Origin: Stenotrophomonas nitritireducens
GTDB lineage: Bacteria > Pseudomonadota > Gammaproteobacteria > Xanthomonadales > Xanthomonadaceae
Reading direction: 5' to 3'
Length of the DNA stretch: 64,000 bases
NCBI RefSeq assembly: GCF_001700965.1
Contig: NZ_CP016756.1
Span: 3,772,501 to 3,836,500, forward strand
The translations under genes were made by a program, and so were the position numbers. This document shows, piece after piece, positions 1 through 64,000 of the stretch (its first letter is position 1; every line of letters begins with the position of its first letter). Below the pieces are notes generated by a model that was given only the letters and a program-made list of their open reading frames with translations, did no database searches and was not told where the DNA came from.

Positions 1-57
1 CTGCCGTCACGCACCGCGTTCGACGAAATACTCGAACGGGCCCTGCCGGTCGGCTGA
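1..57 (+). CDS. 3' end of an unidentified gene (partial)
   Basis: The first 18 codons of the window read openly on the plus strand (…RTAFDEILERALPVG) and end in TGA at 55-57. The stop lies directly against the TGA of the convergent diguanylate cyclase gene at 58-60, so two genes would meet tail to tail with no spacer. The fragment is too short to assign to a family. It could also be chance open frame. Confidence 0.4.
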   Translation: MPSRTAFDEILERALPVG

Positions 58-1821
58 TCAGCCGGCGCCGTCCACGCTGGCGTCAAACGGCACCACGCGG
101 TTGCGGCCGCTGCGCTTGGCCCGGTACAACGCGGCATCGGCCTTGCGCAGCAAGGTGAGGCCGGCCACGCCGTCGATGGGGTAGGTCGCCACACCGAGCG
201 AGGCGGTGACGGGCGGCAGCGTCTTGCCGGAGAACGGCACGCTCATCTGCGACAGCGCAAGGCGCAGTTCGTCGGCCTGGCGCAGCGCGTTGCTGCTGTC
301 CGATTCGGGCAGGATCACGGTGAACTCCTCACCGCCATAGCGGCAGGCGATGTCTTCGCCGCGCAGGCGCGAACTCAGCATCTGCCCGATGGCGGCCAGC
401 AAGGCATCGCCACCGCCGTGCCCGTGGGTGTCGTTGAACTGCTTGAAGTGATCCACGTCCAGCATGATCACCGACAGCGGCAGGTCGCGGCGGCCGCAGC
501 GGGCGATTTCCCGGCTCAGCGATTCTTCCAGATAGCGACGGTTGTACAGGCCGGTCAGCGGATCGCGGATCGACTGCAGGCGCAGCGATTCACGCAGACG
601 CAGATTGCTCAGTGCCAGAGACAGCTGTTCCACCGCGGAGATGGCGATGTTCAGCCGCGGCAGCGGGCCCGGGCCTGCGCCGCACAGGAACAGGAAGCCG
701 ATCTGCGCGCCTTGTGCGGACATCGGAATGCAGGCGGTGGCCACGCTGGTGCCGGCTTCGGGCCGGCTGATGTGCGGGCAGCTGGCATCATGCAGCAGAT
801 CATCGATGACGTGCGGTTGGCCGCGGCGGATGGCCCAGCAGTCGCTCGGCACCAGGAACGCGCTGGTTTCGATCAGCGGCTTGCCCCAGCTGACGATGCT
901 CTCGAGCCGGTCATTGGATGCGCGCAGCAGATAGACCGAGCCGGCGACATCGGGCATCAAGGCTTCCAGTGTGCGTGCGCTGATCTCCAGTGCTTCTTCC
1001 GGGTTGGCACAACTCTGCAGCAGCCCGGTGTAGCGGCCCAGGGTCTGCAAGTCGGCGCTGGAGCGTTCGATCTGCTCCAGGTTGCCCGCCAGCTGCTGGC
1101 TGGCACTGGCCGCGCGTTTTTCGGCACGGGTGCGGCGCCGCAGTTCGGACAGCAGGATGCCGTACACCGAGGCGACGATTGCCAGACCGAAGGGAATGCC
1201 GGCAAGTGCCAGGCCCAGCAGCAGATCGGCGCTGCGGCGCGAGCTGGCGGCGCGCTCTACCAGCAGGCCGTGTTCCTCCTCGACCATCGTGTGCACCTGT
1301 TCGCGGATGCTGCTGGTGGTGAGAAAGGCGGTCTGGGTGATTGCCGCGCGTGCACTGTCCAGGCCTTGCGCGTCGTATATGTCGACCACGTGCTGGATCT
1401 GCTTCAGGCGCTGGTTCACCAACGCCTTGAGGGCGATCGCGTTGTGTACCTGATCGGGGTTGTCGCCTACCGATTTGATCAGCGCAGTCAGCTGCAGGGG
1501 CAGCCGCTCCAGGCTCATCTGGTAATCGAGCAGATAGGCCTGGCTGCCGGTCAGCAGATAGCCGCGCTCGGCCGACTCGGCGTCCAGCACCATCGACTGG
1601 ATCTCATCGACGCGGCTGATGACTTCATGGGTATGCGCAACCAGCCGCGCATCGGCAATGAAACGTTGCGCGCCGACAAAAACACCGACGCCGATGGCGA
1701 CAAAAACAAGCGCCGAGAATATCAGCGCGAATTTACTGCTAGTGCGTTTTTGCATCGCGCCCTTGACCGCATGATCGAGGTGATGCGCATGTTGCTGCCA
1801 GCGCGCCAGCTCACCTTTCAA
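58..1821 (-). CDS. CHASE3-GAF-GGDEF diguanylate cyclase
   Basis: A 587-residue inner-membrane sensor predicted to make c-di-GMP from two GTP. A cytoplasmic N-terminus leads to a first membrane segment (about 31-52), a periplasmic CHASE3-like helical domain (about 55-200), a second membrane segment (about 203-225), a GAF-like domain (about 265-405) and a GGDEF domain (about 420-580). The active-site signature is GGEEF at residues 496-500, an accepted active variant. The stretch DVDHFKQFNDTHGHGGGD is the usual metal- and nucleotide-binding region. No RxxD inhibitory site is obvious just upstream of GGEEF. CHASE3 domains sense unknown periplasmic ligands, so the signal cannot be named. The ATG start gives a sensible topology. 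Confidence 0.93.
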   Translation of the reverse strand: MKGELARWQQHAHHLDHAVKGAMQKRTSSKFALIFSALVFVAIGVGVFVGAQRFIADARLVAHTHEVISRVDEIQSMVLDAESAERGYLLTGSQAYLLDYQMSLERLPLQLTALIKSVGDNPDQVHNAIALKALVNQRLKQIQHVVDIYDAQGLDSARAAITQTAFLTTSSIREQVHTMVEEEHGLLVERAASSRRSADLLLGLALAGIPFGLAIVASVYGILLSELRRRTRAEKRAASASQQLAGNLEQIERSSADLQTLGRYTGLLQSCANPEEALEISARTLEALMPDVAGSVYLLRASNDRLESIVSWGKPLIETSAFLVPSDCWAIRRGQPHVIDDLLHDASCPHISRPEAGTSVATACIPMSAQGAQIGFLFLCGAGPGPLPRLNIAISAVEQLSLALSNLRLRESLRLQSIRDPLTGLYNRRYLEESLSREIARCGRRDLPLSVIMLDVDHFKQFNDTHGHGGGDALLAAIGQMLSSRLRGEDIACRYGGEEFTVILPESDSSNALRQADELRLALSQMSVPFSGKTLPPVTASLGVATYPIDGVAGLTLLRKADAALYRAKRSGRNRVVPFDASVDGAG

Positions 1822-1870
1822 CTCGGATGGATGTATCCGGCCCCCAGTGGCATCCCGCCTCCCGCGCGAA

Positions 1871-1901
1871 CACCACGCAGCCGAGTTCCGGCTGCGTGGT
1901 G
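1871..1901 (-). terminator. Stem-loop after the alanine-rich lipoprotein gene
   Basis: A perfect 12-bp inverted repeat (CACCACGCAGCC / GGCTGCGTGGTG) with a 7-base loop starts 7 bases past the stop of the minus-strand lipoprotein gene. No strong T tract follows, so it may be a weak terminator or an mRNA 3'-end stabiliser. Confidence 0.5.
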
Positions 1902-1908
1902 AAGTCTA

Positions 1909-2304
1909 TCAATGCTTGGCTGCGTCTGCGTTCTCACGCGCATGCTTGGCGGCGTCGTGAGCTTCATCGGCCACCTTCTGCGCGGCATTGGCGGTAGCGG
2001 CGCTAGCGTTGGCGGCGGCGTCCTTGGCAGCGACCGACGCATCATCGGCAGCCTTGCTCGTAGCCACTGCGGCCTTGTCCAACGCCTGCTGCGATTCGGC
2101 GGCGGCGTTGCGGGTTGCGGCGGCAGCCGAGTCGGCGGCATCGCGGGTGGCGTCAGCGGCAGAAGCAGCGGCATTCTTTGCTGCGTCACCGGCATGGTCG
2201 GCGGCGGCGGCGGCGTCTTTCTTGGCCTGTTCGGCGTTGGGATCGTTGCAGCCAGCCAATGCCAGAACCAGGCTTGCAGCGAGCACGGGGACAAATTTCT
2301 TCAT
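1909..2304 (-). CDS. Alanine-rich coiled-coil lipoprotein
   Basis: A 131-residue protein with a lipoprotein signal peptide ending in the lipobox LALAGC (Cys19). The mature part is almost entirely Ala with regularly placed Lys, Asp and Glu (AKKDAAAAADHAGDAAKNAA and similar). It looks like one long amphipathic helix, resembling LEA-type or Lpp-like helical lipoproteins. The ATG follows GGAGAGAG. A second protein of similar design lies upstream at 2774-3115 on the same strand. Function unknown; a structural or envelope-stress role is inference from composition only. Confidence 0.8.
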   Translation of the reverse strand: MKKFVPVLAASLVLALAGCNDPNAEQAKKDAAAAADHAGDAAKNAAASAADATRDAADSAAAATRNAAAESQQALDKAAVATSKAADDASVAAKDAAANASAATANAAQKVADEAHDAAKHARENADAAKH

Positions 2305-2773
2305 GTCACTCTCTCCGGTGTGTGATTGATGACCACAGCCTAGGTGCTGGCGTATTCAGATCGCGTCAAGGCGAGTCGCGATGGAGGGAATTGGTTAAGC
2401 AAGCCGCTGGCGGGCGCGCAGTGTGTGGGGGCGGTCAATCCGGCACGGTTGCATGGGCGATCGGGCCGGCGCGTCGCCTGCAGTGGAACCTGGCTGTTTC
2501 CGGCACAGCACTGGGCGTTGGCAAACGAGGCAAGGCAGGTTGAGCCTCTTTTCCGTGTCGTCCATCGAATGCAGGTGCGGGTGAAGGCGTGGCCCTGGCC
2601 GCTTGCCTGTGCCTGCCTCGACACCGATCCACCGGCTACTGCCGGTCGCTTGCGAGCCTGGTGTGTTGATGCGCGACCCAGCGAGCGGCGCTGCGCTGTG
2701 GTAAACGGCCGGGCATAAAAAAAGCCGCTGGCGAACCAGCGGCTTTTCTGGAACAGCTTGGAAGCAGAAGTTA
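2305..2773. other. Intergenic region between two alanine-rich lipoprotein genes
   Basis: About 470 bases without a convincing gene. It must hold the promoter of the 1909-2304 gene and contains the terminator at 2717-2747. Open frames here lack ribosome sites and family character. Confidence 0.6.
2717..2747 (-). terminator. Rho-independent terminator
   Basis: The stem GCCGCTGG / CCAGCGGC (2724-2731 and 2736-2743) with a CGAA loop is flanked by seven A on the left and four T on the right. On the minus strand it ends in a T run, 27 bases past the stop of the 2774-3115 gene. It could act in both directions. Confidence 0.9.
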
Positions 2774-3115
2774 TTACTTCTTGGCTTCTTCAGCAGCGTC
2801 CTTGGCCTGACCAGCAACGTCTTCAGCAGCCTTGGCAGCGTCAGCAGCGGCGCCAGCAGCAGCGTCGGTGGTGGCGGCAGCAGCGGCGCCAGCAGCTTCG
2901 CCAGCGGCGTCAGCAGCGGTAGCGGCGGTGTCAGCAGCAGCCTGGGCAGCGTCGGCGGTAGCAGCGCCGGCGGTAGCGGCCTGGTCAGCAGCGACCTGGG
3001 CTTCCGAAGCAGCCTGGTTGGCGTCAGCGGCAGCGTCAGCAGCCTGTTCCTGCTTCGAGCAGGCGGTCAGGGCCAGACCCAGGGTCATCGCGATCAGCAG
3101 CTTGTTGATGCTCAT
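2774..3115 (-). CDS. Alanine-rich lipoprotein
   Basis: A 113-residue protein with lipobox LALTAC (Cys19), followed by about 90 residues that are mostly Ala with Asp, Gln, Glu and Thr, ending in AKDAAEEAKK. Predicted to be a single long helix anchored by lipid in the envelope. The coding strand is very repetitive (GCTGCTGAC- and GCCGCTACC-type codon runs), so length variation between strains would be expected. It has its own terminator and a recognisable upstream promoter. It is a composition relative of the 1909-2304 gene, but the sequences do not align closely outside the signal peptide. Function unknown. Confidence 0.8.
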   Translation of the reverse strand: MSINKLLIAMTLGLALTACSKQEQAADAAADANQAASEAQVAADQAATAGAATADAAQAAADTAATAADAAGEAAGAAAAATTDAAAGAAADAAKAAEDVAGQAKDAAEEAKK

Positions 3116-3166
3116 TTGTGAATCCTCGTCGTGAAATTAGGCAACGCGCCATTGCGCGCCGGGAAC

Positions 3167-3194
3167 ATGATGACAAGCCCATTTCGACTGTCAA
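3167..3194 (-). promoter_or_regulatory. Candidate sigma-70 promoter of the alanine-rich lipoprotein gene
   Basis: On the minus strand a perfect -35 box TTGACA (3189-3194) is followed after 16 bases by CATCAT (3167-3172, four of six matches to TATAAT). It lies about 50 bases before the ATG at 3115. The -10 is weak, so this is a prediction. Confidence 0.45.
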
Positions 3195-3236
3195 GCAGTC
3201 CCGCATTCAGGTTTGCAAAGATCTGAAATTTTTCAA

Positions 3237-4412
3237 TCAAATCAATTCAATGGCGATAGCGGTTGCTTCGCCACCACCGATGCAAAGCGATGCAATGCCA
3301 CGCTTGAGGCCACGTGTGCGCAATGCATTTACCAGCGTAACCACCAAGCGGGCACCCGAAGCACCGATCGGATGACCCAATGCGCAGGCCCCTCCATTGA
3401 CGTTGATCTTGGCATGCGGGATGCCCAGTTCGCGGATCGGTGCCATGGCTACCACGGCGAAGGCTTCGTTGATTTCGAACAGGTCAACGTCGGCGATGTT
3501 CCAGCCGGCTTTTTCCAGGACCTTGGTGATCGCGCCGATCGGGGCGGTAGTGAACCACTCCGGTTCCTGCGAGAAGGTGGCGTGTGCGGCGATGCGCGCC
3601 AGCGGCTGCACGCCGCGCTTGGCGGCATCGTCGGCAGACAGCAACACCAGCGCGGCAGCACCGTCGGAAATGCTCGAAGAGCTGGCGGCGGTGACGCTGC
3701 CGTCCTTCTTGAAGGCCGGGCGTAGCGTAGGAATTTTACTGATGTCCGACTTGCCCGGCTGCTCGTCCTGGGCGAACTCCACCTCGCCCTTGCGGGTGGC
3801 AACCTTGACCGCAACGATTTCGTCGGCGAACGCACCATTGGCCACGGCGGCCTGGGCACGGGTGACCGACTCGATGGCGTAGGCATCCTGCTCTTCGCGG
3901 GTGAAGCCGAACTTGGCCACGGTAGCCTCGGCAAACACGCCCATGGCCTGGCCGTCGTACGGGTTGGTCAGGCCGTCCCACGCCATGTGGTCCACCGCCT
4001 GGAAATTGCCGTAGCGGTTGCCGGTGCGCGAGTTGGGCAGCATGTGCGGGGCGTTGGACATGGACTCCATGCCGCCGGCGACCACGATGCTGGCCGAGCC
4101 GGCCTTGATCAGGTCGTGGCCCAGCATGATGGCTTTCATGCCCGAGCCGCAGACCTTGTTGAGGGTGGTGGCGCCGGTGTTGGTCGGCAGGCCGGCGGCC
4201 AGTGCGGCCTGGCGGGCCGGTGCCTGGCCGAGGTTGGCGGGCAGCACGCAGCCCATGATCACTTCGGACACGTCGCTGGCAGCAATGCCGGACTGCTGCA
4301 TGGCCGCGCTGATCGCAGCTGCACCGAGGGTCGGGGTGGGGACGCCGTTGAACTGGCCAAGGAAGGAGCCAATGGCGGTACGCTTGGCGGCGGCGATGAC
4401 GATGTCAGACAT
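3237..4412 (-). CDS. Acetyl-CoA C-acyltransferase (thiolase)
   Basis: A 391-residue thiolase of the acetoacetyl-CoA or 3-ketoacyl-CoA class; it joins or cleaves acyl-CoA units in the cytoplasm. The nucleophile is Cys88 in NKVCGSGMKA, the catalytic His is His347 in GHPIGASGAR, and the second Cys is Cys377 in CIGGGEA. Length and motifs match biosynthetic/degradative thiolases (AtoB/PhaA-like). The start used is the ATG at 4410-4412; a TTG two codons upstream is possible. No phaB or phaC lies next to it, so its pathway cannot be fixed from context. A role at the end of branched-chain acyl-CoA catabolism, with the nearby leucine dehydrogenase and IcmF, is inference. Confidence 0.93.
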   Translation of the reverse strand: MSDIVIAAAKRTAIGSFLGQFNGVPTPTLGAAAISAAMQQSGIAASDVSEVIMGCVLPANLGQAPARQAALAAGLPTNTGATTLNKVCGSGMKAIMLGHDLIKAGSASIVVAGGMESMSNAPHMLPNSRTGNRYGNFQAVDHMAWDGLTNPYDGQAMGVFAEATVAKFGFTREEQDAYAIESVTRAQAAVANGAFADEIVAVKVATRKGEVEFAQDEQPGKSDISKIPTLRPAFKKDGSVTAASSSSISDGAAALVLLSADDAAKRGVQPLARIAAHATFSQEPEWFTTAPIGAITKVLEKAGWNIADVDLFEINEAFAVVAMAPIRELGIPHAKINVNGGACALGHPIGASGARLVVTLVNALRTRGLKRGIASLCIGGGEATAIAIELI

Positions 4413-4520
4413 GAGCAATCTCGGTTATACCTTGCGGCAATTATCGAACGTCCGCGGGGCCGGGCACATTGGACCAACGGCACATCCCCACAGACAGGGG
4501 ATTGTCGTTGCAGTATAGAA

Positions 4521-4557
4521 GGTAGCCGGAGTGCTACCGGGGTCAGGTAATACCTGA
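4521..4557. promoter_or_regulatory. Two dyads just upstream of the autotransporter gene
   Basis: An inverted repeat GGTAGC / GCTACC (4521-4526, 4533-4538) is followed by a perfect 15-base palindrome TCAGGTAATACCTGA (4543-4557). Both fall within 75 bases of the ATG at 4592, in the divergent region with the thiolase gene. The second looks like a repressor-type operator; the first could fold in the leader RNA. Regulator unknown. Confidence 0.4.
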
Positions 4558-4591
4558 ATTGGGAAATCATCCACAGGACGGAGGAGACGCA

Positions 4592-7459
4592 ATGAGCAGT
4601 GCAATGGTGGGCAGCAACGTGGCGCGCAACGTATTGGCCGGTTCATTGGCGCTGGCCCTGGCGGCTTGCGGCAGTGGCAGCGGGCCAAAATCCGATCCGC
4701 CACCGGTGACACCGCCGGTCAACCCGCCGCCGACCACCAAACCGCCCGTCGTCACCCCACCAGTGACCCCGCAGCCGGCGTTTGACGCCCATCTGGCCCT
4801 GACCAATACCAAGGCCGCGCATGCGATGGGCCTGACCGGTGCCGGCTACCCCATCGGCGTGATCGATTCGGGGGTGATGCGCAACCACCCGACGCTGGCG
4901 GGGCGGGTGCTGTCCAACCGCAACTACATCAGTTCAACCCAGAACAATCTGTCGGTGGATGACGTGGTCGGCCACGGCACCACGGTAGCGCAGCTGGCGG
5001 CCGGCGCACCCGCCGGGCAATGGCCGGGCGGTATCGCGTCGGGGGCGCAGATCCTGTCGGCACGCATCATTGCGGACAAGGCGCCTACCGACGACGGTTC
5101 CGGTAATGGCAATGAGGTGACCGGCGCGCTGGGCCTGGCGCCTATCCATGCCGACCTGATCCGCGACGGCATGCGCATCATGAACAACTCCTGGGGCGGC
5201 CTGTACTGGACCCGGCCAACAGTAACGGCCGAGATTGCCAACGAGTACCGCCCCTTTATCAGGGACAATGACGGCTTGGTGGTGTTTGCCACCGGCAATG
5301 AGTCCAAGGCCAATCCGTCGGACATGGCGGCGCTGCCGAGCAAGGTGGGTGGCAGTGGCACCTACCCGGCGGCGGATCTTGAACGCGGCTGGCTGGCAGT
5401 GGCAGCGTTGGATACAGCCAATCCGACTGCATTGGCGTATTACTCCAACGCCTGCGGCGTGGCCAAGAATTACTGTCTGGTGGCGCCGGGCACATCGATG
5501 TTCATCGGCCATGACAGCACCGCCAACAATCTGGCCTATTTCTACGGCAGCGGTACCTCGTATGCGGCGCCGCTGGTGTCGGGCGCGGCGGCACTGGTGT
5601 GGCAGGCCTTCCCCTACTTCAACAACGACCTGGTCCGGCAGACTCTGCTGGGTACGGCCACCGACCTGGGTGAGGTCGGCCCGGATGCGGTGTTCGGTTA
5701 TGGCCTGCTCAATGTGGGCAAGGCGGTGAAGGGGCCGGGCAAGGCGGACTGGGGCGATATCAAGGTTGATGTGAACCGGCTTGGGCTCAACTCTGTCTGG
5801 AGCAATCCAATCAGTGGTGCCGGCGGTCTGGTGAAAACCGGCAGCGGTTCCTTGGGTTTGTCGGCCGCCAACACCTATGCCGGCGCTACCCGCATCCAGC
5901 GGGGCACGCTGGCCTTGCAGGACGGCGGCTCGATCCGTTCCAACGTCACTATCGACGCGCAATCCAACCCCAGCGCTGCCGCATTGCAGTTCATGGGCGG
6001 CACCGCACGGGTGGTGGGCAATGTGGACAATGGCGCCAGCGTGATAGTGCTCAGCAATGTGGGCTCGGCAACCATCGAGGGCAACTACCTGCAGCGCTCC
6101 GGCGCGCAGCTGATGGTGGCCTTGGGCTCCAATGCTCTGCAGGTGACCGGTACCGCCAGCCTGGACGGCGGGGTGACGGTCAGTGGTGCGGTCAATGGCT
6201 ATGTGCCGCAGAACGGTCGTCGCCAGGACCTGCTGCATGCCGGCGGTGGGGTTATTGGACAATTTGCTACGCCAGCAACCGGCGCGACCGGCGTGACGCT
6301 GTTGGATGCCAAATATGGCTATGACGCCAACAACGCCTGGCTGCAGTTGGACCAGGTGAGCGTCACCGCGATGGCGAGCAGTGCCGGCGTTGGGTTGCGC
6401 GCGATGTCGGCGGCGCAGCGGGTAGAACAGGCATTCGAAGTACTGGATGCCGATGCGGGCCTGCAGACCACGGCATTCGGTTCGGCGGCGGCGTCGGTGC
6501 AGGGTGTTGGCGGTGGGTTTTCCGGCCTTGCACAAAGCTTGGAAAGCCTGAGCGGGCAAGCCCATGCCACGGCCACGGCAATGACCTTCGATAGCATCGA
6601 CATGAGCCGCCGCGCGCTGTCCAGCCAGTTTGCCGAAGGCGGCACGCGCACGGCGGCCAGTGGTGTGTGGATGCGCAACCTGGGCGGTGGCGGCCAGGGT
6701 GGCTATCTGGGCAGCGACTACAGTGTTGCCGGCTGGATGATGGGCGGCGAAGCTGCGCTGTCCGGCAATGCCGTGCTGGGCTTTGCGTTTGGCGAAACCC
6801 GGGCCAATGGCAACGGCGGTATCGCTCAGGATCGCGGCCGCGACCGCCAGACCCAGTCGCAGTTGTATGCCGGCTGGCAGCGCGGCGATGTCTATGTGCT
6901 GGGGCAGGCCGGGTTCGGGCAATACGAGCGTGAGCTGGACCGTGGCCTGTTGCTGGGTGCCGAACGTGCCGGCGTGCATGCCCGTTACAGCGGCAATTTC
7001 CTGTCCAGCAGTGTGGAGGCGGGCTATCGGCTGGGGCGTGGTTCGGCCGAGCTGACTCCGTATCTGGGCGCCGATTACACGCGTATCGACGGTGGTGCCT
7101 TCAATGAACAGGGCGGCTACGGTTTTGGCCTGCGCGCCGATGACTGGAGGAGCAGCCGTGTGCAGGCCTTGGCGGGCCTGCGTGGCCAATACCTGTGGAA
7201 GCGGGTGGCGTTCAACGGCTATGCCGAATGGCAGCAGGCGCTGGGTGGCAATGGCCTGAGCCTGGATGCCAGTTTCGTCGGCGTGGATGCGTGGGCGCCG
7301 ATTGCTGGCCTGCAGCCGGCCCGTGCTGGCGGCCTGTTCGGGCTGTCGGTGGAGTCGTGGCTGGCCCGCAATACGCGGTTGTCGCTGGGCTATGACCAGC
7401 GCTTCGGCCCGCGTGGTGACAACCGGCAGGTGTCGCTGCGGCTGCAGCAGGCGTTCTGA
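4592..7459 (+). CDS. Lipoprotein subtilisin-type autotransporter protease
   Basis: A 955-residue type Va autotransporter with an S8 peptidase passenger. The signal peptide ends LALAAC (Cys26), a lipobox, then a Pro-rich linker (36-62). The catalytic triad is Asp92 (GVIDSG), His128 (GHGTT) and Ser323 (GTSYAAP). An autotransporter-associated beta-helix repeat (GGLVKTGSGSLGLSAANTY region, about 410-450) precedes the C-terminal beta-barrel (about 690-955), which ends in Phe. The lipidated design resembles NalP of Neisseria and SphB1 of Bordetella, which process other surface proteins; whether this one does is inference. The start ATG follows GGAGGAG; a TTG 33 bases upstream is unlikely. It is followed by a strong terminator. 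Confidence 0.93.
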   Translation: MSSAMVGSNVARNVLAGSLALALAACGSGSGPKSDPPPVTPPVNPPPTTKPPVVTPPVTPQPAFDAHLALTNTKAAHAMGLTGAGYPIGVIDSGVMRNHPTLAGRVLSNRNYISSTQNNLSVDDVVGHGTTVAQLAAGAPAGQWPGGIASGAQILSARIIADKAPTDDGSGNGNEVTGALGLAPIHADLIRDGMRIMNNSWGGLYWTRPTVTAEIANEYRPFIRDNDGLVVFATGNESKANPSDMAALPSKVGGSGTYPAADLERGWLAVAALDTANPTALAYYSNACGVAKNYCLVAPGTSMFIGHDSTANNLAYFYGSGTSYAAPLVSGAAALVWQAFPYFNNDLVRQTLLGTATDLGEVGPDAVFGYGLLNVGKAVKGPGKADWGDIKVDVNRLGLNSVWSNPISGAGGLVKTGSGSLGLSAANTYAGATRIQRGTLALQDGGSIRSNVTIDAQSNPSAAALQFMGGTARVVGNVDNGASVIVLSNVGSATIEGNYLQRSGAQLMVALGSNALQVTGTASLDGGVTVSGAVNGYVPQNGRRQDLLHAGGGVIGQFATPATGATGVTLLDAKYGYDANNAWLQLDQVSVTAMASSAGVGLRAMSAAQRVEQAFEVLDADAGLQTTAFGSAAASVQGVGGGFSGLAQSLESLSGQAHATATAMTFDSIDMSRRALSSQFAEGGTRTAASGVWMRNLGGGGQGGYLGSDYSVAGWMMGGEAALSGNAVLGFAFGETRANGNGGIAQDRGRDRQTQSQLYAGWQRGDVYVLGQAGFGQYERELDRGLLLGAERAGVHARYSGNFLSSSVEAGYRLGRGSAELTPYLGADYTRIDGGAFNEQGGYGFGLRADDWRSSRVQALAGLRGQYLWKRVAFNGYAEWQQALGGNGLSLDASFVGVDAWAPIAGLQPARAGGLFGLSVESWLARNTRLSLGYDQRFGPRGDNRQVSLRLQQAF

Positions 7460-7487
7460 TCGGCGCGGCCGTAGCAGTCCAATAAAA

Positions 7488-7520
7488 CAGAAGGCGGGCG
7501 AGATGATCGCCCGCCTTCTG
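7488..7520. terminator. Bidirectional terminator between autotransporter and leucine dehydrogenase genes
   Basis: A perfect 13-bp inverted repeat CAGAAGGCGGGCG / CGCCCGCCTTCTG with a 7-base loop. On the minus strand it is followed by TTTTATT, on the plus strand by a weaker T-rich stretch. It separates two convergent genes. Confidence 0.9.
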
Positions 7521-7537
7521 TGTTTGTGCGTTGCTGC

Positions 7538-8635
7538 TTACTCGCCGCGCAGGCGGTTCATGCGCGGCACCGAGCGGCCCATCGGCATCTTCAGTTTGCC
7601 GATGGCTTCCAGGCGGTTTTCGGCGATGCGGTCGGCCGCGCGCTGCGGCGAAATCCCATCCCGCTCGGACTGGTCGAAGACTTTGCCGAGGTTGTGGTAG
7701 ATGCTGCGGATCAGGCGCATCGCACGCTCGCGGTTGTAGCCGTCGATCTCCAGTGACACGTTCATTACGCCGCCGGCGTTGACCGCATAGTCCGGGGCCC
7801 ACAGCACGCCGCGCTTGTACAGCTCATCGCCGACGGCATGGCTGGCCAACTGGTTGTTGGCGGTCCCGCAGATGACCTTGACCTTGAGCCGCTCCAGGGT
7901 GGCCATGTCGATGGCGCCTTCCATCGCGCAGGGCGCGAACACATCGGCGGCCACGTCATAGATGGCATCGGGCTTGACCGCCTCGCATCCGTATTCAGCG
8001 ACGGCTTTCTGCACCAGTACCGGGTCCAGATCGGTGACATAGAGCTTGGCGCCGCGCTCGCGCAGCAGCTTCACCAGTTCCATGCCGATATGGCCCAGGC
8101 CCTGCACCGCAATGCTGAGCTTGCCGATCTCCTCATGGCCGAACTTGCGCTTGACCGAGGCCATCAGCGCCTGCAAGGCGCCGTAGGCGGTAAACGGCGC
8201 CGGATCGCCGGAGCCGCCATGGACCTGGTGTACGCCGGTAACGAAGCCGGTTTCCAGGTAGATGTTTTCCATGTCGTTGACGTCGGTGCCCACGTCTTCG
8301 GCGGTGATGTAACGGCCGGCCAGCGCCTCGACCTGGCGGCCGAAGGCGCGGAACAGCACTTCGCTCTTGGCGGTCTTGGGGTCGCCGATGATGACCGCCT
8401 TGCCGCCACCCACATTCAGCCCGGCCAGGGCGTTCTTGTAGGTCATGGTGCGGCTCAGGCGCAGCACGTCGCGCAGCGCATCGTCGGTGTTGGCGTAGGG
8501 GCGCATGCGCACGCCGCCCAGGGCCGGGCCCAGGGTGGTGTTGTGGATGGCGATGATTGCCTTCAGGCCGGCATCGCGGTTCTGGCAGAACAGAACCTGC
8601 TCATGGCCGGAGGTCTCGAGGGTTTCGAACAACAT
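7538..8635 (-). CDS. Leucine dehydrogenase (Glu/Leu/Phe/Val dehydrogenase family)
   Basis: A 365-residue NAD-dependent amino acid dehydrogenase that interconverts leucine (and usually valine, isoleucine) with the 2-oxo acid and ammonia. Catalytic lysines are Lys67 (MTYKNA) and Lys79 (VGGGKAV); the NAD Rossmann glycines are GLGHIG at 179-184, followed by Asp in VTDLD, typical of NAD preference. Length matches leucine/valine dehydrogenases of about 365 residues, well short of glutamate dehydrogenases. The ATG at 8635 follows GGAG. It is divergent from icmF across a 303-bp control region, pointing to branched-chain carbon flow. Substrate preference among the branched-chain amino acids cannot be read from sequence alone. 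Confidence 0.93.
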   Translation of the reverse strand: MLFETLETSGHEQVLFCQNRDAGLKAIIAIHNTTLGPALGGVRMRPYANTDDALRDVLRLSRTMTYKNALAGLNVGGGKAVIIGDPKTAKSEVLFRAFGRQVEALAGRYITAEDVGTDVNDMENIYLETGFVTGVHQVHGGSGDPAPFTAYGALQALMASVKRKFGHEEIGKLSIAVQGLGHIGMELVKLLRERGAKLYVTDLDPVLVQKAVAEYGCEAVKPDAIYDVAADVFAPCAMEGAIDMATLERLKVKVICGTANNQLASHAVGDELYKRGVLWAPDYAVNAGGVMNVSLEIDGYNRERAMRLIRSIYHNLGKVFDQSERDGISPQRAADRIAENRLEAIGKLKMPMGRSVPRMNRLRGE

Positions 8636-8938
8636 GCGGGCTCCGATGGCGTGCTTGCCACAACGTCAGTGATCGTGTGGCCAAAATGGCTGGCCGAAAA
8701 CAAAAAATGCGACTTCGTCAGTGTGGGGACGGGGGTCGCGGGCCGCCATTCTAATCCATTCCCGGTAGGGGAATGTTCAGCCGGGCATACCGCTCGCGGT
8801 GCCTGGCTTTGCCGGGACGGGCGCCGCAGCAGCGGGTGATAGCGCAAACCCGCAAAAGGTCACGCTGCGCTGCAACCTGACCTGCAGGGCCTGCGGTTCT
8901 ATGATCGGTTGCAATAGAAACCGGATGTTGCACGGCCC
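8636..8938. promoter_or_regulatory. Divergent control region of leucine dehydrogenase and icmF
   Basis: About 300 bases hold the promoters of both genes. A short hairpin, CATTCCC / GGGAATG (8757-8763, 8769-8775), is visible; it resembles half of a dispersed intergenic palindrome found elsewhere in the window. No clear operator or riboswitch was recognised. Confidence 0.45.
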
Positions 8939-11900
8939 ATGAGTACCCCCGCCTCCCAGCTCCCGCAGGCGCAGCCTGAAACCACCCCGCTGCGCTTTGT
9001 CACCGCCGCCAGCCTGTTCGATGGCCACGATGCGGCCATCAACATCATGCGCCGCCTGATCCAGGCGCAGGGCGCGGAGGTCATCCACCTCGGCCACAAC
9101 CGCAGTGTGGAAGACGTGGTGCGTGCCGCGCTGCAGGAAGACGCCGATGCCATCGCGCTGTCGTCCTACCAGGGCGGCCACGTGGAGTACTTCAAGTACA
9201 TGGTCGACATGCTGCGGGAGAAGGGCGCCGGCCATATCAAGGTATTCGGTGGCGGTGGTGGCACCATCACCCCGGAAGAAATCCGCGAGCTGCAGGCCTA
9301 CGGTGTGGAGCGCATCTACCACCCCAACGACGGCATGAAGATGGGGCTGGTGGAGATGATCGAGGATGTGGTGGCGCGCGCCGGCAAGGCACGCGAAGCC
9401 GCTGCACGCCACGATGACATCGAAACGCCGTCGATCGAGGACGAGATTGGAATCGGCCGAGTGTTGTCGGAGCTGGAAGACGGCAGTCATTCCGAAGCGG
9501 AGCTGACTCATCTGCGTAAGCAGTGGCAGTTGGCCGCAGGTGCCACGCCGGTGATCGGCATCACCGGCACCGGTGGTGCGGGTAAGTCCTCGGTAACCGA
9601 CGAACTGCTCAATCGCTTTCTCGCCAGCTTCCCGCAGATGCGTATTGCAGTGATCTCGGTGGACCCGACCCGCCGCCGCACCGGTGGCGCGCTGCTGGGT
9701 GACCGCATCCGCATGAATTCGTTGCGTTCCAAGCGCGTTTACATGCGTTCGATGGCAACCCGACGCCAGCATGCGGCGATCAATACGGTGTTGCGCGATT
9801 GCATTGGTTTCCTCAAGTCGCTGCACTTCGATCTGGTGATCGTCGAGACCGCCGGTATTGGCCAATCCGATTCGGAGATCGTCGACCTGGTCGACTTCCC
9901 GATGTACGTGATGACCAGCGATTTCGGCGCGCCCAGCCAGCTGGAAAAGATCGACATGCTCGATTACGCCGAGCTGGTGGTGCTGAACAAGTTCGACAAG
10001 CGCGGTGCCGAAGACGCGCTGCGCGACGTGCGCAAGCAGTGGAAGCGCAATCGCGTCGCCTTCACCATGAAGGACGAGGATGTACCGGTCTATCCGACCA
10101 TCGCCAGCCAGTTCAATGATCCGGGCATCAGCTGGATGTTCGCCAACCTCTGCCGCCTGCTGAGCGCCAAGACCAAGGCCGAACTGGCGCCGCAGATCGA
10201 TACAACGCTGAAGGAGCCGCGCGCCACGGTATTGATACCGGGCAGCCGCGTGCGCTACCTGGCCGAAATCGCCGAGCAGGGCAGGGGCATCAACGCCCGC
10301 ATTGAATCGCAGGCCGAAGTGGCCGAGCGCGCGCAGGGGCTGTGGCAGGCCTTGAAGGAGCTGGACGATGCAGCGTTGCCGAATGCATTGGATCTGTATG
10401 CCGGCGATGCCTTGCTCCACTCTCAGGCCGGGGGAGAGGGTAAGGCTGCCGACAATGCCGATGCGTCGCACCCTCACCCCAACCCCTCTCCCGCCGGGAG
10501 AGGGGCTCAGGCTGTGGATCGCTCACTGCTGATCCTGCGTCAGCGCTACAACGATGCCGTGCAGTCGCTGGATTCCGAAGCCCTGCGCCTGCTGCGCGAG
10601 TGGCCTGCGCGTTTGAAGTCGATCACCGATCCGGTCAACGAGTACCAGGTGCGCGGCAAGACCATCCGCGTCGAGAACTACCGCGAGTCGCTCAGCCACC
10701 AGCAGATCCCCAAGATCGCGGCGCCCACTTACCGCAGCTGGGGCGAGTTGCTGGTGTTCCTGCAGAAGGAGAACCTGCCGGGCTCCTACCCGTACACCGG
10801 CGGCGTCTACCCGTACCGCCGCAGCGGCGAAGACCCGATTCGCATGTTTGCCGGAGAGGGCACGCCCGAGCGAACCAACCGCCGCTTCCATTACCTGAGC
10901 GTTGGCCAGCCGGCCGCGCGCCTGTCCACCGCGTTCGACAGCGTCACCCTGTATGGCGAAGACCCGGCGCCGCGCCCGGACATCTACGGCAAGATCGGCA
11001 ATTCCGGCGTCAACATTCCCACGCTGGACGACATGAAGAAGCTGTATTCCGGCTTCGACCTGTGCGCGCCAACCACCTCGGTGTCGATGACCATCAATGG
11101 CCCGGCGCCGATGATCCTGGCGATGTTCATGAACACCGCCGTCGACCAGCAGATCGAGAAATACCTGCAGGAAGACCCCGCGCGCTGGGCCGAGGCGGAA
11201 GCGAAGATCGCCAAGCTCTTTGAAGGCCGCAGCCGCCCGCAGTACCACGGCGAACTGCCGCCGACCAACAATGGGCTGGGCCTGGCCCTGCTCGGCGTCA
11301 CCGGCGACCAGCTGGTGGATGCCGATACCTATGCGCGGATCAAGGCTGAGACGCTGTCCACCGTGCGCGGCACGGTGCAGGCCGACATCCTCAAGGAAGA
11401 CCAGGCGCAGAACACCTGCATCTTCTCCACCGAGTTCGCGCTGCGGATGATGGGCGACATCCAGCAGTACTTCGTTGACCACAAGGTCCGCAATTTCTAT
11501 TCGGTGTCGATCTCCGGGTATCACATTGCCGAGGCGGGTGCGAATCCGATCAGCCAGTTGGCCTTCACCCTGTCCAATGGCTTCACCATCGTCGAGTACT
11601 ACCTGGCGCGTGGCATGAAGATCGATGACTTCGCGCCCAACCTGTCGTTCTTCTTCTCCAACGGCATGGACCCGGAGTACACGGTGATCGGCCGCGTTGC
11701 CCGCCGCATCTGGGCGCGTGCGATGCGCGAGCGCTACGGCGCCAACGAGCGCAGCCAGATGATGAAGTACCACATCCAGACCTCGGGCCGTTCGCTGCAC
11801 GCGCAGGAGATCCAGTTCAACGACATCCGCACCACGCTGCAGGCGCTGTATGCCTTGTTCGACAACTGCAACAGCCTGCATACCAATGCTTACGACGAGG

Positions 11901-12535
11901 CGATCACCACGCCGACCGAGGAGAGCGTGCGTCGCGCGGTGGCGATCCAGATGATCATCAACAAGGAGTTGGGGCTGAACTTCTGCGAGAACCCGTGGCA
12001 GGGCAGCTTCATCGTCGACAAGCTCACCGACATTGTCGAAGAAGCCGTCTACAAGGAGTTCGAGGCGATCAGCGAGCGCGGTGGCGTGCTTGGCGCGATG
12101 GACACGATGTACCAGCGCGGCAAGATCCAGGAAGAATCGCTGTACTACGAGCACAAGAAGCACGATGGCAGCCTGCCGCTGGTCGGCGTCAACATGTTCC
12201 TGCCCAAGGAGCATGCCGGTGAAGTGGCGACCGAGATCGAACTGATCCGCTCGACCGAGGAAGAGAAGGGCCAGCAGATCGAGAACGTGCACACCTGGCA
12301 GCGCAACCGCAATACGCTGGCGCCCGCCGGCGAAACCTCGCATTCGCACGAGGTTGAAGGCCTGGACGCGAACGAGGAAGCTCACGATGGCCACGGCCTG
12401 GCCTACCTGCAGAAGACCGCACGCGACCGCCGCAACGTGTTCGAGGCCCTGATCGAAGCAGTGAAGACCCACAGCCTCGGCCAGATCAGCCACGCCCTGT
12501 ACGACGTAGGCGGCGAGTACCGCCGCAATATGTAA
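8939..12535 (+). CDS. icmF: Fused isobutyryl-CoA mutase IcmF
   Basis: A 1198-residue adenosylcobalamin enzyme that interconverts isobutyryl-CoA and n-butyryl-CoA. Domains in order: B12-binding (about 18-150, FDGHDAAINIM and GGGGTITPEEI), a MeaI-type G-protein chaperone domain with P-loop GTGGAGKS at 210-217, and the acyl-CoA mutase barrel (about 590-1150). This N-to-C order of B12, GTPase and substrate domains is diagnostic of IcmF, not methylmalonyl-CoA mutase. It is about 100 residues longer than classical IcmF proteins. Part of the excess (about residues 494-525, with HPHPNPSPAGRG) is an in-frame copy of a dispersed intergenic repeat placed in the linker between GTPase and mutase. The frame is intact on both sides, so the protein is probably functional. 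Confidence 0.95.
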   Translation: MSTPASQLPQAQPETTPLRFVTAASLFDGHDAAINIMRRLIQAQGAEVIHLGHNRSVEDVVRAALQEDADAIALSSYQGGHVEYFKYMVDMLREKGAGHIKVFGGGGGTITPEEIRELQAYGVERIYHPNDGMKMGLVEMIEDVVARAGKAREAAARHDDIETPSIEDEIGIGRVLSELEDGSHSEAELTHLRKQWQLAAGATPVIGITGTGGAGKSSVTDELLNRFLASFPQMRIAVISVDPTRRRTGGALLGDRIRMNSLRSKRVYMRSMATRRQHAAINTVLRDCIGFLKSLHFDLVIVETAGIGQSDSEIVDLVDFPMYVMTSDFGAPSQLEKIDMLDYAELVVLNKFDKRGAEDALRDVRKQWKRNRVAFTMKDEDVPVYPTIASQFNDPGISWMFANLCRLLSAKTKAELAPQIDTTLKEPRATVLIPGSRVRYLAEIAEQGRGINARIESQAEVAERAQGLWQALKELDDAALPNALDLYAGDALLHSQAGGEGKAADNADASHPHPNPSPAGRGAQAVDRSLLILRQRYNDAVQSLDSEALRLLREWPARLKSITDPVNEYQVRGKTIRVENYRESLSHQQIPKIAAPTYRSWGELLVFLQKENLPGSYPYTGGVYPYRRSGEDPIRMFAGEGTPERTNRRFHYLSVGQPAARLSTAFDSVTLYGEDPAPRPDIYGKIGNSGVNIPTLDDMKKLYSGFDLCAPTTSVSMTINGPAPMILAMFMNTAVDQQIEKYLQEDPARWAEAEAKIAKLFEGRSRPQYHGELPPTNNGLGLALLGVTGDQLVDADTYARIKAETLSTVRGTVQADILKEDQAQNTCIFSTEFALRMMGDIQQYFVDHKVRNFYSVSISGYHIAEAGANPISQLAFTLSNGFTIVEYYLARGMKIDDFAPNLSFFFSNGMDPEYTVIGRVARRIWARAMRERYGANERSQMMKYHIQTSGRSLHAQEIQFNDIRTTLQALYALFDNCNSLHTNAYDEAITTPTEESVRRAVAIQMIINKELGLNFCENPWQGSFIVDKLTDIVEEAVYKEFEAISERGGVLGAMDTMYQRGKIQEESLYYEHKKHDGSLPLVGVNMFLPKEHAGEVATEIELIRSTEEEKGQQIENVHTWQRNRNTLAPAGETSHSHEVEGLDANEEAHDGHGLAYLQKTARDRRNVFEALIEAVKTHSLGQISHALYDVGGEYRRNM
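10414..10512. repeat. Intergenic-type repeat inserted in frame within icmF
   Basis: Positions 10471-10510 carry the CCCTCACCCCAACCCCTCTC-type element, ending CGGGAGAGGGGCTCAG. The same element occurs between genes at 57801, 60861, 61546, 61658 and 61771. Just before it (10420-10445) lies a second GGGGGAGAGGG-type half element. Together they add roughly 30 codons and keep the reading frame. Confidence 0.8.
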
Positions 12536-12546
12536 GCGCGCGCCCC

Positions 12547-12887
12547 GTAGTGCCGAGCCATGCTCGGCAGAGGCCTTCCCAGTAGAGCCCAGCCGAGCAT
12601 GGCTCGGCTCTACCCAGATGCCATGCAGCACTCACCCGTAGTGCCGAGCCATGCTCGGCAAGGGCCTTCCCGCTAAAGCCCCAGCCGAGCATGGCTCGGC
12701 TCTACCAAGAAGCCATACAGCACTCCCTGTAGTGCCGAGCCATGCTCGGCAGAGGCCTTCCCAGTAGAGCCCAGCCGAGCATGGCTCGGCTCTACCCAGA
12801 TGCCATGCAGCGCTCACCCGTAGTGCCGAGCCATGCTCGGCAAGGGCCTTCCCAGTAGAGCCCCAGCCGAGCACGGCTCGGCTCTAC
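12547..12887. repeat. Tandem array of paired SMAG palindromes, 91-bp period
   Basis: Four units begin at 12547, 12638, 12729 and 12820, exactly 91 bases apart. Each holds a GTAGTGCCGAGCCATG…-type palindrome and, about 20 bases later, an inverted partner ending …GCTCGGCTCTAC, so each unit can form a double stem. These are GTAG-headed REP (SMAG) elements typical of Stenotrophomonas. The spacers are also nearly identical, showing tandem duplication rather than four independent insertions. The array fills the gap between icmF and the LD-carboxypeptidase gene and could act as a terminator or mRNA stabiliser for icmF. Confidence 0.92.
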
Positions 12888-12936
12888 CGCTGGGCGCTGT
12901 TACTCTTGGGCCAACATCCCGGGCACAGGCAACAAC

Positions 12937-13977
12937 ATGGATAGACGGCGTTTCATCGGTGGGGCTGCGGCCGCTGCCGCATTGCCTCTGATCGGCATGC
13001 AGGGCGCAATCGCCGCTACCCACAAACAACTGCTTGCCGCCGGGCTCAACAAGGGCGATACGGTTGGCCTGGTCAGTCCGTCCTCGGCCAGCAGCGAGCG
13101 CCTCAGCCTGCAGCTGGCACGCGAGGCGATGGAAGCGCTGGGCTTCGTGGTCAAGACCGGTGCCCACTACGACGCCCGCCATGGTCATCTGGCCGGCACC
13201 GATGCCGAACGCGCCGGTGACTTGAATGCCATGTTCGGTGACAAGCAGGTCAAGGCCATCATCTGTGTGCGCGGCGGTTCCGGCGCGGCGCGCCTGCTGC
13301 CGCTGCTCGATTACGACCGCATCCGCGCCAATCCCAAGGTGCTGCTGGGTTACTCCGATATCACCGCCCTGCATTGCGCCATCCAGGCCAAGACCGGGCT
13401 GGTTACCTTCCATGGGCAGATCGGTGCGGGCAGCTGGAACCGCTTCAACGTCGATCAGTTTGATCGGCTGTTCTTCAAACGCGAACTGATGCAATACCAG
13501 AATCGCAGCGAGCCGGATGGTGAGCTGGTACCCCGAGAAAACCGCACCCTGACCCTGCGCGGCGGCAAGGCTCGCGGGGAATTGATCGGCGGCAACCTGA
13601 CCGTGCTCACTGCATTGGCGGGCTCGCCATACCTGCCGGACTTCAACGGCAAGATCCTGTTCCTGGAAGATGTGTCCGAGGCGCCTTACCGCATCGACCG
13701 CATGTTCAGCACCTTGAAACTGATGGGCGCGCTGGACAAGATCGCCGGTTTCATTTTCGGCGAGTGCACCGACTGCTCGCCGGGCGATGGTTATGGGTCC
13801 TTGACCCTGGACCAGATCTTCGACGACTACATCCTGCCGTTGAAGATCGCGGCGTATCGCGGCGCGATGATCGGCCACATCAAGGAGCAGTTCATCGTAC
13901 CGGTCGGCGGCAAGGTGGAGATGGACGCCGACGCGGGAACGTTCCGTCTGCTGGAACCGGTACTCAGCGGCGCCTGA
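12937..13977 (+). CDS. LD-carboxypeptidase (S66 family), Tat-exported
   Basis: A 346-residue murein peptide carboxypeptidase that removes the terminal D-Ala from tetrapeptides during peptidoglycan recycling or turnover. The N-terminus MDRRRFIGGAAAAAALPLIG is a twin-arginine signal, so the enzyme should be periplasmic, unlike cytoplasmic LdcA of E. coli. The Ser-Glu-His triad is Ser140 (GYSDIT), Glu244 (FLEDVSE) and His314 (GHIKEQ). Length fits the family plus a signal peptide. It is preceded by the SMAG array and has no obvious operon partner. Confidence 0.9.
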   Translation: MDRRRFIGGAAAAAALPLIGMQGAIAATHKQLLAAGLNKGDTVGLVSPSSASSERLSLQLAREAMEALGFVVKTGAHYDARHGHLAGTDAERAGDLNAMFGDKQVKAIICVRGGSGAARLLPLLDYDRIRANPKVLLGYSDITALHCAIQAKTGLVTFHGQIGAGSWNRFNVDQFDRLFFKRELMQYQNRSEPDGELVPRENRTLTLRGGKARGELIGGNLTVLTALAGSPYLPDFNGKILFLEDVSEAPYRIDRMFSTLKLMGALDKIAGFIFGECTDCSPGDGYGSLTLDQIFDDYILPLKIAAYRGAMIGHIKEQFIVPVGGKVEMDADAGTFRLLEPVLSGA

Positions 13978-14026
13978 CGCCGGTAGCGGCGCGACGGGCT
14001 GCCGTCACGTCGCTATTGCCGAGGTC

Positions 14027-15001
14027 TCATTCTTCCTCGTCGCTGGGCGCATCGTCATCCTCGCCTGCATCGTCCGGCGACAGCCACCAGGCGTGGCCAT
14101 CTTCACGCGCCGGTGCTGCGCATTCGCGCGTTTCAATTGCGTCCAGCTGCCGGCCGGGGTGGCCGGCAACCCAGTCTTTCAACAGCTTTTCGACCGACAG
14201 ATGGCTCTGCGCGGCAATGCCGAGGTTGCGCTCGGGCTGCCACTGCGGGTTTTCCTTCTGCACCTGGGCATGTGTGTGCGGCGCGCCGTAACTGCAACGC
14301 AGGCAATAGTGGCGGATGCTCCGGGTCCAGTCCTCGGCATAGCCGATGCCGGACGCACTCGCCTGCAGTAGTGCGTCGATATCCTCGCGGCTGGGCGCGC
14401 GTACGAACACCACGAAGGTCTGGAACTCAGACGGCTGCAAGCGTTCCAGCTCGTTGAACACATGCACCTCGCGTTCGCCATCGAAGCGCGCGCCGGTGGC
14501 GGCGCCGTCGTGCAGCACGATGTCACCGAAACGGTGGCCGCTTTCCGGCAGTGGCACATTGAGGATGCGTGCGCGCACCGGATCGATGCGGCGCATGAAT
14601 ACTGTCTCGCCCGTGCTCCAGGGATTCAAGCGCACAACGGCGACACCGAAGTCGCCATCGATAGCGCCGTCACCTTCTGGAAGTGTGATGTTGCAGGCGG
14701 CCCACAGCTTGCGAACCGTCGCCCATTCGCCGAGCCCGGTGGCGGCAATGGCCGCGTTCCAATGCTGGGCCTGGCTGAACTCGTCGGACAGTTCGATGGC
14801 GCGCAGGTTGTCCCGCAGCGACCCGGCCCAGTCCATCTGATACTTCAAGGCCAGCCCGCGCATGTAGTGATAGAACGGGTTGTCCGGGTGGTGTTGCAGT
14901 AGTACGTCGAAAGCGCGCGTGGCATCGTTGAGTTGGCCATCGTCCACTGCCGCGTAGGCGCGATTGTGAATACTTTCCAGATCTGGATGTTCGGAGGTCA
15001 T
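14027..15001 (-). CDS. TPR-containing protein of unknown function
   Basis: A 324-residue cytoplasmic protein from the ATG at 15001 (MTSEHPDLES). The N-terminal 100 residues form two to three tetratricopeptide-like repeats (NRAYAAVDDGQLNDATRAFD, then NPFYHYMRGLALKYQ). The middle and C-terminal parts (HRFGDIVLHDG, HYCLRCSYGAPH) have no domain I can name, and the tail is very acidic (DDAGEDDDAPSDEEE). An upstream extension of the frame lacks a ribosome site. A protein-interaction role is suggested only by the repeats. Confidence 0.75.
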   Translation of the reverse strand: MTSEHPDLESIHNRAYAAVDDGQLNDATRAFDVLLQHHPDNPFYHYMRGLALKYQMDWAGSLRDNLRAIELSDEFSQAQHWNAAIAATGLGEWATVRKLWAACNITLPEGDGAIDGDFGVAVVRLNPWSTGETVFMRRIDPVRARILNVPLPESGHRFGDIVLHDGAATGARFDGEREVHVFNELERLQPSEFQTFVVFVRAPSREDIDALLQASASGIGYAEDWTRSIRHYCLRCSYGAPHTHAQVQKENPQWQPERNLGIAAQSHLSVEKLLKDWVAGHPGRQLDAIETRECAAPAREDGHAWWLSPDDAGEDDDAPSDEEE

Positions 15002-15256
15002 GGCCGGCGGCGGTATTTGGGTGGCGCGATGATCGCATGGGAGCTGTGCCGGTGGCACTGCGGATACAGCAGCGTTGTATTGAGCCACATCCTCGTTTCG
15101 TAGTGTCGGTCCGGTGCAGTACGCCAGTCGTCTGCTTGCTGACATAGCAATAACGCTGCTCTTGCAAGCATCGACAGCAATCTCCGGTCCGCCATGGCAG
15201 GGGGACGCGGCACGAGCGGCGCATGTTTGTCATCGACGGTTTGACGGAGTGGCGCA

Positions 15257-16222
15257 ATGGACAGAAGAAATGCGAGTCAGATGGTGTCGGCAGGTGTTCT
15301 GGCGCTGGCGGCAGCATTGACAGGGTGTGGAAGGCAGGCCTCGGCGGATGGCAGCGAAGCGTCAGCTCCTTCGACGACGGTGACTCCCACCGCAGGTGCA
15401 GCTGAAAGTGTGCAGCAGCCCCTGCAGGTGGCTGTATTCAACCCCGGCCAGAGCGGCATTTTCGCGGTGTCCTCCGAGTTGCTGACTGGTGCGCACGATG
15501 CCGTTCTGGTCGATGCGCAGTTCTCCACTGCCGATGCGGCCAAGCTGGTGGAGATGATCAAGGCCTCCGGCAAGAAGCTGACCACGATCTACATCAGCCA
15601 TGGCGATCCGGATTTCTATTTTGGGCTGGAGACGTTGCACGCGGCGTTCCCCGATGCACAGATTCTGGCTACGCCGCAGACCATCGCGCATATCCAGGCC
15701 AGCAAGGATGACAAACTCAAAATCTGGGGGCCGCAGCTGGGCGCCAATGCGCCCAGGGAGCTGCTGGTGCCGTCGCCGCTGCAGGGCGACACACTGCAAC
15801 TGGAAGGGCAGGCGCTGAAGGTCATCGGTCTGAGCGGTGCCAGCCCCGAACGTACCGCGCTGTGGGTACCCTCGATCAGGACGGTGATGGGCGGGGTGCT
15901 GGTGGACGCCGGCTCGCATGTGTTCATGGCCGATACGCAGACGCCGCAATCGCATCAGGCCTGGCTGGCGGCCCTGCAGCAGATCAAGGATCTTGCTCCG
16001 GCGCGGGTGATTCCCGGCCATTACGCCGATGGCGCGGCGCAGGATCTGGACGCGGTGGATTTCACCGCCGGTTACATCCGCGCCTTCGATGAGGAAAGCG
16101 CCAAAGCCAAGGATTCGACGGCCTTGATCGCCGCCATGCAGCAGCGCTACCCGGGTTTGCAAGGGGAGGCGTCATTACAGCTCAGTGCGAAGGTGGCCAA
16201 GGGCGAAATGCCCTGGAAGTAG
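15257..16222 (+). CDS. MBL-fold metallohydrolase lipoprotein
   Basis: A 321-residue envelope protein with lipobox AALTGC (Cys near residue 24) and a metallo-beta-lactamase fold. The metal-binding signature is the variant SHGDPDFYFG instead of HxHxDH, a pattern of a subgroup of MBL-fold hydrolases; later conserved pieces are IPGHYADG and a possible ligand in VDAGSHVFMADT. The ATG at 15257 follows CGGAG. Substrate unknown; it need not act on beta-lactams. It is convergent with the PAS-GGDEF gene across a stem-loop. Confidence 0.85.
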   Translation: MDRRNASQMVSAGVLALAAALTGCGRQASADGSEASAPSTTVTPTAGAAESVQQPLQVAVFNPGQSGIFAVSSELLTGAHDAVLVDAQFSTADAAKLVEMIKASGKKLTTIYISHGDPDFYFGLETLHAAFPDAQILATPQTIAHIQASKDDKLKIWGPQLGANAPRELLVPSPLQGDTLQLEGQALKVIGLSGASPERTALWVPSIRTVMGGVLVDAGSHVFMADTQTPQSHQAWLAALQQIKDLAPARVIPGHYADGAAQDLDAVDFTAGYIRAFDEESAKAKDSTALIAAMQQRYPGLQGEASLQLSAKVAKGEMPWK

Positions 16223-16247
16223 CAGCGTGAAGCACCGAGGCTGGCAC

Positions 16248-16273
16248 TGGCTGCCGCTGCCGAGCGGCAGCCA
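16248..16273. terminator. Stem-loop between convergent genes
   Basis: An 11-bp inverted repeat TGGCTGCCGCT / AGCGGCAGCCA with loop GCCG lies between the stops of the MBL gene (16222) and the PAS-GGDEF gene (16280). It has no T tract; a bidirectional terminator is likely. Confidence 0.55.
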
Positions 16274-16279
16274 CTGGTG

Positions 16280-17170
16280 CTAAAGCGCGGCATCCAGGAA
16301 CGGATCGGAAGGCCTGTCGCCCAGGCGCTTCTTTGCCTTGGCGGCATACATGGCGATGTCGGCGTGGCGCAGCAGGGCGTCGGCATCGGTGCCGTCCGTC
16401 GGGAAACACGCGACACCGACACTGGCATCGATGCGCGGCGTGTCGCCGCCCAGGCTTTCCAGCAGAGCCAGCCGCGCACGCAGCGACGAGGCGATGACCA
16501 GCGCATCGCTGTGACAGGCGCAGGCCGGCAGCACGGCGACAAATTCGTCACCGCCGACGCGGGCGATCAGGTCGTTCTGGCGCAGACCATCGCGGAGTTG
16601 CCGGGCTGCATCGCACAGCAGGCGGTCGCCGGCCTCATGCCCGTGGCGGTCATTGGCGGCCTTGAAACCGTCCAGGTCGATGTAGAGCAGTGCCAGGCTC
16701 TCGTCGTTGCGCGCGGCGCGTTCCAGTGCGGCGTCCAGCTCGCGCAGCAGGTGATAGCGGTTGGGCAGGCCGGTAAGCGCGTCGTGACTGGCCAGGTGCT
16801 CGAGTTGGCGCTCGATGCCACGCAGTGCGGTGACCTCGTGGCCTACGCCAATGCGGATGCCGTACTCGGGCAGCCATTTGGCCGACCACTGGATGTCGAC
16901 GACGCTGCCATCCTTGCGGATGTAGCGGTTGCGGAAATTTGAACGTGGCTTGCCTTGCATCGCATCCTGCGCCGACTGTTCGGTGGCGGCGCGATCATCC
17001 GGATGCACCAAATCCATGATCTGCCTGCCGATGGCCTCGGCGGGGCTGTAGCCGAAGATGGTCTCGAACGCGGCGTTGACCATCAGCAGCTCGCCGTCGG
17101 GCGCAACCATGCATACCGCGTCGGGCAGCAGATCCAGTACCTCACCCAGCGGTGGCAACGTGAAGGGCAT
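16280..17170 (-). CDS. PAS-GGDEF diguanylate cyclase
   Basis: A 296-residue soluble protein with no membrane segment. A PAS domain (about 8-120, DAVCMVAPDGELLMVNAAFE and FGYSPAEAIG) is followed by a GGDEF domain (about 130-290) with intact signature GGDEF at 206-210. It should make c-di-GMP in response to a cytoplasmic cue or cofactor read by the PAS domain. The substrate and metal motif DLDGFKAANDRHGHEAGD is complete. The gene is divergent from the membrane cNMP-domain protein gene at 17396. Confidence 0.92.
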   Translation of the reverse strand: MPFTLPPLGEVLDLLPDAVCMVAPDGELLMVNAAFETIFGYSPAEAIGRQIMDLVHPDDRAATEQSAQDAMQGKPRSNFRNRYIRKDGSVVDIQWSAKWLPEYGIRIGVGHEVTALRGIERQLEHLASHDALTGLPNRYHLLRELDAALERAARNDESLALLYIDLDGFKAANDRHGHEAGDRLLCDAARQLRDGLRQNDLIARVGGDEFVAVLPACACHSDALVIASSLRARLALLESLGGDTPRIDASVGVACFPTDGTDADALLRHADIAMYAAKAKKRLGDRPSDPFLDAAL

Positions 17171-17395
17171 GACCGAGCGGGCCGAAAGCGTGGGCGGTAA
17201 TTATGCAGCGTCCAGATTACAGTGCGCTTCCCGGCAGGGGCGGGCGCACGCTGGGGGCGCGGGGCGGGGTAGTGCTGGCAGGACTGGCGGCGGAGTCGCA
17301 ATGCACCGGCCTACCCGTGGCGCGGCGCCAGGTCCGCAAGCGCCACGGGTGGCAGGCGCCGGTACGCGGGCGACGGCTGCGACTAGACGTGCTGC

Positions 17396-18163
17396 ATGGT
17401 GGCGATTGCGGCTGCCCGGGCCTTGTTCCATGCTCCGCGCATGGACCTGAACAGCTTTTTCCAGTCGGCGCTTTCGACCAACGGCATGGTGGGCCACGCC
17501 AGCTATCTGCTGTTGATCCTGTCGATGCTGATGACCCGCATGATGTGGCTGCGCAGCCTGGCGGTGGCATCCGGGCTGCTCAGCATCACCTACTCGCTGA
17601 TTATCTCCGACTTCGTCAGCGCCACTTGGGAAGTGATCTTCGTGGCGGTGAACGTGGGCCAGTTGTCGCTGCAGGCCTACCGCAACCGCATTACCCATTT
17701 TTCCGTCGAGGAGCGGCGCTTCCGCGAGGCGGTGTTGCCGCTGGTCGAGCCGGCGCAGGCGCGGCGCGTGCTCGATCTGGGCCAATGGTGCGAGGCCGAC
17801 GCAGGCGAGGTGTTGATCCGCCACGGTGAGCAGGCCAGCCACATGCTCTTCATCGCCAGCGGTGAAGTAGCGGTGGTGGTGGACGAGGCGGTGGTGGGGT
17901 GGTGTGGCGCCGGCGCGCTGTCCGGCGAGATCAGCGTGCTGACCGACATGCCGGCCACCGCGACGATCGTCACCGCCAAGCCGACACGCTATCTGGCGCT
18001 GGAACGTCACGCGCTGCGCGCTTTGATGGCGCGCGAACCGGAGATCGAGCATGCCATCGACCAGTGCTTCCGCAAGGACATGCGGCTGAAGCTGGCGGCC
18101 GCCAACCAGGCCATGGCCGATGCCGGCATCCGGGTTGAGGTCGTCCAGACCAGCCTGCAATAG
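17396..18163 (+). CDS. Membrane protein with a C-terminal cyclic-nucleotide-binding-like domain
   Basis: A 255-residue protein with an N-terminal region of about three hydrophobic segments (about 30-100, HASYLLLILSMLM to NVGQLSL) and a CAP-type beta-roll (about 115-235, GEVLIRHGEQASHMLFIASG). This layout resembles Popeye-domain proteins. The phosphate cassette keeps GEIS (Glu178) but reads PATAT where cAMP-binding family members have P-R-(T/S)-A; Ala187 replaces the Arg. It may bind a different ligand or none. There is no DNA-binding domain, so it is not a CRP-type regulator. The start could also be Met16 (17441). Confidence 0.8.
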   Translation: MVAIAAARALFHAPRMDLNSFFQSALSTNGMVGHASYLLLILSMLMTRMMWLRSLAVASGLLSITYSLIISDFVSATWEVIFVAVNVGQLSLQAYRNRITHFSVEERRFREAVLPLVEPAQARRVLDLGQWCEADAGEVLIRHGEQASHMLFIASGEVAVVVDEAVVGWCGAGALSGEISVLTDMPATATIVTAKPTRYLALERHALRALMAREPEIEHAIDQCFRKDMRLKLAAANQAMADAGIRVEVVQTSLQ

Positions 18164-18165
18164 CG

Positions 18166-18193
18166 GGCTGCCGGCGGGCAGGGGCCGGCAGCC
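18166..18193 (+). terminator. Stem-loop after the cNMP-domain membrane protein gene
   Basis: A 10-bp inverted repeat GGCTGCCGGC / GCCGGCAGCC with an 8-base loop starts 2 bases past the stop codon. It has no T tract, so termination strength is uncertain. Confidence 0.5.
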
Positions 18194-18353
18194 ACGCCGT
18201 CGGGTGCTGACCAGGCGGGCCGCTAGCGGCGCGTGACAGCTGCGCGATGGCTGTTGTCGAGGGTTTTCACGGCCGCAGGGATGCAACCTGCAGCGTTGCT
18301 TTTGCTACCCTGTGCTTCTTTGGGTTCTGGGGTCGTTCCCCGCGGTTATTTCC

Positions 18354-19238
18354 ATGGTGTGGTTGCGTGTAGCTCTGATTCTCCCGTTGATCGTGATCAA
18401 CACGCTGGCGCACTGCCTGCCGTTGTTCGTGGTGGCGCTGTTCAAGGCGGCATTGCCATTCCAGGCGGTACGAAGGGCCTGCAATCCGTTGCTGACCGGG
18501 CTGGCCGAGAGCTGGATCGCGGTCAACAGCGCCATGATCCATGCCTTCACCGCTACCCGTTTCACCGTCAGTGGCACCGAGGGTCTGGAGCGCGACGGGC
18601 ATTACCTGGTGCTGGCCAACCACCAGAGCTGGGTGGACATCCTGGTGCTGCAGAAAGTGTTCAACCGCCGTATCCCGCTGCTGCGGTTCTTCCTGAAGCG
18701 CTCCCTGTTCTGGGTGCCGGTGCTGGGCTTGGCCTGGTGGGCGCTGGATTTCCCGTTCATGGGCCGCTATACCCGCAAGCAGATCGCCAAGAACCCCGAG
18801 CTGGGGCGGCGTGACATGGAAGTGACACGCAAGGCCTGCGAGAAATTCGCCAGCATTCCGGTGGCGGTGATGAACTTCGTCGAGGGCACTCGCTTCACCG
18901 CTGAGAAGCATGCCGGCCAGGCGTCGCCGTTCAAGCACCTGCTCAAGCCCAAGTCCGGCGGCGTTGCGTTCGTGCTGGACGCGATGGGCAAGGGCCTGAA
19001 TGCCTTGCTGGATGTGACCATCGTCTATCCCAAGGGCATTCCCTCGATGATGGACCTGATGGCCAACCGGCTTCCGGAAGTAAAGGTACTGGTACGCAAG
19101 CTGCCGATCCCCACCGAGTTCATCGGCCGCAATTACCAGGAAGACCGCAACTTCCGCGCGCAGTTCCAGCAGTGGATGAACGGCTTGTGGCTGCAGAAGG
19201 ATGAAGACATCAGCCGCCTGCTCGAAAACAAGGCCTGA
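18354..19238 (+). CDS. YihG-family 1-acyl-glycerol-phosphate acyltransferase
   Basis: A 294-residue inner-membrane acyltransferase of the PlsC superfamily. It transfers a fatty acyl chain to the sn-2 position of lysophosphatidic acid or a related lysophospholipid. The catalytic HX4D is NHQSWVD with His90 and Asp95; the substrate motif is FVEGTRF. The segments WWALDFPFMGRYTR and VEGTRFTAEKHAGQ match the YihG branch rather than classical PlsC. The N-terminus is a membrane segment. The ATG at 18354 is preferred; a GTG at 18312 would add 14 residues. A good terminator follows. Confidence 0.88.
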   Translation: MVWLRVALILPLIVINTLAHCLPLFVVALFKAALPFQAVRRACNPLLTGLAESWIAVNSAMIHAFTATRFTVSGTEGLERDGHYLVLANHQSWVDILVLQKVFNRRIPLLRFFLKRSLFWVPVLGLAWWALDFPFMGRYTRKQIAKNPELGRRDMEVTRKACEKFASIPVAVMNFVEGTRFTAEKHAGQASPFKHLLKPKSGGVAFVLDAMGKGLNALLDVTIVYPKGIPSMMDLMANRLPEVKVLVRKLPIPTEFIGRNYQEDRNFRAQFQQWMNGLWLQKDEDISRLLENKA

Positions 19239-19258
19239 TCGCCCGCCGCAGGAACAAC

Positions 19259-19280
19259 AAAGGCCCCGTCAGGGGCCTTT
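19259..19280 (+). terminator. Rho-independent terminator after the acyltransferase gene
   Basis: The stem AAAGGCCCC / GGGGCCTTT with loop GTCA starts 20 bases past the acyltransferase stop. It is A-rich on the left and T-rich on the right, so it can also serve the convergent glycine-zipper gene. Confidence 0.88.
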
Positions 19281-19301
19281 GTCATTTGTATCCGTATGAA
19301 C

Positions 19302-19673
19302 TCAGCGGTACTCGCGCTCGCAGCGGGTTTCGACCGCGCGTTGCCCGTTGCGCTCCTGGTTGCGGCCCTGCACATTGCGGCCGACCAGGCCGCCAGCGAC
19401 GGCGCCACCCACGGTGGCGAGTTTGCGGCCATTGCCCTTGCCGATCTGGTTGCCCAACAGGCCACCGACCACCGCACCGGTGGCCGTGCCGGCAATGCGG
19501 TTCTGGTCGCGTGCGTTGTTGGCCACCTCGACCTTGTGGCAAACCACGCGGCTACCGTCATTGAAGCGGCGGCCTTCATCGTTCGGCCCGTAGGTCTGTG
19601 CCTGGGCGCCGGCAGACAGCGCGAGTGCGGTGGCGGCGATGGCGGAGGCGAGAGTGAGGCGAAGCTTGCCCAT
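19302..19673 (-). CDS. Glycine-zipper 2TM surface-antigen-type protein
   Basis: A 123-residue exported protein. The signal peptide (MGKLRLTLASAIAATALALS, cleavage after AQA) is cleaved by signal peptidase I, not lipidated. The mature part holds a glycine-zipper hairpin (GTATGAVVGGLLGNQIGKG then VGGAVAGGLVGRN), as in SlyB and the 17-kDa surface antigen family of outer-membrane proteins. The start at 19673 follows AAGGAGT. It ends VETRCEREYR, with Cys residues before (VVCHK) and after the zipper that could form a disulfide. Role: envelope integrity by family; specifics unknown. Confidence 0.88.
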   Translation of the reverse strand: MGKLRLTLASAIAATALALSAGAQAQTYGPNDEGRRFNDGSRVVCHKVEVANNARDQNRIAGTATGAVVGGLLGNQIGKGNGRKLATVGGAVAGGLVGRNVQGRNQERNGQRAVETRCEREYR

Positions 19674-19863
19674 GGCGGACTCCTTTTGCTGGCGGCGCAC
19701 TGTTGCGCCAAAGTGAGGCCAGCCTGCACCGGCGTGCCGCAATTCCAAGTGAAGTACACGTGGCGCGGTTGAGCCCACGTTCATGCTTTGCTCCGCGCCG
19801 CCTGAAGACCTTGCCGCTTGGGTGTAAAGTGCGCGCCATCATCCGTATTGAGGAGCCCCGCGC

Positions 19864-20787
19864 ATGAGTACTGTTGCCGCTTTCTATCCCGTAGGCACCG
19901 CAGGCCAGCCGTGGGGCGCGCCTGAGCGTGCACAGTGGTTGGGGCTGCAGCAGGTGCAGCGCAGCTACGCCGAGGAAGTGGTCAGCAAGATTGATGCCCT
20001 TCGCACGCGTTTCGATGTGAGCCAGTACGGCGAGCTGGACTATCCCTCGGGCCGCTACCCGTTGTTCGCCATCCGCAGCCGCAACTGGGACGATGCACTG
20101 CCGGTGATGTTGGTTACCGGTGGTGTGCATGGCTACGAAACCAGCGGCGTGCAGGGCGCGCTGCAGTTTGTCGACCAGCACGCAGAGCGTTATGCCGGTC
20201 GCTGCAACCTGCTGGTGGCGCCGTGCGTGAGCCCGTGGGGCTACGAGCGCATCCAGCGCTGGAATGCGCTTGCGCTGGACCCGAACCGTTCGTTCGTGGA
20301 CAACAGCCCGGCACAGGAGTCGGCGGCATTGATGGCGCTGGTGGCGCCGCTGCAGGGGCGCGTGCTGATGCATATCGATCTGCATGAAACCACCGATACC
20401 GACGAAACCGAGTTCCGCCCGGCGCTGGCCGCACGCGACGGCAAACCGTTCGAGCCGGGCGAGATTCCGGACGGGTTCTATCTGGTGGATGACACCGAGA
20501 ACCGCCAGCCGCAGTTCCAGCAGGCGGTCAACGCCGAGGTTGCCAAGGTGACCCACCTGGCGCCTGCAGACGAACGCGGCGAGATCATCGGTTCCCCGGT
20601 GGTTGCCGAAGGCGTCATCGAGTATCCGTTGAAGGCGCTGGGCCTGTGCGCCGGCGTCAGCGGTGCGCGTTACACCACCACCACCGAAGTGTATCCGGAC
20701 AGCCCCAAGGCAACCCCGCAGCAGTGCAACGACGCGCAGGTAGCCGCCGTGATCGGCGCGCTGGATTACGCGCTGACCCACAACTGA
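19864..20787 (+). CDS. M14-family zinc carboxypeptidase-like protein
   Basis: A 307-residue protein of the M14 metallopeptidase / succinylglutamate desuccinylase fold, without signal peptide. Zinc ligands appear as His89 and Glu92 in GGVHGYETSG and His174 in HIDLHET; DPNRSF (about 139) is the substrate-binding Asn-Arg pair of M14 enzymes. The late Glu in TTTTEVYP fits the catalytic base position. The likely substrate is a peptide or N-acyl amino acid, undetermined. The ATG follows GAGGAG about 10 bases upstream. Confidence 0.85.
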   Translation: MSTVAAFYPVGTAGQPWGAPERAQWLGLQQVQRSYAEEVVSKIDALRTRFDVSQYGELDYPSGRYPLFAIRSRNWDDALPVMLVTGGVHGYETSGVQGALQFVDQHAERYAGRCNLLVAPCVSPWGYERIQRWNALALDPNRSFVDNSPAQESAALMALVAPLQGRVLMHIDLHETTDTDETEFRPALAARDGKPFEPGEIPDGFYLVDDTENRQPQFQQAVNAEVAKVTHLAPADERGEIIGSPVVAEGVIEYPLKALGLCAGVSGARYTTTTEVYPDSPKATPQQCNDAQVAAVIGALDYALTHN

Positions 20788-20809
20788 GATCGCCGGCACC
20801 ATAGGCACC

Positions 20810-20840
20810 GTAGCCCGGGTAAGCGAAGCGCACCCGGGGA
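20810..20840. repeat. REP-like palindrome
   Basis: GTAGCCCGGGTAAGCGAAGC begins a hairpin with stem CCCGGGT / ACCCGGG (20814-20820, 20832-20838). It carries the GTAG head seen in the other short palindromes of this window and lies 23 bases past the M14 gene. Confidence 0.7.
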
Positions 20841-20947
20841 AGCCCATAGCGCTGCCTGCACCCATCCGTCGAGCGAACGCCGCCAGGCCGGCGATCACCC
20901 CGCGATGCGCACCATGTTCACGCGTTCAAGCACAGCGGCTGTGGACC

Positions 20948-21709
20948 ATGGCAGCCATGAACCTCCCGATCCCGCTGTTTGTCGCACTTGCGCTCGCCGC
21001 CCCCTACACCCATGCCGAAGACGCGCCCGAATTCGATCGCCCCGGCATTGGTTTTGCCACCAGCACGGTCGGCAAGCAACATTGGGCGTGGGAACAGGGC
21101 CTGCCCGATGCCAGCCGTGACCGCAGCGGCGGCGTGACCATCACCCAGTGGAGTGCAGACACGCTGTTGCGTTATGGCGCGGCCGATACGCTGGAATTGC
21201 AGCTGGGCGCCGACAGCTGGGCCGGCCTGCGTGTACGTGGAGCGGGTCTGCATGTGGACGAGAACGGCGGTGGCGATGGCAATGTGGCGCTGAAATGGGC
21301 GCCAGCGCTGGCCAGTGATCAGCTCACCTTGGCGCTCAAGGCCGGCGCCACGCTGCCCTGGGGCCGGGCGCCATTGGGCGACGGCGGGCACGATTACGAT
21401 CTGGGTGTCAGCGTCGCCTGGGCATTGCCGGGCGATAGCAGTTTTGCCCTGTATGCCGATCGCCAATGGGGTGACAGCGGCCAGAGCTGGTTGTTTTCAC
21501 CCAGCTACAGCTTCACGCTGGCCGACGATGTTTCGGCCTATGTCGAAGCCGGTTACGGCACCGGCGCGCGGTACATGCGTGCGGCCGGTGCCGGTGTCAG
21601 TTGGATGCTGCGCCCGCGTCTGCAGCTGGATGCTTCGGTGCTGCGTGGATTGGACGCAGACACCACCGACTGGCAGGGCGGGCTGGGCGTGTCGATCTAC
21701 TTCGACTGA
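20948..21709 (+). CDS. Outer-membrane beta-barrel transporter (phenol meta-pathway type)
   Basis: A 253-residue exported protein with a signal peptide (MAAMNLPIPLFVALALAAP…THA) and alternating-strand sequence typical of a small outer-membrane barrel (TLLRYGAADTLELQLG, VALKWAPAL, YDLGVSVAWAL, AYVEAGYGTG). It resembles the family first noted in phenol meta-pathway operons, but no aromatic-degradation genes are nearby. It ends in aromatic-rich GVSIYFD. The second ATG (20957) is an equally good start. Substrate unknown. Confidence 0.75.
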   Translation: MAAMNLPIPLFVALALAAPYTHAEDAPEFDRPGIGFATSTVGKQHWAWEQGLPDASRDRSGGVTITQWSADTLLRYGAADTLELQLGADSWAGLRVRGAGLHVDENGGGDGNVALKWAPALASDQLTLALKAGATLPWGRAPLGDGGHDYDLGVSVAWALPGDSSFALYADRQWGDSGQSWLFSPSYSFTLADDVSAYVEAGYGTGARYMRAAGAGVSWMLRPRLQLDASVLRGLDADTTDWQGGLGVSIYFD

Positions 21710-21718
21710 ACAAGCTGC

Positions 21719-22858
21719 TCAGCGGTTCACCGCGGGCCCGTAAACGCCGCTGTAGCCCGCAGCGCAGTCGCTGCTGCAGTCACTGCCAAGCATGTTGCGG
21801 ACGATCAGGCCGGCGTTGTTCTTGGAGCGGAAGTGACCGACGCCGCTGCTGGTATCGCCACCACCGAAGTTGTACGGGCTGCCATCGCTCCAATCCCAGT
21901 CAAAGCTGTAGGCACTGCTGCCGGCACCGACATCGACCTGCGCGTAGACATTGGTGCTGCTGTTGAACAGTGCGCCATCGGCACAGCCAGCGCTGTAGCT
22001 GGTGGTGAAGCAATGCACCTGGTCACGCGCGCCGGCGGTGATGGTGTAGAAGCGGATGCCGCTGTAGCTGGCGGGGAAGGTGCGCAGGCTGCCGCTGCCA
22101 CTGCCGGTCCAGCGGTTGTAGCCGTAGTAGGTGACGCCGGTGCTCGGGTACAGGCCAAAGGTGTAATACGTGTAAGGGTAGACGTAGGCCTCGGCATTGC
22201 AGGTGGGCGCCAGGGTGGATTGATAGCCGGTGCTGCGGCAGGTCTGCAGGCCGCGCAGGCCGCCGGCAATATTGATGAAGCGCCGCACGCTGGCCTGGTT
22301 GCCGGAGTACTTGATCATCGCCAGCGCCATGGTTGAACCCAACGAATGGCTGACGATGTCGACCTGGCTCTTGCCGGTATAGGCCTTGACCTTGTCGATG
22401 AAGGTCTTGAGCACCTGATAGGTAGCCGGCGAGTGGTAGTTGTACTGCGGCGCGGCGCGCTCGCTTGCGCTGAGGTAGGTGATGCCGAACAGTTCGCAGT
22501 CGTTGTAGCCGGCTGCCTTGAGCTCGGCATACATGGAACGAGGCGGGGTGGTGTAGCCGCTCACCGCGCCGGCGGGCATGTCGAAGCTGATTGCGCTGTC
22601 GCCATTGCCGGGGATGAATACCACCGGGGTCTTGCTTGCGGTGCAGCTGCCGCCGCCGAAACCGCCCTGACCGACGCCGGGGTTGAAGCCGCCAGCATAT
22701 TGATTGGCCGTACCGCTGCAGGTGTAGCCATTGTTGCTGCCACAGTCCAGCGCCTCGGCGCGGGCCGGCATCAGCATCAGCATGGCACCGGCCAGTGGCG
22801 CGGCCAGCGCACCGAGCAGCCAGCAGGAAATGACGGGGACAGACCGGGTGATCGACAT
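21719..22858 (-). CDS. PhaZ7-like extracellular serine hydrolase (PHB depolymerase / lipase type)
   Basis: A 379-residue secreted alpha/beta hydrolase, closely resembling PhaZ7 of Paucimonas lemoignei, which degrades native (amorphous) poly(3-hydroxybutyrate). After the signal peptide the mature protein begins LDCGSNNGYTCSG. The triad is Ser172 (SHSLGS), Asp279 (ARDQVHC) and His342 (GVGHFRS); their spacing nearly equals Ser136/Asp242/His306 of PhaZ7. A difference is Pro83 in FIPGNGD where PhaZ7 has His in the oxyanion region. The substrate could be PHB, short esters or lipids. Start at 22858 follows AGGAG; an upstream ATG at 22888 gives no better signal peptide. Confidence 0.85.
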   Translation of the reverse strand: MSITRSVPVISCWLLGALAAPLAGAMLMLMPARAEALDCGSNNGYTCSGTANQYAGGFNPGVGQGGFGGGSCTASKTPVVFIPGNGDSAISFDMPAGAVSGYTTPPRSMYAELKAAGYNDCELFGITYLSASERAAPQYNYHSPATYQVLKTFIDKVKAYTGKSQVDIVSHSLGSTMALAMIKYSGNQASVRRFINIAGGLRGLQTCRSTGYQSTLAPTCNAEAYVYPYTYYTFGLYPSTGVTYYGYNRWTGSGSGSLRTFPASYSGIRFYTITAGARDQVHCFTTSYSAGCADGALFNSSTNVYAQVDVGAGSSAYSFDWDWSDGSPYNFGGGDTSSGVGHFRSKNNAGLIVRNMLGSDCSSDCAAGYSGVYGPAVNR

Positions 22859-22972
22859 CTGGCAGCTCCTGACGGGTGGGCGTTGCAATCAGCCCAGCTT
22901 CCGCCGCTCAGGCAGGTACAGACAGTGTCCTTTAGGGAAACTTGCAACGCAGCATGTGCCCGCGCCGGACGC

Positions 22973-23878
22973 TCATTTGCGTTTGCGTACCAGCGAGGTC
23001 GAGGCCTGCAGGATGGCGCGGGTCAGCAGCGCCATGGTCTTGACCTCGCCCTTCCAGTGCTGCCAGTACAGCGGCACGTCTTCCCAGGCACGCGCCTTGA
23101 CGTAGACCAGGCGGCCGCTGTCCAGGTGCCTGCGCACCAGTGGCAGTGGGTTCATGGTCCAGCCCAGCCCGCCGAGATTGGCGTGGACGAAGGCGCGGGT
23201 GGACGGAATCCACCAGGTGGGCGCGTTGTGTGGCTGTTCCACCCCGGCCAGACGCCGCGCATAGCGCGCCTGCATGTCGTCCTTGCGGTTGAACACCAGC
23301 ACCGGCGCCTGTGCCAAGGCCTGTGCGGTGACGCCCTTGGCAAAGTGGCGGGCATGGAACTCGGGGGTGCAGGTGGCGGCGTAGCGGATGCTGCCCAGCG
23401 CATGGATCTGGCAGCCCTGTACCGGCTCGGACAAGGTGGTGACCGCGCCCATCACCGCGCCCTGGCGCAGCAGGGCGACGGTATGGTCCTGGTCCTCGGT
23501 ATGCAGGTCCAGGGTGGTGGAGGTGCTCTGCGAGAAGCTCTGCACCGCCTCCGGGAACCAGGTTTCCATGCTGTCGTGGTTGACCGCCACTGGAATGCTG
23601 GCGCGCGGCAGCTCGGCATCGCTGAGGCCGATCCGCTCGAACGCATCACGTTCGAGCAGTGCGGTCTGCTCGGCCAGCTGTACCAACACCTGGCCCTCCG
23701 GCGTCGCCTCGGTGGGAATGGTGCGCTTGATCAGCAGTTTGCCGACTCTGTCCTCCAGCGCCTTGATCCGCTGCGATACCGCCGAAGCGGTGACATTCAA
23801 GGACAAGGCGGCGCGTTCGAAGCTGCCTTCGCGGATCACTGCGGCCAGGGCCCGCAGTTGGGCGTGGTCGATGCGCAT
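22973..23878 (-). CDS. argP: LysR-type regulator of the ArgP/LysG family
   Basis: A 301-residue LysR regulator with an N-terminal winged helix (MRIDHAQLRALAAVIREGSF, SAVSQRIKALE) and an effector domain. The sequence follows ArgP/IciA, which activates the arginine/lysine exporter gene when basic amino acids accumulate. It is divergent from a LysE/ArgO-type exporter with 134 bases between starts, the classical arrangement. Binding probably covers the dyads at 23891-23914. Confidence 0.92.
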   Translation of the reverse strand: MRIDHAQLRALAAVIREGSFERAALSLNVTASAVSQRIKALEDRVGKLLIKRTIPTEATPEGQVLVQLAEQTALLERDAFERIGLSDAELPRASIPVAVNHDSMETWFPEAVQSFSQSTSTTLDLHTEDQDHTVALLRQGAVMGAVTTLSEPVQGCQIHALGSIRYAATCTPEFHARHFAKGVTAQALAQAPVLVFNRKDDMQARYARRLAGVEQPHNAPTWWIPSTRAFVHANLGGLGWTMNPLPLVRRHLDSGRLVYVKARAWEDVPLYWQHWKGEVKTMALLTRAILQASTSLVRKRK

Positions 23879-23890
23879 ATTAAGTTCTGC

Positions 23891-23914
23891 TAAAGACGGT
23901 TAACTAAGTTTAGC
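23891..23914. promoter_or_regulatory. AT-rich dyads in the argP-argO control region
   Basis: CTAAAGACGGTTAACTAAGT runs into TTAG: an outer CTAAA…TTTAG pair and an inner palindrome CTAAGTTTAG (23905-23914) lie 13 bases from the regulator start. They are candidate LysR-type (T-N11-A-like) operator half sites for autoregulation and exporter activation. Confidence 0.45.
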
Positions 23915-24012
23915 TCTACTTTTTGATGCTGCATTGCGACAATTGCCGCGTCCGGACGTACCGGTGGGGTTTTCCCGCTGCGTCCATCCCCCCAGCAACA
24001 AGGTCGTTTCCC

Positions 24013-24648
24013 ATGTTTTCGGTCATTTCCGCCCAAGCCGCAGGCAGTGCCTGGCTCAGTGGTGCCGGTATCGGTATTGGTCTGTTCGCCATCGTCGGCG
24101 CGCAGAGTGCGTTCATCCTGCGCCAGGGCATCATGCGCCAGCACGTGATTCCAATCATCGCCACCTGTTTTGCGATCGATGCGGTGTTCATCCTGGCCAG
24201 CGTGGCTGGACTGCGCCAGCTGACGGATCAGCTGCCGTGGCTGACCACCGTGCTGCTCTGGGGCGGCGTGGCCTTCCTTACCTGGTACGCGCTGCAGTCG
24301 GCGCGGCGCGCGGTGGTGGGCGGTGGTGGCATGAAGCTGGACGACAACGGCGAGCAGTCGCTGCGCACGGCACTGATGGCGGCGGCTGGTTTCTCCATCA
24401 TCAACCCGCACTTCTGGCTGGACATGATGGTGATCGGTTCCATCGCCGACAATTTCGGCGAATCACGCATGGCCTTCGCTGCCGGTGTGGTCACCGCCAG
24501 CGGCGTGTGGCTGACCGTGCAGGGGCTGGGTGCGCGGATGTTGGCACCGTTGTTCACCAAGCCGTCCACCTGGCGCATTCTCGATGGCACCATCGCGGTG
24601 ATCTTGAGCGTGCTCGCCTTGACCCTTGCGATTCGCGGGGTCAACTAA
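24013..24648 (+). CDS. argO: LysE/ArgO-family amino acid exporter
   Basis: A 211-residue inner-membrane protein with about six membrane segments, exporting arginine, lysine or toxic analogues. Family features are the N-terminal GIGIGLFAIVGAQSAFILRQG and the central INPHFWLDMMVIG (Asn-Pro pair). The ATG at 24013 is used; an upstream in-frame start at 23923 would add residues with no membrane character and run through the operator region. Divergent from the ArgP-type regulator. Confidence 0.92.
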   Translation: MFSVISAQAAGSAWLSGAGIGIGLFAIVGAQSAFILRQGIMRQHVIPIIATCFAIDAVFILASVAGLRQLTDQLPWLTTVLLWGGVAFLTWYALQSARRAVVGGGGMKLDDNGEQSLRTALMAAAGFSIINPHFWLDMMVIGSIADNFGESRMAFAAGVVTASGVWLTVQGLGARMLAPLFTKPSTWRILDGTIAVILSVLALTLAIRGVN

Positions 24649-24657
24649 GACCGCAGT

Positions 24658-24685
24658 TGCCGGCACCGCACTCGCTGTGCCGGCA
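24658..24685. terminator. Stem-loop between convergent exporter and GGDEF-EAL genes
   Basis: A 9-bp inverted repeat TGCCGGCAC / GTGCCGGCA with a 10-base loop, 10 bases past the exporter stop. It has no T tract. Confidence 0.5.
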
Positions 24686-24705
24686 GCAGAGGCAGTTGCA
24701 GCGGC

Positions 24706-27441
24706 TCAGCAGTCGCTGTTCCAGTGCAGGGGCCAGTCGCGGATGAAGTCATCCACCTGCGCCAGCGGCATCGGTCGCCCGAAGACATAGCCCTGGCCTT
24801 CGGCGCAGTGCTCTTCCTTGAGTTGCGCCAGCTGCGCCTGCGTTTCCACGCCTTCGATGGTGGAGGTGATGCCGAGCTTGGCGCACAGGTGCGATACCGC
24901 ACCGATGATGGCGCTGCCTTGGTTCTGTTCGCCCAGGTCGCGGATGAAGGACTTGTCGATCTTGACCTTGTCGAACGGGAACGCGCGCAGGTAGCCCAGC
25001 GATGAATAGCCGGTGCCGAAATCGTCCATCACGATTGCCACGCCGGCCATCTTCAGCCGCAGCAGATGTGCCGATGCCGCCTGTATATTGGCGATCAATG
25101 CGTTCTCGGTGATTTCCAGTTCCAGCCGCGAGGGTGCCAGGCCGGTTGCGGCCAATGCCTGTTCCACCACCTCGGCCAGATTGGGCTGGGCCAGCTGCGA
25201 GACCGACAGGTTCACCGCGACCTTCATCTGCTCCGGCCATTGGCAGGCGTCGTGCGCGGCCTGGCGCAGCACCCAGTCGCCCAGCGGCACCATGATGCCG
25301 ATGTCCTCGGCAAGCGAAAGAAACTGGGCAGGTTCGAGCAGGCCACGCTGCGGGTGGTTCCACCGCAACAGCGCTTCGAAGCCACTGACGCGGCGCTGCC
25401 GCAACTCCACCAGTGGTTGGTAATGCAGTTCAAACTGCTGCTGTTGCAGCGCGGTGCGCAGCTCGGTCTCCAGCTGGCGACGGCGCTGCATGCGAGTGTC
25501 CATCTCCGCCTCGAAGAAGCGGTAGCAGCCACGGCCCTCATCCTTGGCGCGGTACAGGGCCAGGTCGGCGTTGCGCATCAGGGTATCGGCGGCTGTGGCC
25601 TGGTTGTCGATCAGCACGATGCCGATGCTGGTGCTGACCGCGAAGTGATGGCCCTCCAGCTCGACGCTGCGGCCCAGCTCCTCCACCAGACGTGCGGCCA
25701 ATGACGAGGCCGCTTCGGGCGCACGGGTCTCCGGTGCCATCACGATTGCGAACTCGTCGCCGCCGAGACGGCCCACCACGTCGTTGCCGCGCACACAGCC
25801 GAGGATGCGTTGCGCCACTTCCTGCAGCAGGCGGTCGCCGGTCGGATGGCCGAGGCTGTCGTTGACTTCCTTGAAGCGGTCCAGGTCCAGCAACAGCAGG
25901 GCGCCTTGCTGGCCGCGCCGGGCAGCGGCCAGGGCATGTTCGAGGCGGTCGAACAACATGGCCCGGTTGGGCAGGGCGGTCAGTGAATCATGCTGGGCCA
26001 GGTAGGCGATGCGTGCCTGCGCCTGACGGCGTGCATCCACATCTTCCAGCACCCCGGCCCAGCTGCTGTGGCGGTGCTCGATGCGCGCGCCGCGTGCGCG
26101 CAGCCAGCGCCATTTCCCGTACAGGTCCAGCACGCGGAATTCCACGTCCAGCGGTGTCGACGTGCCGGTGGTGAAGCTCTGTTCCAGCGCGATCTCGATC
26201 TGGGCCAGGTCGTCCTCGTTGACCCTGCGCAGCCATCCCTTGCCGAGCGCATGATCATCGGGCTGGCCGGTCAATTCGCGCCAACCGGTGGCCGACAGCA
26301 CCCGGCCGTTGCGGTCTGATTGCCAAAGTACCAGCGCACCGGCTTCGGCAACCGCGCGGTAACGCTGCTCGCTGGCCTTGAGGTCACGGGCAAGATCGCG
26401 TGCCTCATCGGCGCTTTTCTTCAGGGCATCCACGGTGCCGTTGAGGCTGCGCTGCAGGCTGCGCACTTCGCGGATGCTGGATGGCTGCGGATCGGGCGGG
26501 CCGGGCATGTTGGCCACAACGCTGTGGCTGCGCTGGGCCAGCGAGCGGATTGGCAGCAGGATGCTGCGGGCAATGGCATGGGCGAACAGCAGGGCGATCA
26601 GTGCCGCGACGATGCCGCCGAAAATGATCCCGAGCAGCGGCTGTTGCCAGCGTGCCTGGAAGCTCTGTTGTGGTTCACCCACCACCAGCGCCCAGCCGGG
26701 CGCGGCCTGCAGCATGTGGAAGGCCAGGATGATCGGTGTGCCTTCCTTGCTGTTGGCATCGATCAGGCCCTGCTGGCCGCCGCGACGTTGCAGGATGTCC
26801 CAGTCGGGCACGGGTTTGCCGATGTAACGCTCCGGCGACAACGAGCGCGCGGCAATGACGCCTTTGCTGTCGACCACGGCAGCGAGCAGGTGTTGATCAC
26901 TGCCGGCGCCCATGATGCTGGCGATCAAGCGGTTGGAAGGCTGTACCAGGGTCAGTACGCGGGTGCCGCCGTCATCCTCGAAGGGCAGCGCGATGGCCAC
27001 TTCCGGGGTCTTGCTGGCGGCGTTGGTGAACAGGTCCGAGACCTGCACCTTGCCTTCGCGGCGTGCGTCATACAGCAAGTCGGAGGGAAGGATGCGCGCG
27101 TCTTCGCTGTCGTCCTGGATCAGCCGGATATCCGGATTCTGGCGTGCCCATGCTGCAAGTTCAGGGGCGGTTTCCTGCAGCTGCGGTGCCAGCAGCGACA
27201 GCAGGCGCAGCTGGTTGATGTTGTCCTGGATGCCCTGGTCAACGCCACGGGCGAGGGTGGTGGCGGTTTCCTGCAGGCGCTGCTCGGAACTCAGCCGGTA
27301 GTCGCTTGCCGCATTCCAGACGGCGAACGCACCGATCACCAGCAGTGGCAAAAGGGTGGCAAGGATCAGCAGGTGCAGCCGCGAATAGAGACCACGGGTA
27401 CGCGGCAACGGGTCCAGCGTTGCCGATGCGGTAGTTGCCAA
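24706..27441 (-). CDS. CACHE-HAMP-PAS-GGDEF-EAL c-di-GMP turnover protein
   Basis: A 911-residue inner-membrane sensor. Membrane segments at about 20-42 and 281-303 flank a periplasmic double-CACHE domain. HAMP-like helices, a PAS domain (about 360-480), GGDEF (signature GGDEF at 560-564) and EAL (Glu689-Ala-Leu691) follow. EAL catalytic parts ELEITENAL and MDDFGTGYSSLGYL are complete, so both synthesis and hydrolysis are possible; net direction cannot be told. CACHE domains bind small periplasmic ligands such as amino acids. The start is TTG at 27441 with GGAG upstream, and no better ATG precedes the first membrane segment. Confidence 0.93.
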   Translation of the reverse strand: MATTASATLDPLPRTRGLYSRLHLLILATLLPLLVIGAFAVWNAASDYRLSSEQRLQETATTLARGVDQGIQDNINQLRLLSLLAPQLQETAPELAAWARQNPDIRLIQDDSEDARILPSDLLYDARREGKVQVSDLFTNAASKTPEVAIALPFEDDGGTRVLTLVQPSNRLIASIMGAGSDQHLLAAVVDSKGVIAARSLSPERYIGKPVPDWDILQRRGGQQGLIDANSKEGTPIILAFHMLQAAPGWALVVGEPQQSFQARWQQPLLGIIFGGIVAALIALLFAHAIARSILLPIRSLAQRSHSVVANMPGPPDPQPSSIREVRSLQRSLNGTVDALKKSADEARDLARDLKASEQRYRAVAEAGALVLWQSDRNGRVLSATGWRELTGQPDDHALGKGWLRRVNEDDLAQIEIALEQSFTTGTSTPLDVEFRVLDLYGKWRWLRARGARIEHRHSSWAGVLEDVDARRQAQARIAYLAQHDSLTALPNRAMLFDRLEHALAAARRGQQGALLLLDLDRFKEVNDSLGHPTGDRLLQEVAQRILGCVRGNDVVGRLGGDEFAIVMAPETRAPEAASSLAARLVEELGRSVELEGHHFAVSTSIGIVLIDNQATAADTLMRNADLALYRAKDEGRGCYRFFEAEMDTRMQRRRQLETELRTALQQQQFELHYQPLVELRQRRVSGFEALLRWNHPQRGLLEPAQFLSLAEDIGIMVPLGDWVLRQAAHDACQWPEQMKVAVNLSVSQLAQPNLAEVVEQALAATGLAPSRLELEITENALIANIQAASAHLLRLKMAGVAIVMDDFGTGYSSLGYLRAFPFDKVKIDKSFIRDLGEQNQGSAIIGAVSHLCAKLGITSTIEGVETQAQLAQLKEEHCAEGQGYVFGRPMPLAQVDDFIRDWPLHWNSDC

Positions 27442-27745
27442 GCCTGAGTCTCCGGTTTCCGTTGCAGCGTAGCGCGTTGCACCGCTGTCCCTGCAGGATC
27501 AGGGCCGTGGCGTGGCGCTGTTATGGCACGAACCGTGCTTGTTTGTGAAGGGCGGGCAGCGGGCGGTGCGCTATCTGCAACTGTCCGGTCCGCGCCGTGC
27601 AGGGGTGGTGTAGGTGGTGGGCCGGATGCGTGATTGCGGTCACGCTATCGCGCATTGGCTGGCAACGTTGATCGCTGCGCCGGGTACCGCGATCTGCCGG
27701 TGTCGGTGAGCCGCGCGCCACGAGCGGCTGCGGCGGGGGAAACAG
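27442..27745. other. Intergenic region, no gene seen
   Basis: About 300 bases between the GGDEF-EAL start and the end of the esterase lipoprotein gene. It should hold the GGDEF-EAL promoter. No repeat element or coding sequence is convincing. Confidence 0.55.
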
Positions 27746-28549
27746 TCATTGCCGTTGCTGGCTGAACATCCATTGCCACAGCGCAGGGTTGCGGTAGGTC
27801 GGGTCCCAGGCGTTGTGCTGCACATCGGGGTACTCGGTGTAACGCCAGTCGACACCGTTTTTTCGGCTGGCGGCGGCGATGGCACGGTCATCGGTGGTGG
27901 GCACCAGCGCATCCAGCGCGCCATGGAAAATCCAGGTGGGTACATGGCGCAGGCGGGCAACCGTGGCCTGATAGGGATCTTCCGCATCGGCCACCTGATC
28001 GACCATCAGACCGGGGCGGTCGGCACGGGGGGCGCGCAGTGCGCCGCAGATCGGCACCAGTGCGGCGAACTGATCGGGCCGGGTCAGGGCCAGTTCCCAA
28101 CTGCCATAACCGCCCATCGATATGCCGGTGAGATAGATGCGGCGCGGATCGGCATTGAACTCGGCGCTGGCCGCGTCCAGCACGGCAAGCGCCATGCGTG
28201 CGTTGCGGCCACGCCATTCTTCGCCTTCGGGCACCTGCGGGAACACCACCAAAGCTGGGAAGGTGTCCGGGTTCTGGCCAAGCCAAGGGCCGATGCCGGC
28301 CAGGGTGGGTTTGAGCCCGTCGTCGCCGCGTTCGCCCGAGCCGTGCAGGAACAACACCAGTGGCCGCGCGCCGGGTGGCGTTGCCGCTGCAGCCGGCACG
28401 AAGACCTGGTAGCGGAATTGCCGGCCTTCAAACTCCAGCTGCCGCGCCACCAGCTTCCCGGATGCCGGGGCGTCGCCCGAGACGGCGGGCGTACTCCGGC
28501 AGCCCAGCAGCAGGCCCAGCAGGCAAAGCGATAAAACGATGCGACCCAT
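27746..28549 (-). CDS. Esterase/alpha-beta hydrolase lipoprotein
   Basis: A 267-residue envelope lipoprotein (lipobox LGLLLGC, Cys17) of the alpha/beta hydrolase fold, like carboxylesterases and PHB-depolymerase-type esterases. Oxyanion motif FLHGSGERG, nucleophile in TGISMGGYGSWELA, acid in FHGALDALVP, and His in DVQHNAWDPTY complete the triad. Start at 28549 follows GGAG; the open frame extends upstream without signal character. Members of this family often sit with carbohydrate-ester or polyhydroxyalkanoate metabolism, but neighbours here give no pathway. Confidence 0.88.
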   Translation of the reverse strand: MGRIVLSLCLLGLLLGCRSTPAVSGDAPASGKLVARQLEFEGRQFRYQVFVPAAAATPPGARPLVLFLHGSGERGDDGLKPTLAGIGPWLGQNPDTFPALVVFPQVPEGEEWRGRNARMALAVLDAASAEFNADPRRIYLTGISMGGYGSWELALTRPDQFAALVPICGALRAPRADRPGLMVDQVADAEDPYQATVARLRHVPTWIFHGALDALVPTTDDRAIAAASRKNGVDWRYTEYPDVQHNAWDPTYRNPALWQWMFSQQRQ

Positions 28550-28654
28550 GGCGACGGACTCCGTTGTGGACTGCACCAGCCTAGCCTGATTGGTGCTGTG
28601 CCAGAATAATTGCTGCGACACCGCTGCGGCGGACGGGTTCTACGGGAGTGATGC

Positions 28655-28945
28655 ATGAAAAAATTGCTGATCGTCGTGCTGGCGGCGCTGCTGGTTGCGT
28701 GCAGCCAAGGCTTGAGCGGTACCTGGAGTGACAGCATGGGCATGGTGAGCTACACCTTTGCCTCCGATGGCAAGGTGACGGTCGAAATGCTGGGCAAGTC
28801 GCAGCAGACTCACTACACCCGCGATGGCGACACGTTGAAGGTGCAGGTGCCTGACAGCAATGGTGAAGCGCTGGAATTCACCGTCAACCAGGACGGCTCG
28901 CTGCAGGGCCCCATGGGCGTTCGCCTGCAGAAGCAGGAAAAATAA
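28655..28945 (+). CDS. Small lipoprotein of unknown function
   Basis: A 96-residue protein with signal peptide MKKLLIVVLAALLVACS (Cys16 lipobox). The mature part is predicted to be all beta (GTWSDSMGMVSYTFASDGKV, THYTRDGDTLKVQV), like a small barrel sensing or stress lipoprotein. It starts 105 bases from the divergent esterase lipoprotein gene. Family not recognised. Confidence 0.8.
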   Translation: MKKLLIVVLAALLVACSQGLSGTWSDSMGMVSYTFASDGKVTVEMLGKSQQTHYTRDGDTLKVQVPDSNGEALEFTVNQDGSLQGPMGVRLQKQEK

Positions 28946-29125
28946 GCTCATACGGCTACCACGCCGTGATGATCCGCGTAGCGCACACGACCCAGGCGTG
29001 CGGGGCGGCGAAGCGAAGCCGGCGCTGCATTGCGGCGCGCTTGGCTCCACTAGCGCCATGCATACGGATGGCGGGTAACTGCCCGGTTGGCAGCGGCGCG
29101 GTTTCTTGCCGCAGCCGACGCGCAG

Positions 29126-29917
29126 CTAGGCGGCGTGCAGGAACTTTTCGATTTCACGCGCGGCTTTCTGCACCTGTGTGCTCAGCGAATTCTTCAGGTC
29201 TGCGGGCAGGACCGAGCGCGGAACCATGACGCTGATCGACGCCACCACGTTGCCGTCGCGGTCCCGCAGTGGGTAGGCCACCGCGGATACGCCGGGCTGG
29301 TAGAACGACTCGCTGATGGCATGGCCGCGCCGGTAGTCGCTGCCGAGCAGTTCGATCAGCTCCTGCGGCGTCTTCGGGCCCTGCTCGGTGGTGAAGGAGA
29401 AGCTGGGTTCGGGGAACAGCTGGCTGAGGTCCTGCTGTGGCAGGGCCATCAGCAATACCCGGCCAATGGCGGTGCAATGCGCAGGCAGGCGGGTACCCAC
29501 GCCCACTGCGGCCGCTGCTTCGCCAACCGCACTGGCCCGTGCGACGTAGACGATGTCACGCCCATCCAGCACGCACAGTTGAGCCGAATAGCTGGTGGTG
29601 TCGCGCAGGCGCTGTAGCACCGGCCGCCCGATCTGCACGATGTCCATCGATGACAGATAGTCAAAGCCCAGGCGCAGTACGCTGATGCCCAGGCTGTAAC
29701 CGCCACTGGTGCTATTGCGGGTAAGGAAGCGCATCTGCTCCAGCGTCTGCACCGTGCGGTACACCGATGCTTTGGGCAGGCCGGTGCGCTGGCAGACCTG
29801 GGTGAAGCTCAGCTCGCCATTCTGTCCAAACAGCTGCAACATGTTCAGGCCTTTCTCCAGCGCAGGCACCATGTAGCGGGTCTGTTCTTTCAGGGGTGTT
29901 GCTTGGGGCGATGACAT
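29126..29917 (-). CDS. IclR-family transcriptional regulator
   Basis: A 263-residue regulator with an N-terminal winged helix-turn-helix (about 18-75, LSFTQVCQRTGLPKASVYRT) and a C-terminal effector domain (YSAQLCVLDGRDIVYVARAS, THCTAIGRVLLMA-like, ISVMVPRS). Members control catabolic genes and bind aromatic, glyoxylate or similar ligands. The start at 29917 follows AGGGAAG. The likely target, divergent or downstream catabolic genes, is absent: the upstream kilobase is gene-poor and AT-rich, so its regulon may have been lost or lie elsewhere. Confidence 0.92.
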   Translation of the reverse strand: MSSPQATPLKEQTRYMVPALEKGLNMLQLFGQNGELSFTQVCQRTGLPKASVYRTVQTLEQMRFLTRNSTSGGYSLGISVLRLGFDYLSSMDIVQIGRPVLQRLRDTTSYSAQLCVLDGRDIVYVARASAVGEAAAAVGVGTRLPAHCTAIGRVLLMALPQQDLSQLFPEPSFSFTTEQGPKTPQELIELLGSDYRRGHAISESFYQPGVSAVAYPLRDRDGNVVASISVMVPRSVLPADLKNSLSTQVQKAAREIEKFLHAA

Positions 29918-30902
29918 TACCGTCTTCCCTTTAGTTGAAGACAAGGCTGCCATTGACGGGCAGGGGCTGGGCGCTGACGAAACCCGCCAGGCCGGGCAGT
30001 GGGCACGACAAGGTGTCATCGATGTCGGCCGGGTATCGCCGGCGTTGCAGGCAGCGGCTGCTGGGGATGTCGGCCACCGTTCCATGCAGCGCGCAGTTGC
30101 CCTGGTTCTCCTCAAAGAAGCCGCCTCGTTGCACGGCATGGCCAAACGGTCGGAGCCCCTCGATGGCATAACCACCATCGAACAGGAAACTGCCGGGCTG
30201 CTTGCCTTTCATCGTGTGGGCAAAGCGGTGCCCGCCGCGCACCCGCGTTGTGTTGCAGCCGGTTTTACAGCGCATATGGTTCTGCCCGTGCGTGACTATC
30301 GAGGGGTGGTTTTATATTTGAAACTAAATCTAAATGCAGAAACTTCAATAGACGATAACAATGATTGGAGTAACTGCAATCGGGGAAGCTGCCGTTTGCG
30401 TGTGCTGTTATTCACAGATCCGATATCTGGTGTGTGTTGTTTGCCTGGTTTCGGTATGGCCTTCTTCTTGGCCGTGACGGCACAGGGTAATTATGGTTTA
30501 ACGGGTGAAACCAAGTTTTGATACGAGTCCTTGAATGACGTGCGTCTGGCGTTGAATCTGCTGCGGGCACTTCGTTGATATTGATTTGACGGAGTGTTGA
30601 TTTGCAAGGCTATTTGTTGAGGAAAAAGTGAGGGTTGTTGGCCCGATGTACTGGGTTTCCGTGATGCTCAATTGCGGCGATTATTGATTGAAATCATTAT
30701 CTCCGTGTCGGAATTTACAATATAGGGTTGCGCATTTCCGGTTACTTTGAGAATTGTCTTAAAAGCGGGCTCGGCGACGACGTCCGCACCATTGCAGGTG
30801 ATGTTTCATTCGCGTGTGCAGTAGTCCGGCGGGGCGGCTAAAGAAGGGTGGGGGCGGGCCGATATAGCAGGCAGCTTTCCGCGCGGGCGTTTTCTGTTCC
30901 TC
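29918..30902. other. AT-rich, gene-poor kilobase
   Basis: The 985 bases between the IclR gene and the HDOD gene have no convincing complete gene. From about 30290 to 30770 the sequence is visibly richer in A and T than the rest of the window (TTTATATTTG, GATAACAATG, TTATTGATTG) and has stops in all frames at short spacing. It may be foreign DNA, gene remnant or an extended control region. Confidence 0.6.
29931..30212 (-). pseudogene. Possible gene remnant upstream of the IclR gene
   Basis: A 93-codon minus-strand frame (MKGKQPGSFLFDGGYAIEGL … SAQPLPVNGSLVFN) ends 14 bases before the IclR start. Its composition is protein-like, with FFEENQGNC and ADIDDTLSC, suggesting the C-terminal part of a larger lost protein, possibly exported. 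No family recognised and no ribosome site; it may also be chance. Confidence 0.25.
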
Positions 30903-31961
30903 ATGGTGATTATTTCGGCAGTGCTTGCAGCAGTAGTGGTCGGAGGCCTGGTCTGGCTCTGGCTGCGAGGCCGTGACGACGCGCCGCAACCGCGGCGGCG
31001 CGTGTATGTGGCCCCGGCTGTGGCGGCGCCCGCAACCGGAACGCCGGGCCCGGCAATCTGCGCCGACGACCTGCAACGGCGCTTTCTGCTGAGCGCGCTC
31101 GGCGCGGCGGAAACGCCGGCCGATGCCTTGCGCGTGCAGCGGGCGGTGGTGGACGACGTGGTGGCCGCACTGAGCCGCGCGGACCTGTCCTCGCGCTACA
31201 CGCCGCGACGGCCCAACCTGCTGCCGCAGCTGATCCAGAGCGTCAATGACAGCACCGCCTCCTCGCGTTCGATCGCACGCATCATCGGCAGCGATGCGGT
31301 GCTGGCCGCAACCCTGCTGCGCATCGCCAACAGTTCGTTGTACCGGCTGCAGCAACAGGACGTGCAGAGCATCGAGCGTGCGGTGACCCTGATCGGCAAC
31401 GATGGCATCCGCCAGATCATTTCCGCCGCGCTGGTGCAGCCGGTGATGGAATCGGCCAGCGGTGTGGATGCCGCGTTCGCGCGCCTGCTGTGGGATTACA
31501 CGTTACGGGTGTCACTGGCGGCGGCCGATCACGCCCGCAGCGTGGAGCGCGAGGATGGTTTCGCTGCACAGCTGGCGGGCCTGCTGTTGGGCCTGAGCGC
31601 GGCCATGGCGATGCAGGCGGCCGCCGATGTGCTGGTGAAACCACCCCTGCGGACGCGTGAGCCCGGTACCTTGCTGGCGATATTGGAGCGCTGCACCGCA
31701 CCTACCGCAGTGCGTATCGCCGAGCACTGGAAACTGTCGGCGGCGATCGTGCAGGCGCTCAAACAGGTGGACGCGGAGGCAGCTACCGGTCTGGCGCGTT
31801 CGTTGCAGATAGGCCAGCTTGCCGCCAGCGCGGCGATGCTGCACGCCCAGGGCCTGCTGAGCGAGGCGGATGCCTGCAGCGCGCTTGCCAGCAAGCTGCC
31901 CGAACACGTGGCGACCTGGTTGTGGAAGCGGATGCACCAGACCGAAGACGCGCCGCAATAG
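30903..31961 (+). CDS. Membrane-anchored HDOD domain protein
   Basis: A 352-residue protein with one N-terminal membrane segment (MVIISAVLAAVVVGGLVWLW) and a cytoplasmic HDOD domain (about 100-290; RRPNLLPQLIQSVND, SDAVLAATLLRIANSSLY, SIERAVTLIGNDGIRQI). HDOD domains are HD-like folds without the metal-binding His-Asp, used as signalling adaptors in Xanthomonadaceae. There is no attached GGDEF, EAL or response-regulator domain. Downstream partner unknown. The start lacks a clear ribosome site, but the membrane segment directly after it supports it. Confidence 0.88.
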   Translation: MVIISAVLAAVVVGGLVWLWLRGRDDAPQPRRRVYVAPAVAAPATGTPGPAICADDLQRRFLLSALGAAETPADALRVQRAVVDDVVAALSRADLSSRYTPRRPNLLPQLIQSVNDSTASSRSIARIIGSDAVLAATLLRIANSSLYRLQQQDVQSIERAVTLIGNDGIRQIISAALVQPVMESASGVDAAFARLLWDYTLRVSLAAADHARSVEREDGFAAQLAGLLLGLSAAMAMQAAADVLVKPPLRTREPGTLLAILERCTAPTAVRIAEHWKLSAAIVQALKQVDAEAATGLARSLQIGQLAASAAMLHAQGLLSEADACSALASKLPEHVATWLWKRMHQTEDAPQ

Positions 31962-32036
31962 ACCGTGCGTCCCGTTTGCCGGGTGTGGAGAGCCGCCGGT
32001 CAGTCGAACCTGCTGCAACGGCACGCCAATCAAGGC

Positions 32037-33608
32037 CTACAGCTGCGACTCCAACGGCAACCAGCTGATCACGCGGGTGCTGGCGCGCAGCATGAAGCTG
32101 GTGTCTGGTTCGGTACGCAGGCTGATTGGCGGGGTTTGCGCACGGTCCAGCCAGCGCAGTTCGTGATCCTTGTTGAGATATACCCAGTAACTCTGCTCCG
32201 GGCTGGACAGACGCAGGTACTCCTGGTGCAGGCGGGTGGCCAACACCGGGTCGTCGAACAGGGCGCCCATTTCGGTATTGAGGTAGGCCGAGCGCGGGTC
32301 GAGGTTGAACGAGCCGACGAAGCCGCGGCGGTCGTCTACCAGGAAGGCCTTGGTATGCAGGCTGGCGCCGCTGCTGCCGAACGGCGATGCCTTGCTGGTA
32401 TGTCCGCGAGATTTCAGCTCGTAAAGCTGCACGCCGCCGGCCAGTAGCGGACGCCGGTAATGCATGTAGCCGCTGTGTACGGCCGCCACGTCGTTGGCGG
32501 CCAGCGAGTTGGTGATGATGCCGACCTGTACGCCATCGTGCACCTGCCCGATCAGGGCCTTGGTGCCGGTCGCGCCGGGGACGAAGTAGGGCGATATCAA
32601 CAGTGATTTGTGCTCGGCGCTGCCCAGTACATCGACCAGGCGGGTGACGAGCCATTGGCTGCTGTCGCCACCTCTGGGCTTTCGCGGCGGATCGGAACGG
32701 ATGCGGACGCCCTTGGTCCAATACAGGTCCAATTGTTTGCTGAGATAGGCATCGCTGAGCCGTGCGCGCACGCGCTGCAGATAGGGCGCGGCCTCCTGCT
32801 GGCGTGCGTCCAGTTCGGCCTGGCTGACGAAGTTGGCCATCTGCTGGTCGGTGCTGTAGTGCAGGGCGGCGATCGGCACCACGGCATCGCTGTTCCAGAA
32901 CTCATCGAAGATGCTGCTCGCATCGCTGGCAACCGGGCCGGCCAGCAGTAGATCGAGGTCGCGGAAGTTCACGTCCGGGCGCGCGTCGAAATATTCGGCA
33001 CCGATATTGCGACCACCGACGATGGCAACGCGCCCGTCGGCGATCCATGCCTTGTTGTGCATGCGGTGGTTGATGCTGAAAGCCCGTTGCACCATTTCCA
33101 CCAGTCGCCACAGACCGTCGCGGTTGCGGAATGGGTTGTACAGGCGGATCTCGATGTTGGGATGCTGGTCCAGCGCCAGCATCTGCGGGTCCAGCCCGGC
33201 GGCGTTCATGTCGTCCAGCAGCAGGCGCACGCGTACACCGCGCTCGGCGGCCTGGTAGACATCGTGGGCAAGCAGGTGGCCGAGCAGGTCGTCGTGCCAC
33301 ATGTAGTACTGCAGGTCCAGGCTGCGCCCGGCCTGACGGGTGATGATGGAGCGTGCCGCGTAGGCGTCGAGCCCGTCGGAGAGGTACACCGCGCCGCTTT
33401 TGCCCGGGTTCTCCGCCAGCAGTGGCTGCAGCTGGCGGTCGATCAGGGTTTGCCGTGGCTGCACCGGCAGGGCCTGCGAGGGCAGGCCAACAGCCTTGGG
33501 CGTCAGGTGATCGCCCAGCAGCAAGCCGCTGACCACCAGCAACAGCAGCACGCCGAACAGACCGGCCAGGAACCGCAGCAGGCGATGGGAACGAGAGGGC
33601 GTATCCAT
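32037..33608 (-). CDS. clsC: Phospholipase D-family cardiolipin synthase (ClsC type)
   Basis: A 523-residue inner-membrane enzyme with one N-terminal membrane segment and two HKD motifs: HNKAWIADGRVAIVGG from His184 and HTKAFLVDDRRGFVGS from His418. Both His-Lys-Asp sets are complete. ClsC joins phosphatidylglycerol with phosphatidylethanolamine or another lipid to make cardiolipin. ClsC usually works with YmdB, which is not in this window. The first half RSLDLQYYMWHDDLLG and NPFRNRDGLW match the ClsC branch. It is convergent with the HDOD gene. Confidence 0.9.
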   Translation of the reverse strand: MDTPSRSHRLLRFLAGLFGVLLLLVVSGLLLGDHLTPKAVGLPSQALPVQPRQTLIDRQLQPLLAENPGKSGAVYLSDGLDAYAARSIITRQAGRSLDLQYYMWHDDLLGHLLAHDVYQAAERGVRVRLLLDDMNAAGLDPQMLALDQHPNIEIRLYNPFRNRDGLWRLVEMVQRAFSINHRMHNKAWIADGRVAIVGGRNIGAEYFDARPDVNFRDLDLLLAGPVASDASSIFDEFWNSDAVVPIAALHYSTDQQMANFVSQAELDARQQEAAPYLQRVRARLSDAYLSKQLDLYWTKGVRIRSDPPRKPRGGDSSQWLVTRLVDVLGSAEHKSLLISPYFVPGATGTKALIGQVHDGVQVGIITNSLAANDVAAVHSGYMHYRRPLLAGGVQLYELKSRGHTSKASPFGSSGASLHTKAFLVDDRRGFVGSFNLDPRSAYLNTEMGALFDDPVLATRLHQEYLRLSSPEQSYWVYLNKDHELRWLDRAQTPPISLRTEPDTSFMLRASTRVISWLPLESQL

Positions 33609-33731
33609 CCACGCATCCTAGCGGGGTTCGCGTGCAGGCGGCAGTTTGTCCTGCAGCCATGACGTTCCGGGGGTGCGGTGGGTGCCCCTGCTGGGCGAGA
33701 ATCGGGGTTTGCGTTTGCCGCGAGCCCCGTA

Positions 33732-34937
33732 ATGACCGAACGTTCTTCCTCTTTCCGAGCGCCCAGTCTGGTGCTGCAGATTGTCATCGGCCTGATCGCC
33801 GGTATCGTGCTGGCGATGGCCTGGCCGGCCGGGGCAACCGCGGTTGGCCTGCTCGGCACGGTGTTCATTTCCGCGTTGAAGGCGGTGGCGCCGGTCCTGG
33901 TGCTGGTGCTGGTGACGGCTTCCATCGCCAACCACCAGCACGGCCAGAAGACCCATATCCGGATGATTCTGCTGCTGTATGTGATCGGCACCCTGGCCGC
34001 AGCATTGGTTGGCGTTGCAGCCAGCTTCCTGTTCCCGAGCAAGCTGGCGCTGAAGGCTGCCGAGGCTGGCATGAGTGCGCCGGGCGGCATTGGCGAGGTG
34101 CTGAAGACCTTGTTGATGCAGATCGTCGACAACCCGGTGCATGCGCTGCTCAATGCCAACTACATCGGCCTGCTCGCCTGGGCGGTGGGCCTGGGCCTGG
34201 CCTTGCGTCACGCCAGCCAGACCACGCGCACGTTGGTCAGCGATCTGTCCGATGCCATCACCTGGGTGGTGCGGCTGGTGATCAAGCTGGCCCCGCTGGG
34301 TGTGTTCGGTATTGTCGCCTCGCTGCTGGCCGAGTCCGGGCTGGGCGCGCTGAAGCAATACGCGCATCTGTTGGCGGTGCTGGTTGGCGCGATGCTGTTC
34401 ATGGCCTTTATTGGCAATCCGCTGATCGTGGCGGTGGTGACGCGGCGCAATCCGTATCCGCTGGTGCTGCGTTGCCTGCGCGAGAGCGGCATCACAGCGT
34501 TCTTCACCCGCTCATCGGCTGCCAACATCCCGGTCAACATGGAGCTGTGCCGCAAGCTTGGCCTGCATGAGGAAACCTATTCGGTGGCCATTCCGCTGGG
34601 GGCCACCATCAACATGGCCGGTGCGGCGATCACGATTTCGGTGCTGACCCTGGCTGCGGTCAATACCCTGGGCTATCCGGTCGATCTGCCGACTGCCTTG
34701 CTGCTCAGCGTGCTGGCAGCGGTGGGTGCCTGCGGCGCGTCCGGTGTGCCGGGCGGCTCCTTGCTGCTGATTCCGCTGGCCTGTGGGCTGTTTGGCATTC
34801 CAAACGACATAGCGATGCAGGTCGTAGCGGTGGGCTTCATCGTCGGCGTGGTCCAGGACTCGGCTGAAACCGCCTTGAACTCGTCCACCGACGTGGTGTT
34901 TGTGGCCGCGGCCGAACAAGCGCGCGGACGCGGCTGA
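33732..34937 (+). CDS. sstT: Serine/threonine:sodium symporter SstT
   Basis: A 401-residue dicarboxylate/amino acid:cation symporter fold with about eight membrane segments and two re-entrant hairpins. Signature parts are [19 protein letters not shown] (serine-rich HP1 hairpin), [15 protein letters not shown] and [19 protein letters not shown]. It imports serine and threonine with sodium. Start at 33732 (MTERSSSF). Its stop overlaps the azlC start by one base, so it is probably cotranscribed with azlCD. Confidence 0.94.
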
Positions 34938-35665
34938 TGGCCAGCGCCGGGCGCATCACGCAGGCGGTGCGCATCGGCGTTTCGATAGCGATAGCGACCG
35001 GCCTGTACGGCATCTCGTTTGGTGCGCTGGCGGTGGCATCGGGTTTCAGCGTGGCACAGACCGCTGCGCTGAGCCTGTTGATGTTCACCGGCGGCTCGCA
35101 GTTTGCCTTCATCGGTGTGATCGGCGCCGGTGGTGCGGGTGCGGCGGCGTTTGGTGCGGCCACCTTGCTGGGTATCCGCAACGCGGTCTATGGCGCGCAG
35201 ATCAACCGCATGCTGCGCCCGCGTGGCTGGCTCAAGCCGGTGGCGGCACAGGTCACCATCGACGAATCGGCGGCAACCGCTGCCAGCCAGAGCGATCCGC
35301 AGGAGCAGCGGCGCGGTTTCTGGGTAGCCGGGTTAGGCGTGTACCTGTGCTGGAACCTGTTCACCCTGTTGGGTGCGCTGCTCGGTGATGCCCTGGGCGA
35401 CCCGCGCGAATGGGGATTGGATGGCGCGGCGGTAGCCGCTTTTCTTGGGTTGCTGTGGCCGCGGCTGCGTTCGCGCGAGCCGGTGGCCATTGCGGCGGTC
35501 TGCGCACTGGTGACGGTGCTGGCGCTGCCGTGGCTGCCGGCCGGTGTGCCGATTCTATTGGCCGCTGCAGTTGCGGCGGTGTGGGGCTGGTTCGGGCACG
35601 GCCCAGCCGATGAAGGGCTGGAGCCGGATGTCGCGCCAACGACCGGGCCGGAGCTGGAGCGATGA
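34937..35665 (+). CDS. azlC: AzlC-family branched-chain amino acid exporter, large subunit
   Basis: A 242-residue inner-membrane protein of the AzlC/YgaZ family, with about five to seven membrane segments (GLYGISFGALAVASGFSVAQ, LSLLMFTGGSQFAFIGVIGAGG). With AzlD it exports branched-chain amino acids or related compounds. It starts on the sstT stop (TGATG) and overlaps azlD by four bases, showing translational coupling. Confidence 0.92.
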   Translation: MASAGRITQAVRIGVSIAIATGLYGISFGALAVASGFSVAQTAALSLLMFTGGSQFAFIGVIGAGGAGAAAFGAATLLGIRNAVYGAQINRMLRPRGWLKPVAAQVTIDESAATAASQSDPQEQRRGFWVAGLGVYLCWNLFTLLGALLGDALGDPREWGLDGAAVAAFLGLLWPRLRSREPVAIAAVCALVTVLALPWLPAGVPILLAAAVAAVWGWFGHGPADEGLEPDVAPTTGPELER

Positions 35666-35964
35666 GACTGTGGGCGTGGATCGTGCTGGGTTGTGTTGCC
35701 GCATGGTCGATCAAGTTTGCCGGTTACCTGGTGCCGGTGCATTGGCTGCAGTCACCGCGCATGAACCGTGTGGCCGGCTGCCTGACGATAGGTCTGCTGG
35801 CCTCGTTGACGGCGATGAATACCGTTTCGGCCGGGCAAGGGCTGGCCTTCGACGCGCGCATCGGCGCGGTGTTGGCGGCAGCGGTTGCGTTGATGCTGCG
35901 GCTGCCGTTTCTGCTGGTGGTGATTGTGGGTGCGGCGGCAGCGGCGCTGATTCGCCTGCTGTGA
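35662..35964 (+). CDS. azlD: AzlD-family branched-chain amino acid exporter, small subunit
   Basis: A 100-residue hydrophobic protein with three to four membrane segments (WIVLGCVAAWSIKFAGYLVP, LPFLLVVIVGAAAAALIRLL). It is the small partner of AzlC (YgaH-like). The ATGA overlap with azlC supports a stoichiometric pair. REP dyads follow 20 bases after its stop. Confidence 0.9.
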   Translation: MRLWAWIVLGCVAAWSIKFAGYLVPVHWLQSPRMNRVAGCLTIGLLASLTAMNTVSAGQGLAFDARIGAVLAAAVALMLRLPFLLVVIVGAAAAALIRLL

Positions 35965-35984
35965 TTGCGGCGGTTGTGGCTGGT

Positions 35985-36275
35985 GTAGGAGCGGCGTGAG
36001 CCGCGAAGCCGGTGCTTCGTCCGCGCGCTGATCGCCTGTCACTGCAGATCGTGTGATCGCGTTTTGTTTCGTGACCGGGGACATCGCCAGCTTCGCGGCT
36101 TACGCCGCTCCCACAAAGCTGCGGCTCCTGCAGACGTAGAGACCTTGCCCTGGAACTTGAGCCGCGAAGCCGGTGCTTCGTCCGCGCGCTGATCGCTTGC
36201 GACCGCAGATTGTGCGATGGCGTTTTGTTTCGTGACCGGGGAGATGGCCAGCTTCGCGGCTTACGCCGCTCCTAC
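35985..36275. repeat. Duplicated REP doublet
   Basis: GTAGGAGCGGCGTGAGCCGC (35985 onward) and its inverted partner at 36090-36114 enclose a spacer (CGGTGCTTCGTCCGCGCGCT…). A second, similar block runs from about 36158 (TGAGCCGCGAAGCCGG) to 36275 with the same spacer slightly changed. The arrangement is a tandem duplication of a REP pair (REPIN-like). The rest of the gap to 36329 holds no gene. Confidence 0.85.
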
Positions 36276-36329
36276 AAAACGACGGCTCCCGCAATGCGGC
36301 GGCTCCTGCGGGGATGGAGGGGCCTTGGC

Positions 36330-37040
36330 CTAGAACTTCTGATTGGCTGCCAGGTAACGCCACTGGCCTTCGGGCATCTTGCTCAGGCCGACACGGCCGA
36401 TGCGCAGGCGGCGGATCTGCTCGGCCTTCAGGCCGACCTGGCTGCACATGTTCTGCAGCTGCCCCAGGCGCACATCCTTGATCGCGAAGCGCAGGCGCTG
36501 CTCGCTCTGCCAGCTGATCTTGGCCTGCGGCAGGCCGCGACCTTCATAGATCAGGCCGTGGGTAAGTTTGGGCATGGCCCAAGGACTGGGCTCGCCGCTG
36601 ACTTCGACCACGTATTCCTGCTCCAGGCTGGAACCGGAGTCCTGCAGGTGGCGGCGCACGCGCCAGTCCTGGGTCAGTACCACCAGGCCGCTGGCGGCAT
36701 CGTCCAGTGGCATCAGATAGTCCAGACGCTGGAAATGACGGCTCAGTGGACGGATGCCGGAAGCGTCGTCGGCAAAGCGGTTGTCGTCGCTCAGCAGGGC
36801 GACCAGCTGGTCGGCGCTGCAGCCGGCGGGCTTGTTGATCAGAAAGGTGGCAGCTTCGGCGGCCTCGGTGCTGCCCTCACTGCCCAGGGTGATGACTTCT
36901 TCGGTCACCATGGTCTGTGGGGTTTCCACCACCACGCCGTCGACGCTGATCCAGCCGCCTTCGATGTACTGCTGGGCCTGCGAGCGCGAGCACTGCAGCT
37001 GCGCGGCAACGCGCTTGTCGAGACGGATCGGGGTGGTCAT
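36330..37040 (-). CDS. rRNA pseudouridine synthase, RsuA/RluF-like, with S4 domain
   Basis: A 236-residue protein with an N-terminal S4 RNA-binding domain (about 1-60, RLDKRVAAQLQCSRSQAQQY) and an RsuA-type catalytic domain. The catalytic Asp appears to be Asp113 in PLDDAASGLVVLTQD. The residue before Leu-Asp is Pro111, where most relatives have Arg (GRLD). C-terminal LRIGRVGLSKMPEGQWR is typical of RluB/E/F. It should isomerise a uridine in 23S rRNA or tRNA; the exact site is not known. The unusual Pro may affect activity. Confidence 0.85.
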   Translation of the reverse strand: MTTPIRLDKRVAAQLQCSRSQAQQYIEGGWISVDGVVVETPQTMVTEEVITLGSEGSTEAAEAATFLINKPAGCSADQLVALLSDDNRFADDASGIRPLSRHFQRLDYLMPLDDAASGLVVLTQDWRVRRHLQDSGSSLEQEYVVEVSGEPSPWAMPKLTHGLIYEGRGLPQAKISWQSEQRLRFAIKDVRLGQLQNMCSQVGLKAEQIRRLRIGRVGLSKMPEGQWRYLAANQKF

Positions 37041-37106
37041 GGCGTCACTGGGTTCTACGAAGGGCGGGGAGTGTAGCGCTGTGGCGGGAGCGCGGCGATG
37101 GGCGGC

Positions 37107-37604
37107 TCAGCCGGGTTCATGTTTCAAGGCGGTCAGGTACAGGCGCAGATCGAACTCCAGCTGGTGGTAATCCGGCTCCATATGCAGGCACAACTGGTAG
37201 AAGGCCTTGTTGTGGTCGGCCTCCTTGATGTGTGCCAGCTCGTGCACCACGATCATCCGCAGGAACCCGGCCGGGGCCTCGCGGAACACGCTGGCAATGC
37301 GGATCTCGCGGCTGGCCTTGAGCTTGCCGCCATGGTTGCGGGAAATGGCGGTGTGCGTGCCCAGCGCGTGCTTGACTACCTGCAGCTTGCCGTCATACAG
37401 CACCTTGCCCAGCGGCACCGACTGGCGCAGGTGGCGCTCCTTGATGGCCTGTACGTAGTCGTAGAGCTGGCGGTCGTTGCGCACCGCGTGCGGCTCGGCA
37501 TAGCGCTTGCGCACGGCTTCACCCAGCTTGCCCGCGTCCAGCAGCTCGCGGGCGCGCTGCTGCAGGTGTTCGGGATAGCCATTCAGGTATTTCAGCGCAA
37601 GCAT
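37107..37604 (-). CDS. YgjP-type M48-like metallopeptidase (DUF45)
   Basis: A 165-residue cytoplasmic protein with the zinc-binding motif HELAHIKEADHNKAF: two His and Glu of HExxH plus a third His in DHNKAF. Family YgjP/SprT-like small metallopeptidases. The frame extends upstream through the DUF2058 gene on the other strand, but the ATG at 37604 (MLALKYLNGYPE) fits the family length. Divergent from DUF2058 across 69 bases. Substrate unknown. Confidence 0.87.
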   Translation of the reverse strand: MLALKYLNGYPEHLQQRARELLDAGKLGEAVRKRYAEPHAVRNDRQLYDYVQAIKERHLRQSVPLGKVLYDGKLQVVKHALGTHTAISRNHGGKLKASREIRIASVFREAPAGFLRMIVVHELAHIKEADHNKAFYQLCLHMEPDYHQLEFDLRLYLTALKHEPG

Positions 37605-37673
37605 CGGGATTTGGGCAGAACGGGACGGGCCGCTATCATGGCAGCCTCGGCAACAAAACCATGAACAACGACG

Positions 37674-38228
37674 ATGGCAAAGGGTAATCCGCTGCAGGAA
37701 CAGCTGCTCAAGGCTGGTCTGGTGAAGAAATCGCAGGTCTCGCAGGTGGCGCGTGAGCAGGTCAAGGCCCGCCACGGCAAAGGCCCGGCGACGGCGACCG
37801 ACAGCCAACGCGAAGCAGAGCGTGCGCGTGCCGAAAAGGCCGAGAAGGACCGCCTGCTGGCCGCCGAGCGCAATGCCCAGCGCCGCGCCGATGAACTGCG
37901 CGCGCAGGCCCGGCAGATCATCGGCGACCGCAAGCTGCCGCGCGCTGGCGAGCTGGAATACCGCTTCAACGACGGCACCCTGATCCGCACGATGCTGGTC
38001 ACCGAAGCGCTGCGTACCCAGTTGGCCAATGGCGCGCTGGTGATCGCGCGCGATGGCGACAGCTTCGTGCTGCTGCCGCGTGTTGCCGCCGAAAAAGTGC
38101 GAGAGCGGGATGCCAGCCTGATCGTGCTCGACCACGGCCAGAGCGCGGACACGCCGGCTACCACCGGCAATGCCGACGACGATGCCTACTACGCGCAGTT
38201 CCAGGTGCCCGACGACCTGATGTGGTGA
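37674..38228 (+). CDS. DUF2058 (YaiL-like) protein
   Basis: A 184-residue soluble protein with a basic N-terminus (MAKGNPLQEQLLKAGLVKKS), a long charged helix (about 40-85, REAERARAEKAEKDRLLAAE) and a compact C-terminal domain (ELEYRFNDGTLIRTMLVTEA). It matches the nucleoprotein/polysome-associated family YaiL (DUF2058). Role in translation is suggested for E. coli but not shown by this sequence. Confidence 0.88.
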   Translation: MAKGNPLQEQLLKAGLVKKSQVSQVAREQVKARHGKGPATATDSQREAERARAEKAEKDRLLAAERNAQRRADELRAQARQIIGDRKLPRAGELEYRFNDGTLIRTMLVTEALRTQLANGALVIARDGDSFVLLPRVAAEKVRERDASLIVLDHGQSADTPATTGNADDDAYYAQFQVPDDLMW

Positions 38229-38337
38229 GGGGCCGGCCTGTGGCGTGTCGCAGATAGCTGAACGGCGCGCACGCAGGCCTTGAATTGTGGCCACGCAGGC
38301 GGCAGCTTGAACCTGTTGCTGTACGTGGAGACAGGAC

Positions 38338-38601
38338 ATGGCTACCGGTTGGGCGGGCGATACCGCCGTTCAGGATCAGATTGATGCCACCGTCGAGGAC
38401 GCCATCAAGCGTGCGCGCAGCCGCATGCCCAGCGGCCCGGGGCTGGAACACTGCGAAGAATGTGATGCGCCCATTCCCGAGGCGCGGCGCAAGGCCGTGC
38501 CCGGTGTGAGGCTGTGCGTGGCTTGCCAGCAGGCGCAGGACGAAGACGAGGTATTTGCCGGCTACAACCGGCGCGGCAGCAAGGACAGCCAGCTGCGCTG
38601 A
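38338..38601 (+). CDS. DksA/TraR-type small zinc finger protein
   Basis: An 87-residue protein with a C4 zinc finger: Cys39 and Cys42 (CEEC) and Cys60 and Cys63 (CVAC), in the DksA/TraR arrangement. It lacks the long coiled-coil tip of DksA, so it resembles the short YbiI/TraR-like group. It may bind RNA polymerase, but no acidic tip residues can be assigned. The ATG follows GGAGACAGGAC. Confidence 0.88.
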   Translation: MATGWAGDTAVQDQIDATVEDAIKRARSRMPSGPGLEHCEECDAPIPEARRKAVPGVRLCVACQQAQDEDEVFAGYNRRGSKDSQLR

Positions 38602-38636
38602 CGGGCGCTGCGACCGTGCTCGTGCCTCCCGACCGC

Positions 38637-38658
38637 CATTCCCGCGCAGGCGGGAATG
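38637..38658. repeat. Short dispersed palindrome CATTCCCGC…GCGGGAATG
   Basis: A perfect 9-bp stem (CATTCCCGC / GCGGGAATG) with loop GCAG between the convergent zinc finger and GNAT genes. Related hairpins are at 40705-40722 and, as half sites, at 8757 and 58545. It may act as a bidirectional terminator. Confidence 0.7.
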
Positions 38659-38686
38659 TGCATGTGCAGGCAAGAAGCGGAAACCC

Positions 38687-39205
38687 TCAGCTTTTCCCCG
38701 GCAGCGACAGCACATCGTTCAGGTACTGCTTCTGCACCACACGCTGCACCAGCCGCGGCCGTTCCATCAGCACGAAGCGCACGCCCTTCACTGTCTGCGG
38801 CGCGGCCTTGCTGATGAAGCCGAACCGCTCATACACCGGCACCGCGACTTCGGACGAGTTGACCGTGTATTCGCGGCGCCCGTGCACGCGCAGCGCGTGC
38901 TCCCACAGCAAACGCGCAATGCCGCGGCGACGGCTGCTGCGGCTGACAAACAGATGATGGATGTGGCTGTCGCCACGCATCGCGATCATGCCGGCGAGTG
39001 CGCCACCATCATCAACCACGTAGTGGGCGAATTCCTTATTGCCCAAGCGCTCGGCGAAGCTGTCCGCGGTCAGCGAAGCGAGGAAGGCGTGCGCGCTGGC
39101 AGCGCTGTCGGCATCCAGCAGGTGCCGTGCCAGCGGCGTGACCAGCGCGCTCAGCGCGTCGGCGTCGGCGACGCTTGCGTCGCGCACAGTGATGTCCTGA
39201 TCCAC
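38687..39205 (-). CDS. GNAT-family N-acetyltransferase
   Basis: A 172-residue acetyl-CoA-dependent N-acetyltransferase. Acetyl-CoA binding motif A is IHHLFVSRSSRRRGIARLLW (R/Q-x-x-G-x-G/A type), followed by VYERFGFISKAAPQ. The start chosen is GTG at 39205, which has GGGGGAG seven bases upstream; a TTG at 39217 falls before that site. Substrate unknown. Confidence 0.85.
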   Translation of the reverse strand: MDQDITVRDASVADADALSALVTPLARHLLDADSAASAHAFLASLTADSFAERLGNKEFAHYVVDDGGALAGMIAMRGDSHIHHLFVSRSSRRRGIARLLWEHALRVHGRREYTVNSSEVAVPVYERFGFISKAAPQTVKGVRFVLMERPRLVQRVVQKQYLNDVLSLPGKS

Positions 39206-39295
39206 TTGCTCCCCCAATCAGCACCCCCGGAAGCAGGGGCGTGGACGAGAGCATACCTGCAGCGGGCGCACGGTAAACGTGTGCGCCGCCGCAGC

Positions 39296-40555
39296 TCAGC
39301 GGTTTACCCCGCCAAGGCGGAAACTGCCGCTCCAGCGCAGCATCGCGTAGACGCACCACAGCCAGCCGGCGGTGGCGATCAGGCCGCCAACCAGGCCGAT
39401 ATGCTGCATGCCCAGCTGCAGGCTGACCTGGCTGCCGATCAGCGCGCCGGCGCCAATGCCGATGTTGAAGATGCCGGAGAACAGCGCCATCGCCACGTCG
39501 GTGGCATCGGAGGCCAGGTTCAACACCTTGGACTGCATCGACAACGCAAAGCTGATCATCGCCACGCCCCATACCGACACCAGCGCATACAGCAGCCATG
39601 CGCTGTGCAGGCCGGTGTGCAGCAACAACAGGCTGGCGGCCAAGGTGCCGATGGCACCGAGCAGGAAGCCGCGCGGCCAGCGCTGGCCGTAGCGCGAGAA
39701 CAGCACGCTGCCGAGGAAACCCATGCCGCCGAACAACAGCAGCACCAGGGTGGTGACATGCGCATCGAAGCCACCGATCTTCTGCACGAACGGTTCGATG
39801 TAGCTGTAGCCGGTGAACTGTGCCGACACCACCACCATCACCAGCAGGTACAAGGCCATCAGCGCCGGGCGGCGCAGCAGTAGCGGGATGCTGCTGGCCG
39901 AGCCGCTGTTGTGGCTGGGCAGCGCCGGCAGCAGCCGGGCCAGTACCAGCATCACCAGCAGGGCCACGCCGCCGATGGCGATGAAGGTGATGCGCCAGCC
40001 CAGCAGTTCGCCGACGATGCGGCCCAGTGGGATGCCCAGCACCATCGCCACCGACGTACCGGTAGCCAACAGGCCCAGCGCCTGCGGACGCTTGTCCTGC
40101 GGCGCCACGCGGACCGCCAGCGAGGCGGTGATCGACCAGAACACCGCATGCGCCAGGGCAATGCCGACACGGCTGGCCATCAACACCGGGTAGCTCCAGG
40201 CGACGGCGGACAGCACATGACTGAGGATGAACACCGCGAACACGCCGAGCAGCAGCTTGCGGCGGTCGAAATTGCGGGTCAGCAGCATGCACGGCAGCGA
40301 GGTCAGCGCCACGACCCAGGCGTAGATGGTCAGCATCAGGCCGACCTGTTCGATCGGTTTGCCGAAGTCGCCACCGATATCGCTGAGCAGGCCCACCGGG
40401 ACGAACTCGCTGGTGTTGAAGACGAAGGCCGCCAGGGCCAGCGCAATCACGCTGAGCCAGCGTTGGCGGTCGGAGCGGGGAGCCTGGAGGTCGGCAACGG
40501 CAAAAGCGTCGCCTGCCTGCGGGGCAGGGCATGAAGAATTGGGAGAGGCGGACAT
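39296..40555 (-). CDS. sotB: SotB-type sugar efflux MFS transporter
   Basis: A 419-residue, 12-segment major facilitator. The N-terminus reads [21 protein letters not shown], a strong marker for the SotB (YdeA) drug:proton antiporter-1 group that exports arabinose and IPTG-like sugars. Motif [16 protein letters not shown] loop 2-3 ([13 protein letters not shown]) is present. The start ATG at 40555 fits. It stands alone, with a short intergenic gap on each side. Confidence 0.9.
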
Positions 40556-40704
40556 TGCGTGCGGGGCTTGCGACCGGGCCGGTCGCTCAATGTCGGCAAT
40601 TTTCGCACGGGCTGCGTGGATGGGAGCGGAACGCTGTGGACCGCAGCAGCAGCGTGGCCGCCCCGTTCAGCCGGGGGGGGCAGAGGCGAGTGCGCCTGCA
40701 GCGG

Positions 40705-40722
40705 TTCCCGCCGTGGCGGGAA
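40705..40722. repeat. Short palindrome TTCCCGCC…GGCGGGAA
   Basis: An 8-bp stem with a 2-base loop in the 209-bp gap before sotB. It is related to the palindrome at 38637. A G8 run (40672-40679) lies nearby. No gene is visible in this gap. Confidence 0.55.
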
Positions 40723-40764
40723 TGCCGCGTCCAGTCGAGGGGCGCGCGCGCTGGCCTGCGCAAC

Positions 40765-41346
40765 TCAGCCGTCACCCTGCAGGCTGGTCGGCAGCGCGTC
40801 GCCGCCACGCCAGCGGCGCAGGCCGCGCTGGAAAAACAGGCTGTTGGGAATCTGCATCAGCGTGCCTTCGCTCGGCCCGCCGACTTCGTGCAGGGTGGTG
40901 TAGATCAGGTTGATGTCGGTCACCACGCCCTTCAGGCCGGGTTTCTCGCCGTTCTCCAGCAGCTCGATCTGGTCACCCAGGCGGAACGGACGGGTGGTGA
41001 AGATCAGGAAGGTGCAGAAGATGTTGGACAGCACGCTCCAGGCCGCGAAGAACGCCACCGCACCCACCGCGGCGAAGCCGGTGAAGGCGGTCCACAGCAC
41101 GCTGGCCTGCACGTTCAGCGCCTGCAGGATGGCAACCAGCGCCACCGCGCCGATGATGAAGTTCGACAGGCGGCGGATCGCCATCTCGATCTGCGCCGGC
41201 AGGGTGTAGTGGCGGCCCACCCGCGCCAGCAGGCGCCGGGTGAGCAGGCGCAGCAGCCAGGCCACGACCAGGATCAACAGGATGCTCAGGCCGGTATTGA
41301 TCGGGTCAATCCATTGCTGCATCGAGACGGGGAGGTAGTGCTTCAT
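40765..41346 (-). CDS. Small MscS-type mechanosensitive channel
   Basis: A 193-residue protein with three hydrophobic segments and a shortened beta domain. The pore-lining helix region reads GFAAVGAVAFFAAWSVLSNI and the beta domain FRLGDQIELLENGEKPGLKG with INLIYTTL and MQIPNSLFFQ. The alpha/beta C-terminal cage of full MscS (286 residues) is absent, so it is a minimal channel. Start AAGGAAC upstream. It begins 20 bases past the phosphodiesterase gene, so the two probably form an operon. Confidence 0.88.
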   Translation of the reverse strand: MKHYLPVSMQQWIDPINTGLSILLILVVAWLLRLLTRRLLARVGRHYTLPAQIEMAIRRLSNFIIGAVALVAILQALNVQASVLWTAFTGFAAVGAVAFFAAWSVLSNIFCTFLIFTTRPFRLGDQIELLENGEKPGLKGVVTDINLIYTTLHEVGGPSEGTLMQIPNSLFFQRGLRRWRGGDALPTSLQGDG

Positions 41347-41366
41347 GCGGGTTCCTTGCGGGTGCG

Positions 41367-42632
41367 TCAGTGCTTCAGGGCAGCATCGGTATGGTGCGGA
41401 TTGCCGTCGTTGCGGGCCGGGGTGATGTTCAGCAGGCGGGCCAGTAGCGGATAGATGTCGACATTGTCGATGGGCGCGATGGTCACGCCCTGGGCGAAGG
41501 CCGGGCCATGGGCGATGAACGGTGAATACATGTCCGGCAAGGTGTTGTCATAACCGTGCTCGCCCAGCAGTTCATGGCCCTTGCGCTTCTCGGCCTGGCG
41601 AGTGGTGACCTGCCAGCCCAGCTCGGCGGTACAGATATAGGCCGGTACCCGCCGGTGATGGCCGTATTCGAAGCGGGCCGGGATCTGCTCGCGGGTGATG
41701 CAGTTGATATGCGGATAGGTGCCGGCCAACAACTGCCGCGTGGCGGCCTCACCGCCGGGCAGGGCGTTGAACGAGGCGTAGGCGCCGGTCCAGCCGAAGT
41801 CCAGCTTGCTGACGTCGATCAGGTCATCGAGATAGATCTGTCTGTCGGGTTGGGTGGCGGTCATGCCGTGGTCGGAGGTGACCACGATGTTGATCTTCTG
41901 CTGCAGGCCCTGGGTGCGGATGCCGGCCAACAGCTTGCCGATCGCGCTGTCCACCTCGCCCAGCGCGGCGTTCAGTTCGGCCGAGTCCGGCCCGTAGCGG
42001 TGGCCGATGGTGTCGACCTTGTCGAAGTACAGTGTGATGAAGTGCGGGCGTTCGGTGGCGGGCAGTGCCAGCCATTGCAATACCTGCTGCACGCGCTGCT
42101 GCGAGGTCACCTTGATGTCGAACGGCTGCCAGAACTCTGGCCGAGCGCCGTGCACCGGCGCCTCCGAGCCCACCCAGAACATGGCCGCGGCGCGTCCGCC
42201 CTGTTCGCGCACGCTGGTCCACAGCGGCTTGCCGCCGTCCCACCAGCGCTCGTCGCCGACCGTGGCCGGGTCGAACATGCTGAAGCGCACGCCGGGAATA
42301 TCCGGATCGGTCATGAAGTTGGCGATCACACCGTGATGATCGGGGCGCAGCCCGGTGATCAGCGTGTAGTGGTTGGGAAAGGTGATCGACGGGTATGACG
42401 GGCGCATGTACTCGGCGCGGGCACCGCCGGCGGCCATCGCGGCCAGCGTCGGGGTCAGGCCGCGGTCCAGGTAATCATTGCGGAAGCCGTCGATGGAAAT
42501 CAGCAGCACCGGTGCCTGCGCTTCCTGCGGCATGCTGGCCTGGGGGGCCGGCGCGTTGCTGGTGGCAGGGGCAGTGGCGCAACCGGCCAGGGCAAGGGTG
42601 GCGCAGAGCAGCAGGGCGGAGGTACGCAGCAT
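41367..42632 (-). CDS. Nucleotide pyrophosphatase/phosphodiesterase lipoprotein (NPP)
   Basis: A 421-residue envelope lipoprotein (LALAGC, Cys18) of the alkaline phosphatase superfamily. Nucleophile Thr84 lies in PSITFPNHYTL; metal ligands include Asp48 (SIDGF), Asp and His in YFDKVDTIGHRYG, DHG in VTSDHGMT, and His of GEHGYDN. It matches the well-studied Xanthomonas NPP, which hydrolyses phosphodiesters and nucleotides in the periplasm. The start at 42632 gives the lipoprotein signal; the longer frame is not needed. Cotranscribed with the small MscS gene. Confidence 0.92.
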   Translation of the reverse strand: MLRTSALLLCATLALAGCATAPATSNAPAPQASMPQEAQAPVLLISIDGFRNDYLDRGLTPTLAAMAAGGARAEYMRPSYPSITFPNHYTLITGLRPDHHGVIANFMTDPDIPGVRFSMFDPATVGDERWWDGGKPLWTSVREQGGRAAAMFWVGSEAPVHGARPEFWQPFDIKVTSQQRVQQVLQWLALPATERPHFITLYFDKVDTIGHRYGPDSAELNAALGEVDSAIGKLLAGIRTQGLQQKINIVVTSDHGMTATQPDRQIYLDDLIDVSKLDFGWTGAYASFNALPGGEAATRQLLAGTYPHINCITREQIPARFEYGHHRRVPAYICTAELGWQVTTRQAEKRKGHELLGEHGYDNTLPDMYSPFIAHGPAFAQGVTIAPIDNVDIYPLLARLLNITPARNDGNPHHTDAALKH

Positions 42633-42763
42633 GTGGCGGCAAGGCTTGGGGGAACCGGGATTGTCGGCCAGTGCGGCATTTGCTGCCAGTCGCGGGCGCG
42701 CTGCCGGCTGCTTCCGCAAAACGTTCAATCGCGTTTAAACCTTTTTGCTGCTTGCCGCATCCA

Positions 42764-43342
42764 ATGGATATGCTCGACACCCTCGTGACCGCCACCGCTC
42801 CCTCACCGCCCGTCGTTGACGACGCCGCGCTGGCCCGTGCCGCCGCGGAAGGGGATACCCGCGCCTTCGAGCGTATCTACCGGCGTCATTCGCCGCGCCT
42901 GTACGCCTTGTTGTGGCGGCTGTGTGGCGGCAACGCCGCGCGCGCCGAGGATGTGCTGCAGGAGACCTTCATCCAGGCCTGGCGGAAGCTGCCGCAGTTC
43001 CGCTTCGAGAGCGCACTGGCCACCTGGCTGCATCGGCTGGCGGTGAATACGGCACTGATGGAGCTGCGCGCAGCAACGTTCGAGTCGCTGGACATCGGTG
43101 AATCGGGGATGGACGTACTGGCCGAAATGGCCGAAACCCCTCGCTGCCATGCCACCGGCATGGATCTGGAACGCGCGCTGTTGACGCTGCCACCGCGTGC
43201 ACGCGCGGTGCTGGTATTGCACGACATCGAAGGCTGGAAACACCAGGAAATCGCCGTGGAACTGCAGATGGCTGTCGGCAGTTCCAAGGCACAGCTGCAT
43301 CGTGCGCGCAGCTTGTTGCGCACGCGGCTTGGAGACGCATGA
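42764..43342 (+). CDS. ECF-type RNA polymerase sigma factor
   Basis: A 192-residue extracytoplasmic-function sigma factor. Region 2 (about 25-95, AFERIYRRHSPRLYALLWRL and AEDVLQETFIQAWRKLPQF) and region 4 (about 130-185, LPPRARAVLVLHDIEGWKHQ) are present. The start could be either of two nearby ATGs (42764 or 42770). Its TGA overlaps the ATG of the next gene (ATGATGA), so an anti-sigma factor is co-translated. The signal and target promoter are unknown. Confidence 0.9.
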   Translation: MDMLDTLVTATAPSPPVVDDAALARAAAEGDTRAFERIYRRHSPRLYALLWRLCGGNAARAEDVLQETFIQAWRKLPQFRFESALATWLHRLAVNTALMELRAATFESLDIGESGMDVLAEMAETPRCHATGMDLERALLTLPPRARAVLVLHDIEGWKHQEIAVELQMAVGSSKAQLHRARSLLRTRLGDA

Positions 43343-43887
43343 TGAATCACCACGACAACGATCACGATGATGTACTGGCCCAGCGACTGCGCGGCCTGCC
43401 GTCCGAACGGGTGCCACCAGCGGCGGTGTGGCAGCACATTGCCGCGCAGCTGGAGCACACGCCACGGCCGCAGTTGCCTGCGACAGCGGTTTCTGCGCGT
43501 AGTGCCGTGCCAGCCCGGCGCGCACGCCGGCAGTGGCCGCGCTATGCCGCTGCGGCGGTCGTGGTGGCATTGGTTGGCTTTGCCGGCATGAGCTTGTTGC
43601 CAACGCAGCCGGCACCGTCGGTGGCGGTGGAGGAGTCGATGCTGCAGCACCAGGCCAACACCATCACCTATCAGTACCGGCAGGCGATGGCGACGCTTCC
43701 CCAGGACAAGCTGCCAGCCGAGCTGCAACCGGCATTGCGCGAGCTGGATGAAAGCGCGGGCAGCATCCGCAGCGCCATCGCGCAAAGCCCCGATGCCGCT
43801 TTTCTACTTGGACAGTTGCAGCGCACCTACGCGCTGCGGCTTGAACTCACCCGCAAGGGCGTCAACCCGAACGGCGTTTCAACTTGA
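43339..43887 (+). CDS. Putative anti-sigma factor (membrane)
   Basis: A 182-residue protein with one membrane segment (about 68-86, YAAAAVVVALVGFAGMSLLP). The cytoplasmic N-terminus is short (about 65 residues, QRLRGLPSERVPPAAVWQHI); the larger C-terminal part should be periplasmic (helical, QANTITYQYRQAMATLPQDK). The zinc-finger HxxxCxxC of ZAS anti-sigmas is absent. It overlaps the sigma gene and is followed directly by the DUF4097 gene. Function is inferred from position and topology. Confidence 0.75.
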   Translation: MMNHHDNDHDDVLAQRLRGLPSERVPPAAVWQHIAAQLEHTPRPQLPATAVSARSAVPARRARRQWPRYAAAAVVVALVGFAGMSLLPTQPAPSVAVEESMLQHQANTITYQYRQAMATLPQDKLPAELQPALRELDESAGSIRSAIAQSPDAAFLLGQLQRTYALRLELTRKGVNPNGVST

Positions 43888-43898
43888 AGGAGTTTCTA

Positions 43899-44789
43899 AT
43901 GAATGTTTCTCTGCACCGTCTTCTGGCAGCGGCGCTCCTGCTTGCGCCGTTGGGCAGCGCCTTGGCGCAGACCGCCGTCAACCGCAGCCTGCCGCTCTCC
44001 AGCGGCGGCCGGGTGGAATTGGGCAATATTGCCGGCCATGTCACCGTGCGCGGCTGGGACCGCAACGAAGTGCAGCTGACCGGCTCGCTGGGCGAAGGCC
44101 AGCGGCTGGACGTGGAAAGCAGTGCCAACCGCGTGGCAATGAAGGTGGTCTACCCGCAGAACCGCAGCAACAGCCGCGGCGCGGTGCTGGAGTTGCGGGT
44201 GCCGCGCGCGGCGCAGTTGCACACCAGCACCGTCAGTGCCGGGGTGGATGTGAGCGAGGTGGATCTGCGCCGGCTGCAGGTCACCACGGTCAGCGGCAGC
44301 CTGACTGCCAACGGGCGCGCCGGCGAGGCGGACCTGACCACGGTCAGCGGTCAGATCCGTTCACAGCTGCGCACCTCGCGGCTGGATACCACCACGGTCA
44401 GCGGTGGAATCAATGTTTCCGGTGGCAGCGGCGGCGAAGTATCTGCCAACACGGTCAGCGGTGGGATCACCCTGGATCTGGCCAGCGTGCAGCGGCTCAA
44501 TGCGGAGTCGGTATCTGGCAGTCTGGGCGTGCGCAGTGCAGGCCTGCAGCCCGGCGGCCGGATCAACCTGGAAACGGTCAGCGGCTCGGTGTCGCTGAGC
44601 CTGCCGGCCAGTACCTCGGCGCAGCTGAAGGTGAGCAGCTTCAGTGGCAGCATCCGCTCCGATGTCGGCCAGGTGCAGACCCCGCGTTATGGGCCGGGCA
44701 AGAATCTGGATGCACGCATCGGTGGCGGTGACGGCGATATTTCGATCCAGTCGCATTCGGGCAGCGTGCGGGTGAGCCTGGATCGTTGA
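43899..44789 (+). CDS. Exported DUF4097-type beta-helical repeat protein
   Basis: A 296-residue protein with a signal peptide (MNVSLHRLLAAALLLAPLGS…LAQ). The rest is a right-handed beta-helix-like array in which TVSG occurs repeatedly (TTVSGSL, TTVSGQI, TTVSGGI, NTVSGGI, ESVSGSL, ETVSGSV). The ATG at 43899 follows AAGGAG. It is the third gene of the ECF sigma/anti-sigma operon, 11 bases after it. Such proteins often pair with sigma or toast_rack-type stress systems. Periplasmic role unknown. Confidence 0.82.
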   Translation: MNVSLHRLLAAALLLAPLGSALAQTAVNRSLPLSSGGRVELGNIAGHVTVRGWDRNEVQLTGSLGEGQRLDVESSANRVAMKVVYPQNRSNSRGAVLELRVPRAAQLHTSTVSAGVDVSEVDLRRLQVTTVSGSLTANGRAGEADLTTVSGQIRSQLRTSRLDTTTVSGGINVSGGSGGEVSANTVSGGITLDLASVQRLNAESVSGSLGVRSAGLQPGGRINLETVSGSVSLSLPASTSAQLKVSSFSGSIRSDVGQVQTPRYGPGKNLDARIGGGDGDISIQSHSGSVRVSLDR

Positions 44790-44797
44790 TGTATCCG

Positions 44798-44937
44798 CTC
44801 CCTTCTCTCTGCCACAGGCAAGGGGAGGATTGGGGAAGCTTCAAACTCCCTCCCTTTGCTACCGGCAAGGGGAGGGTTGGGGAGGGTTAGCTTTAAGCTC
44901 CCTCCCTTCGCCGCAGGCAAGGGGAGGGATGGGGAGA
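44798..44937. repeat. Three copies of a CTCCCTCCCTT…GGGGAGGG repeat
   Basis: Units at 44798-44837, 44846-44885 and 44898-44937 share CTCCCTCCCTT…GGCAAGGGGAGGG with short spacers. Each can form a GC-rich hairpin. They fill the gap between the DUF4097 gene and yegD together with a REP dyad. Confidence 0.75.
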
Positions 44938-44964
44938 GGTAGCTCTTTGCTTTTGAGAGCTTCA

Positions 44965-44989
44965 GCTTCGCGGCTTACGCCGCTCCCAC
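44965..44989. repeat. REP dyad carrying the yegD stop codon
   Basis: GCTTCGCGGCTTACGCCGCT and the following CCCAC are the reverse of the GTGGGAGCGGCGTAAGCCGC REP. The yegD stop codon (TAA, 44975-44977) and its last four codons (V-G-A-A) lie inside it. Confidence 0.9.
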
Positions 44990-46354
44990 ATCTGCGGTGT
45001 TTGCTGCTGCAGCCAGTGCAAGACCCTGCACAACGCCGAACGAGGGGTCGCCGTGCACCAGCCGGGCATTCGGGAACGCCGCCGCAGCCGCCCGCTGGAT
45101 GTAACCAGCGCGTGACATGCCGCCGGTCAGGAACACCGCGGCCGGATCGTGGCCGATATCGGCACGCACCTGCTGCAGCAGTGTCTCCAGCTCGGACAGA
45201 TAGCCCCCGGCCGCCGCCGTCAGATGCGGGGCGTCGATCTTGACCGACAGGCCCGGCTCGATGAAGTCCAGCGCGCTGCCGTGGCTGGGCTGGCTGCTCA
45301 GGGCGATCTTGCAGTGTTCCACCGCGCGGTACAGGCGCGCGGTGTTGCCGGTATCCTGCAGTGCCTGCAGGCGCGGGCCGTAGGGCAGTTCCACCGCATC
45401 GTAGTTGTGCTGGCGGAAATCGCGCTGGCGGGTCATGTCCTGCACCATCGCCGCTTCCACGTAGTGGTGCGCCGGCACGCGGGTGATGCCGCGACCGAAC
45501 AGCGGCATGTAGCCAGCCAGGCTCAAGGCCAGGTCGATATCGGTACCGCCACGGGCGATACCCCAGGCGCGGTGGATCTGTGGCGCCGCACTGCCGCCCA
45601 CGCTGGCGTGGGCGATGTCGGTGGTACCGCCGCCCACATCGACGATCACCGCTTCATGCCGCTCGCTGCTGACCGCGTGGTAGTGCATTGCAGCGGCCGC
45701 GGGTTCTTCAAGAAAATCCACTTCGTCAAAGCCGGCCGCCATTGCCGCGCTGCGCAGGATGTCCAGCGCCTGGTCGTTGCCGGCTGCGCCAATCGAGCTG
45801 CGGAACTGCACCGGACGGCCAAGCAGCGCACTGCGCACGTTGCGCTGCAGCTGACGCGAGGCGGTCAGACGGATGTGTTCGAGGATGTGGGTAGCGATGC
45901 CGGTGATGGTCTGCTTGGCGCGTGGATGCAGGTTGTAGCCCAGCATCGATTTCGGGCTCTGCACCAGATTGCCTTCGTTCTCCTCGAAGTAGGCTTCCAG
46001 TGCGTCATCGCCATACACCGCGTTCTGCAGCAGCGCGGTGGAGCTGCGCGGCTCGCGGATGCGCTCTTCCATCCATTGCCGGCGGACCACGCGGATGGCG
46101 TCGCTGCGCAGTTGCTCATGGCTGCGGGTGGTGCCGGCGGCGCGCGCGCTGCGGCGGCCGGATTCGATCAGGTCGTCGACCTGCTGTTCCAGCGCCGGGG
46201 TCAGCTCGAAGTCGTTGGGGTCGCGCATCACCTCGGGGAAGTAAACCGTGGTGCGGAACTGCTGGGCGTCACCAAAACTGACCGGTACCACCTTGCCGTC
46301 GATATGGGCGGCGGCGGCGGAGTTGCTGGTGCCAAAGTCGATGCCGAGTTTCAT
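44975..46354 (-). CDS. yegD: Hsp70-family protein YegD
   Basis: A 459-residue actin-fold ATPase of the Hsp70 superfamily, YegD branch. The N-terminal phosphate-1 motif is DFGTSNSA, phosphate-2 is IVDVGGGTTDIAH, and EEPAAAAMHYH matches the connecting region. It has no substrate-binding domain or lid. Function of YegD is unknown; a chaperone-like role is family inference. The C-terminus DVGAA and its stop are encoded by a REP dyad, so the native tail may have been altered. Confidence 0.88.
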   Translation of the reverse strand: MKLGIDFGTSNSAAAAHIDGKVVPVSFGDAQQFRTTVYFPEVMRDPNDFELTPALEQQVDDLIESGRRSARAAGTTRSHEQLRSDAIRVVRRQWMEERIREPRSSTALLQNAVYGDDALEAYFEENEGNLVQSPKSMLGYNLHPRAKQTITGIATHILEHIRLTASRQLQRNVRSALLGRPVQFRSSIGAAGNDQALDILRSAAMAAGFDEVDFLEEPAAAAMHYHAVSSERHEAVIVDVGGGTTDIAHASVGGSAAPQIHRAWGIARGGTDIDLALSLAGYMPLFGRGITRVPAHHYVEAAMVQDMTRQRDFRQHNYDAVELPYGPRLQALQDTGNTARLYRAVEHCKIALSSQPSHGSALDFIEPGLSVKIDAPHLTAAAGGYLSELETLLQQVRADIGHDPAAVFLTGGMSRAGYIQRAAAAAFPNARLVHGDPSFGVVQGLALAAAANTADVGAA

Positions 46355-46417
46355 GATGCCTGCACGTCTTGCTGCTGAATCGGCCGCGCACTTTACTACG
46401 CGGCCGCGCCGCTGGCT

Positions 46418-47392
46418 TCACATGCCGTTGGCCGGTTCCGGTTTCGATCCGGGTTCCAGCGCATCCAGCCGGGCCTGCCAGGCCTGGGGCGTCTCCGGCT
46501 TGACGAACAGCGCGACGATCTCCGGGTGGTGCAGGCGCGCGGCCTGCTCGATGCGAGCCACGCAGGCTTCTATCTGCTGGGTGGTGCAGCGGTCGTCAAA
46601 GGCCGCGCTGAGCGTGGCCAGCACCTGGTTCGGGCCGACCTGGATGGTCAGCACGCCGTTCGCGCTTTCAATGTCGGGGTCGGCATTGGCCCGCTCCAGC
46701 AAGGCCTGGCCCAGTTCAGGATGGGCGGGCTCACCGATCAGCAGGCCCTTGGTTTCGCGCGCCAGCAGGAAGGCCGCCACCGCCAGCACCGCCGCGATGC
46801 CGATTGACGCCAGCGCATCGAGTTCAGGAATGCCCAGCCACTGCGCGCCCAGCAGACCGGCCAGCGCGATCAGCAAACCGAGCATCGCCGCGCTGTCTTC
46901 CAGCAGCACGGTGAAGGTGCTGGGGTCCTTGCTGCGGCGGAAGGCCTCGAAGTAGCCATAGCGACCCTTGCTGGCGCGGAACTCGCGCAGCGCCACCCAC
47001 CACGAAGTGCCTTCGAACAGCAGCGACACCGCCAGTACGATGTAGGCGATGGTGGGGTTGGCGACCGGCTCGGGGTCACGCAGGTGCACGATGCCCTGGT
47101 ACAGCGAGATACCCGCGCCCATCGCGAATACCAGCACCGCCACGATGAAGCTCCAGAAGTACAACTCGCGGCCACGCCCGAACGGATGGGCCCGGTCCGG
47201 TGGCTGGCTGGCACGGTTGAGTCCGTGCAGCAACAACACTTCATTGGTGGTGTCCACCAGCGAATGTACGCCTTCACTGAACATGGCCGAGCTGCCGGAA
47301 ACCGCTGCGGCAATGAACTTGGCCACGGCAATGCCGAGATTGCCGGCCAGGGCCACGTAGATGACGAATCGCGAGCCGCTTTTTTTTGCCAC
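46418..47392 (-). CDS. Cation diffusion facilitator (CDF) metal transporter
   Basis: A 324-residue inner-membrane protein with about six segments, moving a divalent cation out of the cytoplasm with proton exchange. Ligand motifs are SEGVHSLVDTTNEV in segment II and LLEDSAAMLG in segment V. The HSLVD/ED arrangement is that of a subgroup whose metal (Zn, Fe or Mn) cannot be fixed. The C-terminal cytoplasmic domain is present. The start is placed at GTG 47392; an in-frame TTG at 47407 is alternative. Codons 2-5 contain a run of eight A. Confidence 0.86.
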   Translation of the reverse strand: MAKKSGSRFVIYVALAGNLGIAVAKFIAAAVSGSSAMFSEGVHSLVDTTNEVLLLHGLNRASQPPDRAHPFGRGRELYFWSFIVAVLVFAMGAGISLYQGIVHLRDPEPVANPTIAYIVLAVSLLFEGTSWWVALREFRASKGRYGYFEAFRRSKDPSTFTVLLEDSAAMLGLLIALAGLLGAQWLGIPELDALASIGIAAVLAVAAFLLARETKGLLIGEPAHPELGQALLERANADPDIESANGVLTIQVGPNQVLATLSAAFDDRCTTQQIEACVARIEQAARLHHPEIVALFVKPETPQAWQARLDALEPGSKPEPANGM

Positions 47393-47519
47393 GTGTTGTC
47401 CTGCCAACGCGGCGCAGGCTGCCGCGCGGCCACTTTCCCGCCCCCTGCGTGGCGACGGTGTGAGCGACTGTGACCCCAGCGGCTAGAATAGGCGGCTATT
47501 CAATGTCCGGGAGTCCCCC

Positions 47520-47852
47520 ATGTCTGTTACTTCCTGCCCGCAATGTTCGCTGGAAAACGTCTACGCCGATGGCGCGTTGTGGATCTGCGCCGACTGCGGC
47601 CACGAGTGGACCGCAGGTGAAGCAAGCGAATCTGCACTGGTGGTGCGCGACAGCAACGGCAATGTGCTGGTGGCCGGCGACACCGTCACCGTGATCAAGG
47701 ACCTGAAGGTCAAGGGCTCGTCGATCCCGCTCAAGCAGGGCACGGTGATCCGCAACATCCGTCTGGTCGAGGACGATGCCGAACACATCGAAGGCAACTC
47801 GGAAAAGATCAAGGGACTGGTGCTGAAGACCTGCTTCCTGCGCAAGGCCTGA
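47520..47852 (+). CDS. yjdM: PhnA/YjdM zinc-ribbon protein
   Basis: A 110-residue protein with a zinc ribbon (Cys6, Cys9, Cys23, Cys26) and a C-terminal SH3-like barrel (VVRDSNGNVLVAGDTVTVIK, KGTVIRNIRL-like). It belongs to the widely conserved PhnA (YjdM) family. It is not a C-P lyase component; no phosphonate genes are present. Cellular role unknown. The gene is divergent from the CDF gene. Confidence 0.92.
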   Translation: MSVTSCPQCSLENVYADGALWICADCGHEWTAGEASESALVVRDSNGNVLVAGDTVTVIKDLKVKGSSIPLKQGTVIRNIRLVEDDAEHIEGNSEKIKGLVLKTCFLRKA

Positions 47853-47860
47853 GCCAGCTT

Positions 47861-47889
47861 TACGCGGCGCAGACAGGCTGCGCCGCGTA
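47861..47889. terminator. Stem-loop between convergent yjdM and transglutaminase-TPR genes
   Basis: A perfect 12-bp inverted repeat TACGCGGCGCAG / CTGCGCCGCGTA with a 5-base loop starts 8 bases past the yjdM stop and ends 11 bases before the other stop. It has no T tract. Confidence 0.6.
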
Positions 47890-47900
47890 GTGGCCTGCGG

Positions 47901-49022
47901 TCAGCGCGCCGCGTGGCGCGCTTCCAGCCGGCGGATGCCATCGAGCTTGCTCTGGTACACCGCCCGCAGCGGATCGCCGCCGAGATCGCGAGCGCGTTTC
48001 ATTTCGCGCTCGGCCAAGCGGTTGTTGCCGCTGAGGAAGTAAGCCCGCGCCAAACCAAAATGAAACTGATGGGCATGGTCGTACAGCCTCACGGCCTGCC
48101 GATAGTAGTGCGTCGCCAATGCATAGTCGCCGTCGCGTTCGGCGCTGTTGCCCTGCATGAACTGATAGAACGGATCGCGCTTGCGCACCTGTTCCAGCCG
48201 CGCCTGCAGCTGGGTGACGCGGCGGGTATTGCCCATACGCTGGTAGAGCTTGGTGGCGTTGTGCAGGGCCGGGGCATGCGAGGGGCTGATCGCCAGCGCG
48301 GTTTCAAGATCCTTGGATGCGGCATCCAGATCGTTCTCGCGCGATTCCAGCACGCCCAGGTTGCTCCATGCCGGCACGAAGCGTGCGTCCATCCGCAAGG
48401 CCGCCGCAAAGTAGGCGCGGGCGCCGGCGTAATCATGCACGGCCAGCTGCTCTGCGCCGCGGTTGTTGTAGAAGTGGGCCAGGGCGCGGCTGTCATTGAT
48501 CGGCTGCGGGCCGCGGCGGTCGTACAGCACGTTGCTGTCCAGGTCCAAGGTGGCGCTGCGGCCGTCCACGCGCATGCCGACATTGACGTGGCCGGCGTTG
48601 AAGATCAGGCCTTGGTCCTGGTACCACGACACCACCTGCCCGACCTCCTGCATGCGTGCCTCCAGCCCGATCTCGCGGGCCAGGGCGACAAACAGCAGGG
48701 TGAAGGACAGGCAGTTGGCGCGGTGCTGCTGCCAGGTCTCGGCCACGGTCAAGGTGGCTTCGGTGTCGTATTCCAGGCCCATGCCCTCCGGGCGGAACAC
48801 CAGTTCCACCAGCAGATGCAGGCGCTGTTCGGGAGAATTGGCAACCTTGAGCACCCGCTCCTGCAGCTGCGCTCGGACTTCCGGCGGTATCGCCATCACC
48901 TGTTGCGGGGTGGGCACCTGTGCCGGCGCAGGCACGGCGGCGGCGGGGGAGGCGGCCGGTGCAGGCGCGGCCAAGGCCACGCTGCTGGCGGCAAGCAGGA
49001 CTAACGCATTCCAACCGATCAT
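47901..49022 (-). CDS. Exported transglutaminase-like protein with TPR repeats
   Basis: A 373-residue exported protein. A signal peptide (MIGWNALVLLAASSVALAAP) is followed by a transglutaminase-like core with Cys104 (RANCLSF), His145 (GHVNVG) and Asp160 (LDLDS), then TPR repeats (about 180-340, NRGAEQLAVHDYAGARAYFA, PAWSNLGVLESRENDLDAAS). The complete Cys-His-Asp triad suggests peptidase or acyl-transfer activity in the periplasm. Start ATG at 49022; a longer frame upstream has no signal. Substrate unknown. Confidence 0.85.
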   Translation of the reverse strand: MIGWNALVLLAASSVALAAPAPAASPAAAVPAPAQVPTPQQVMAIPPEVRAQLQERVLKVANSPEQRLHLLVELVFRPEGMGLEYDTEATLTVAETWQQHRANCLSFTLLFVALAREIGLEARMQEVGQVVSWYQDQGLIFNAGHVNVGMRVDGRSATLDLDSNVLYDRRGPQPINDSRALAHFYNNRGAEQLAVHDYAGARAYFAAALRMDARFVPAWSNLGVLESRENDLDAASKDLETALAISPSHAPALHNATKLYQRMGNTRRVTQLQARLEQVRKRDPFYQFMQGNSAERDGDYALATHYYRQAVRLYDHAHQFHFGLARAYFLSGNNRLAEREMKRARDLGGDPLRAVYQSKLDGIRRLEARHAAR

Positions 49023-49297
49023 GGCGATCACCCGGAGAGTGCTGCGGCATCCCCAGTGTAGGCCTGTTGCAGGGGCATGGGAGGTGTTGGGTACAAATCC
49101 ACAGCGGGTGTGGACCAGCCCGCTGCAAACATGTGGATAACCATCGGCAGCCCTTGCAGCACGTGGCTCGGCAATGGGTGGTGAAATTTTGGCCATGGCC
49201 GGGCCGCGGCCGGCGCTGTCTGCTAGTATCCGCGGCCCCAGACAGTATTGGCCGCCGCGACGGAGCGGGTACGGCGGCCGGCTTTCGATAGCAGACC

Positions 49298-49885
49298 ATG
49301 ACGAAGCAGCTTTCCTCCACCGAGGCCCAGATGACGCTGGGCCTGGGCAGCGACATTCCAACCGAGCGCCTGTTCTTTGCCGTGATGCCGGACCCGATGA
49401 CGGCCGAGCGCGTGGCGGAGCTGGCCGATGGCTTGCGCGAGGAACATGGCCTGCTCGGGCACCCGCTGGCGCCCGAACGCCTGCACGTGACCCTGCAGCA
49501 CCTGGGCGACTACGCCGGCCTGCCGCCGAGCCTGCTGCCCAAGGTCAGGCAGGCTGCGGCGCGGGTGCGCATGCCCGAGTTCGAGGTCTGCTTTGACCAG
49601 GTGGGCAGCTTTGCCGGCAGCGTGAAGAACCCGTTCGTGCTGCGCAGTGAATACGGCGCCGAGTTATTGAATGGCCTGCACGAAGAACTGGCACGCTGCC
49701 TGCACGGCGTGGGCGGCAAACTGGACCCGCGCTTCACTCCGCATATGACCCTGCTGTACGACCGGCGGCGCCTGCCGATCCAGCCGGTGCAGCCATTCCG
49801 CTGGTTCGTGCGCGAATTCATCCTGGTGCGCAGTTTCCTCGGCCAGGGGCGTTATCAGATCGAAGGCCGCTGGCAGCTGGGGTAA
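49298..49885 (+). CDS. thpR: RNA 2',3'-cyclic phosphodiesterase (LigT/ThpR)
   Basis: A 195-residue member of the 2H phosphoesterase family. The two HxTx motifs are HVTL (in RLHVTLQHLGD) and HMTL (in TPHMTLLYD). It opens 2',3'-cyclic phosphates and can ligate tRNA halves in vitro. ThpR-typical FFAVMP is at the N-terminus. Length fits, with about 22 extra residues before that conserved start. Confidence 0.92.
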   Translation: MTKQLSSTEAQMTLGLGSDIPTERLFFAVMPDPMTAERVAELADGLREEHGLLGHPLAPERLHVTLQHLGDYAGLPPSLLPKVRQAAARVRMPEFEVCFDQVGSFAGSVKNPFVLRSEYGAELLNGLHEELARCLHGVGGKLDPRFTPHMTLLYDRRRLPIQPVQPFRWFVREFILVRSFLGQGRYQIEGRWQLG

Positions 49886-49981
49886 GCGCAGGCGGGTGAT
49901 GGATATCCGCAGCATCCGAGCCGCCCGGCGCGCCGCGATCGTGTGCGCTCCGCGGCGATGGCTTCGTGCCAAGATGCCAGC

Positions 49982-50581
49982 ATGGACGACTTGCTGCAGA
50001 CCTTGCCCCCGCCGCTGCTGGCCGAGCTGAAAACCGCTTACGCGCAGCCACCACGTGCGTATCACAACTTCGGCCATGTGCAGGCCTTGCTGCAGCACTA
50101 CCGCGATGTCGCCGCCGGCCCCGGTTGGCAGCAGCCGTTGGAAGTGTTGCTGGCGGTGCTGTACCACGATGCGATCTATGAAGCCGGGCGTGGCGACAAC
50201 GAGGCGCGCTCGGCGCAGTTGGCCGCCGCCGGAATCAACCGTTGGTTGCCGGACACCGCCGTGGATGCGGCGCGGGTGAGTGCGCTGATCGAGCTCACCG
50301 CTCGCCACGGCAGCCTGGACGGGAGCTCGCTGGATGCCGATGCCGCGCTGTTCCTGGACAGCGACATGGCCATCCTCGGTGCCCCGGATGCGATCTTCGA
50401 CGCCTATGACCGTGGCATCGCCGAGGAATACCAGGGCAAGGTGCCGGGCTTCCTGTTCCGCCTCAACCGGCGCCGCTTCCTGCGCAAGGTCTTGGCGCAA
50501 CCGCGGATATTCTTCAGCCAGTTCTTCCATGAACGTTACGATGCCCAGGCGCGCGCCAACCTGCGCCGGGTTGCGGGCTGA
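49982..50581 (+). CDS. HD-domain-like predicted metal-dependent hydrolase
   Basis: A 199-residue cytoplasmic protein of the family of predicted HD-type phosphohydrolases (COG4339-like). Conserved residues are YHNFGHV (His), LYHDAIYE (His-Asp) and ALIELTARHG with DSDMAILG. Together they give the His/His-Asp/Asp set of HD enzymes. The start ATG at 49982 (MDDLLQTLP) is preferred over longer choices. Substrate not known. Confidence 0.87.
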   Translation: MDDLLQTLPPPLLAELKTAYAQPPRAYHNFGHVQALLQHYRDVAAGPGWQQPLEVLLAVLYHDAIYEAGRGDNEARSAQLAAAGINRWLPDTAVDAARVSALIELTARHGSLDGSSLDADAALFLDSDMAILGAPDAIFDAYDRGIAEEYQGKVPGFLFRLNRRRFLRKVLAQPRIFFSQFFHERYDAQARANLRRVAG

Positions 50582-50643
50582 GCGCGGCCGTTGGCTAAAC
50601 TAGCGTCCGTCCCACCGTTGATAGGGCCGCACCGGCCGCTGTG

Positions 50644-50841
50644 ATGAACGAACTGCCCGTACCCGCCGTCACCGGCCCGGATCCCGATCCGCGCCCGCAA
50701 CCTCCCGAAGCACCGGGCCCGAACGAATGCTGCGAAAGTGGCTGCCCCATCTGCGTGATGGACCTCTATGCCGACGAACTGGCCGCCTACCGGCAGCGCC
50801 TGGCCGAGTGGAAAGTGCGGCATCCCGAAGCACAGGCCTGA
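50644..50841 (+). CDS. Small oxidoreductase-like (OxLD) protein
   Basis: A 65-residue protein with the family signature CCESGCPICV (Cys29, Cys30, Cys34, Cys37) followed by MDLYADELAAYRQRL. This matches the N-terminal domain of oxidoreductase-like proteins (PF09791), small Cys-rich proteins with no proven reaction. The ATG at 50644 is used; a GTG sits one codon upstream. A Pro-rich N-terminus precedes the Cys motif. Confidence 0.85.
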   Translation: MNELPVPAVTGPDPDPRPQPPEAPGPNECCESGCPICVMDLYADELAAYRQRLAEWKVRHPEAQA

Positions 50842-50911
50842 GCCAATGGTTTCGACATCTTTCTGCCAACAGCAGGCGTAGGCTAGGCCGGATCGAAACC
50901 GGGACCGATGG

Positions 50912-52264
50912 ATGGCGCGTGTGATCTGGGGAAGAAGTGTGCTGGCGCTGGGCCTGCTGGTGGCACCCGTGGTGGCGGCATTGGCGGCCGAACAGGTCAG
51001 TCATGGCCGGTTTGAACATGTACCGGTGTTGTTGCCCAGCACGCCTGCACAGCGGGTAGTGCTGTGGTTTGGCGATGGCCACGCGCCGGCGGCGCAGCAT
51101 CAGGCGCGGTTACAGGCGCTGCGCGATGACGGTGCCATGGTGGTCGATATCGACACCCGCCATCTGTACCAGGTACTGGCCAAGGAAGGCGGCAGTTGCG
51201 GCTTTTCTGCCGGCGACGTGGAGAACTTCTCGCGCTATGTGCAGGCCTACTACCGTGTGCCGACCTACCGGCTGCCGATTCTCGGCGGTGGTGGCGCCGG
51301 CGCGGCCTTGGCCTATGCGGTGGCCACCCAGGCGGATGCCGACGTGTTTGCCGGCTTGCTGACCGAGGATTTCTGCCCGCAGTTGGACAACGCGACGATG
51401 ACCTGCGGTGATGCCATCAAGGGCCGCAGCCTGCAGCCGCAACCGCTGCGCTTCCCGTGGCTGAACGCCGTTGCCGGCAGGGTGCAGGCGTGCCCGGCGT
51501 CGGCGGTGGCAGCCTTCATCAGCGCGGTGCCGTGGGCGCGCCAGTTCGCGCGTACGCGTGTGGGCAGCGCCTTGCCCGGCGAGCTCGCCGCAGCGCGGGT
51601 GCTGGGCGCGCAACGCGGCGTCAGCCTGCCCGCGGTGCCGCAGGACCTGGATGGCTTGCCGCTGGTGGAAGTGCCGGCCAGCGGAAAGGGCGACACCTTC
51701 GCGGTGTTCGTGTCTGGCGATGGTGGCTGGGCGGGGCTGGACAAAGAGGTGGCCGGGGCCTTGGCGCAGGCCGGTATTCCGGTGGTGGGCGTGGATTCGC
51801 TGCGCTACTTCTGGAGCGAGCGCACGCCGGCCGGGTTTGCCACTGATCTGGATCGCATCGCGCGCTACTACGCCAATCATTGGCAGCGGCCGAAATTGCT
51901 GCTGGTCGGTTTCTCGCAGGGCGCCGACGTATTGCCTGCGGCCATCAACAAGCTGCCGCCGGCCAGCGCGCAGATGCTGAGCATGACTGCGCTGATGTCG
52001 GTGGGCGAACGTGCGGATTACGAGTTTCACGTAAGTAACTGGATTTCCAGCGGCGGCGATGACGGCCTGCCGATCGCCCCGGAAATGCGCAAGCTGGCCG
52101 CTGACCGCACCTTGTGCATCTATGGCGAAGAGGACGACGACGCGCTGTGCCCGAAGCTGCCGGCCGGCAGCGCGCAGCTGGTCAAGCTCCCTGGCGACCA
52201 TCATTTTGAAGGCGACTACGCCGGCCTGGCCAAAGTGATCCTGCAGCACGTGCAGGGCCGGTGA
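50912..52264 (+). CDS. acvB: AcvB/VirJ-family periplasmic hydrolase
   Basis: A 450-residue exported protein with two VirJ-like alpha/beta hydrolase halves. The N-terminal half (about 35-230) contains GGGGAGAAL; the C-terminal half has nucleophile Ser335 in GFSQGADVLP, SGDGGWAGLDKEV and DHHFEGDYAG. Two halves indicate AcvB rather than the shorter VirJ. In rhizobia and Agrobacterium AcvB hydrolyses lysyl-phosphatidylglycerol made by LpiA/MprF. Here mprF lies immediately convergent, which supports the same role. The ATG at 50912 directly precedes a signal peptide. Confidence 0.9.
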   Translation: MARVIWGRSVLALGLLVAPVVAALAAEQVSHGRFEHVPVLLPSTPAQRVVLWFGDGHAPAAQHQARLQALRDDGAMVVDIDTRHLYQVLAKEGGSCGFSAGDVENFSRYVQAYYRVPTYRLPILGGGGAGAALAYAVATQADADVFAGLLTEDFCPQLDNATMTCGDAIKGRSLQPQPLRFPWLNAVAGRVQACPASAVAAFISAVPWARQFARTRVGSALPGELAAARVLGAQRGVSLPAVPQDLDGLPLVEVPASGKGDTFAVFVSGDGGWAGLDKEVAGALAQAGIPVVGVDSLRYFWSERTPAGFATDLDRIARYYANHWQRPKLLLVGFSQGADVLPAAINKLPPASAQMLSMTALMSVGERADYEFHVSNWISSGGDDGLPIAPEMRKLAADRTLCIYGEEDDDALCPKLPAGSAQLVKLPGDHHFEGDYAGLAKVILQHVQGR

Positions 52265-52276
52265 TGCCTGGCCGCT

Positions 52277-52614
52277 GTAGGAGCGGCGTAAGCCGCGAAG
52301 CGGGCAATCCAAAACGACACCTGTAGGAGCGGCGTAAGCCGCGAAGCCGACATCGTTTCAGTTCACCGGCTTCGCGGCTTACGCCGCTCCTACAAATGCA
52401 AACGGCTACTTTCTGCTCGGATCCAGCGAAATCAGCCGGGTCACATCCAGCAGCGCGCTCCTGCAGCGTCGGCATGCGTGTGGGAGCGGCGTCAGCCGCG
52501 AAGCCGACATCGTTTCAGTTCACCGGCTTCGCGGCTGATGCCGCTCCTACAAATGCAAACGCTTACTTTCTGCTCGGATCCAGCGAAATCAGCCGGGTCA
52601 CATCCAGCAGCGCG
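52277..52614. repeat. REP dyads and duplicated mprF 3' end
   Basis: REP units occur at 52277-52301, 52323-52347, 52369-52393 (inverted), 52480-52504 and 52526-52550 (inverted). The block 52323-52457 is repeated at 52480-52614, exactly 157 bases later. Each copy includes a REP pair and the last codons of mprF (ACTTTCTGCTCGGATCCAGC…). In the outer copy the stop reads TAG instead of TAA and lies outside the gene. The gap between acvB and mprF is otherwise empty. Confidence 0.9.
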
Positions 52615-55115
52615 GCCGGCAGATGCACACCTCCAGGCGCGGCCAGATAGCGCGGCCGCCATTCCGGCGCGAACTTTGATTTGAAACGGCGCAAGCCGCT
52701 GAAGCCGTAGAAGCGCTCGCCATGCCGCGCGACCAGGTTGGCGAAGCGGTTCCAGCGGCCGGCCAGGCGGTGCTCGGCCAGGCCGGTCAGCGGTGCCATG
52801 CCCAGCGAGAAACGGGCATAGCCATTGGCCGCACCCCACAGGAACAGCTCGATGAACAGGAAATCCATCGTGCCCTTGGGCGCATCCGGTCGGTGCCGCA
52901 TCAGGTCGACGGAGAGTTCTTTCCCGGCCGGCGCTTGCCAGATGTTGGCGAAGGCGACGATGCGTCCTTCGGCCTCCACCAGCGCCACCGGGAAGCGGCT
53001 CAGGTAGGCGGGCTCAAAGCTGCCGAGCGAGAAGCCTTTCTCTTCGCCGGCTTTTTCATCCAGCCAGGCATCGGAGATCTCTGCCAATTCGCCCAGCAAG
53101 GCGGGTACCTCGCTGGCCGCTGCCAGCCTGAAGCTCAAGCCCGCGCGTTTGCCCTTGTTCCATGCCTGGCGCAGGTCGGCGCGATCGCTGCCGGCAAGGC
53201 TGAAATCGGTGAGCGGCACCATCGCTTCCTCCCCCAGTTTCACCAGGGTCAGGCCCAGATCCAGGTAGTTCTGCCAGTACCTGCCGCTGGTCTGGTAGAA
53301 CACCGGGCGCAGGCCGAGGCGGTCGGCTTCTTCGCGGAATTTCCAGATCAGCGCGGTGGCAACCGGCGCTGGCCCGACCGGGTCGCCCATCGCCACCAAT
53401 GAGCCGCCATAGCGCTGCAGCATCACGAAGCCATCGCCGGCTTCGCTGCGCAGGATGGCCTTGTCGCCGGTCAGCGCCACGCAGGCCTGGGTGTCCTCGG
53501 CCTGCGCCAGGATCGGCCGCAGTTGTTCCAGGGTGGCGTCGTCGGGCAACGGCAGCGGGCTGCGGGTGCTGTGCAACAGCCGCGCCAGGCCGAAGATGAC
53601 CACGGCGATGCAGACCAGCAGCAAGGCACGCAATGCACGCGGGGCGTTGCCGGAGGTGGCGAACTGCCACCACAACTCGTGCTGGTATTCGACGTGGCTG
53701 TAGACGAAGAACAACAACCACACCGTGGCCACCAGTACCAGCGCCACATTGCGCAGCCATGGCCAGGACCAGGCTTCATCCAGCAGCGCGCCCTCGCGGT
53801 AGAACTCGCGCCGCGCCGCCCACAGCGCAATTGCCACCAGTGGCAGGGTCAGCGCCACGGTGACATGGCCACCGCGCAACCAGGCCGGCAGCGGCAGTGC
53901 GACGCACAGCGCGAACGCCAGCATCCACGCCGCATGGCTGCGCCGCTGCAGGCCCTGGCCGATCAACAACAGCAGCACGCCACCGAGGCTGCCCAGCAGA
54001 TGCGAGGTTTCCACGATCGGCAGCGGCGCTGGCAGCACCCGATGATGCGGTACCGGCAAGGTGCCATCGATCAGCAGCAGCGCGCCGGCGGCAAATACCG
54101 CCAGCGCTATCAGCTGCGGCAGCCAGGGCCGCAGCACCGTCCAGGCGGTGCCGGCGCCAGTGCGCAGCGGCCGGCGCACGCTGGCCAGTGCCGCCAGCAA
54201 CGCCGACAGAAACAGGGGCAGCAGGTAATAGGTGACCCGGTAGGCCACGGCGGCAGCAAGCAGGGCGGCCGGCGCGACATGCGGCAGCAGCTTGAGCAGG
54301 CTCCACTCGAACACACCCAGCCCGGCCGGCACGGTGGAGACCAGTCCGGCCACCACCGCCACCAGATACAGGCCAACGAAGCCGATAAAACCGACATCGC
54401 CCTGCGCCGGCAGCAGCACATAGAACGCCGCCGATGCCAGGCACAACTCGACCACGCTTAAAGCGGTGACTTCCAGTACCGTGCGTCGGTCCGGGATCCA
54501 CATGCGGTGTTGGTCGCAGCCGATGCTGCGGCCATGGCGCCCGACCAGCAGCAGCATCGCGGCGAAGCCAATCAGCATGGCAATGCCCAGCCCATGCACC
54601 GCCATTGCCGGGATCGGCAGTGCCAACGCGGCTGCGCCCGGTTCCAGCAGCAAGGCAACGCCCAGCAACAGCCACGCACCGAACACGAAACCCAGCGTGC
54701 TCATCAGTACCACCTGGCCGATCTCGGCCAGGCTGAGCCCGGCGCGGCCATAGCTGCGCACGCGGATGGCGCCGCCGGTCAATGCCGCAAACCCCAGCGT
54801 CTGCCCGGCGGCGTGGGCGAGGAAGGCAGTGATGCCTACGCGGGCAGCCGGCAAGGGGTGTTTGGCGCGGCGCAGGCCGATGGCGTCAAAGCCGATCAGG
54901 CAGACGTAGCTGGCCATGCCCAGCAGGGTGGCCAAGCCAAGCTGCGACCATGACAGCCCGCGCACCGCCGCGCGGATCTGGTGATAGCCATGGTCGCTGA
55001 ACTCCCCGGCCAGGGCATGCAGCGCCATTGCCATGATGCCCAGGGTGACCAGGATGGCAGCAATGCGCTTCCACCCCGGTGCGGTTGGTTGCGAAGGCGT
55101 GGAAGGCGCGGTCAT
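52563..55115 (-). CDS. mprF: Bifunctional lysylphosphatidylglycerol flippase/synthetase MprF
   Basis: An 850-residue inner-membrane protein. About 14 membrane segments (1-510; LAHAAGQTLGFAALTGGAIR is the flippase hallmark) lead to a C-terminal GNAT-like synthase domain (about 530-845; QRYGGSLVAMGDPVGP, RFSLGMAPLTGL). It transfers lysine or another amino acid from aminoacyl-tRNA to phosphatidylglycerol and flips the product, lowering net negative charge and protecting from cationic peptides. Start ATG at 55115. AcvB lies convergent at its 3' end. The last 17 codons recur in the adjacent repeat. Confidence 0.94.
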   Translation of the reverse strand: MTAPSTPSQPTAPGWKRIAAILVTLGIMAMALHALAGEFSDHGYHQIRAAVRGLSWSQLGLATLLGMASYVCLIGFDAIGLRRAKHPLPAARVGITAFLAHAAGQTLGFAALTGGAIRVRSYGRAGLSLAEIGQVVLMSTLGFVFGAWLLLGVALLLEPGAAALALPIPAMAVHGLGIAMLIGFAAMLLLVGRHGRSIGCDQHRMWIPDRRTVLEVTALSVVELCLASAAFYVLLPAQGDVGFIGFVGLYLVAVVAGLVSTVPAGLGVFEWSLLKLLPHVAPAALLAAAVAYRVTYYLLPLFLSALLAALASVRRPLRTGAGTAWTVLRPWLPQLIALAVFAAGALLLIDGTLPVPHHRVLPAPLPIVETSHLLGSLGGVLLLLIGQGLQRRSHAAWMLAFALCVALPLPAWLRGGHVTVALTLPLVAIALWAARREFYREGALLDEAWSWPWLRNVALVLVATVWLLFFVYSHVEYQHELWWQFATSGNAPRALRALLLVCIAVVIFGLARLLHSTRSPLPLPDDATLEQLRPILAQAEDTQACVALTGDKAILRSEAGDGFVMLQRYGGSLVAMGDPVGPAPVATALIWKFREEADRLGLRPVFYQTSGRYWQNYLDLGLTLVKLGEEAMVPLTDFSLAGSDRADLRQAWNKGKRAGLSFRLAAASEVPALLGELAEISDAWLDEKAGEEKGFSLGSFEPAYLSRFPVALVEAEGRIVAFANIWQAPAGKELSVDLMRHRPDAPKGTMDFLFIELFLWGAANGYARFSLGMAPLTGLAEHRLAGRWNRFANLVARHGERFYGFSGLRRFKSKFAPEWRPRYLAAPGGVHLPAALLDVTRLISLDPSRK

Positions 55116-55278
55116 GCAGGTTTGGGGACGCTGGGCGCTGGGGCAGCGCGGACGTATAAGACTAGCGGTAGCGCGGGGCGAACGCTGCATGTCGGTGCTG
55201 CCGCGTTTCCATCGCCTTCAGTCGGCGCGGCGGCAGTTGGCGCACTAGACTTGGCAGCTCGGAGCACGGGGAGTGGGC

Positions 55279-56313
55279 ATGGGCGAAAGTTCGCAACGGG
55301 CGGTGTTGCCACGGCCGGCAGCGGCATTGGCGGTGGTGCTGGCCTTGTTTGGGTTCTTGCTGAGCGCCATCGCGCTTCAGTTTGCCCGCGATGACCTGGA
55401 CTGGGCACGGGCCACCCTCAGTCTGTATCTGCATGGCCCTTACGGCGTGCTGCTGCGCGTGGCCTATTGCCTGCTGGCAGCGGCGATCGCCGCACTCGGG
55501 GTGATGTTGTACCGGCAGGCACGCGGGCGCGCGCGGCGCGGCTTGCCGGCCGTGCTGTTCGTGGTGGCGGGGGTGGGATTGGCTGCGGTGGCGATCGGTG
55601 ACAGCTGGCTGCCGCAACATGCGCCGCTGCTGGCGCCCTTGCTGCACGGGCTCGCAGCGCAGACTGCCTTCCTGAGTGTGACCGTGGCAATGCTGCTGCA
55701 GGCCTGGTGCTTCGGCCATGATCGGGCATGGCAGCGGCTGCATCGTCTGGCCTGGTGGTGGGCGTGGCTTGCGTTTGCCGGGCTGTGGTTGCACGTGCTG
55801 TGGCGCGACAGTCCACGCGGGCTCGGCCAGAAGCTGGTGATCGTCACGGTAGTCGCCTGGCTGCTGATGGTTGCGCTGGCGTCATGGCGGCGTTCACGCA
55901 AAGAAACGCCTGAAACTTCCACTTGCGGTCACAATGATGGGTACATTCACCACAGGGAGTCAGTCATGATCCAACGCTTCGATACCGGCCCGCGCATGTC
56001 GGAAATGACCATCCACCATGGCGTGGCCTATCTGGCCGGGCAGGTGCCGGAAGATACCAGCGCCGATATCGTTGGCCAGACCGAGCAGGTATTGCAGGCC
56101 ATCGACGATCTGCTGCGGCTGGCGCCGACCGACAAGAACAACATCCTGCGTGCGGAGATCTTTCTTGCCGACATGGCCGATTTCCCGGGCATGAACGAAG
56201 CCTGGGACAAGTGGGTGCCGCAGGGTGCAACGCCGGCGCGCGCCACCGTGCAGGCCAAGCTGGCCAACCCGGCGTGGAAGATCGAAATCGTGATCACCGC
56301 CGCGGTGCCGTAA
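55279..56313 (+). CDS. DUF998-type membrane protein continuous in frame with RidA
   Basis: An uninterrupted 345-codon frame. Residues 1-205 form about six hydrophobic segments (AALAVVLALFGFLLSAIALQ, GLAAVAIGDSWLPQHAPLLA), like DUF998 membrane proteins. Residues 230-345 are a full RidA (YjgF) domain. The joining stretch (RRSRKETPETSTCGHNDGYI) looks like translated spacer DNA, and the RidA part has its own ribosome site and ATG at 55966. Either a true fusion exists, or the membrane gene lost its stop and RidA is mostly made from the inner start. The ATG at 55279 follows GGGGAG. Confidence 0.7.
   Translation: MGESSQRAVLPRPAAALAVVLALFGFLLSAIALQFARDDLDWARATLSLYLHGPYGVLLRVAYCLLAAAIAALGVMLYRQARGRARRGLPAVLFVVAGVGLAAVAIGDSWLPQHAPLLAPLLHGLAAQTAFLSVTVAMLLQAWCFGHDRAWQRLHRLAWWWAWLAFAGLWLHVLWRDSPRGLGQKLVIVTVVAWLLMVALASWRRSRKETPETSTCGHNDGYIHHRESVMIQRFDTGPRMSEMTIHHGVAYLAGQVPEDTSADIVGQTEQVLQAIDDLLRLAPTDKNNILRAEIFLADMADFPGMNEAWDKWVPQGATPARATVQAKLANPAWKIEIVITAAVP
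55966..56313 (+). CDS. ridA: RidA-family (YjgF) deaminase, internal start
   Basis: A 115-residue RidA protein, which hydrolyses reactive 2-aminoacrylate and other enamines/imines. The domain is complete from MIQRFDTGPRMSEMTIHHGV to KLANPAWKIEIVITAAVP. The ligand Arg is Arg93 in PARATVQ. CAGGGAGTCAGTC stands before the ATG as ribosome site. It lies in the same frame as the upstream membrane gene with no stop between. The separate start makes independent translation likely. Confidence 0.8.
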   Translation: MIQRFDTGPRMSEMTIHHGVAYLAGQVPEDTSADIVGQTEQVLQAIDDLLRLAPTDKNNILRAEIFLADMADFPGMNEAWDKWVPQGATPARATVQAKLANPAWKIEIVITAAVP

Positions 56314-56418
56314 GCAGCTGCTGCGATAGCGGTAGCGATTGCTTGCCTGTCCTGGAGGCTACGGTGTCCGGGGCAGGCAGCCGTTTGATCTGGTTGGGTT
56401 CTTTGCAGGGAGGCAGGG

Positions 56419-56943
56419 ATGGAAATGATGCGTTACCTGTTGTTCGCAGCCGTGGCAGCCAGCGGCGCGCTGCATGCGGCGGCACCGGCGCAAGCCGCGT
56501 TGACCAAACTGATCTACAAGCAGGCGCCGTTGCAGCGCATCGAGCCGCTGGACTACCCGCAGTTCAAGCTGATCGAAGCGGAACTGCGCAACACCGTGCG
56601 GCGCCATGGCGATCGCAGCGTGCCCAATCGATTCTGTGCGGTGGGGTACCAGTTGGGGAGTGGCCAGCTGGAGACGGTTCTGCTCTGGGACAACGCACAG
56701 TGGTTGATCCGTTGGTGGGGCGGTGATGCGCTGGCCACGTCGGAGGAACGGTATGCGGTATCGGCCTCGTTCTCACCGGTCACCGACCTGCGTACGGATC
56801 TGGTCGAGGATGATCGCTACCCACTGGGCACGCGGGCAATAGTGCGCGCGGATGCGGAAGCTCTGATGGCAGATTGCCACGCGCATGGCCGCCAGTACAC
56901 GGTGCCACCATTACCGCCAAAGGCGGAAGACGACGAATACTGA
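56419..56943 (+). CDS. Exported protein of unknown function
   Basis: A 174-residue protein with a signal peptide (MEMMRYLLFAAVAASGALHA, cleavage near AQA). The mature part (PNRFCAVGYQLGSGQLETVL, DNAQWLIRWWGGDALATSEE) matches no family I know. AGGGAGGCAGGG stands just before the ATG. It follows ridA by 105 bases on the same strand and is followed by REP doublets. Confidence 0.75.
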   Translation: MEMMRYLLFAAVAASGALHAAAPAQAALTKLIYKQAPLQRIEPLDYPQFKLIEAELRNTVRRHGDRSVPNRFCAVGYQLGSGQLETVLLWDNAQWLIRWWGGDALATSEERYAVSASFSPVTDLRTDLVEDDRYPLGTRAIVRADAEALMADCHAHGRQYTVPPLPPKAEDDEY

Positions 56944-56975
56944 GCAGGCGTGCTGCTTTACCGCTCTGCTGTTTT

Positions 56976-57308
56976 GTAGGAGCGGCGTAAGCCGCGAAGC
57001 CGACTACAACTGGATTGCAGTGTTCAACATGATATGAGGCAGCCAATGCTGGGAAGTTTGGCTGCGATTGGTATCTGTGTCAGCTGGATTTTCACCAGCT
57101 TCGCGGCTTACGCCGCTCCTACATTCACTCACTGACGGAGTCGGCTTCCGCAACTTTGTAGGGGCGGCATAAGCCGCGAAGCCGATAGCGATTGGATTGC
57201 AGTGTTCAACATGGTCCTGGGCAGCCAAGGCAGCGGCAGATGCATGCCTGCGATTGGTATCTACTTCAGCTGAATTTTTGTCAGCTTCGCGGCTTACGCC
57301 GCTCCTAC
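56976..57308. repeat. Two tandem REP doublets (182-bp period), the second entering rsxB
   Basis: Doublet 1 runs from GTAGGAGCGGCGTAAGCCGC at 56976 to an inverted REP ending 57122; doublet 2 from 57158 to 57308. The enclosed spacers are homologous (GGATTGCAGTGTTCAACATG in both), so this is a tandem duplication of a REP pair. The last REP overlaps the 3' end of rsxB. No gene is seen in the gap 56944-57304. Confidence 0.9.
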
Positions 57309-57781
57309 ACGAGCGGCTGCTGGCTTGCTACCAGCTCGATGCAATCCACCGGGCACGGCGGGATGCATAGTTCGCAGCCGGTGCACAGGTCGGCCAGGAC
57401 GGTGTGCATGTATTTGGCGCCGCCGACGATGGCGTCAACCGGGCAGGCCTGGATGCACTTGGTGCAGCCGATGCAGTCCGCTTCGATGATGAAGGCAACC
57501 TGCGCCGGCTTGTGCTCGCCACGACTGCGGTCGTAGGGCAGGGCGGGAACACCCAGGATGTGCGCCAGCGCACGTGCGCCGGCGTCGCCACCGGGCGGGC
57601 AGTGATCAATGCCCGCGCTACCGGCCGCCATCGCCTCGGCATACGGGCGGCAGCCGTCATAGCCGCACTGCCCGCACTGGGTCTGCGGCAGCACCCGGTC
57701 CAGGCGTTCGACCAGCGCAACGGTGCCTTCGCCGTCCGCAAGACGGTGGTGCGCAGCGTCGGTTGAGGGTTGGGTAATCAT
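57305..57781 (-). CDS. rsxB: Orphan RsxB/RnfB-type iron-sulfur protein
   Basis: A 158-residue protein with the RnfB Fe-S pattern: CGQCGYDGC plus Cys61 (Cys36, 39, 44, 61) and two ferredoxin clusters (Cys103-106-109-113 and Cys133-136-139-143). The N-terminal membrane anchor of E. coli RsxB is missing and the C-terminal tail after the last cluster is short. The stop (TAG, 57305-57307) is inside a REP dyad. No rsxACDGE genes are nearby, so it is an orphan and likely soluble electron carrier. Confidence 0.9.
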
Positions 57782-57800
57782 TGGAGAGTCCTGCCGTTCG

Positions 57801-57840
57801 CCCTCACCCCAATCCCTGTCCCGGAGGGAAAGGGGCTCAG
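57801..57840. repeat. CCCTCACCCCAAT-type repeat overlapping the HAD gene stop
   Basis: CCCTCACCCCAATCCCTGTC continues CCGGAGGGAAAGGGGCTCAG. It is a diverged copy of the repeat found in icmF and at 61546, 61658 and 61771. The TGA of the HAD gene (57837-57839) is at its edge. Confidence 0.8.
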
Positions 57841-58427
57841 GTCAGGCATTTGCCGCGATACCAGCGTTCATGCGCCAGTGCCAGCATGGGTTTGTCTTCG
57901 CTGCTGTCGCCATAGGCGTGAATGCGCGGGTAGGTGCCCAGATCAAAATGCTTGCGGATCAAGGCCACCTTGCGGGGGCCGCAGTCGCCTTCGGCGTAGC
58001 GGCCGGTCAGGCGATTGTCCTGCACCTCGAGCCGGTTGCAGATCACCTGCAGGCCAAGCGTGTCACACCATTGCTGCAGATACAGATCGATCGATGCTGA
58101 AACCACGGCGACAGTATGGCCCTGCGCCTTGTGCCACAGGATCTGCTCCAGCATTTCCGGGCGCACCATTTCAGGCAGGTGCTCGCGCGCATAGTCGCGC
58201 GCCATCTGGCTGATTTCACCGGCATGGCGGCCGGTGAATACCTGCGAGGTGACGCGGCGCCGGATGCGCTCGGCCGAGATCAGTTTCAGCCGGTAGGCCA
58301 GCAACCACGGCCCCACCCGCCACCACGCCTGCGCGCGCTGCTCCGGCGTGGCCACACGACGCAGGAACCGGCTGTAGGTGTCACAGACGGTGATGGTGTG
58401 GTCGAAGTCGAACAGGGCTAGATGCAT
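57837..58427 (-). CDS. HAD-superfamily phosphatase (SerB-like, IB)
   Basis: A 196-residue HAD phosphohydrolase. Motif I DFDHT holds Asp7 and Asp9 (LFDFDHTIT), motif II is VSASID, motif III Lys in [12 protein letters not shown], motif [12 protein letters not shown]. The family dephosphorylates small molecules such as phosphoserine or polar lipid head groups. The start ATG at 58427 is used; a longer frame has no support. Between rsxB and metG; context gives no substrate. Confidence 0.88.
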
Positions 58428-58561
58428 GGGCTCAAGGCAGGATTGGCGTTTTGGTTCGCACCGGTAACGTGGTGCAAGGTATGTGGCGCGGTGCCGATCC
58501 CTGCGTTGCGGGCCATCGGGAATCAAAGGTTGCAGCAACCCCCGATTCCCGCCTGCGCGCA

Positions 58562-60640
58562 TCAGCGAACCGGCATGCCGGGCAATGCCGCCGCGTCGGC
58601 GTCCAGCAGTGCCAGCGCGCCGCCGTCGAAGCCGGCCGACAGGATCATGCCTTCGCTCAGGCCGAAGCGCATCTTGCGCGGGGCCAGGTTGGCGATGAAC
58701 ACCACCTTGCGACCAACCAGCGCTTCCGGCTCGGCATAGCTGGCGCGGATGCCGGAGAAGATCTGCCGCTGGCCCAGGTCGCCGGCGTCCAGCAGGAAGC
58801 GCAGCAGCTTGTCCGAGCCTTCAACGAAACCACACTCCAGCACCTTGCCGATGCGCAGGTCGAGCTTGGCGAAATCATCGATGCCGATGTAGGCGGAAGC
58901 TTCACCTTCTGCCTTGGCCTCGGTCTTCGCTTCGACCTTGGCGGGCTTTTCAGCCTTGGCCGGCTTGGCGTCGGTGGCGGGCTGGGCGGAGAGGGTGTCC
59001 TTGGAGGCGTCGGTCATTGCGTCAATCATCTTCGGGTCGATACGGGTGAACAGCGCCACATAGGCGGCGATGGTGTGGGCGGTAAGCGGCTTGGTGATGT
59101 CGTCCCAGCCCTGCACCGGGGCATTGAGGAAGCTCTCGGCCTGCAGCGCGGTGGCCGGCAACACCGGCTTCAGTGCGGTGACCAGCACGCGGAACAGGTT
59201 CAGGCCCTGCGTGCAGACTGCCTGCAGTTCGGCGTCGGCACCCTCTTGCTTGGCGATGACCCAGGGCTTGGTGTCGTCGATGTACTTGTTGGCTTCGTCG
59301 GCCAGCGCCATGGTCAGGCGGATGGCGGCGGCTGCATCGTTGCGCTCATAGGCCTCGCGCACGGCGGCCAGTGCGGCGACGAAACGGTCGTACTGGGCCG
59401 GGTCCGGCAGCACGTCGGCGAGCTTGCCGTCGAAGCGCTTGGCGATGAAGCCGGCGCAGCGGCTGGCCAGATTGACGAACTTGCCTACCAGATCGGCATT
59501 CACGCGGGCGGTGAAGTCGCTCAGGTTGAGGTCGAGGTCGTCGACACCGCCGGAGGACTTGGCAGCGAAGTAATAGCGCAGCGCTTCCGGTGCCAGGCCG
59601 GCATCCAGGTAGGTGCGGGCCATGATGAAGGTGCCGCGCGACTTGCTCATCTTGGCGCCGTCCACGGTCAGGTAGCCGTTGACGTGCAGCTTGGTCGGGG
59701 TGCGCAGGCCGCTGCCCTTCAGCACCGCCGGCCAGAACAGGCCGTGGAAATTGACGATGTCCTTGCCGATGAAATGGTGCAGCTCGGTGCTGCTGTCGGC
59801 GGCCAGCACGGCGTCGAAGTCGTCACCGGTCTTGGCGCACAGGTTCTTGAAGCTGGACAGGTAGCCGATCGGCGCGTCCAGCCACACGTAGAAATACTTG
59901 CCCGGCGCACCCGGGATCTCGAAACCGAAGTAGGGCGCATCACGCGAGATGTCCCACGCGCGCAGGCCGCCTTCGGCGTCCAGCCATTCGGCCAGTTTGG
60001 CCTTGACGCCGGGCAGGGCCACATCGCCAGCCAGCCATTCGCGCAGGAAATCCTGGAAGCGGCCGACTTCGAAGAAGTAATGCTCCGAGTCGCGCATTTC
60101 CGGGGTGGCACCGGAAACCACCGATTTGGGATCGATCAGGTCGGTAGGGCCATAGGTGGCACCGCAGACCTCGCAGTTGTCGCCGTACTGGTCGGGCGAC
60201 TTGCAGTTGGGGCAGGTGCCTTTGATGTAGCGGTCAGGCAGGAACATGCCCTTGGCCGGATCGTAGAACTGCGCCACCGAGCGACGGCCGATATGGCCGG
60301 CAGCGTCGAGCTTGGCGTACAGGGCTTCGGTCAGCTCGCGGTTGGCGGCCGAGTTGGTCGAGTCATAGTGGTCGAAATCCACGCCGAAGGCCGCGAAATC
60401 ACGTTCGTGGCTGGCCTGGATGTTGGCGATGAAGGTTTCGGGGGTAACCCCGGCCTTCTCGGCGGCCAACATGATCGGCGTGCCGTGGGTGTCATCGGCG
60501 CAGACGTACCAGACCTTTTCGCCCATCATTCGCCGCGCACGCACCCAGATGTCAGCTTGGATGTAACCCACCAGGTGGCCGAGATGCAGCGGGCCGTTGG
60601 CGTAGGGCAGGGCGTTGGTGACTAGGGCGTTGCGGGTCAT
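58562..60640 (-). CDS. metG: Methionine-tRNA ligase MetG
   Basis: A 692-residue class Ia aminoacyl-tRNA synthetase. HIGH-type motif HLGH (His19-His22), zinc knuckle [23 protein letters not shown] ([10 protein letters not shown]), and a C-terminal tRNA-binding OB-fold (about 585-690, [18 protein letters not shown]) that dimerises the enzyme. A low-complexity Lys-Ala linker ([20 protein letters not shown]) joins the two. The start [16 protein letters not shown] at 60640 matches relatives; ATGs at 60646 and 60649 precede it. Confidence 0.95.
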
Positions 60641-60693
60641 GGCCATCATTTGCAGCGGGGGAACGCCGGATTATCGCATGGCTGAAAAGCGAC

Positions 60694-60714
60694 AGCCCCG
60701 GGGAGGCCGGGGCT
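60694..60714 (-). terminator. Possible terminator downstream of the DUF2147 gene
   Basis: Stem AGCCCCGG / CCGGGGCT with a 5-base loop; on the minus strand GTCGCTTTT follows. It is 209 bases past the DUF2147 stop, so a role for that gene is uncertain. Confidence 0.4.
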
Positions 60715-60778
60715 GGGGCATTGGGTTTGGCTTTGGCTTTGGCTGGAGCTTGCCAGGGGAAACAGCAGCGCCAGAGCT

Positions 60779-60906
60779 CCTCCCTTCTCCCGTTTACGGG
60801 AGAAGGTGCCCCGAAGGGGCGGATGAGGGGGAGCTTTTGACTTTGTTTAGCTAGAAGCTGCCCTCACCCCACCCCCTCTCCCGTGAACGGGAGAGGGGCT
60901 TTGAGC
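60779..60906. repeat. Two hairpin repeats of the CTCTCCC…GGGAG type
   Basis: One hairpin (CTCCTCCCTTCTCCCGTTTACG onward as CCTTCTCCCGT / ACGGGAGAAGG, 60783-60806, then GCCCCGAAGGGGC) is followed at 60861-60906 by a CCCTCACCCCACCCCCTCTC-type element with CCGTGAACGG at its centre. The latter matches those at 61546 and in icmF. Confidence 0.75.
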
Positions 60907-60922
60907 AGAGCATCAAGCCGGC

Positions 60923-61369
60923 TTACTGGTCGCGCAGCCAGGTCTGGGTGCGGCAGATGAAGGCGATGCAGCCGGACACGTCCAGTTTGCGGCCGTTGTC
61001 CACCAGCGCCACCTTGGAGCTGTAGGTCTTGCCCTTGGCCGGATCCAGGATGGTGCCGTTGGCCCACTTGTTGGCGCCGTCCGGACGTACGTTCCAGAGA
61101 ATGGTCATGCCCTCGATCGGCTTGCCCTTGTTGGCCCCTTCACACTTGTTGCAGAGCGGGTGCGGGCCGTGCTCGGACTGCAGCACCTGCAGGACCTTGC
61201 CACTGAGGGTGCCGTTGGCGGCCTGGCTGATCTCGACGATGGACTTCACCCGGCCGGTTTCGTCATCGATGGTGCGCCAGCGGCCGGCAGCGCTGTCGCT
61301 GGCGCTGGCGGAGAAGCCGGCGGCCAGCAGCGGCAGGGCCAGCAACAGGGTCTTGAAAGTGGTGCGCAT
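60923..61369 (-). CDS. Exported DUF2147 protein
   Basis: A 148-residue exported protein (signal MRTTFKTLLLALPLLAAGFS, cleavage after ASA). It matches the DUF2147 family: AAGRWRTIDDETGRVKSIVE, ILWNVRPDGANKWANGTILD and GKTYSSKVALVDNGRKLDVS. Family members are beta-barrel-like periplasmic proteins of unknown function. Cys pairs CNKCEG and CIAFIC might form disulfides. The start follows GAGGGGAAAC. Confidence 0.9.
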   Translation of the reverse strand: MRTTFKTLLLALPLLAAGFSASASDSAAGRWRTIDDETGRVKSIVEISQAANGTLSGKVLQVLQSEHGPHPLCNKCEGANKGKPIEGMTILWNVRPDGANKWANGTILDPAKGKTYSSKVALVDNGRKLDVSGCIAFICRTQTWLRDQ

Positions 61370-61492
61370 GTTTCCCCTCCCAGGGTGGGTTTGATCAGCC
61401 GCCGACGGCGCTGTTACGGGGCGAATGTAACCGCATTCGGTCCCGTACGGAATCCGCAGTGCAGCAGATTTTCGGTGAACGGGAGAGCGGGT

Positions 61493-61816
61493 GTAGTGCC
61501 GAGCCATGCTCGGCAGGGGCTTTACCGGTAATGCCCCAGAAGCAGCCCTCACCCCAACCCCTCTCCCGTGAACGGGAGAGGGGCTTTGAGCAAGAGCGGG
61601 GGCTGCAGTGCCGAGCCATGCTTGGCAGGGGCTTTGCCGGTAAGGCCCCAGAAGCTGCCCTCACCTCAACCCCTCTCCCGCAGGCGGGAGAGAGGCTTTG
61701 AGCAGAAGCGGGGTTTTGTAGTGCCGAGCCATGCTCGGCAGGGGCTTTCCCGGCAATGCTCCAGAAGCTGCCCTCACCCCAACCCCTCTCCCGCAGGCGG
61801 AAGAGGGGCTTTGAGC
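61493..61816. repeat. Three tandem composite units (SMAG plus CCCTCACCCC element), about 112 bp each
   Basis: SMAG palindromes begin at 61493, 61605 (head GCAG instead of GTAG) and 61718. Each is followed by GGGGCTTT…CCCCAGAAGC and a CCCTCACCCCAACCCCTCTC element (61546, 61658, 61771) with its inverted half GGGAGAGGGGCTTTGAGC. The repeat period is 112-113 bases. No gene is visible from 61370 to 61856; promoters for DUF2147 must lie near 61370-61490. Confidence 0.9.
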
Positions 61817-61856
61817 GAAAGCGGGGCACATACCGCGCGCTGCCTTGCTCTGCTTA

Positions 61857-64000
61857 TTACTGCAACGTCACCCGCTTGCGGTTGTCGGCCGATACCCGAT
61901 CGATCAGTTTGTTGTACGGGTCGAAGCCAGCTTCGTCGGGCTTCTGGTCGACGGTGACGGTGATGCTGGGGGCGGCAGCGGTGATGTGGTGGCGCTGCAG
62001 GTACAGCACCTTCTCATCGCGCTCCTTGCCGGAGGCGCCCTTGGCGAACACGCCTACTTCGATCCAGTCATCCAGCGTGCCCGGCGTTTCCTTGCCAACG
62101 CCGTCTGCGTAGCGCTTGTCCGCATGCATCTGCAAGGTCACGTCGTAGCGGCCATCTGCGCGCTTCTTCGCATTGGCCTCGACCACGCGGTTGTCATAGA
62201 AGCTGATCTTCTCGAACAGGTCGGTGATCAGGGCCTGCTGCTCGGGCTTGGCTTCGGCACGGATGAACTGCAGCAGCTCGGCCGAGGTGGTGTAGGGCGG
62301 CTGCTGGAAGGCCTTGGCCTGGATGAAGCGGGAAAGTGCACGGTTCAGGGCTTCGTCGCCCATTTCCTCGCGCAGGCGGTAGAACACCACCGAACCCTTG
62401 CGGTAATGGATGTATTGCTGGTTCTCCACCCGATACAGCGGCAGCTCTTCGACGTCTTCGCCACCGCGACCCGACAGGTAGTTGTCCAGCTCGTCCTTCA
62501 GGAACTGACGCATATGGCCGCGTCCGTATTCCTTTTCCATCACCATCAGCGCCGAGTACTGCGACAGAGACTCGGACAGCACAGTCGCGCCCTGCACATT
62601 GGCGCCGATGACCTGGTGCGCCCACCACTGGTGCGCCACTTCGTGCGCGGTCACATAGAACACGTAGTCGACATCATCCTTGTCGCGCAGGTCGGCGATG
62701 AAGCCGATCGACTCCGAGTACGGAATGGTGTTGGCAAAGCTCTGTGCGAAGGACTGATAGCCGGGGAATTCGATGATGCGTACCTGCTTGTGCTGGTACG
62801 GGCTGAAGTTGGCTTCGTAATAGGCCAGGGACTTCTGTACGCCTTCAATCATCCGATCCACGTTGTAAGGATGTTTGGCGTCGTAATAGATCTCGATCGG
62901 GATGTCCTTGTACGTCGCCTTTTTCACCATCCAGCGTGCCGACAGATAGGCATAGAAATTCAGCATCGGCCGGTCCATGGCATAGCTGAAGCAGCGGCGG
63001 CCATTGCGTTCGAACTCCTTCTGCAGGTAGCCCGGGGCCAGTGCGATCTGGTCCGGTGCGGTGCAGATGGTGCTGCGGAAATCCAGCCAGTCGGCATCGT
63101 TGGAGATGTAGGTGTTGGCACGTGCGGCCTCATCTTCCAGCTTCGGCATGCGCGTCGGTTCGCCCAAGTCACGCTTGCGGCGTTCGTTGCGGTCGCTTAT
63201 CTCGGCACCGGTGTCGTAGCCGAAGGCCGGTAGCACGCGGCTGTTGAAGAAGCTGCCGTTGTCGACGATCTGGCTCTGCGCTTGGTCGGCGGTGATGCCG
63301 TTGGGATGGATGTCCACGGTGAAGCGGATATCACGTTCCTCGCCCGGCGCCATCGGCGTATCCAGATGATAGATGCGGTAGCCCAGTTCCTCGTCATGGG
63401 TGGCCAGCTTGGCGCCGCCCATCTCGATGTTGGCCAGCGTGCTGTCATCGCCCATCGCGACATGAATGTCGGGAATGGCCGACGAATGCGTATTGCGCAC
63501 GCGGTAGACGCCATCAATGCGTACCGACTGCGTCTCCGGATGCAGGTCGACCATGTTGTCGATGGCGACGATGCGCGGCTGCGGCAGGTCCTTGTACTTG
63601 CGGTATTCGCGCTCATAGCGGGCCTGGCGGTCCAGCATTTGGTCTGGCGAGACGAACTCGTTGCGGATATTGGTGCTCCAGTACAGCCAACCGCCGCAGG
63701 CAATGAAGGCCAGCGTGGCTGCGGCCAGCCCGGCGCCCAACGGCCCGCGCAGGCGCTGTTTGGCCAGACGCAGGCGCTGCCGCCAGCCCGAATCCACACC
63801 GCGCACCCACAAGGCGGCACACAGCAACAGCAAGGCCAGCAGGAACAGCGCCCAGTAGCCCTGGAAGGCCAACTGCCCGCTCAGGAAATGGCCGTAGCCA
63901 TTCATGTCCGAATACGGTGCAATCGGCCAACTGCCGAAGTTGTACAGGTTCTGGGTGTAGTCCAGCATGCCCAGCACCGACTGCCCGATCAGCAACAGGA
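61857..64000 (-). CDS. M1-family metallopeptidase/ABC-2 permease-type fusion (partial)
   Basis: The C-terminal 714 or so codons of a larger membrane protein; the start lies beyond the window. The visible N-terminal part has membrane segments (WALFLLALLLLCAALWVRGV, ATLAFIACGGWLYWS). The M1 gluzincin domain follows, with zinc motif HEVAHQWWAHQ and the third ligand Glu in LSESLSQYSALMVME. Proteins of this type have an ABC-2 permease-like N-terminus fused to an aminopeptidase-like domain. Stops and reading frame are intact to the edge. It may belong with an ABC transporter ATPase gene just outside. Confidence 0.88.
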   Translation of the reverse strand, partial: LLLIGQSVLGMLDYTQNLYNFGSWPIAPYSDMNGYGHFLSGQLAFQGYWALFLLALLLLCAALWVRGVDSGWRQRLRLAKQRLRGPLGAGLAAATLAFIACGGWLYWSTNIRNEFVSPDQMLDRQARYEREYRKYKDLPQPRIVAIDNMVDLHPETQSVRIDGVYRVRNTHSSAIPDIHVAMGDDSTLANIEMGGAKLATHDEELGYRIYHLDTPMAPGEERDIRFTVDIHPNGITADQAQSQIVDNGSFFNSRVLPAFGYDTGAEISDRNERRKRDLGEPTRMPKLEDEAARANTYISNDADWLDFRSTICTAPDQIALAPGYLQKEFERNGRRCFSYAMDRPMLNFYAYLSARWMVKKATYKDIPIEIYYDAKHPYNVDRMIEGVQKSLAYYEANFSPYQHKQVRIIEFPGYQSFAQSFANTIPYSESIGFIADLRDKDDVDYVFYVTAHEVAHQWWAHQVIGANVQGATVLSESLSQYSALMVMEKEYGRGHMRQFLKDELDNYLSGRGGEDVEELPLYRVENQQYIHYRKGSVVFYRLREEMGDEALNRALSRFIQAKAFQQPPYTTSAELLQFIRAEAKPEQQALITDLFEKISFYDNRVVEANAKKRADGRYDVTLQMHADKRYADGVGKETPGTLDDWIEVGVFAKGASGKERDEKVLYLQRHHITAAAPSITVTVDQKPDEAGFDPYNKLIDRVSADNRKRVTLQ

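Follow-up and report, generated by a model that had tools for sequence, protein, structure and literature searches.

A REP-like mobile doublet very probably entered a length-tolerant loop of the fused isobutyryl-CoA mutase/GTPase IcmF of Stenotrophomonas nitritireducens, and the same loop would act in the Lysobacterales as a recurrent acceptor in which such elements are inserted, collapse, decay and are replaced. In the window (the whole stretch of 64,000 nucleotides that was analysed), the icmF product scores 1663.2 bits against the NCBIfam IcmF equivalog NF045497.1 (cut-off 1500), shows the Pfam order of IcmF (B12-binding, MeaB, MM_CoA_mutase) and matches the structure 4xc6 in three stretches. 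The insert is a REP-like doublet lying in frame between the GTPase and mutase domains, and apart from it the protein is intact. The original prediction had placed an in-frame copy of an intergenic repeat in this linker. Indeed, CCCTCACCCCAACCCCTCTC is found at exactly 10471-10490 inside the frame of 1198 codons, and the entire doublet fits the span that had been predicted. The prediction of a REP-like element held, but not that of a single repeat, since two hairpins, inverted relative to each other, make up the insert (Table 1); the second unit, at 10471-10507, encodes a peptide containing HPHPNPSPAGRGA. An AlphaFold2 model made with 38 sequences places a loop (residues 495-526) between the helices 435-474 and 528-542, with pLDDT of about 30 in the loop and about 75-89 in its flanks; the whole model is poor (mean pLDDT 50.5) and only this local contrast was used.

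Table 1. Position of icmF, of the parts of its insert and of further repeat copies in the window.
Feature	Coordinates	Strand	Basis or remark
icmF, fused isobutyryl-CoA mutase/GTPase	8939..12535	+	1198 codons, uninterrupted ORF
Entire repeat-derived insert, interdomain linker	10414..10512	+	about residues 493-524; missing in empty-linker relatives
First hairpin of the doublet, decayed, inverted relative to the second	10418..10440	-	intact counterpart CCCTCTCCCGCCGGGAGAGGGG at the same place in relative L005
30-nt spacer between the hairpins	10441..10470	+	sequence reading
Second repeat unit, CCCTCACCCCAAC tag and perfect hairpin	10471..10507	+	exact 20-mer; hairpin 10484-10504
Repeat copy outside icmF	57801..57827	+	repeat-family scan (D9), 20-mer match
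Repeat copy outside icmF	60861..60887	+	repeat-family scan (D9), 20-mer match
Repeat copy outside icmF	61546..61572	+	repeat-family scan (D9), 20-mer match
Repeat copy outside icmF	61658..61684	+	repeat-family scan (D9), 20-mer match
Repeat copy outside icmF	61771..61797	+	repeat-family scan (D9), 20-mer match

The repeat is multicopy. The 20-mer has six matches in the window, the exact icmF copy and five with up to 3 mismatches, against 0.00 expected from 100 shuffles, which agrees with the earlier claim that the element is seen elsewhere in this stretch. About 180 copies were found genome-wide (G000, 4.54 Mb): 188 at up to 2 mismatches, with 152 for a reversed-pattern control, and 177 of a related pattern at 1 mismatch, with 45 for its control. 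We attribute the high reversed control to the pattern being pyrimidine-rich and nearly symmetric, and therefore weight was put on the window shuffle and on the hairpins that follow the inspected genomic copies. According to a codon model, a continuous coding frame surrounds two of 98 distinct copies (a part of the 188), those in icmF and murL. The window element is a dispersed REP-like repeat, namely a short palindrome in many copies that lie mostly outside coding frames. Judged by its sequence, the icmF insert would also qualify as RPE-like, being in frame, missing from orthologues and located in a gene that is intact elsewhere. Directly behind icmF (12547-12890) and again at 60807-61826, there together with copies of CCCTCACCCC, lie arrays of GTAGTGCCGAGC..GCTCGGC repeats, which we take to be SMAG-type repeats. 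The name SMAG also appears in PMC3733652.

Presence of the insert is lineage-specific. The nearest named IcmF, from Stenotrophomonas terrae (P0001), is 98% identical in the alignment. An icmF match was obtained in 17 of 91 Stenotrophomonas genomes, and the gene is patchy in the genus, with a convincing copy in 16. The linker could be read in 15 genomes, being filled in 6 and empty in 9, as anticipated for the invasion of a gene, and in close relatives such as S. humi this place reads DALTDAAADNSIRTLRQ or nearly so, with no insert. A single-hairpin state exists among the closest relatives: G087, 99% identical over the best-matching stretch, has one hairpin where the window has two; the doublet is intact in G014, whereas G081, its sister in the tree, has one hairpin; and two proteins both named S. 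terrae carry a doublet (P0001) and a single hairpin (P0008). This state had not been foreseen in the original prediction, nor had the other repeat families in the same loop or the filling of other IcmF loops.

At the class level, 43 of 185 sampled genomes gave a match, and 27 of the 28 loci fetched gave a linker (L206 none). A stretch of 82 residues in the window corresponds to 17-71 residues in 26 of the 27 loci from other families, the one left having no row in the alignment and the locus with 17 residues (L201) being in a broken frame. The same stretch comprises 52 residues in L052, an empty linker of the order, and 118 in L182 of the same family. Aligned to the crystallised Cupriavidus IcmF, residues 479-542 of the window protein (64 residues) face only 16. 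Thus, distant relatives do not all share the segment, as would be expected of a plain linker, and the sampled linkers of other families are shorter; the segment is not an ordinary linker.

To follow this loop, 589 stretches were confirmed and the best 80 of them named, and for this reason the named set leans to near relatives. Most of these 80 carry genus titles that we take to belong to the Lysobacterales. The 84 linkers compared come from 79 of the 80 named loci (L105 had no segment) and six filled members of the genus, with one duplicate dropped. A recognisable palindromic repeat is present in 40 of the 84, while 19 are empty and 25 were classed as other, using family patterns defined after the linkers had been viewed; L055 and L068 look like decayed repeats and were left uncounted among the others. 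The filled linkers comprise 19 with CTCYCCC hairpins, the kind found in the window (family A), 10 with GTAGRGCGG (family B), five with GTAGGAGC and GCGCCCCATGGGCGC (family C), four with CCCSGCG and the peptide VIPAKAGIQ (family D), and two of mixed families. By eye, the stems differ among these four families. Perfect 7-bp hairpins occur in 42 of the 84 linkers, compared with 178 of 1680 windows of matched length taken from other parts of icmF; by class they were found in all A (19/19), B (10/10), D (4/4) and mixed (2/2) linkers, in no C linker (0/5), and in 1/19 empty and 6/25 other linkers. The GTAG ... CTAC doublet anatomy exists in other icmF genes, the GTAG tag being present for example in L062 and L053. 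Further repeat-like peptides, including the TGSGRT kind (P0081), occupy the same place in many of the 120 proteins listed out of 2940. As 25 of the 84 linkers vary without a recognised repeat, insertion of such elements is not the only way in which the loop changes. In four loci titled Arenimonas (L092, L093, L094 and L099) the same linker has a different conserved insert, CGERR..RRK.VF.W, with no recognised repeat, and inserts resembling it by eye are found in L072, L078 and L086.

The genomes of carriers usually hold further copies of the repeat found in their linker. The B pattern has 5-156 copies in 11 of 11 carrier genomes and none in three short-linker genomes (G071, L052 and L105), the control giving 0. 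The C pattern has 3-464 copies in 6 of 6 carriers (control 0-1), none in L048, classed as other, or in two short-linker genomes, and 333 matches in G000, whose own icmF linker has none. The D pattern gave 13-186 copies in 4 of 4 carriers, one in the L052 genome and none in the L105 genome or in G000. The variant GGGCGGATGAGGG, located in the linkers of L045, L049, L061, L068, L081 and L104, with related hairpins in L033 and L046, has 11-38 copies in 8 of 8 genomes tried, 59 in G000 and none in two short-linker genomes. Moreover, wherever the comparison was possible (9 of 9 carriers), the B insert in icmF has the stem type that predominates in its host genome; the other two of the 11 B carriers fit neither stem type and were dropped.

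The window pattern itself has 177 copies in G000, 164 in G087, 54 in G014 and 10 in G081; it replaced an earlier pattern that exceeded the Stenotrophomonas repeat by one base and gave low counts for G087, G014 and G081. It has 0 to 27 copies in ten named genomes that hold or possibly hold an A-like or mixed insert. The genome of L051, an A carrier, has none by the window pattern and 15 by the one-base-longer pattern; those of L052 and L105 also have none by the window pattern, and L105 has 33 by the longer one. However, presence of the repeat in a genome does not imply its presence in icmF, since G071 and G018 have 127 and 77 copies of the window repeat although their icmF linker is empty.

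The content of the loop has changed many times. On a quick tree from 994 conserved columns, with the variable loops left out, parsimony requires the state of the linker to change 44 times or more (16, 11, 6 and 4 for families A, B, C and D taken alone), counted without separating gain from loss. Family switching is seen in sister pairs that carry different families (L061/L062, L088/L104, L051/L106, L049/L101, L103/L107 and L102/L108). A near-clean collapse is observed in two further sister pairs: L006 lacks 78 nt of L005, deleted between copies of CCCCTCTCCCG, with 2/90 mismatches, and L046 lacks 75 nt of L045, with 2/87 mismatches, the frame being kept in both. The pair L001/L002 was rejected as a simple collapse, because a single deletion leaves 14 mismatches; by eye, a collapse of 66 nt together with a change of 3 nt fits it. 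The L064 linker has two inserts in tandem, C followed by B, the latter placed as is the sole insert of its tree sister L053, and by eye the left flank of the L064 linker is partly present twice.

It is likely, then, that a palindromic doublet was inserted into the loop that joins the GTPase and mutase parts and tolerates changes in length, and that insertions survive only if the frame stays open, so that the doublet would add about 30 residues to the protein. In the Lysobacterales, elements from four or more families, each with its own stem, would have entered the loop in this way, some of them common to sister species, and recombination between the two palindromes would convert a doublet into a single hairpin, followed by decay and replacement. 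Each of the eight example elements that were translated can be read through in one or more forward frames, and in each of the five with GTAG a TAG stop closes one forward frame; frame filtering through selection therefore suffices to explain the open readings. The window insert is probably translated, to judge from its open frame and the intact downstream domain, and presumably neutral in IcmF. For the GTAG families, the process might be single-strand transposition of the Y1/RAYT type, the element being joined to the CT within a leucine codon. In ten distinct GTAG/GTGG-type inserts the first nucleotide immediately follows CTY, always at the same codon boundary, and the S. maltophilia TnpAREP is described as cleaving at the CT adjoining the REP (PMC8266576), which together make insertion at this CT plausible. 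Excision of whole doublets has been reported in Pseudomonas (PMC3116915). The window insert itself has no GTAG. The two Y1_Tnp genes found in G000 (L139 and L140, at G000:C1:4424873 and 3354078) have GTAG repeats on their flanks, of the GTAGGAGCGGC family in one case and of the GTAGTGCCGAGC family in the other, and neither is flanked by the CCCTCACCCC family of the window, for which no linked RAYT was found in that genome.

This loop of IcmF is not alone in accepting repeats. In the linker, 33 of 35 repeat clusters lie in frame, as opposed to none of 26 clusters in the 570 kb flanking the named genes, where family patterns were scanned and clusters away from the locus ends were taken; the frame method, trained on icmF, gave the right call for 390 of 395 random positions within that gene, the one in which its sensitivity was measured. 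Three further IcmF loops, numbered by L052, are filled in some loci: after residue 172 in L034 and L043, after residue 432 in L041, L043 and L087, and after residue 1115 in L054, L066, L068, L069 and L087. Flags on other loops of L050, L059 and L084 were judged to be chance, and that on L103 was also left out of these lists, its match looking real. A further in-frame copy of the window repeat, reversed in orientation (ESLSPRERGWGEG), lies in murL (L165:844-2223, near 3626137 of G000). Repeat-like peptides fill this MurL loop in many of the 120 proteins listed out of 6260 (for example P0121, P0126, P0143 and P0164), while other listed homologues have none (P0190). Since MurL has a similar loop, IcmF is not unique and, with the other IcmF loops also filled, the phenomenon is the recurrent use of a few tolerant loops, of which the main icmF linker is the strongest case seen.

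Other explanations must be weighed against recurrent insertion. That the segment is simply a proline/glycine-rich linker of low complexity, resembling a repeat by composition, is scarcely credible: proline, glycine and alanine are often abundant in linkers, and a good part of the 84 vary with no recognised repeat, but an exact 20-mer that shuffles do not yield, the excess of hairpins over matched windows and multicopy repeats specific to the host genomes all argue against it. For the window insert, its exact multicopy match and the empty close relatives rule this explanation out. A single ancient insertion, later matched to the repeats of each genome by gene conversion, is improbable. The GTAG/GTGG-type inserts of several genera do share the same start nucleotide after the same leucine codon, the B stem follows that of the host, and the sisters L053 and L064 have the B insert at matching flanks. 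However, interconversion is not expected between families whose stems differ by eye, sister species differ in family, and empty relatives stand between carriers in the tree.

Recurrence at one site could also mean that the inserts are favoured, a longer linker or an mRNA hairpin tuning IcmF through domain motion in B12 loading or through translation pausing. Recurrence in one gene across many genera, the filling of three other loops of the same protein and the reported G-protein-driven opening of the mutase active site in IcmF (PMC10481361) would agree with this idea; nevertheless, we consider it unlikely, as 19 of the 84 linkers are empty and insert lengths vary widely, the families differ in sequence, MurL shows the same pattern with no obvious common function, and the RNA folding of the window insert in the message is not unusual (z -1.2). 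Somewhat less unlikely, yet still doubtful, is that the icmF site is a preferred transposition target and not merely tolerant. The identical position of the GTAG/GTGG-type inserts after CTY and the cleavage at CT reported for the S. maltophilia enzyme (PMC8266576) point in this direction, but CT dinucleotides are common, families A and D enter the same loop without a GTAG tag, and other loops are used too. Recurrent insertion into a tolerant loop is thus the reading that we prefer.

Palindromic repeats in coding sequences have precedents. Monomers and dimers of REPs of the GTAG and CGTC families were described inside coding genes (Di Nocera et al. 2013, PMC3733652), more than half of those in ORFs being dimers or groups that encode 20-30 residues, with flexible linkers suggested as their hosts; in recB of X. 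campestris and X. oryzae different REPs were found at about the same site. That site, as described there, involves two species, in contrast to the four families and many genera of the icmF loop, and the window family differs from those REPs in having no GTAG tag; the word mutase is absent from the main text of that article. In the Rickettsia palindromic elements, the classic case, palindromes lie in frame in many genes and are read as extra peptide (PMC10969869). The icmF insert likewise is an in-frame palindromic repeat in an otherwise intact gene, presumably read as peptide, but the Rickettsia families, as portrayed in that source, spread over many genes, whereas several families converge on one icmF loop. 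The inverted doublets of short palindromes described for REPIN, RAYT and TnpAREP (PMC3116915, PMC8266576) share their anatomy with the GTAG-type icmF inserts, unlike the CCCTCACCCC doublet of the window with neither GTAG nor a linked RAYT found in G000. By motif, the window family may also be related to the TIR repeats of TIRYT transposases (PMC3733652), which occur as dimers: GGGGTGAG, the complement of the window tag, fits GGGGWSAS by eye; however, no transposase flanked by the window family was found in G000. Thus, REPs in ORFs, the Rickettsia elements and a two-species recB site were already known, and in the literature searched, covered partially and mostly as titles and abstract openings, neither a published icmF case nor an order-wide recurrent site used by several families was found.

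As one orthologous loop displays at least four families and, in living relatives, empty, doublet, collapsed and tandem states, the rate, direction and fitness cost of the conversion of mobile non-coding DNA into protein become measurable. It is possible, although we put this forward only tentatively, that loops of the Lysobacterales such as the IcmF linkers and that of MurL are standing acceptors for cycling palindromes, through which selfish non-coding DNA would regularly supply linkers and the hosts would gain linker variability. Linker peptides of annotated proteins, such as HPHPNPSPAGRG, VIPAKAGIQ and VGAASAAT, may be fossils of DNA repeats and not protein motifs.
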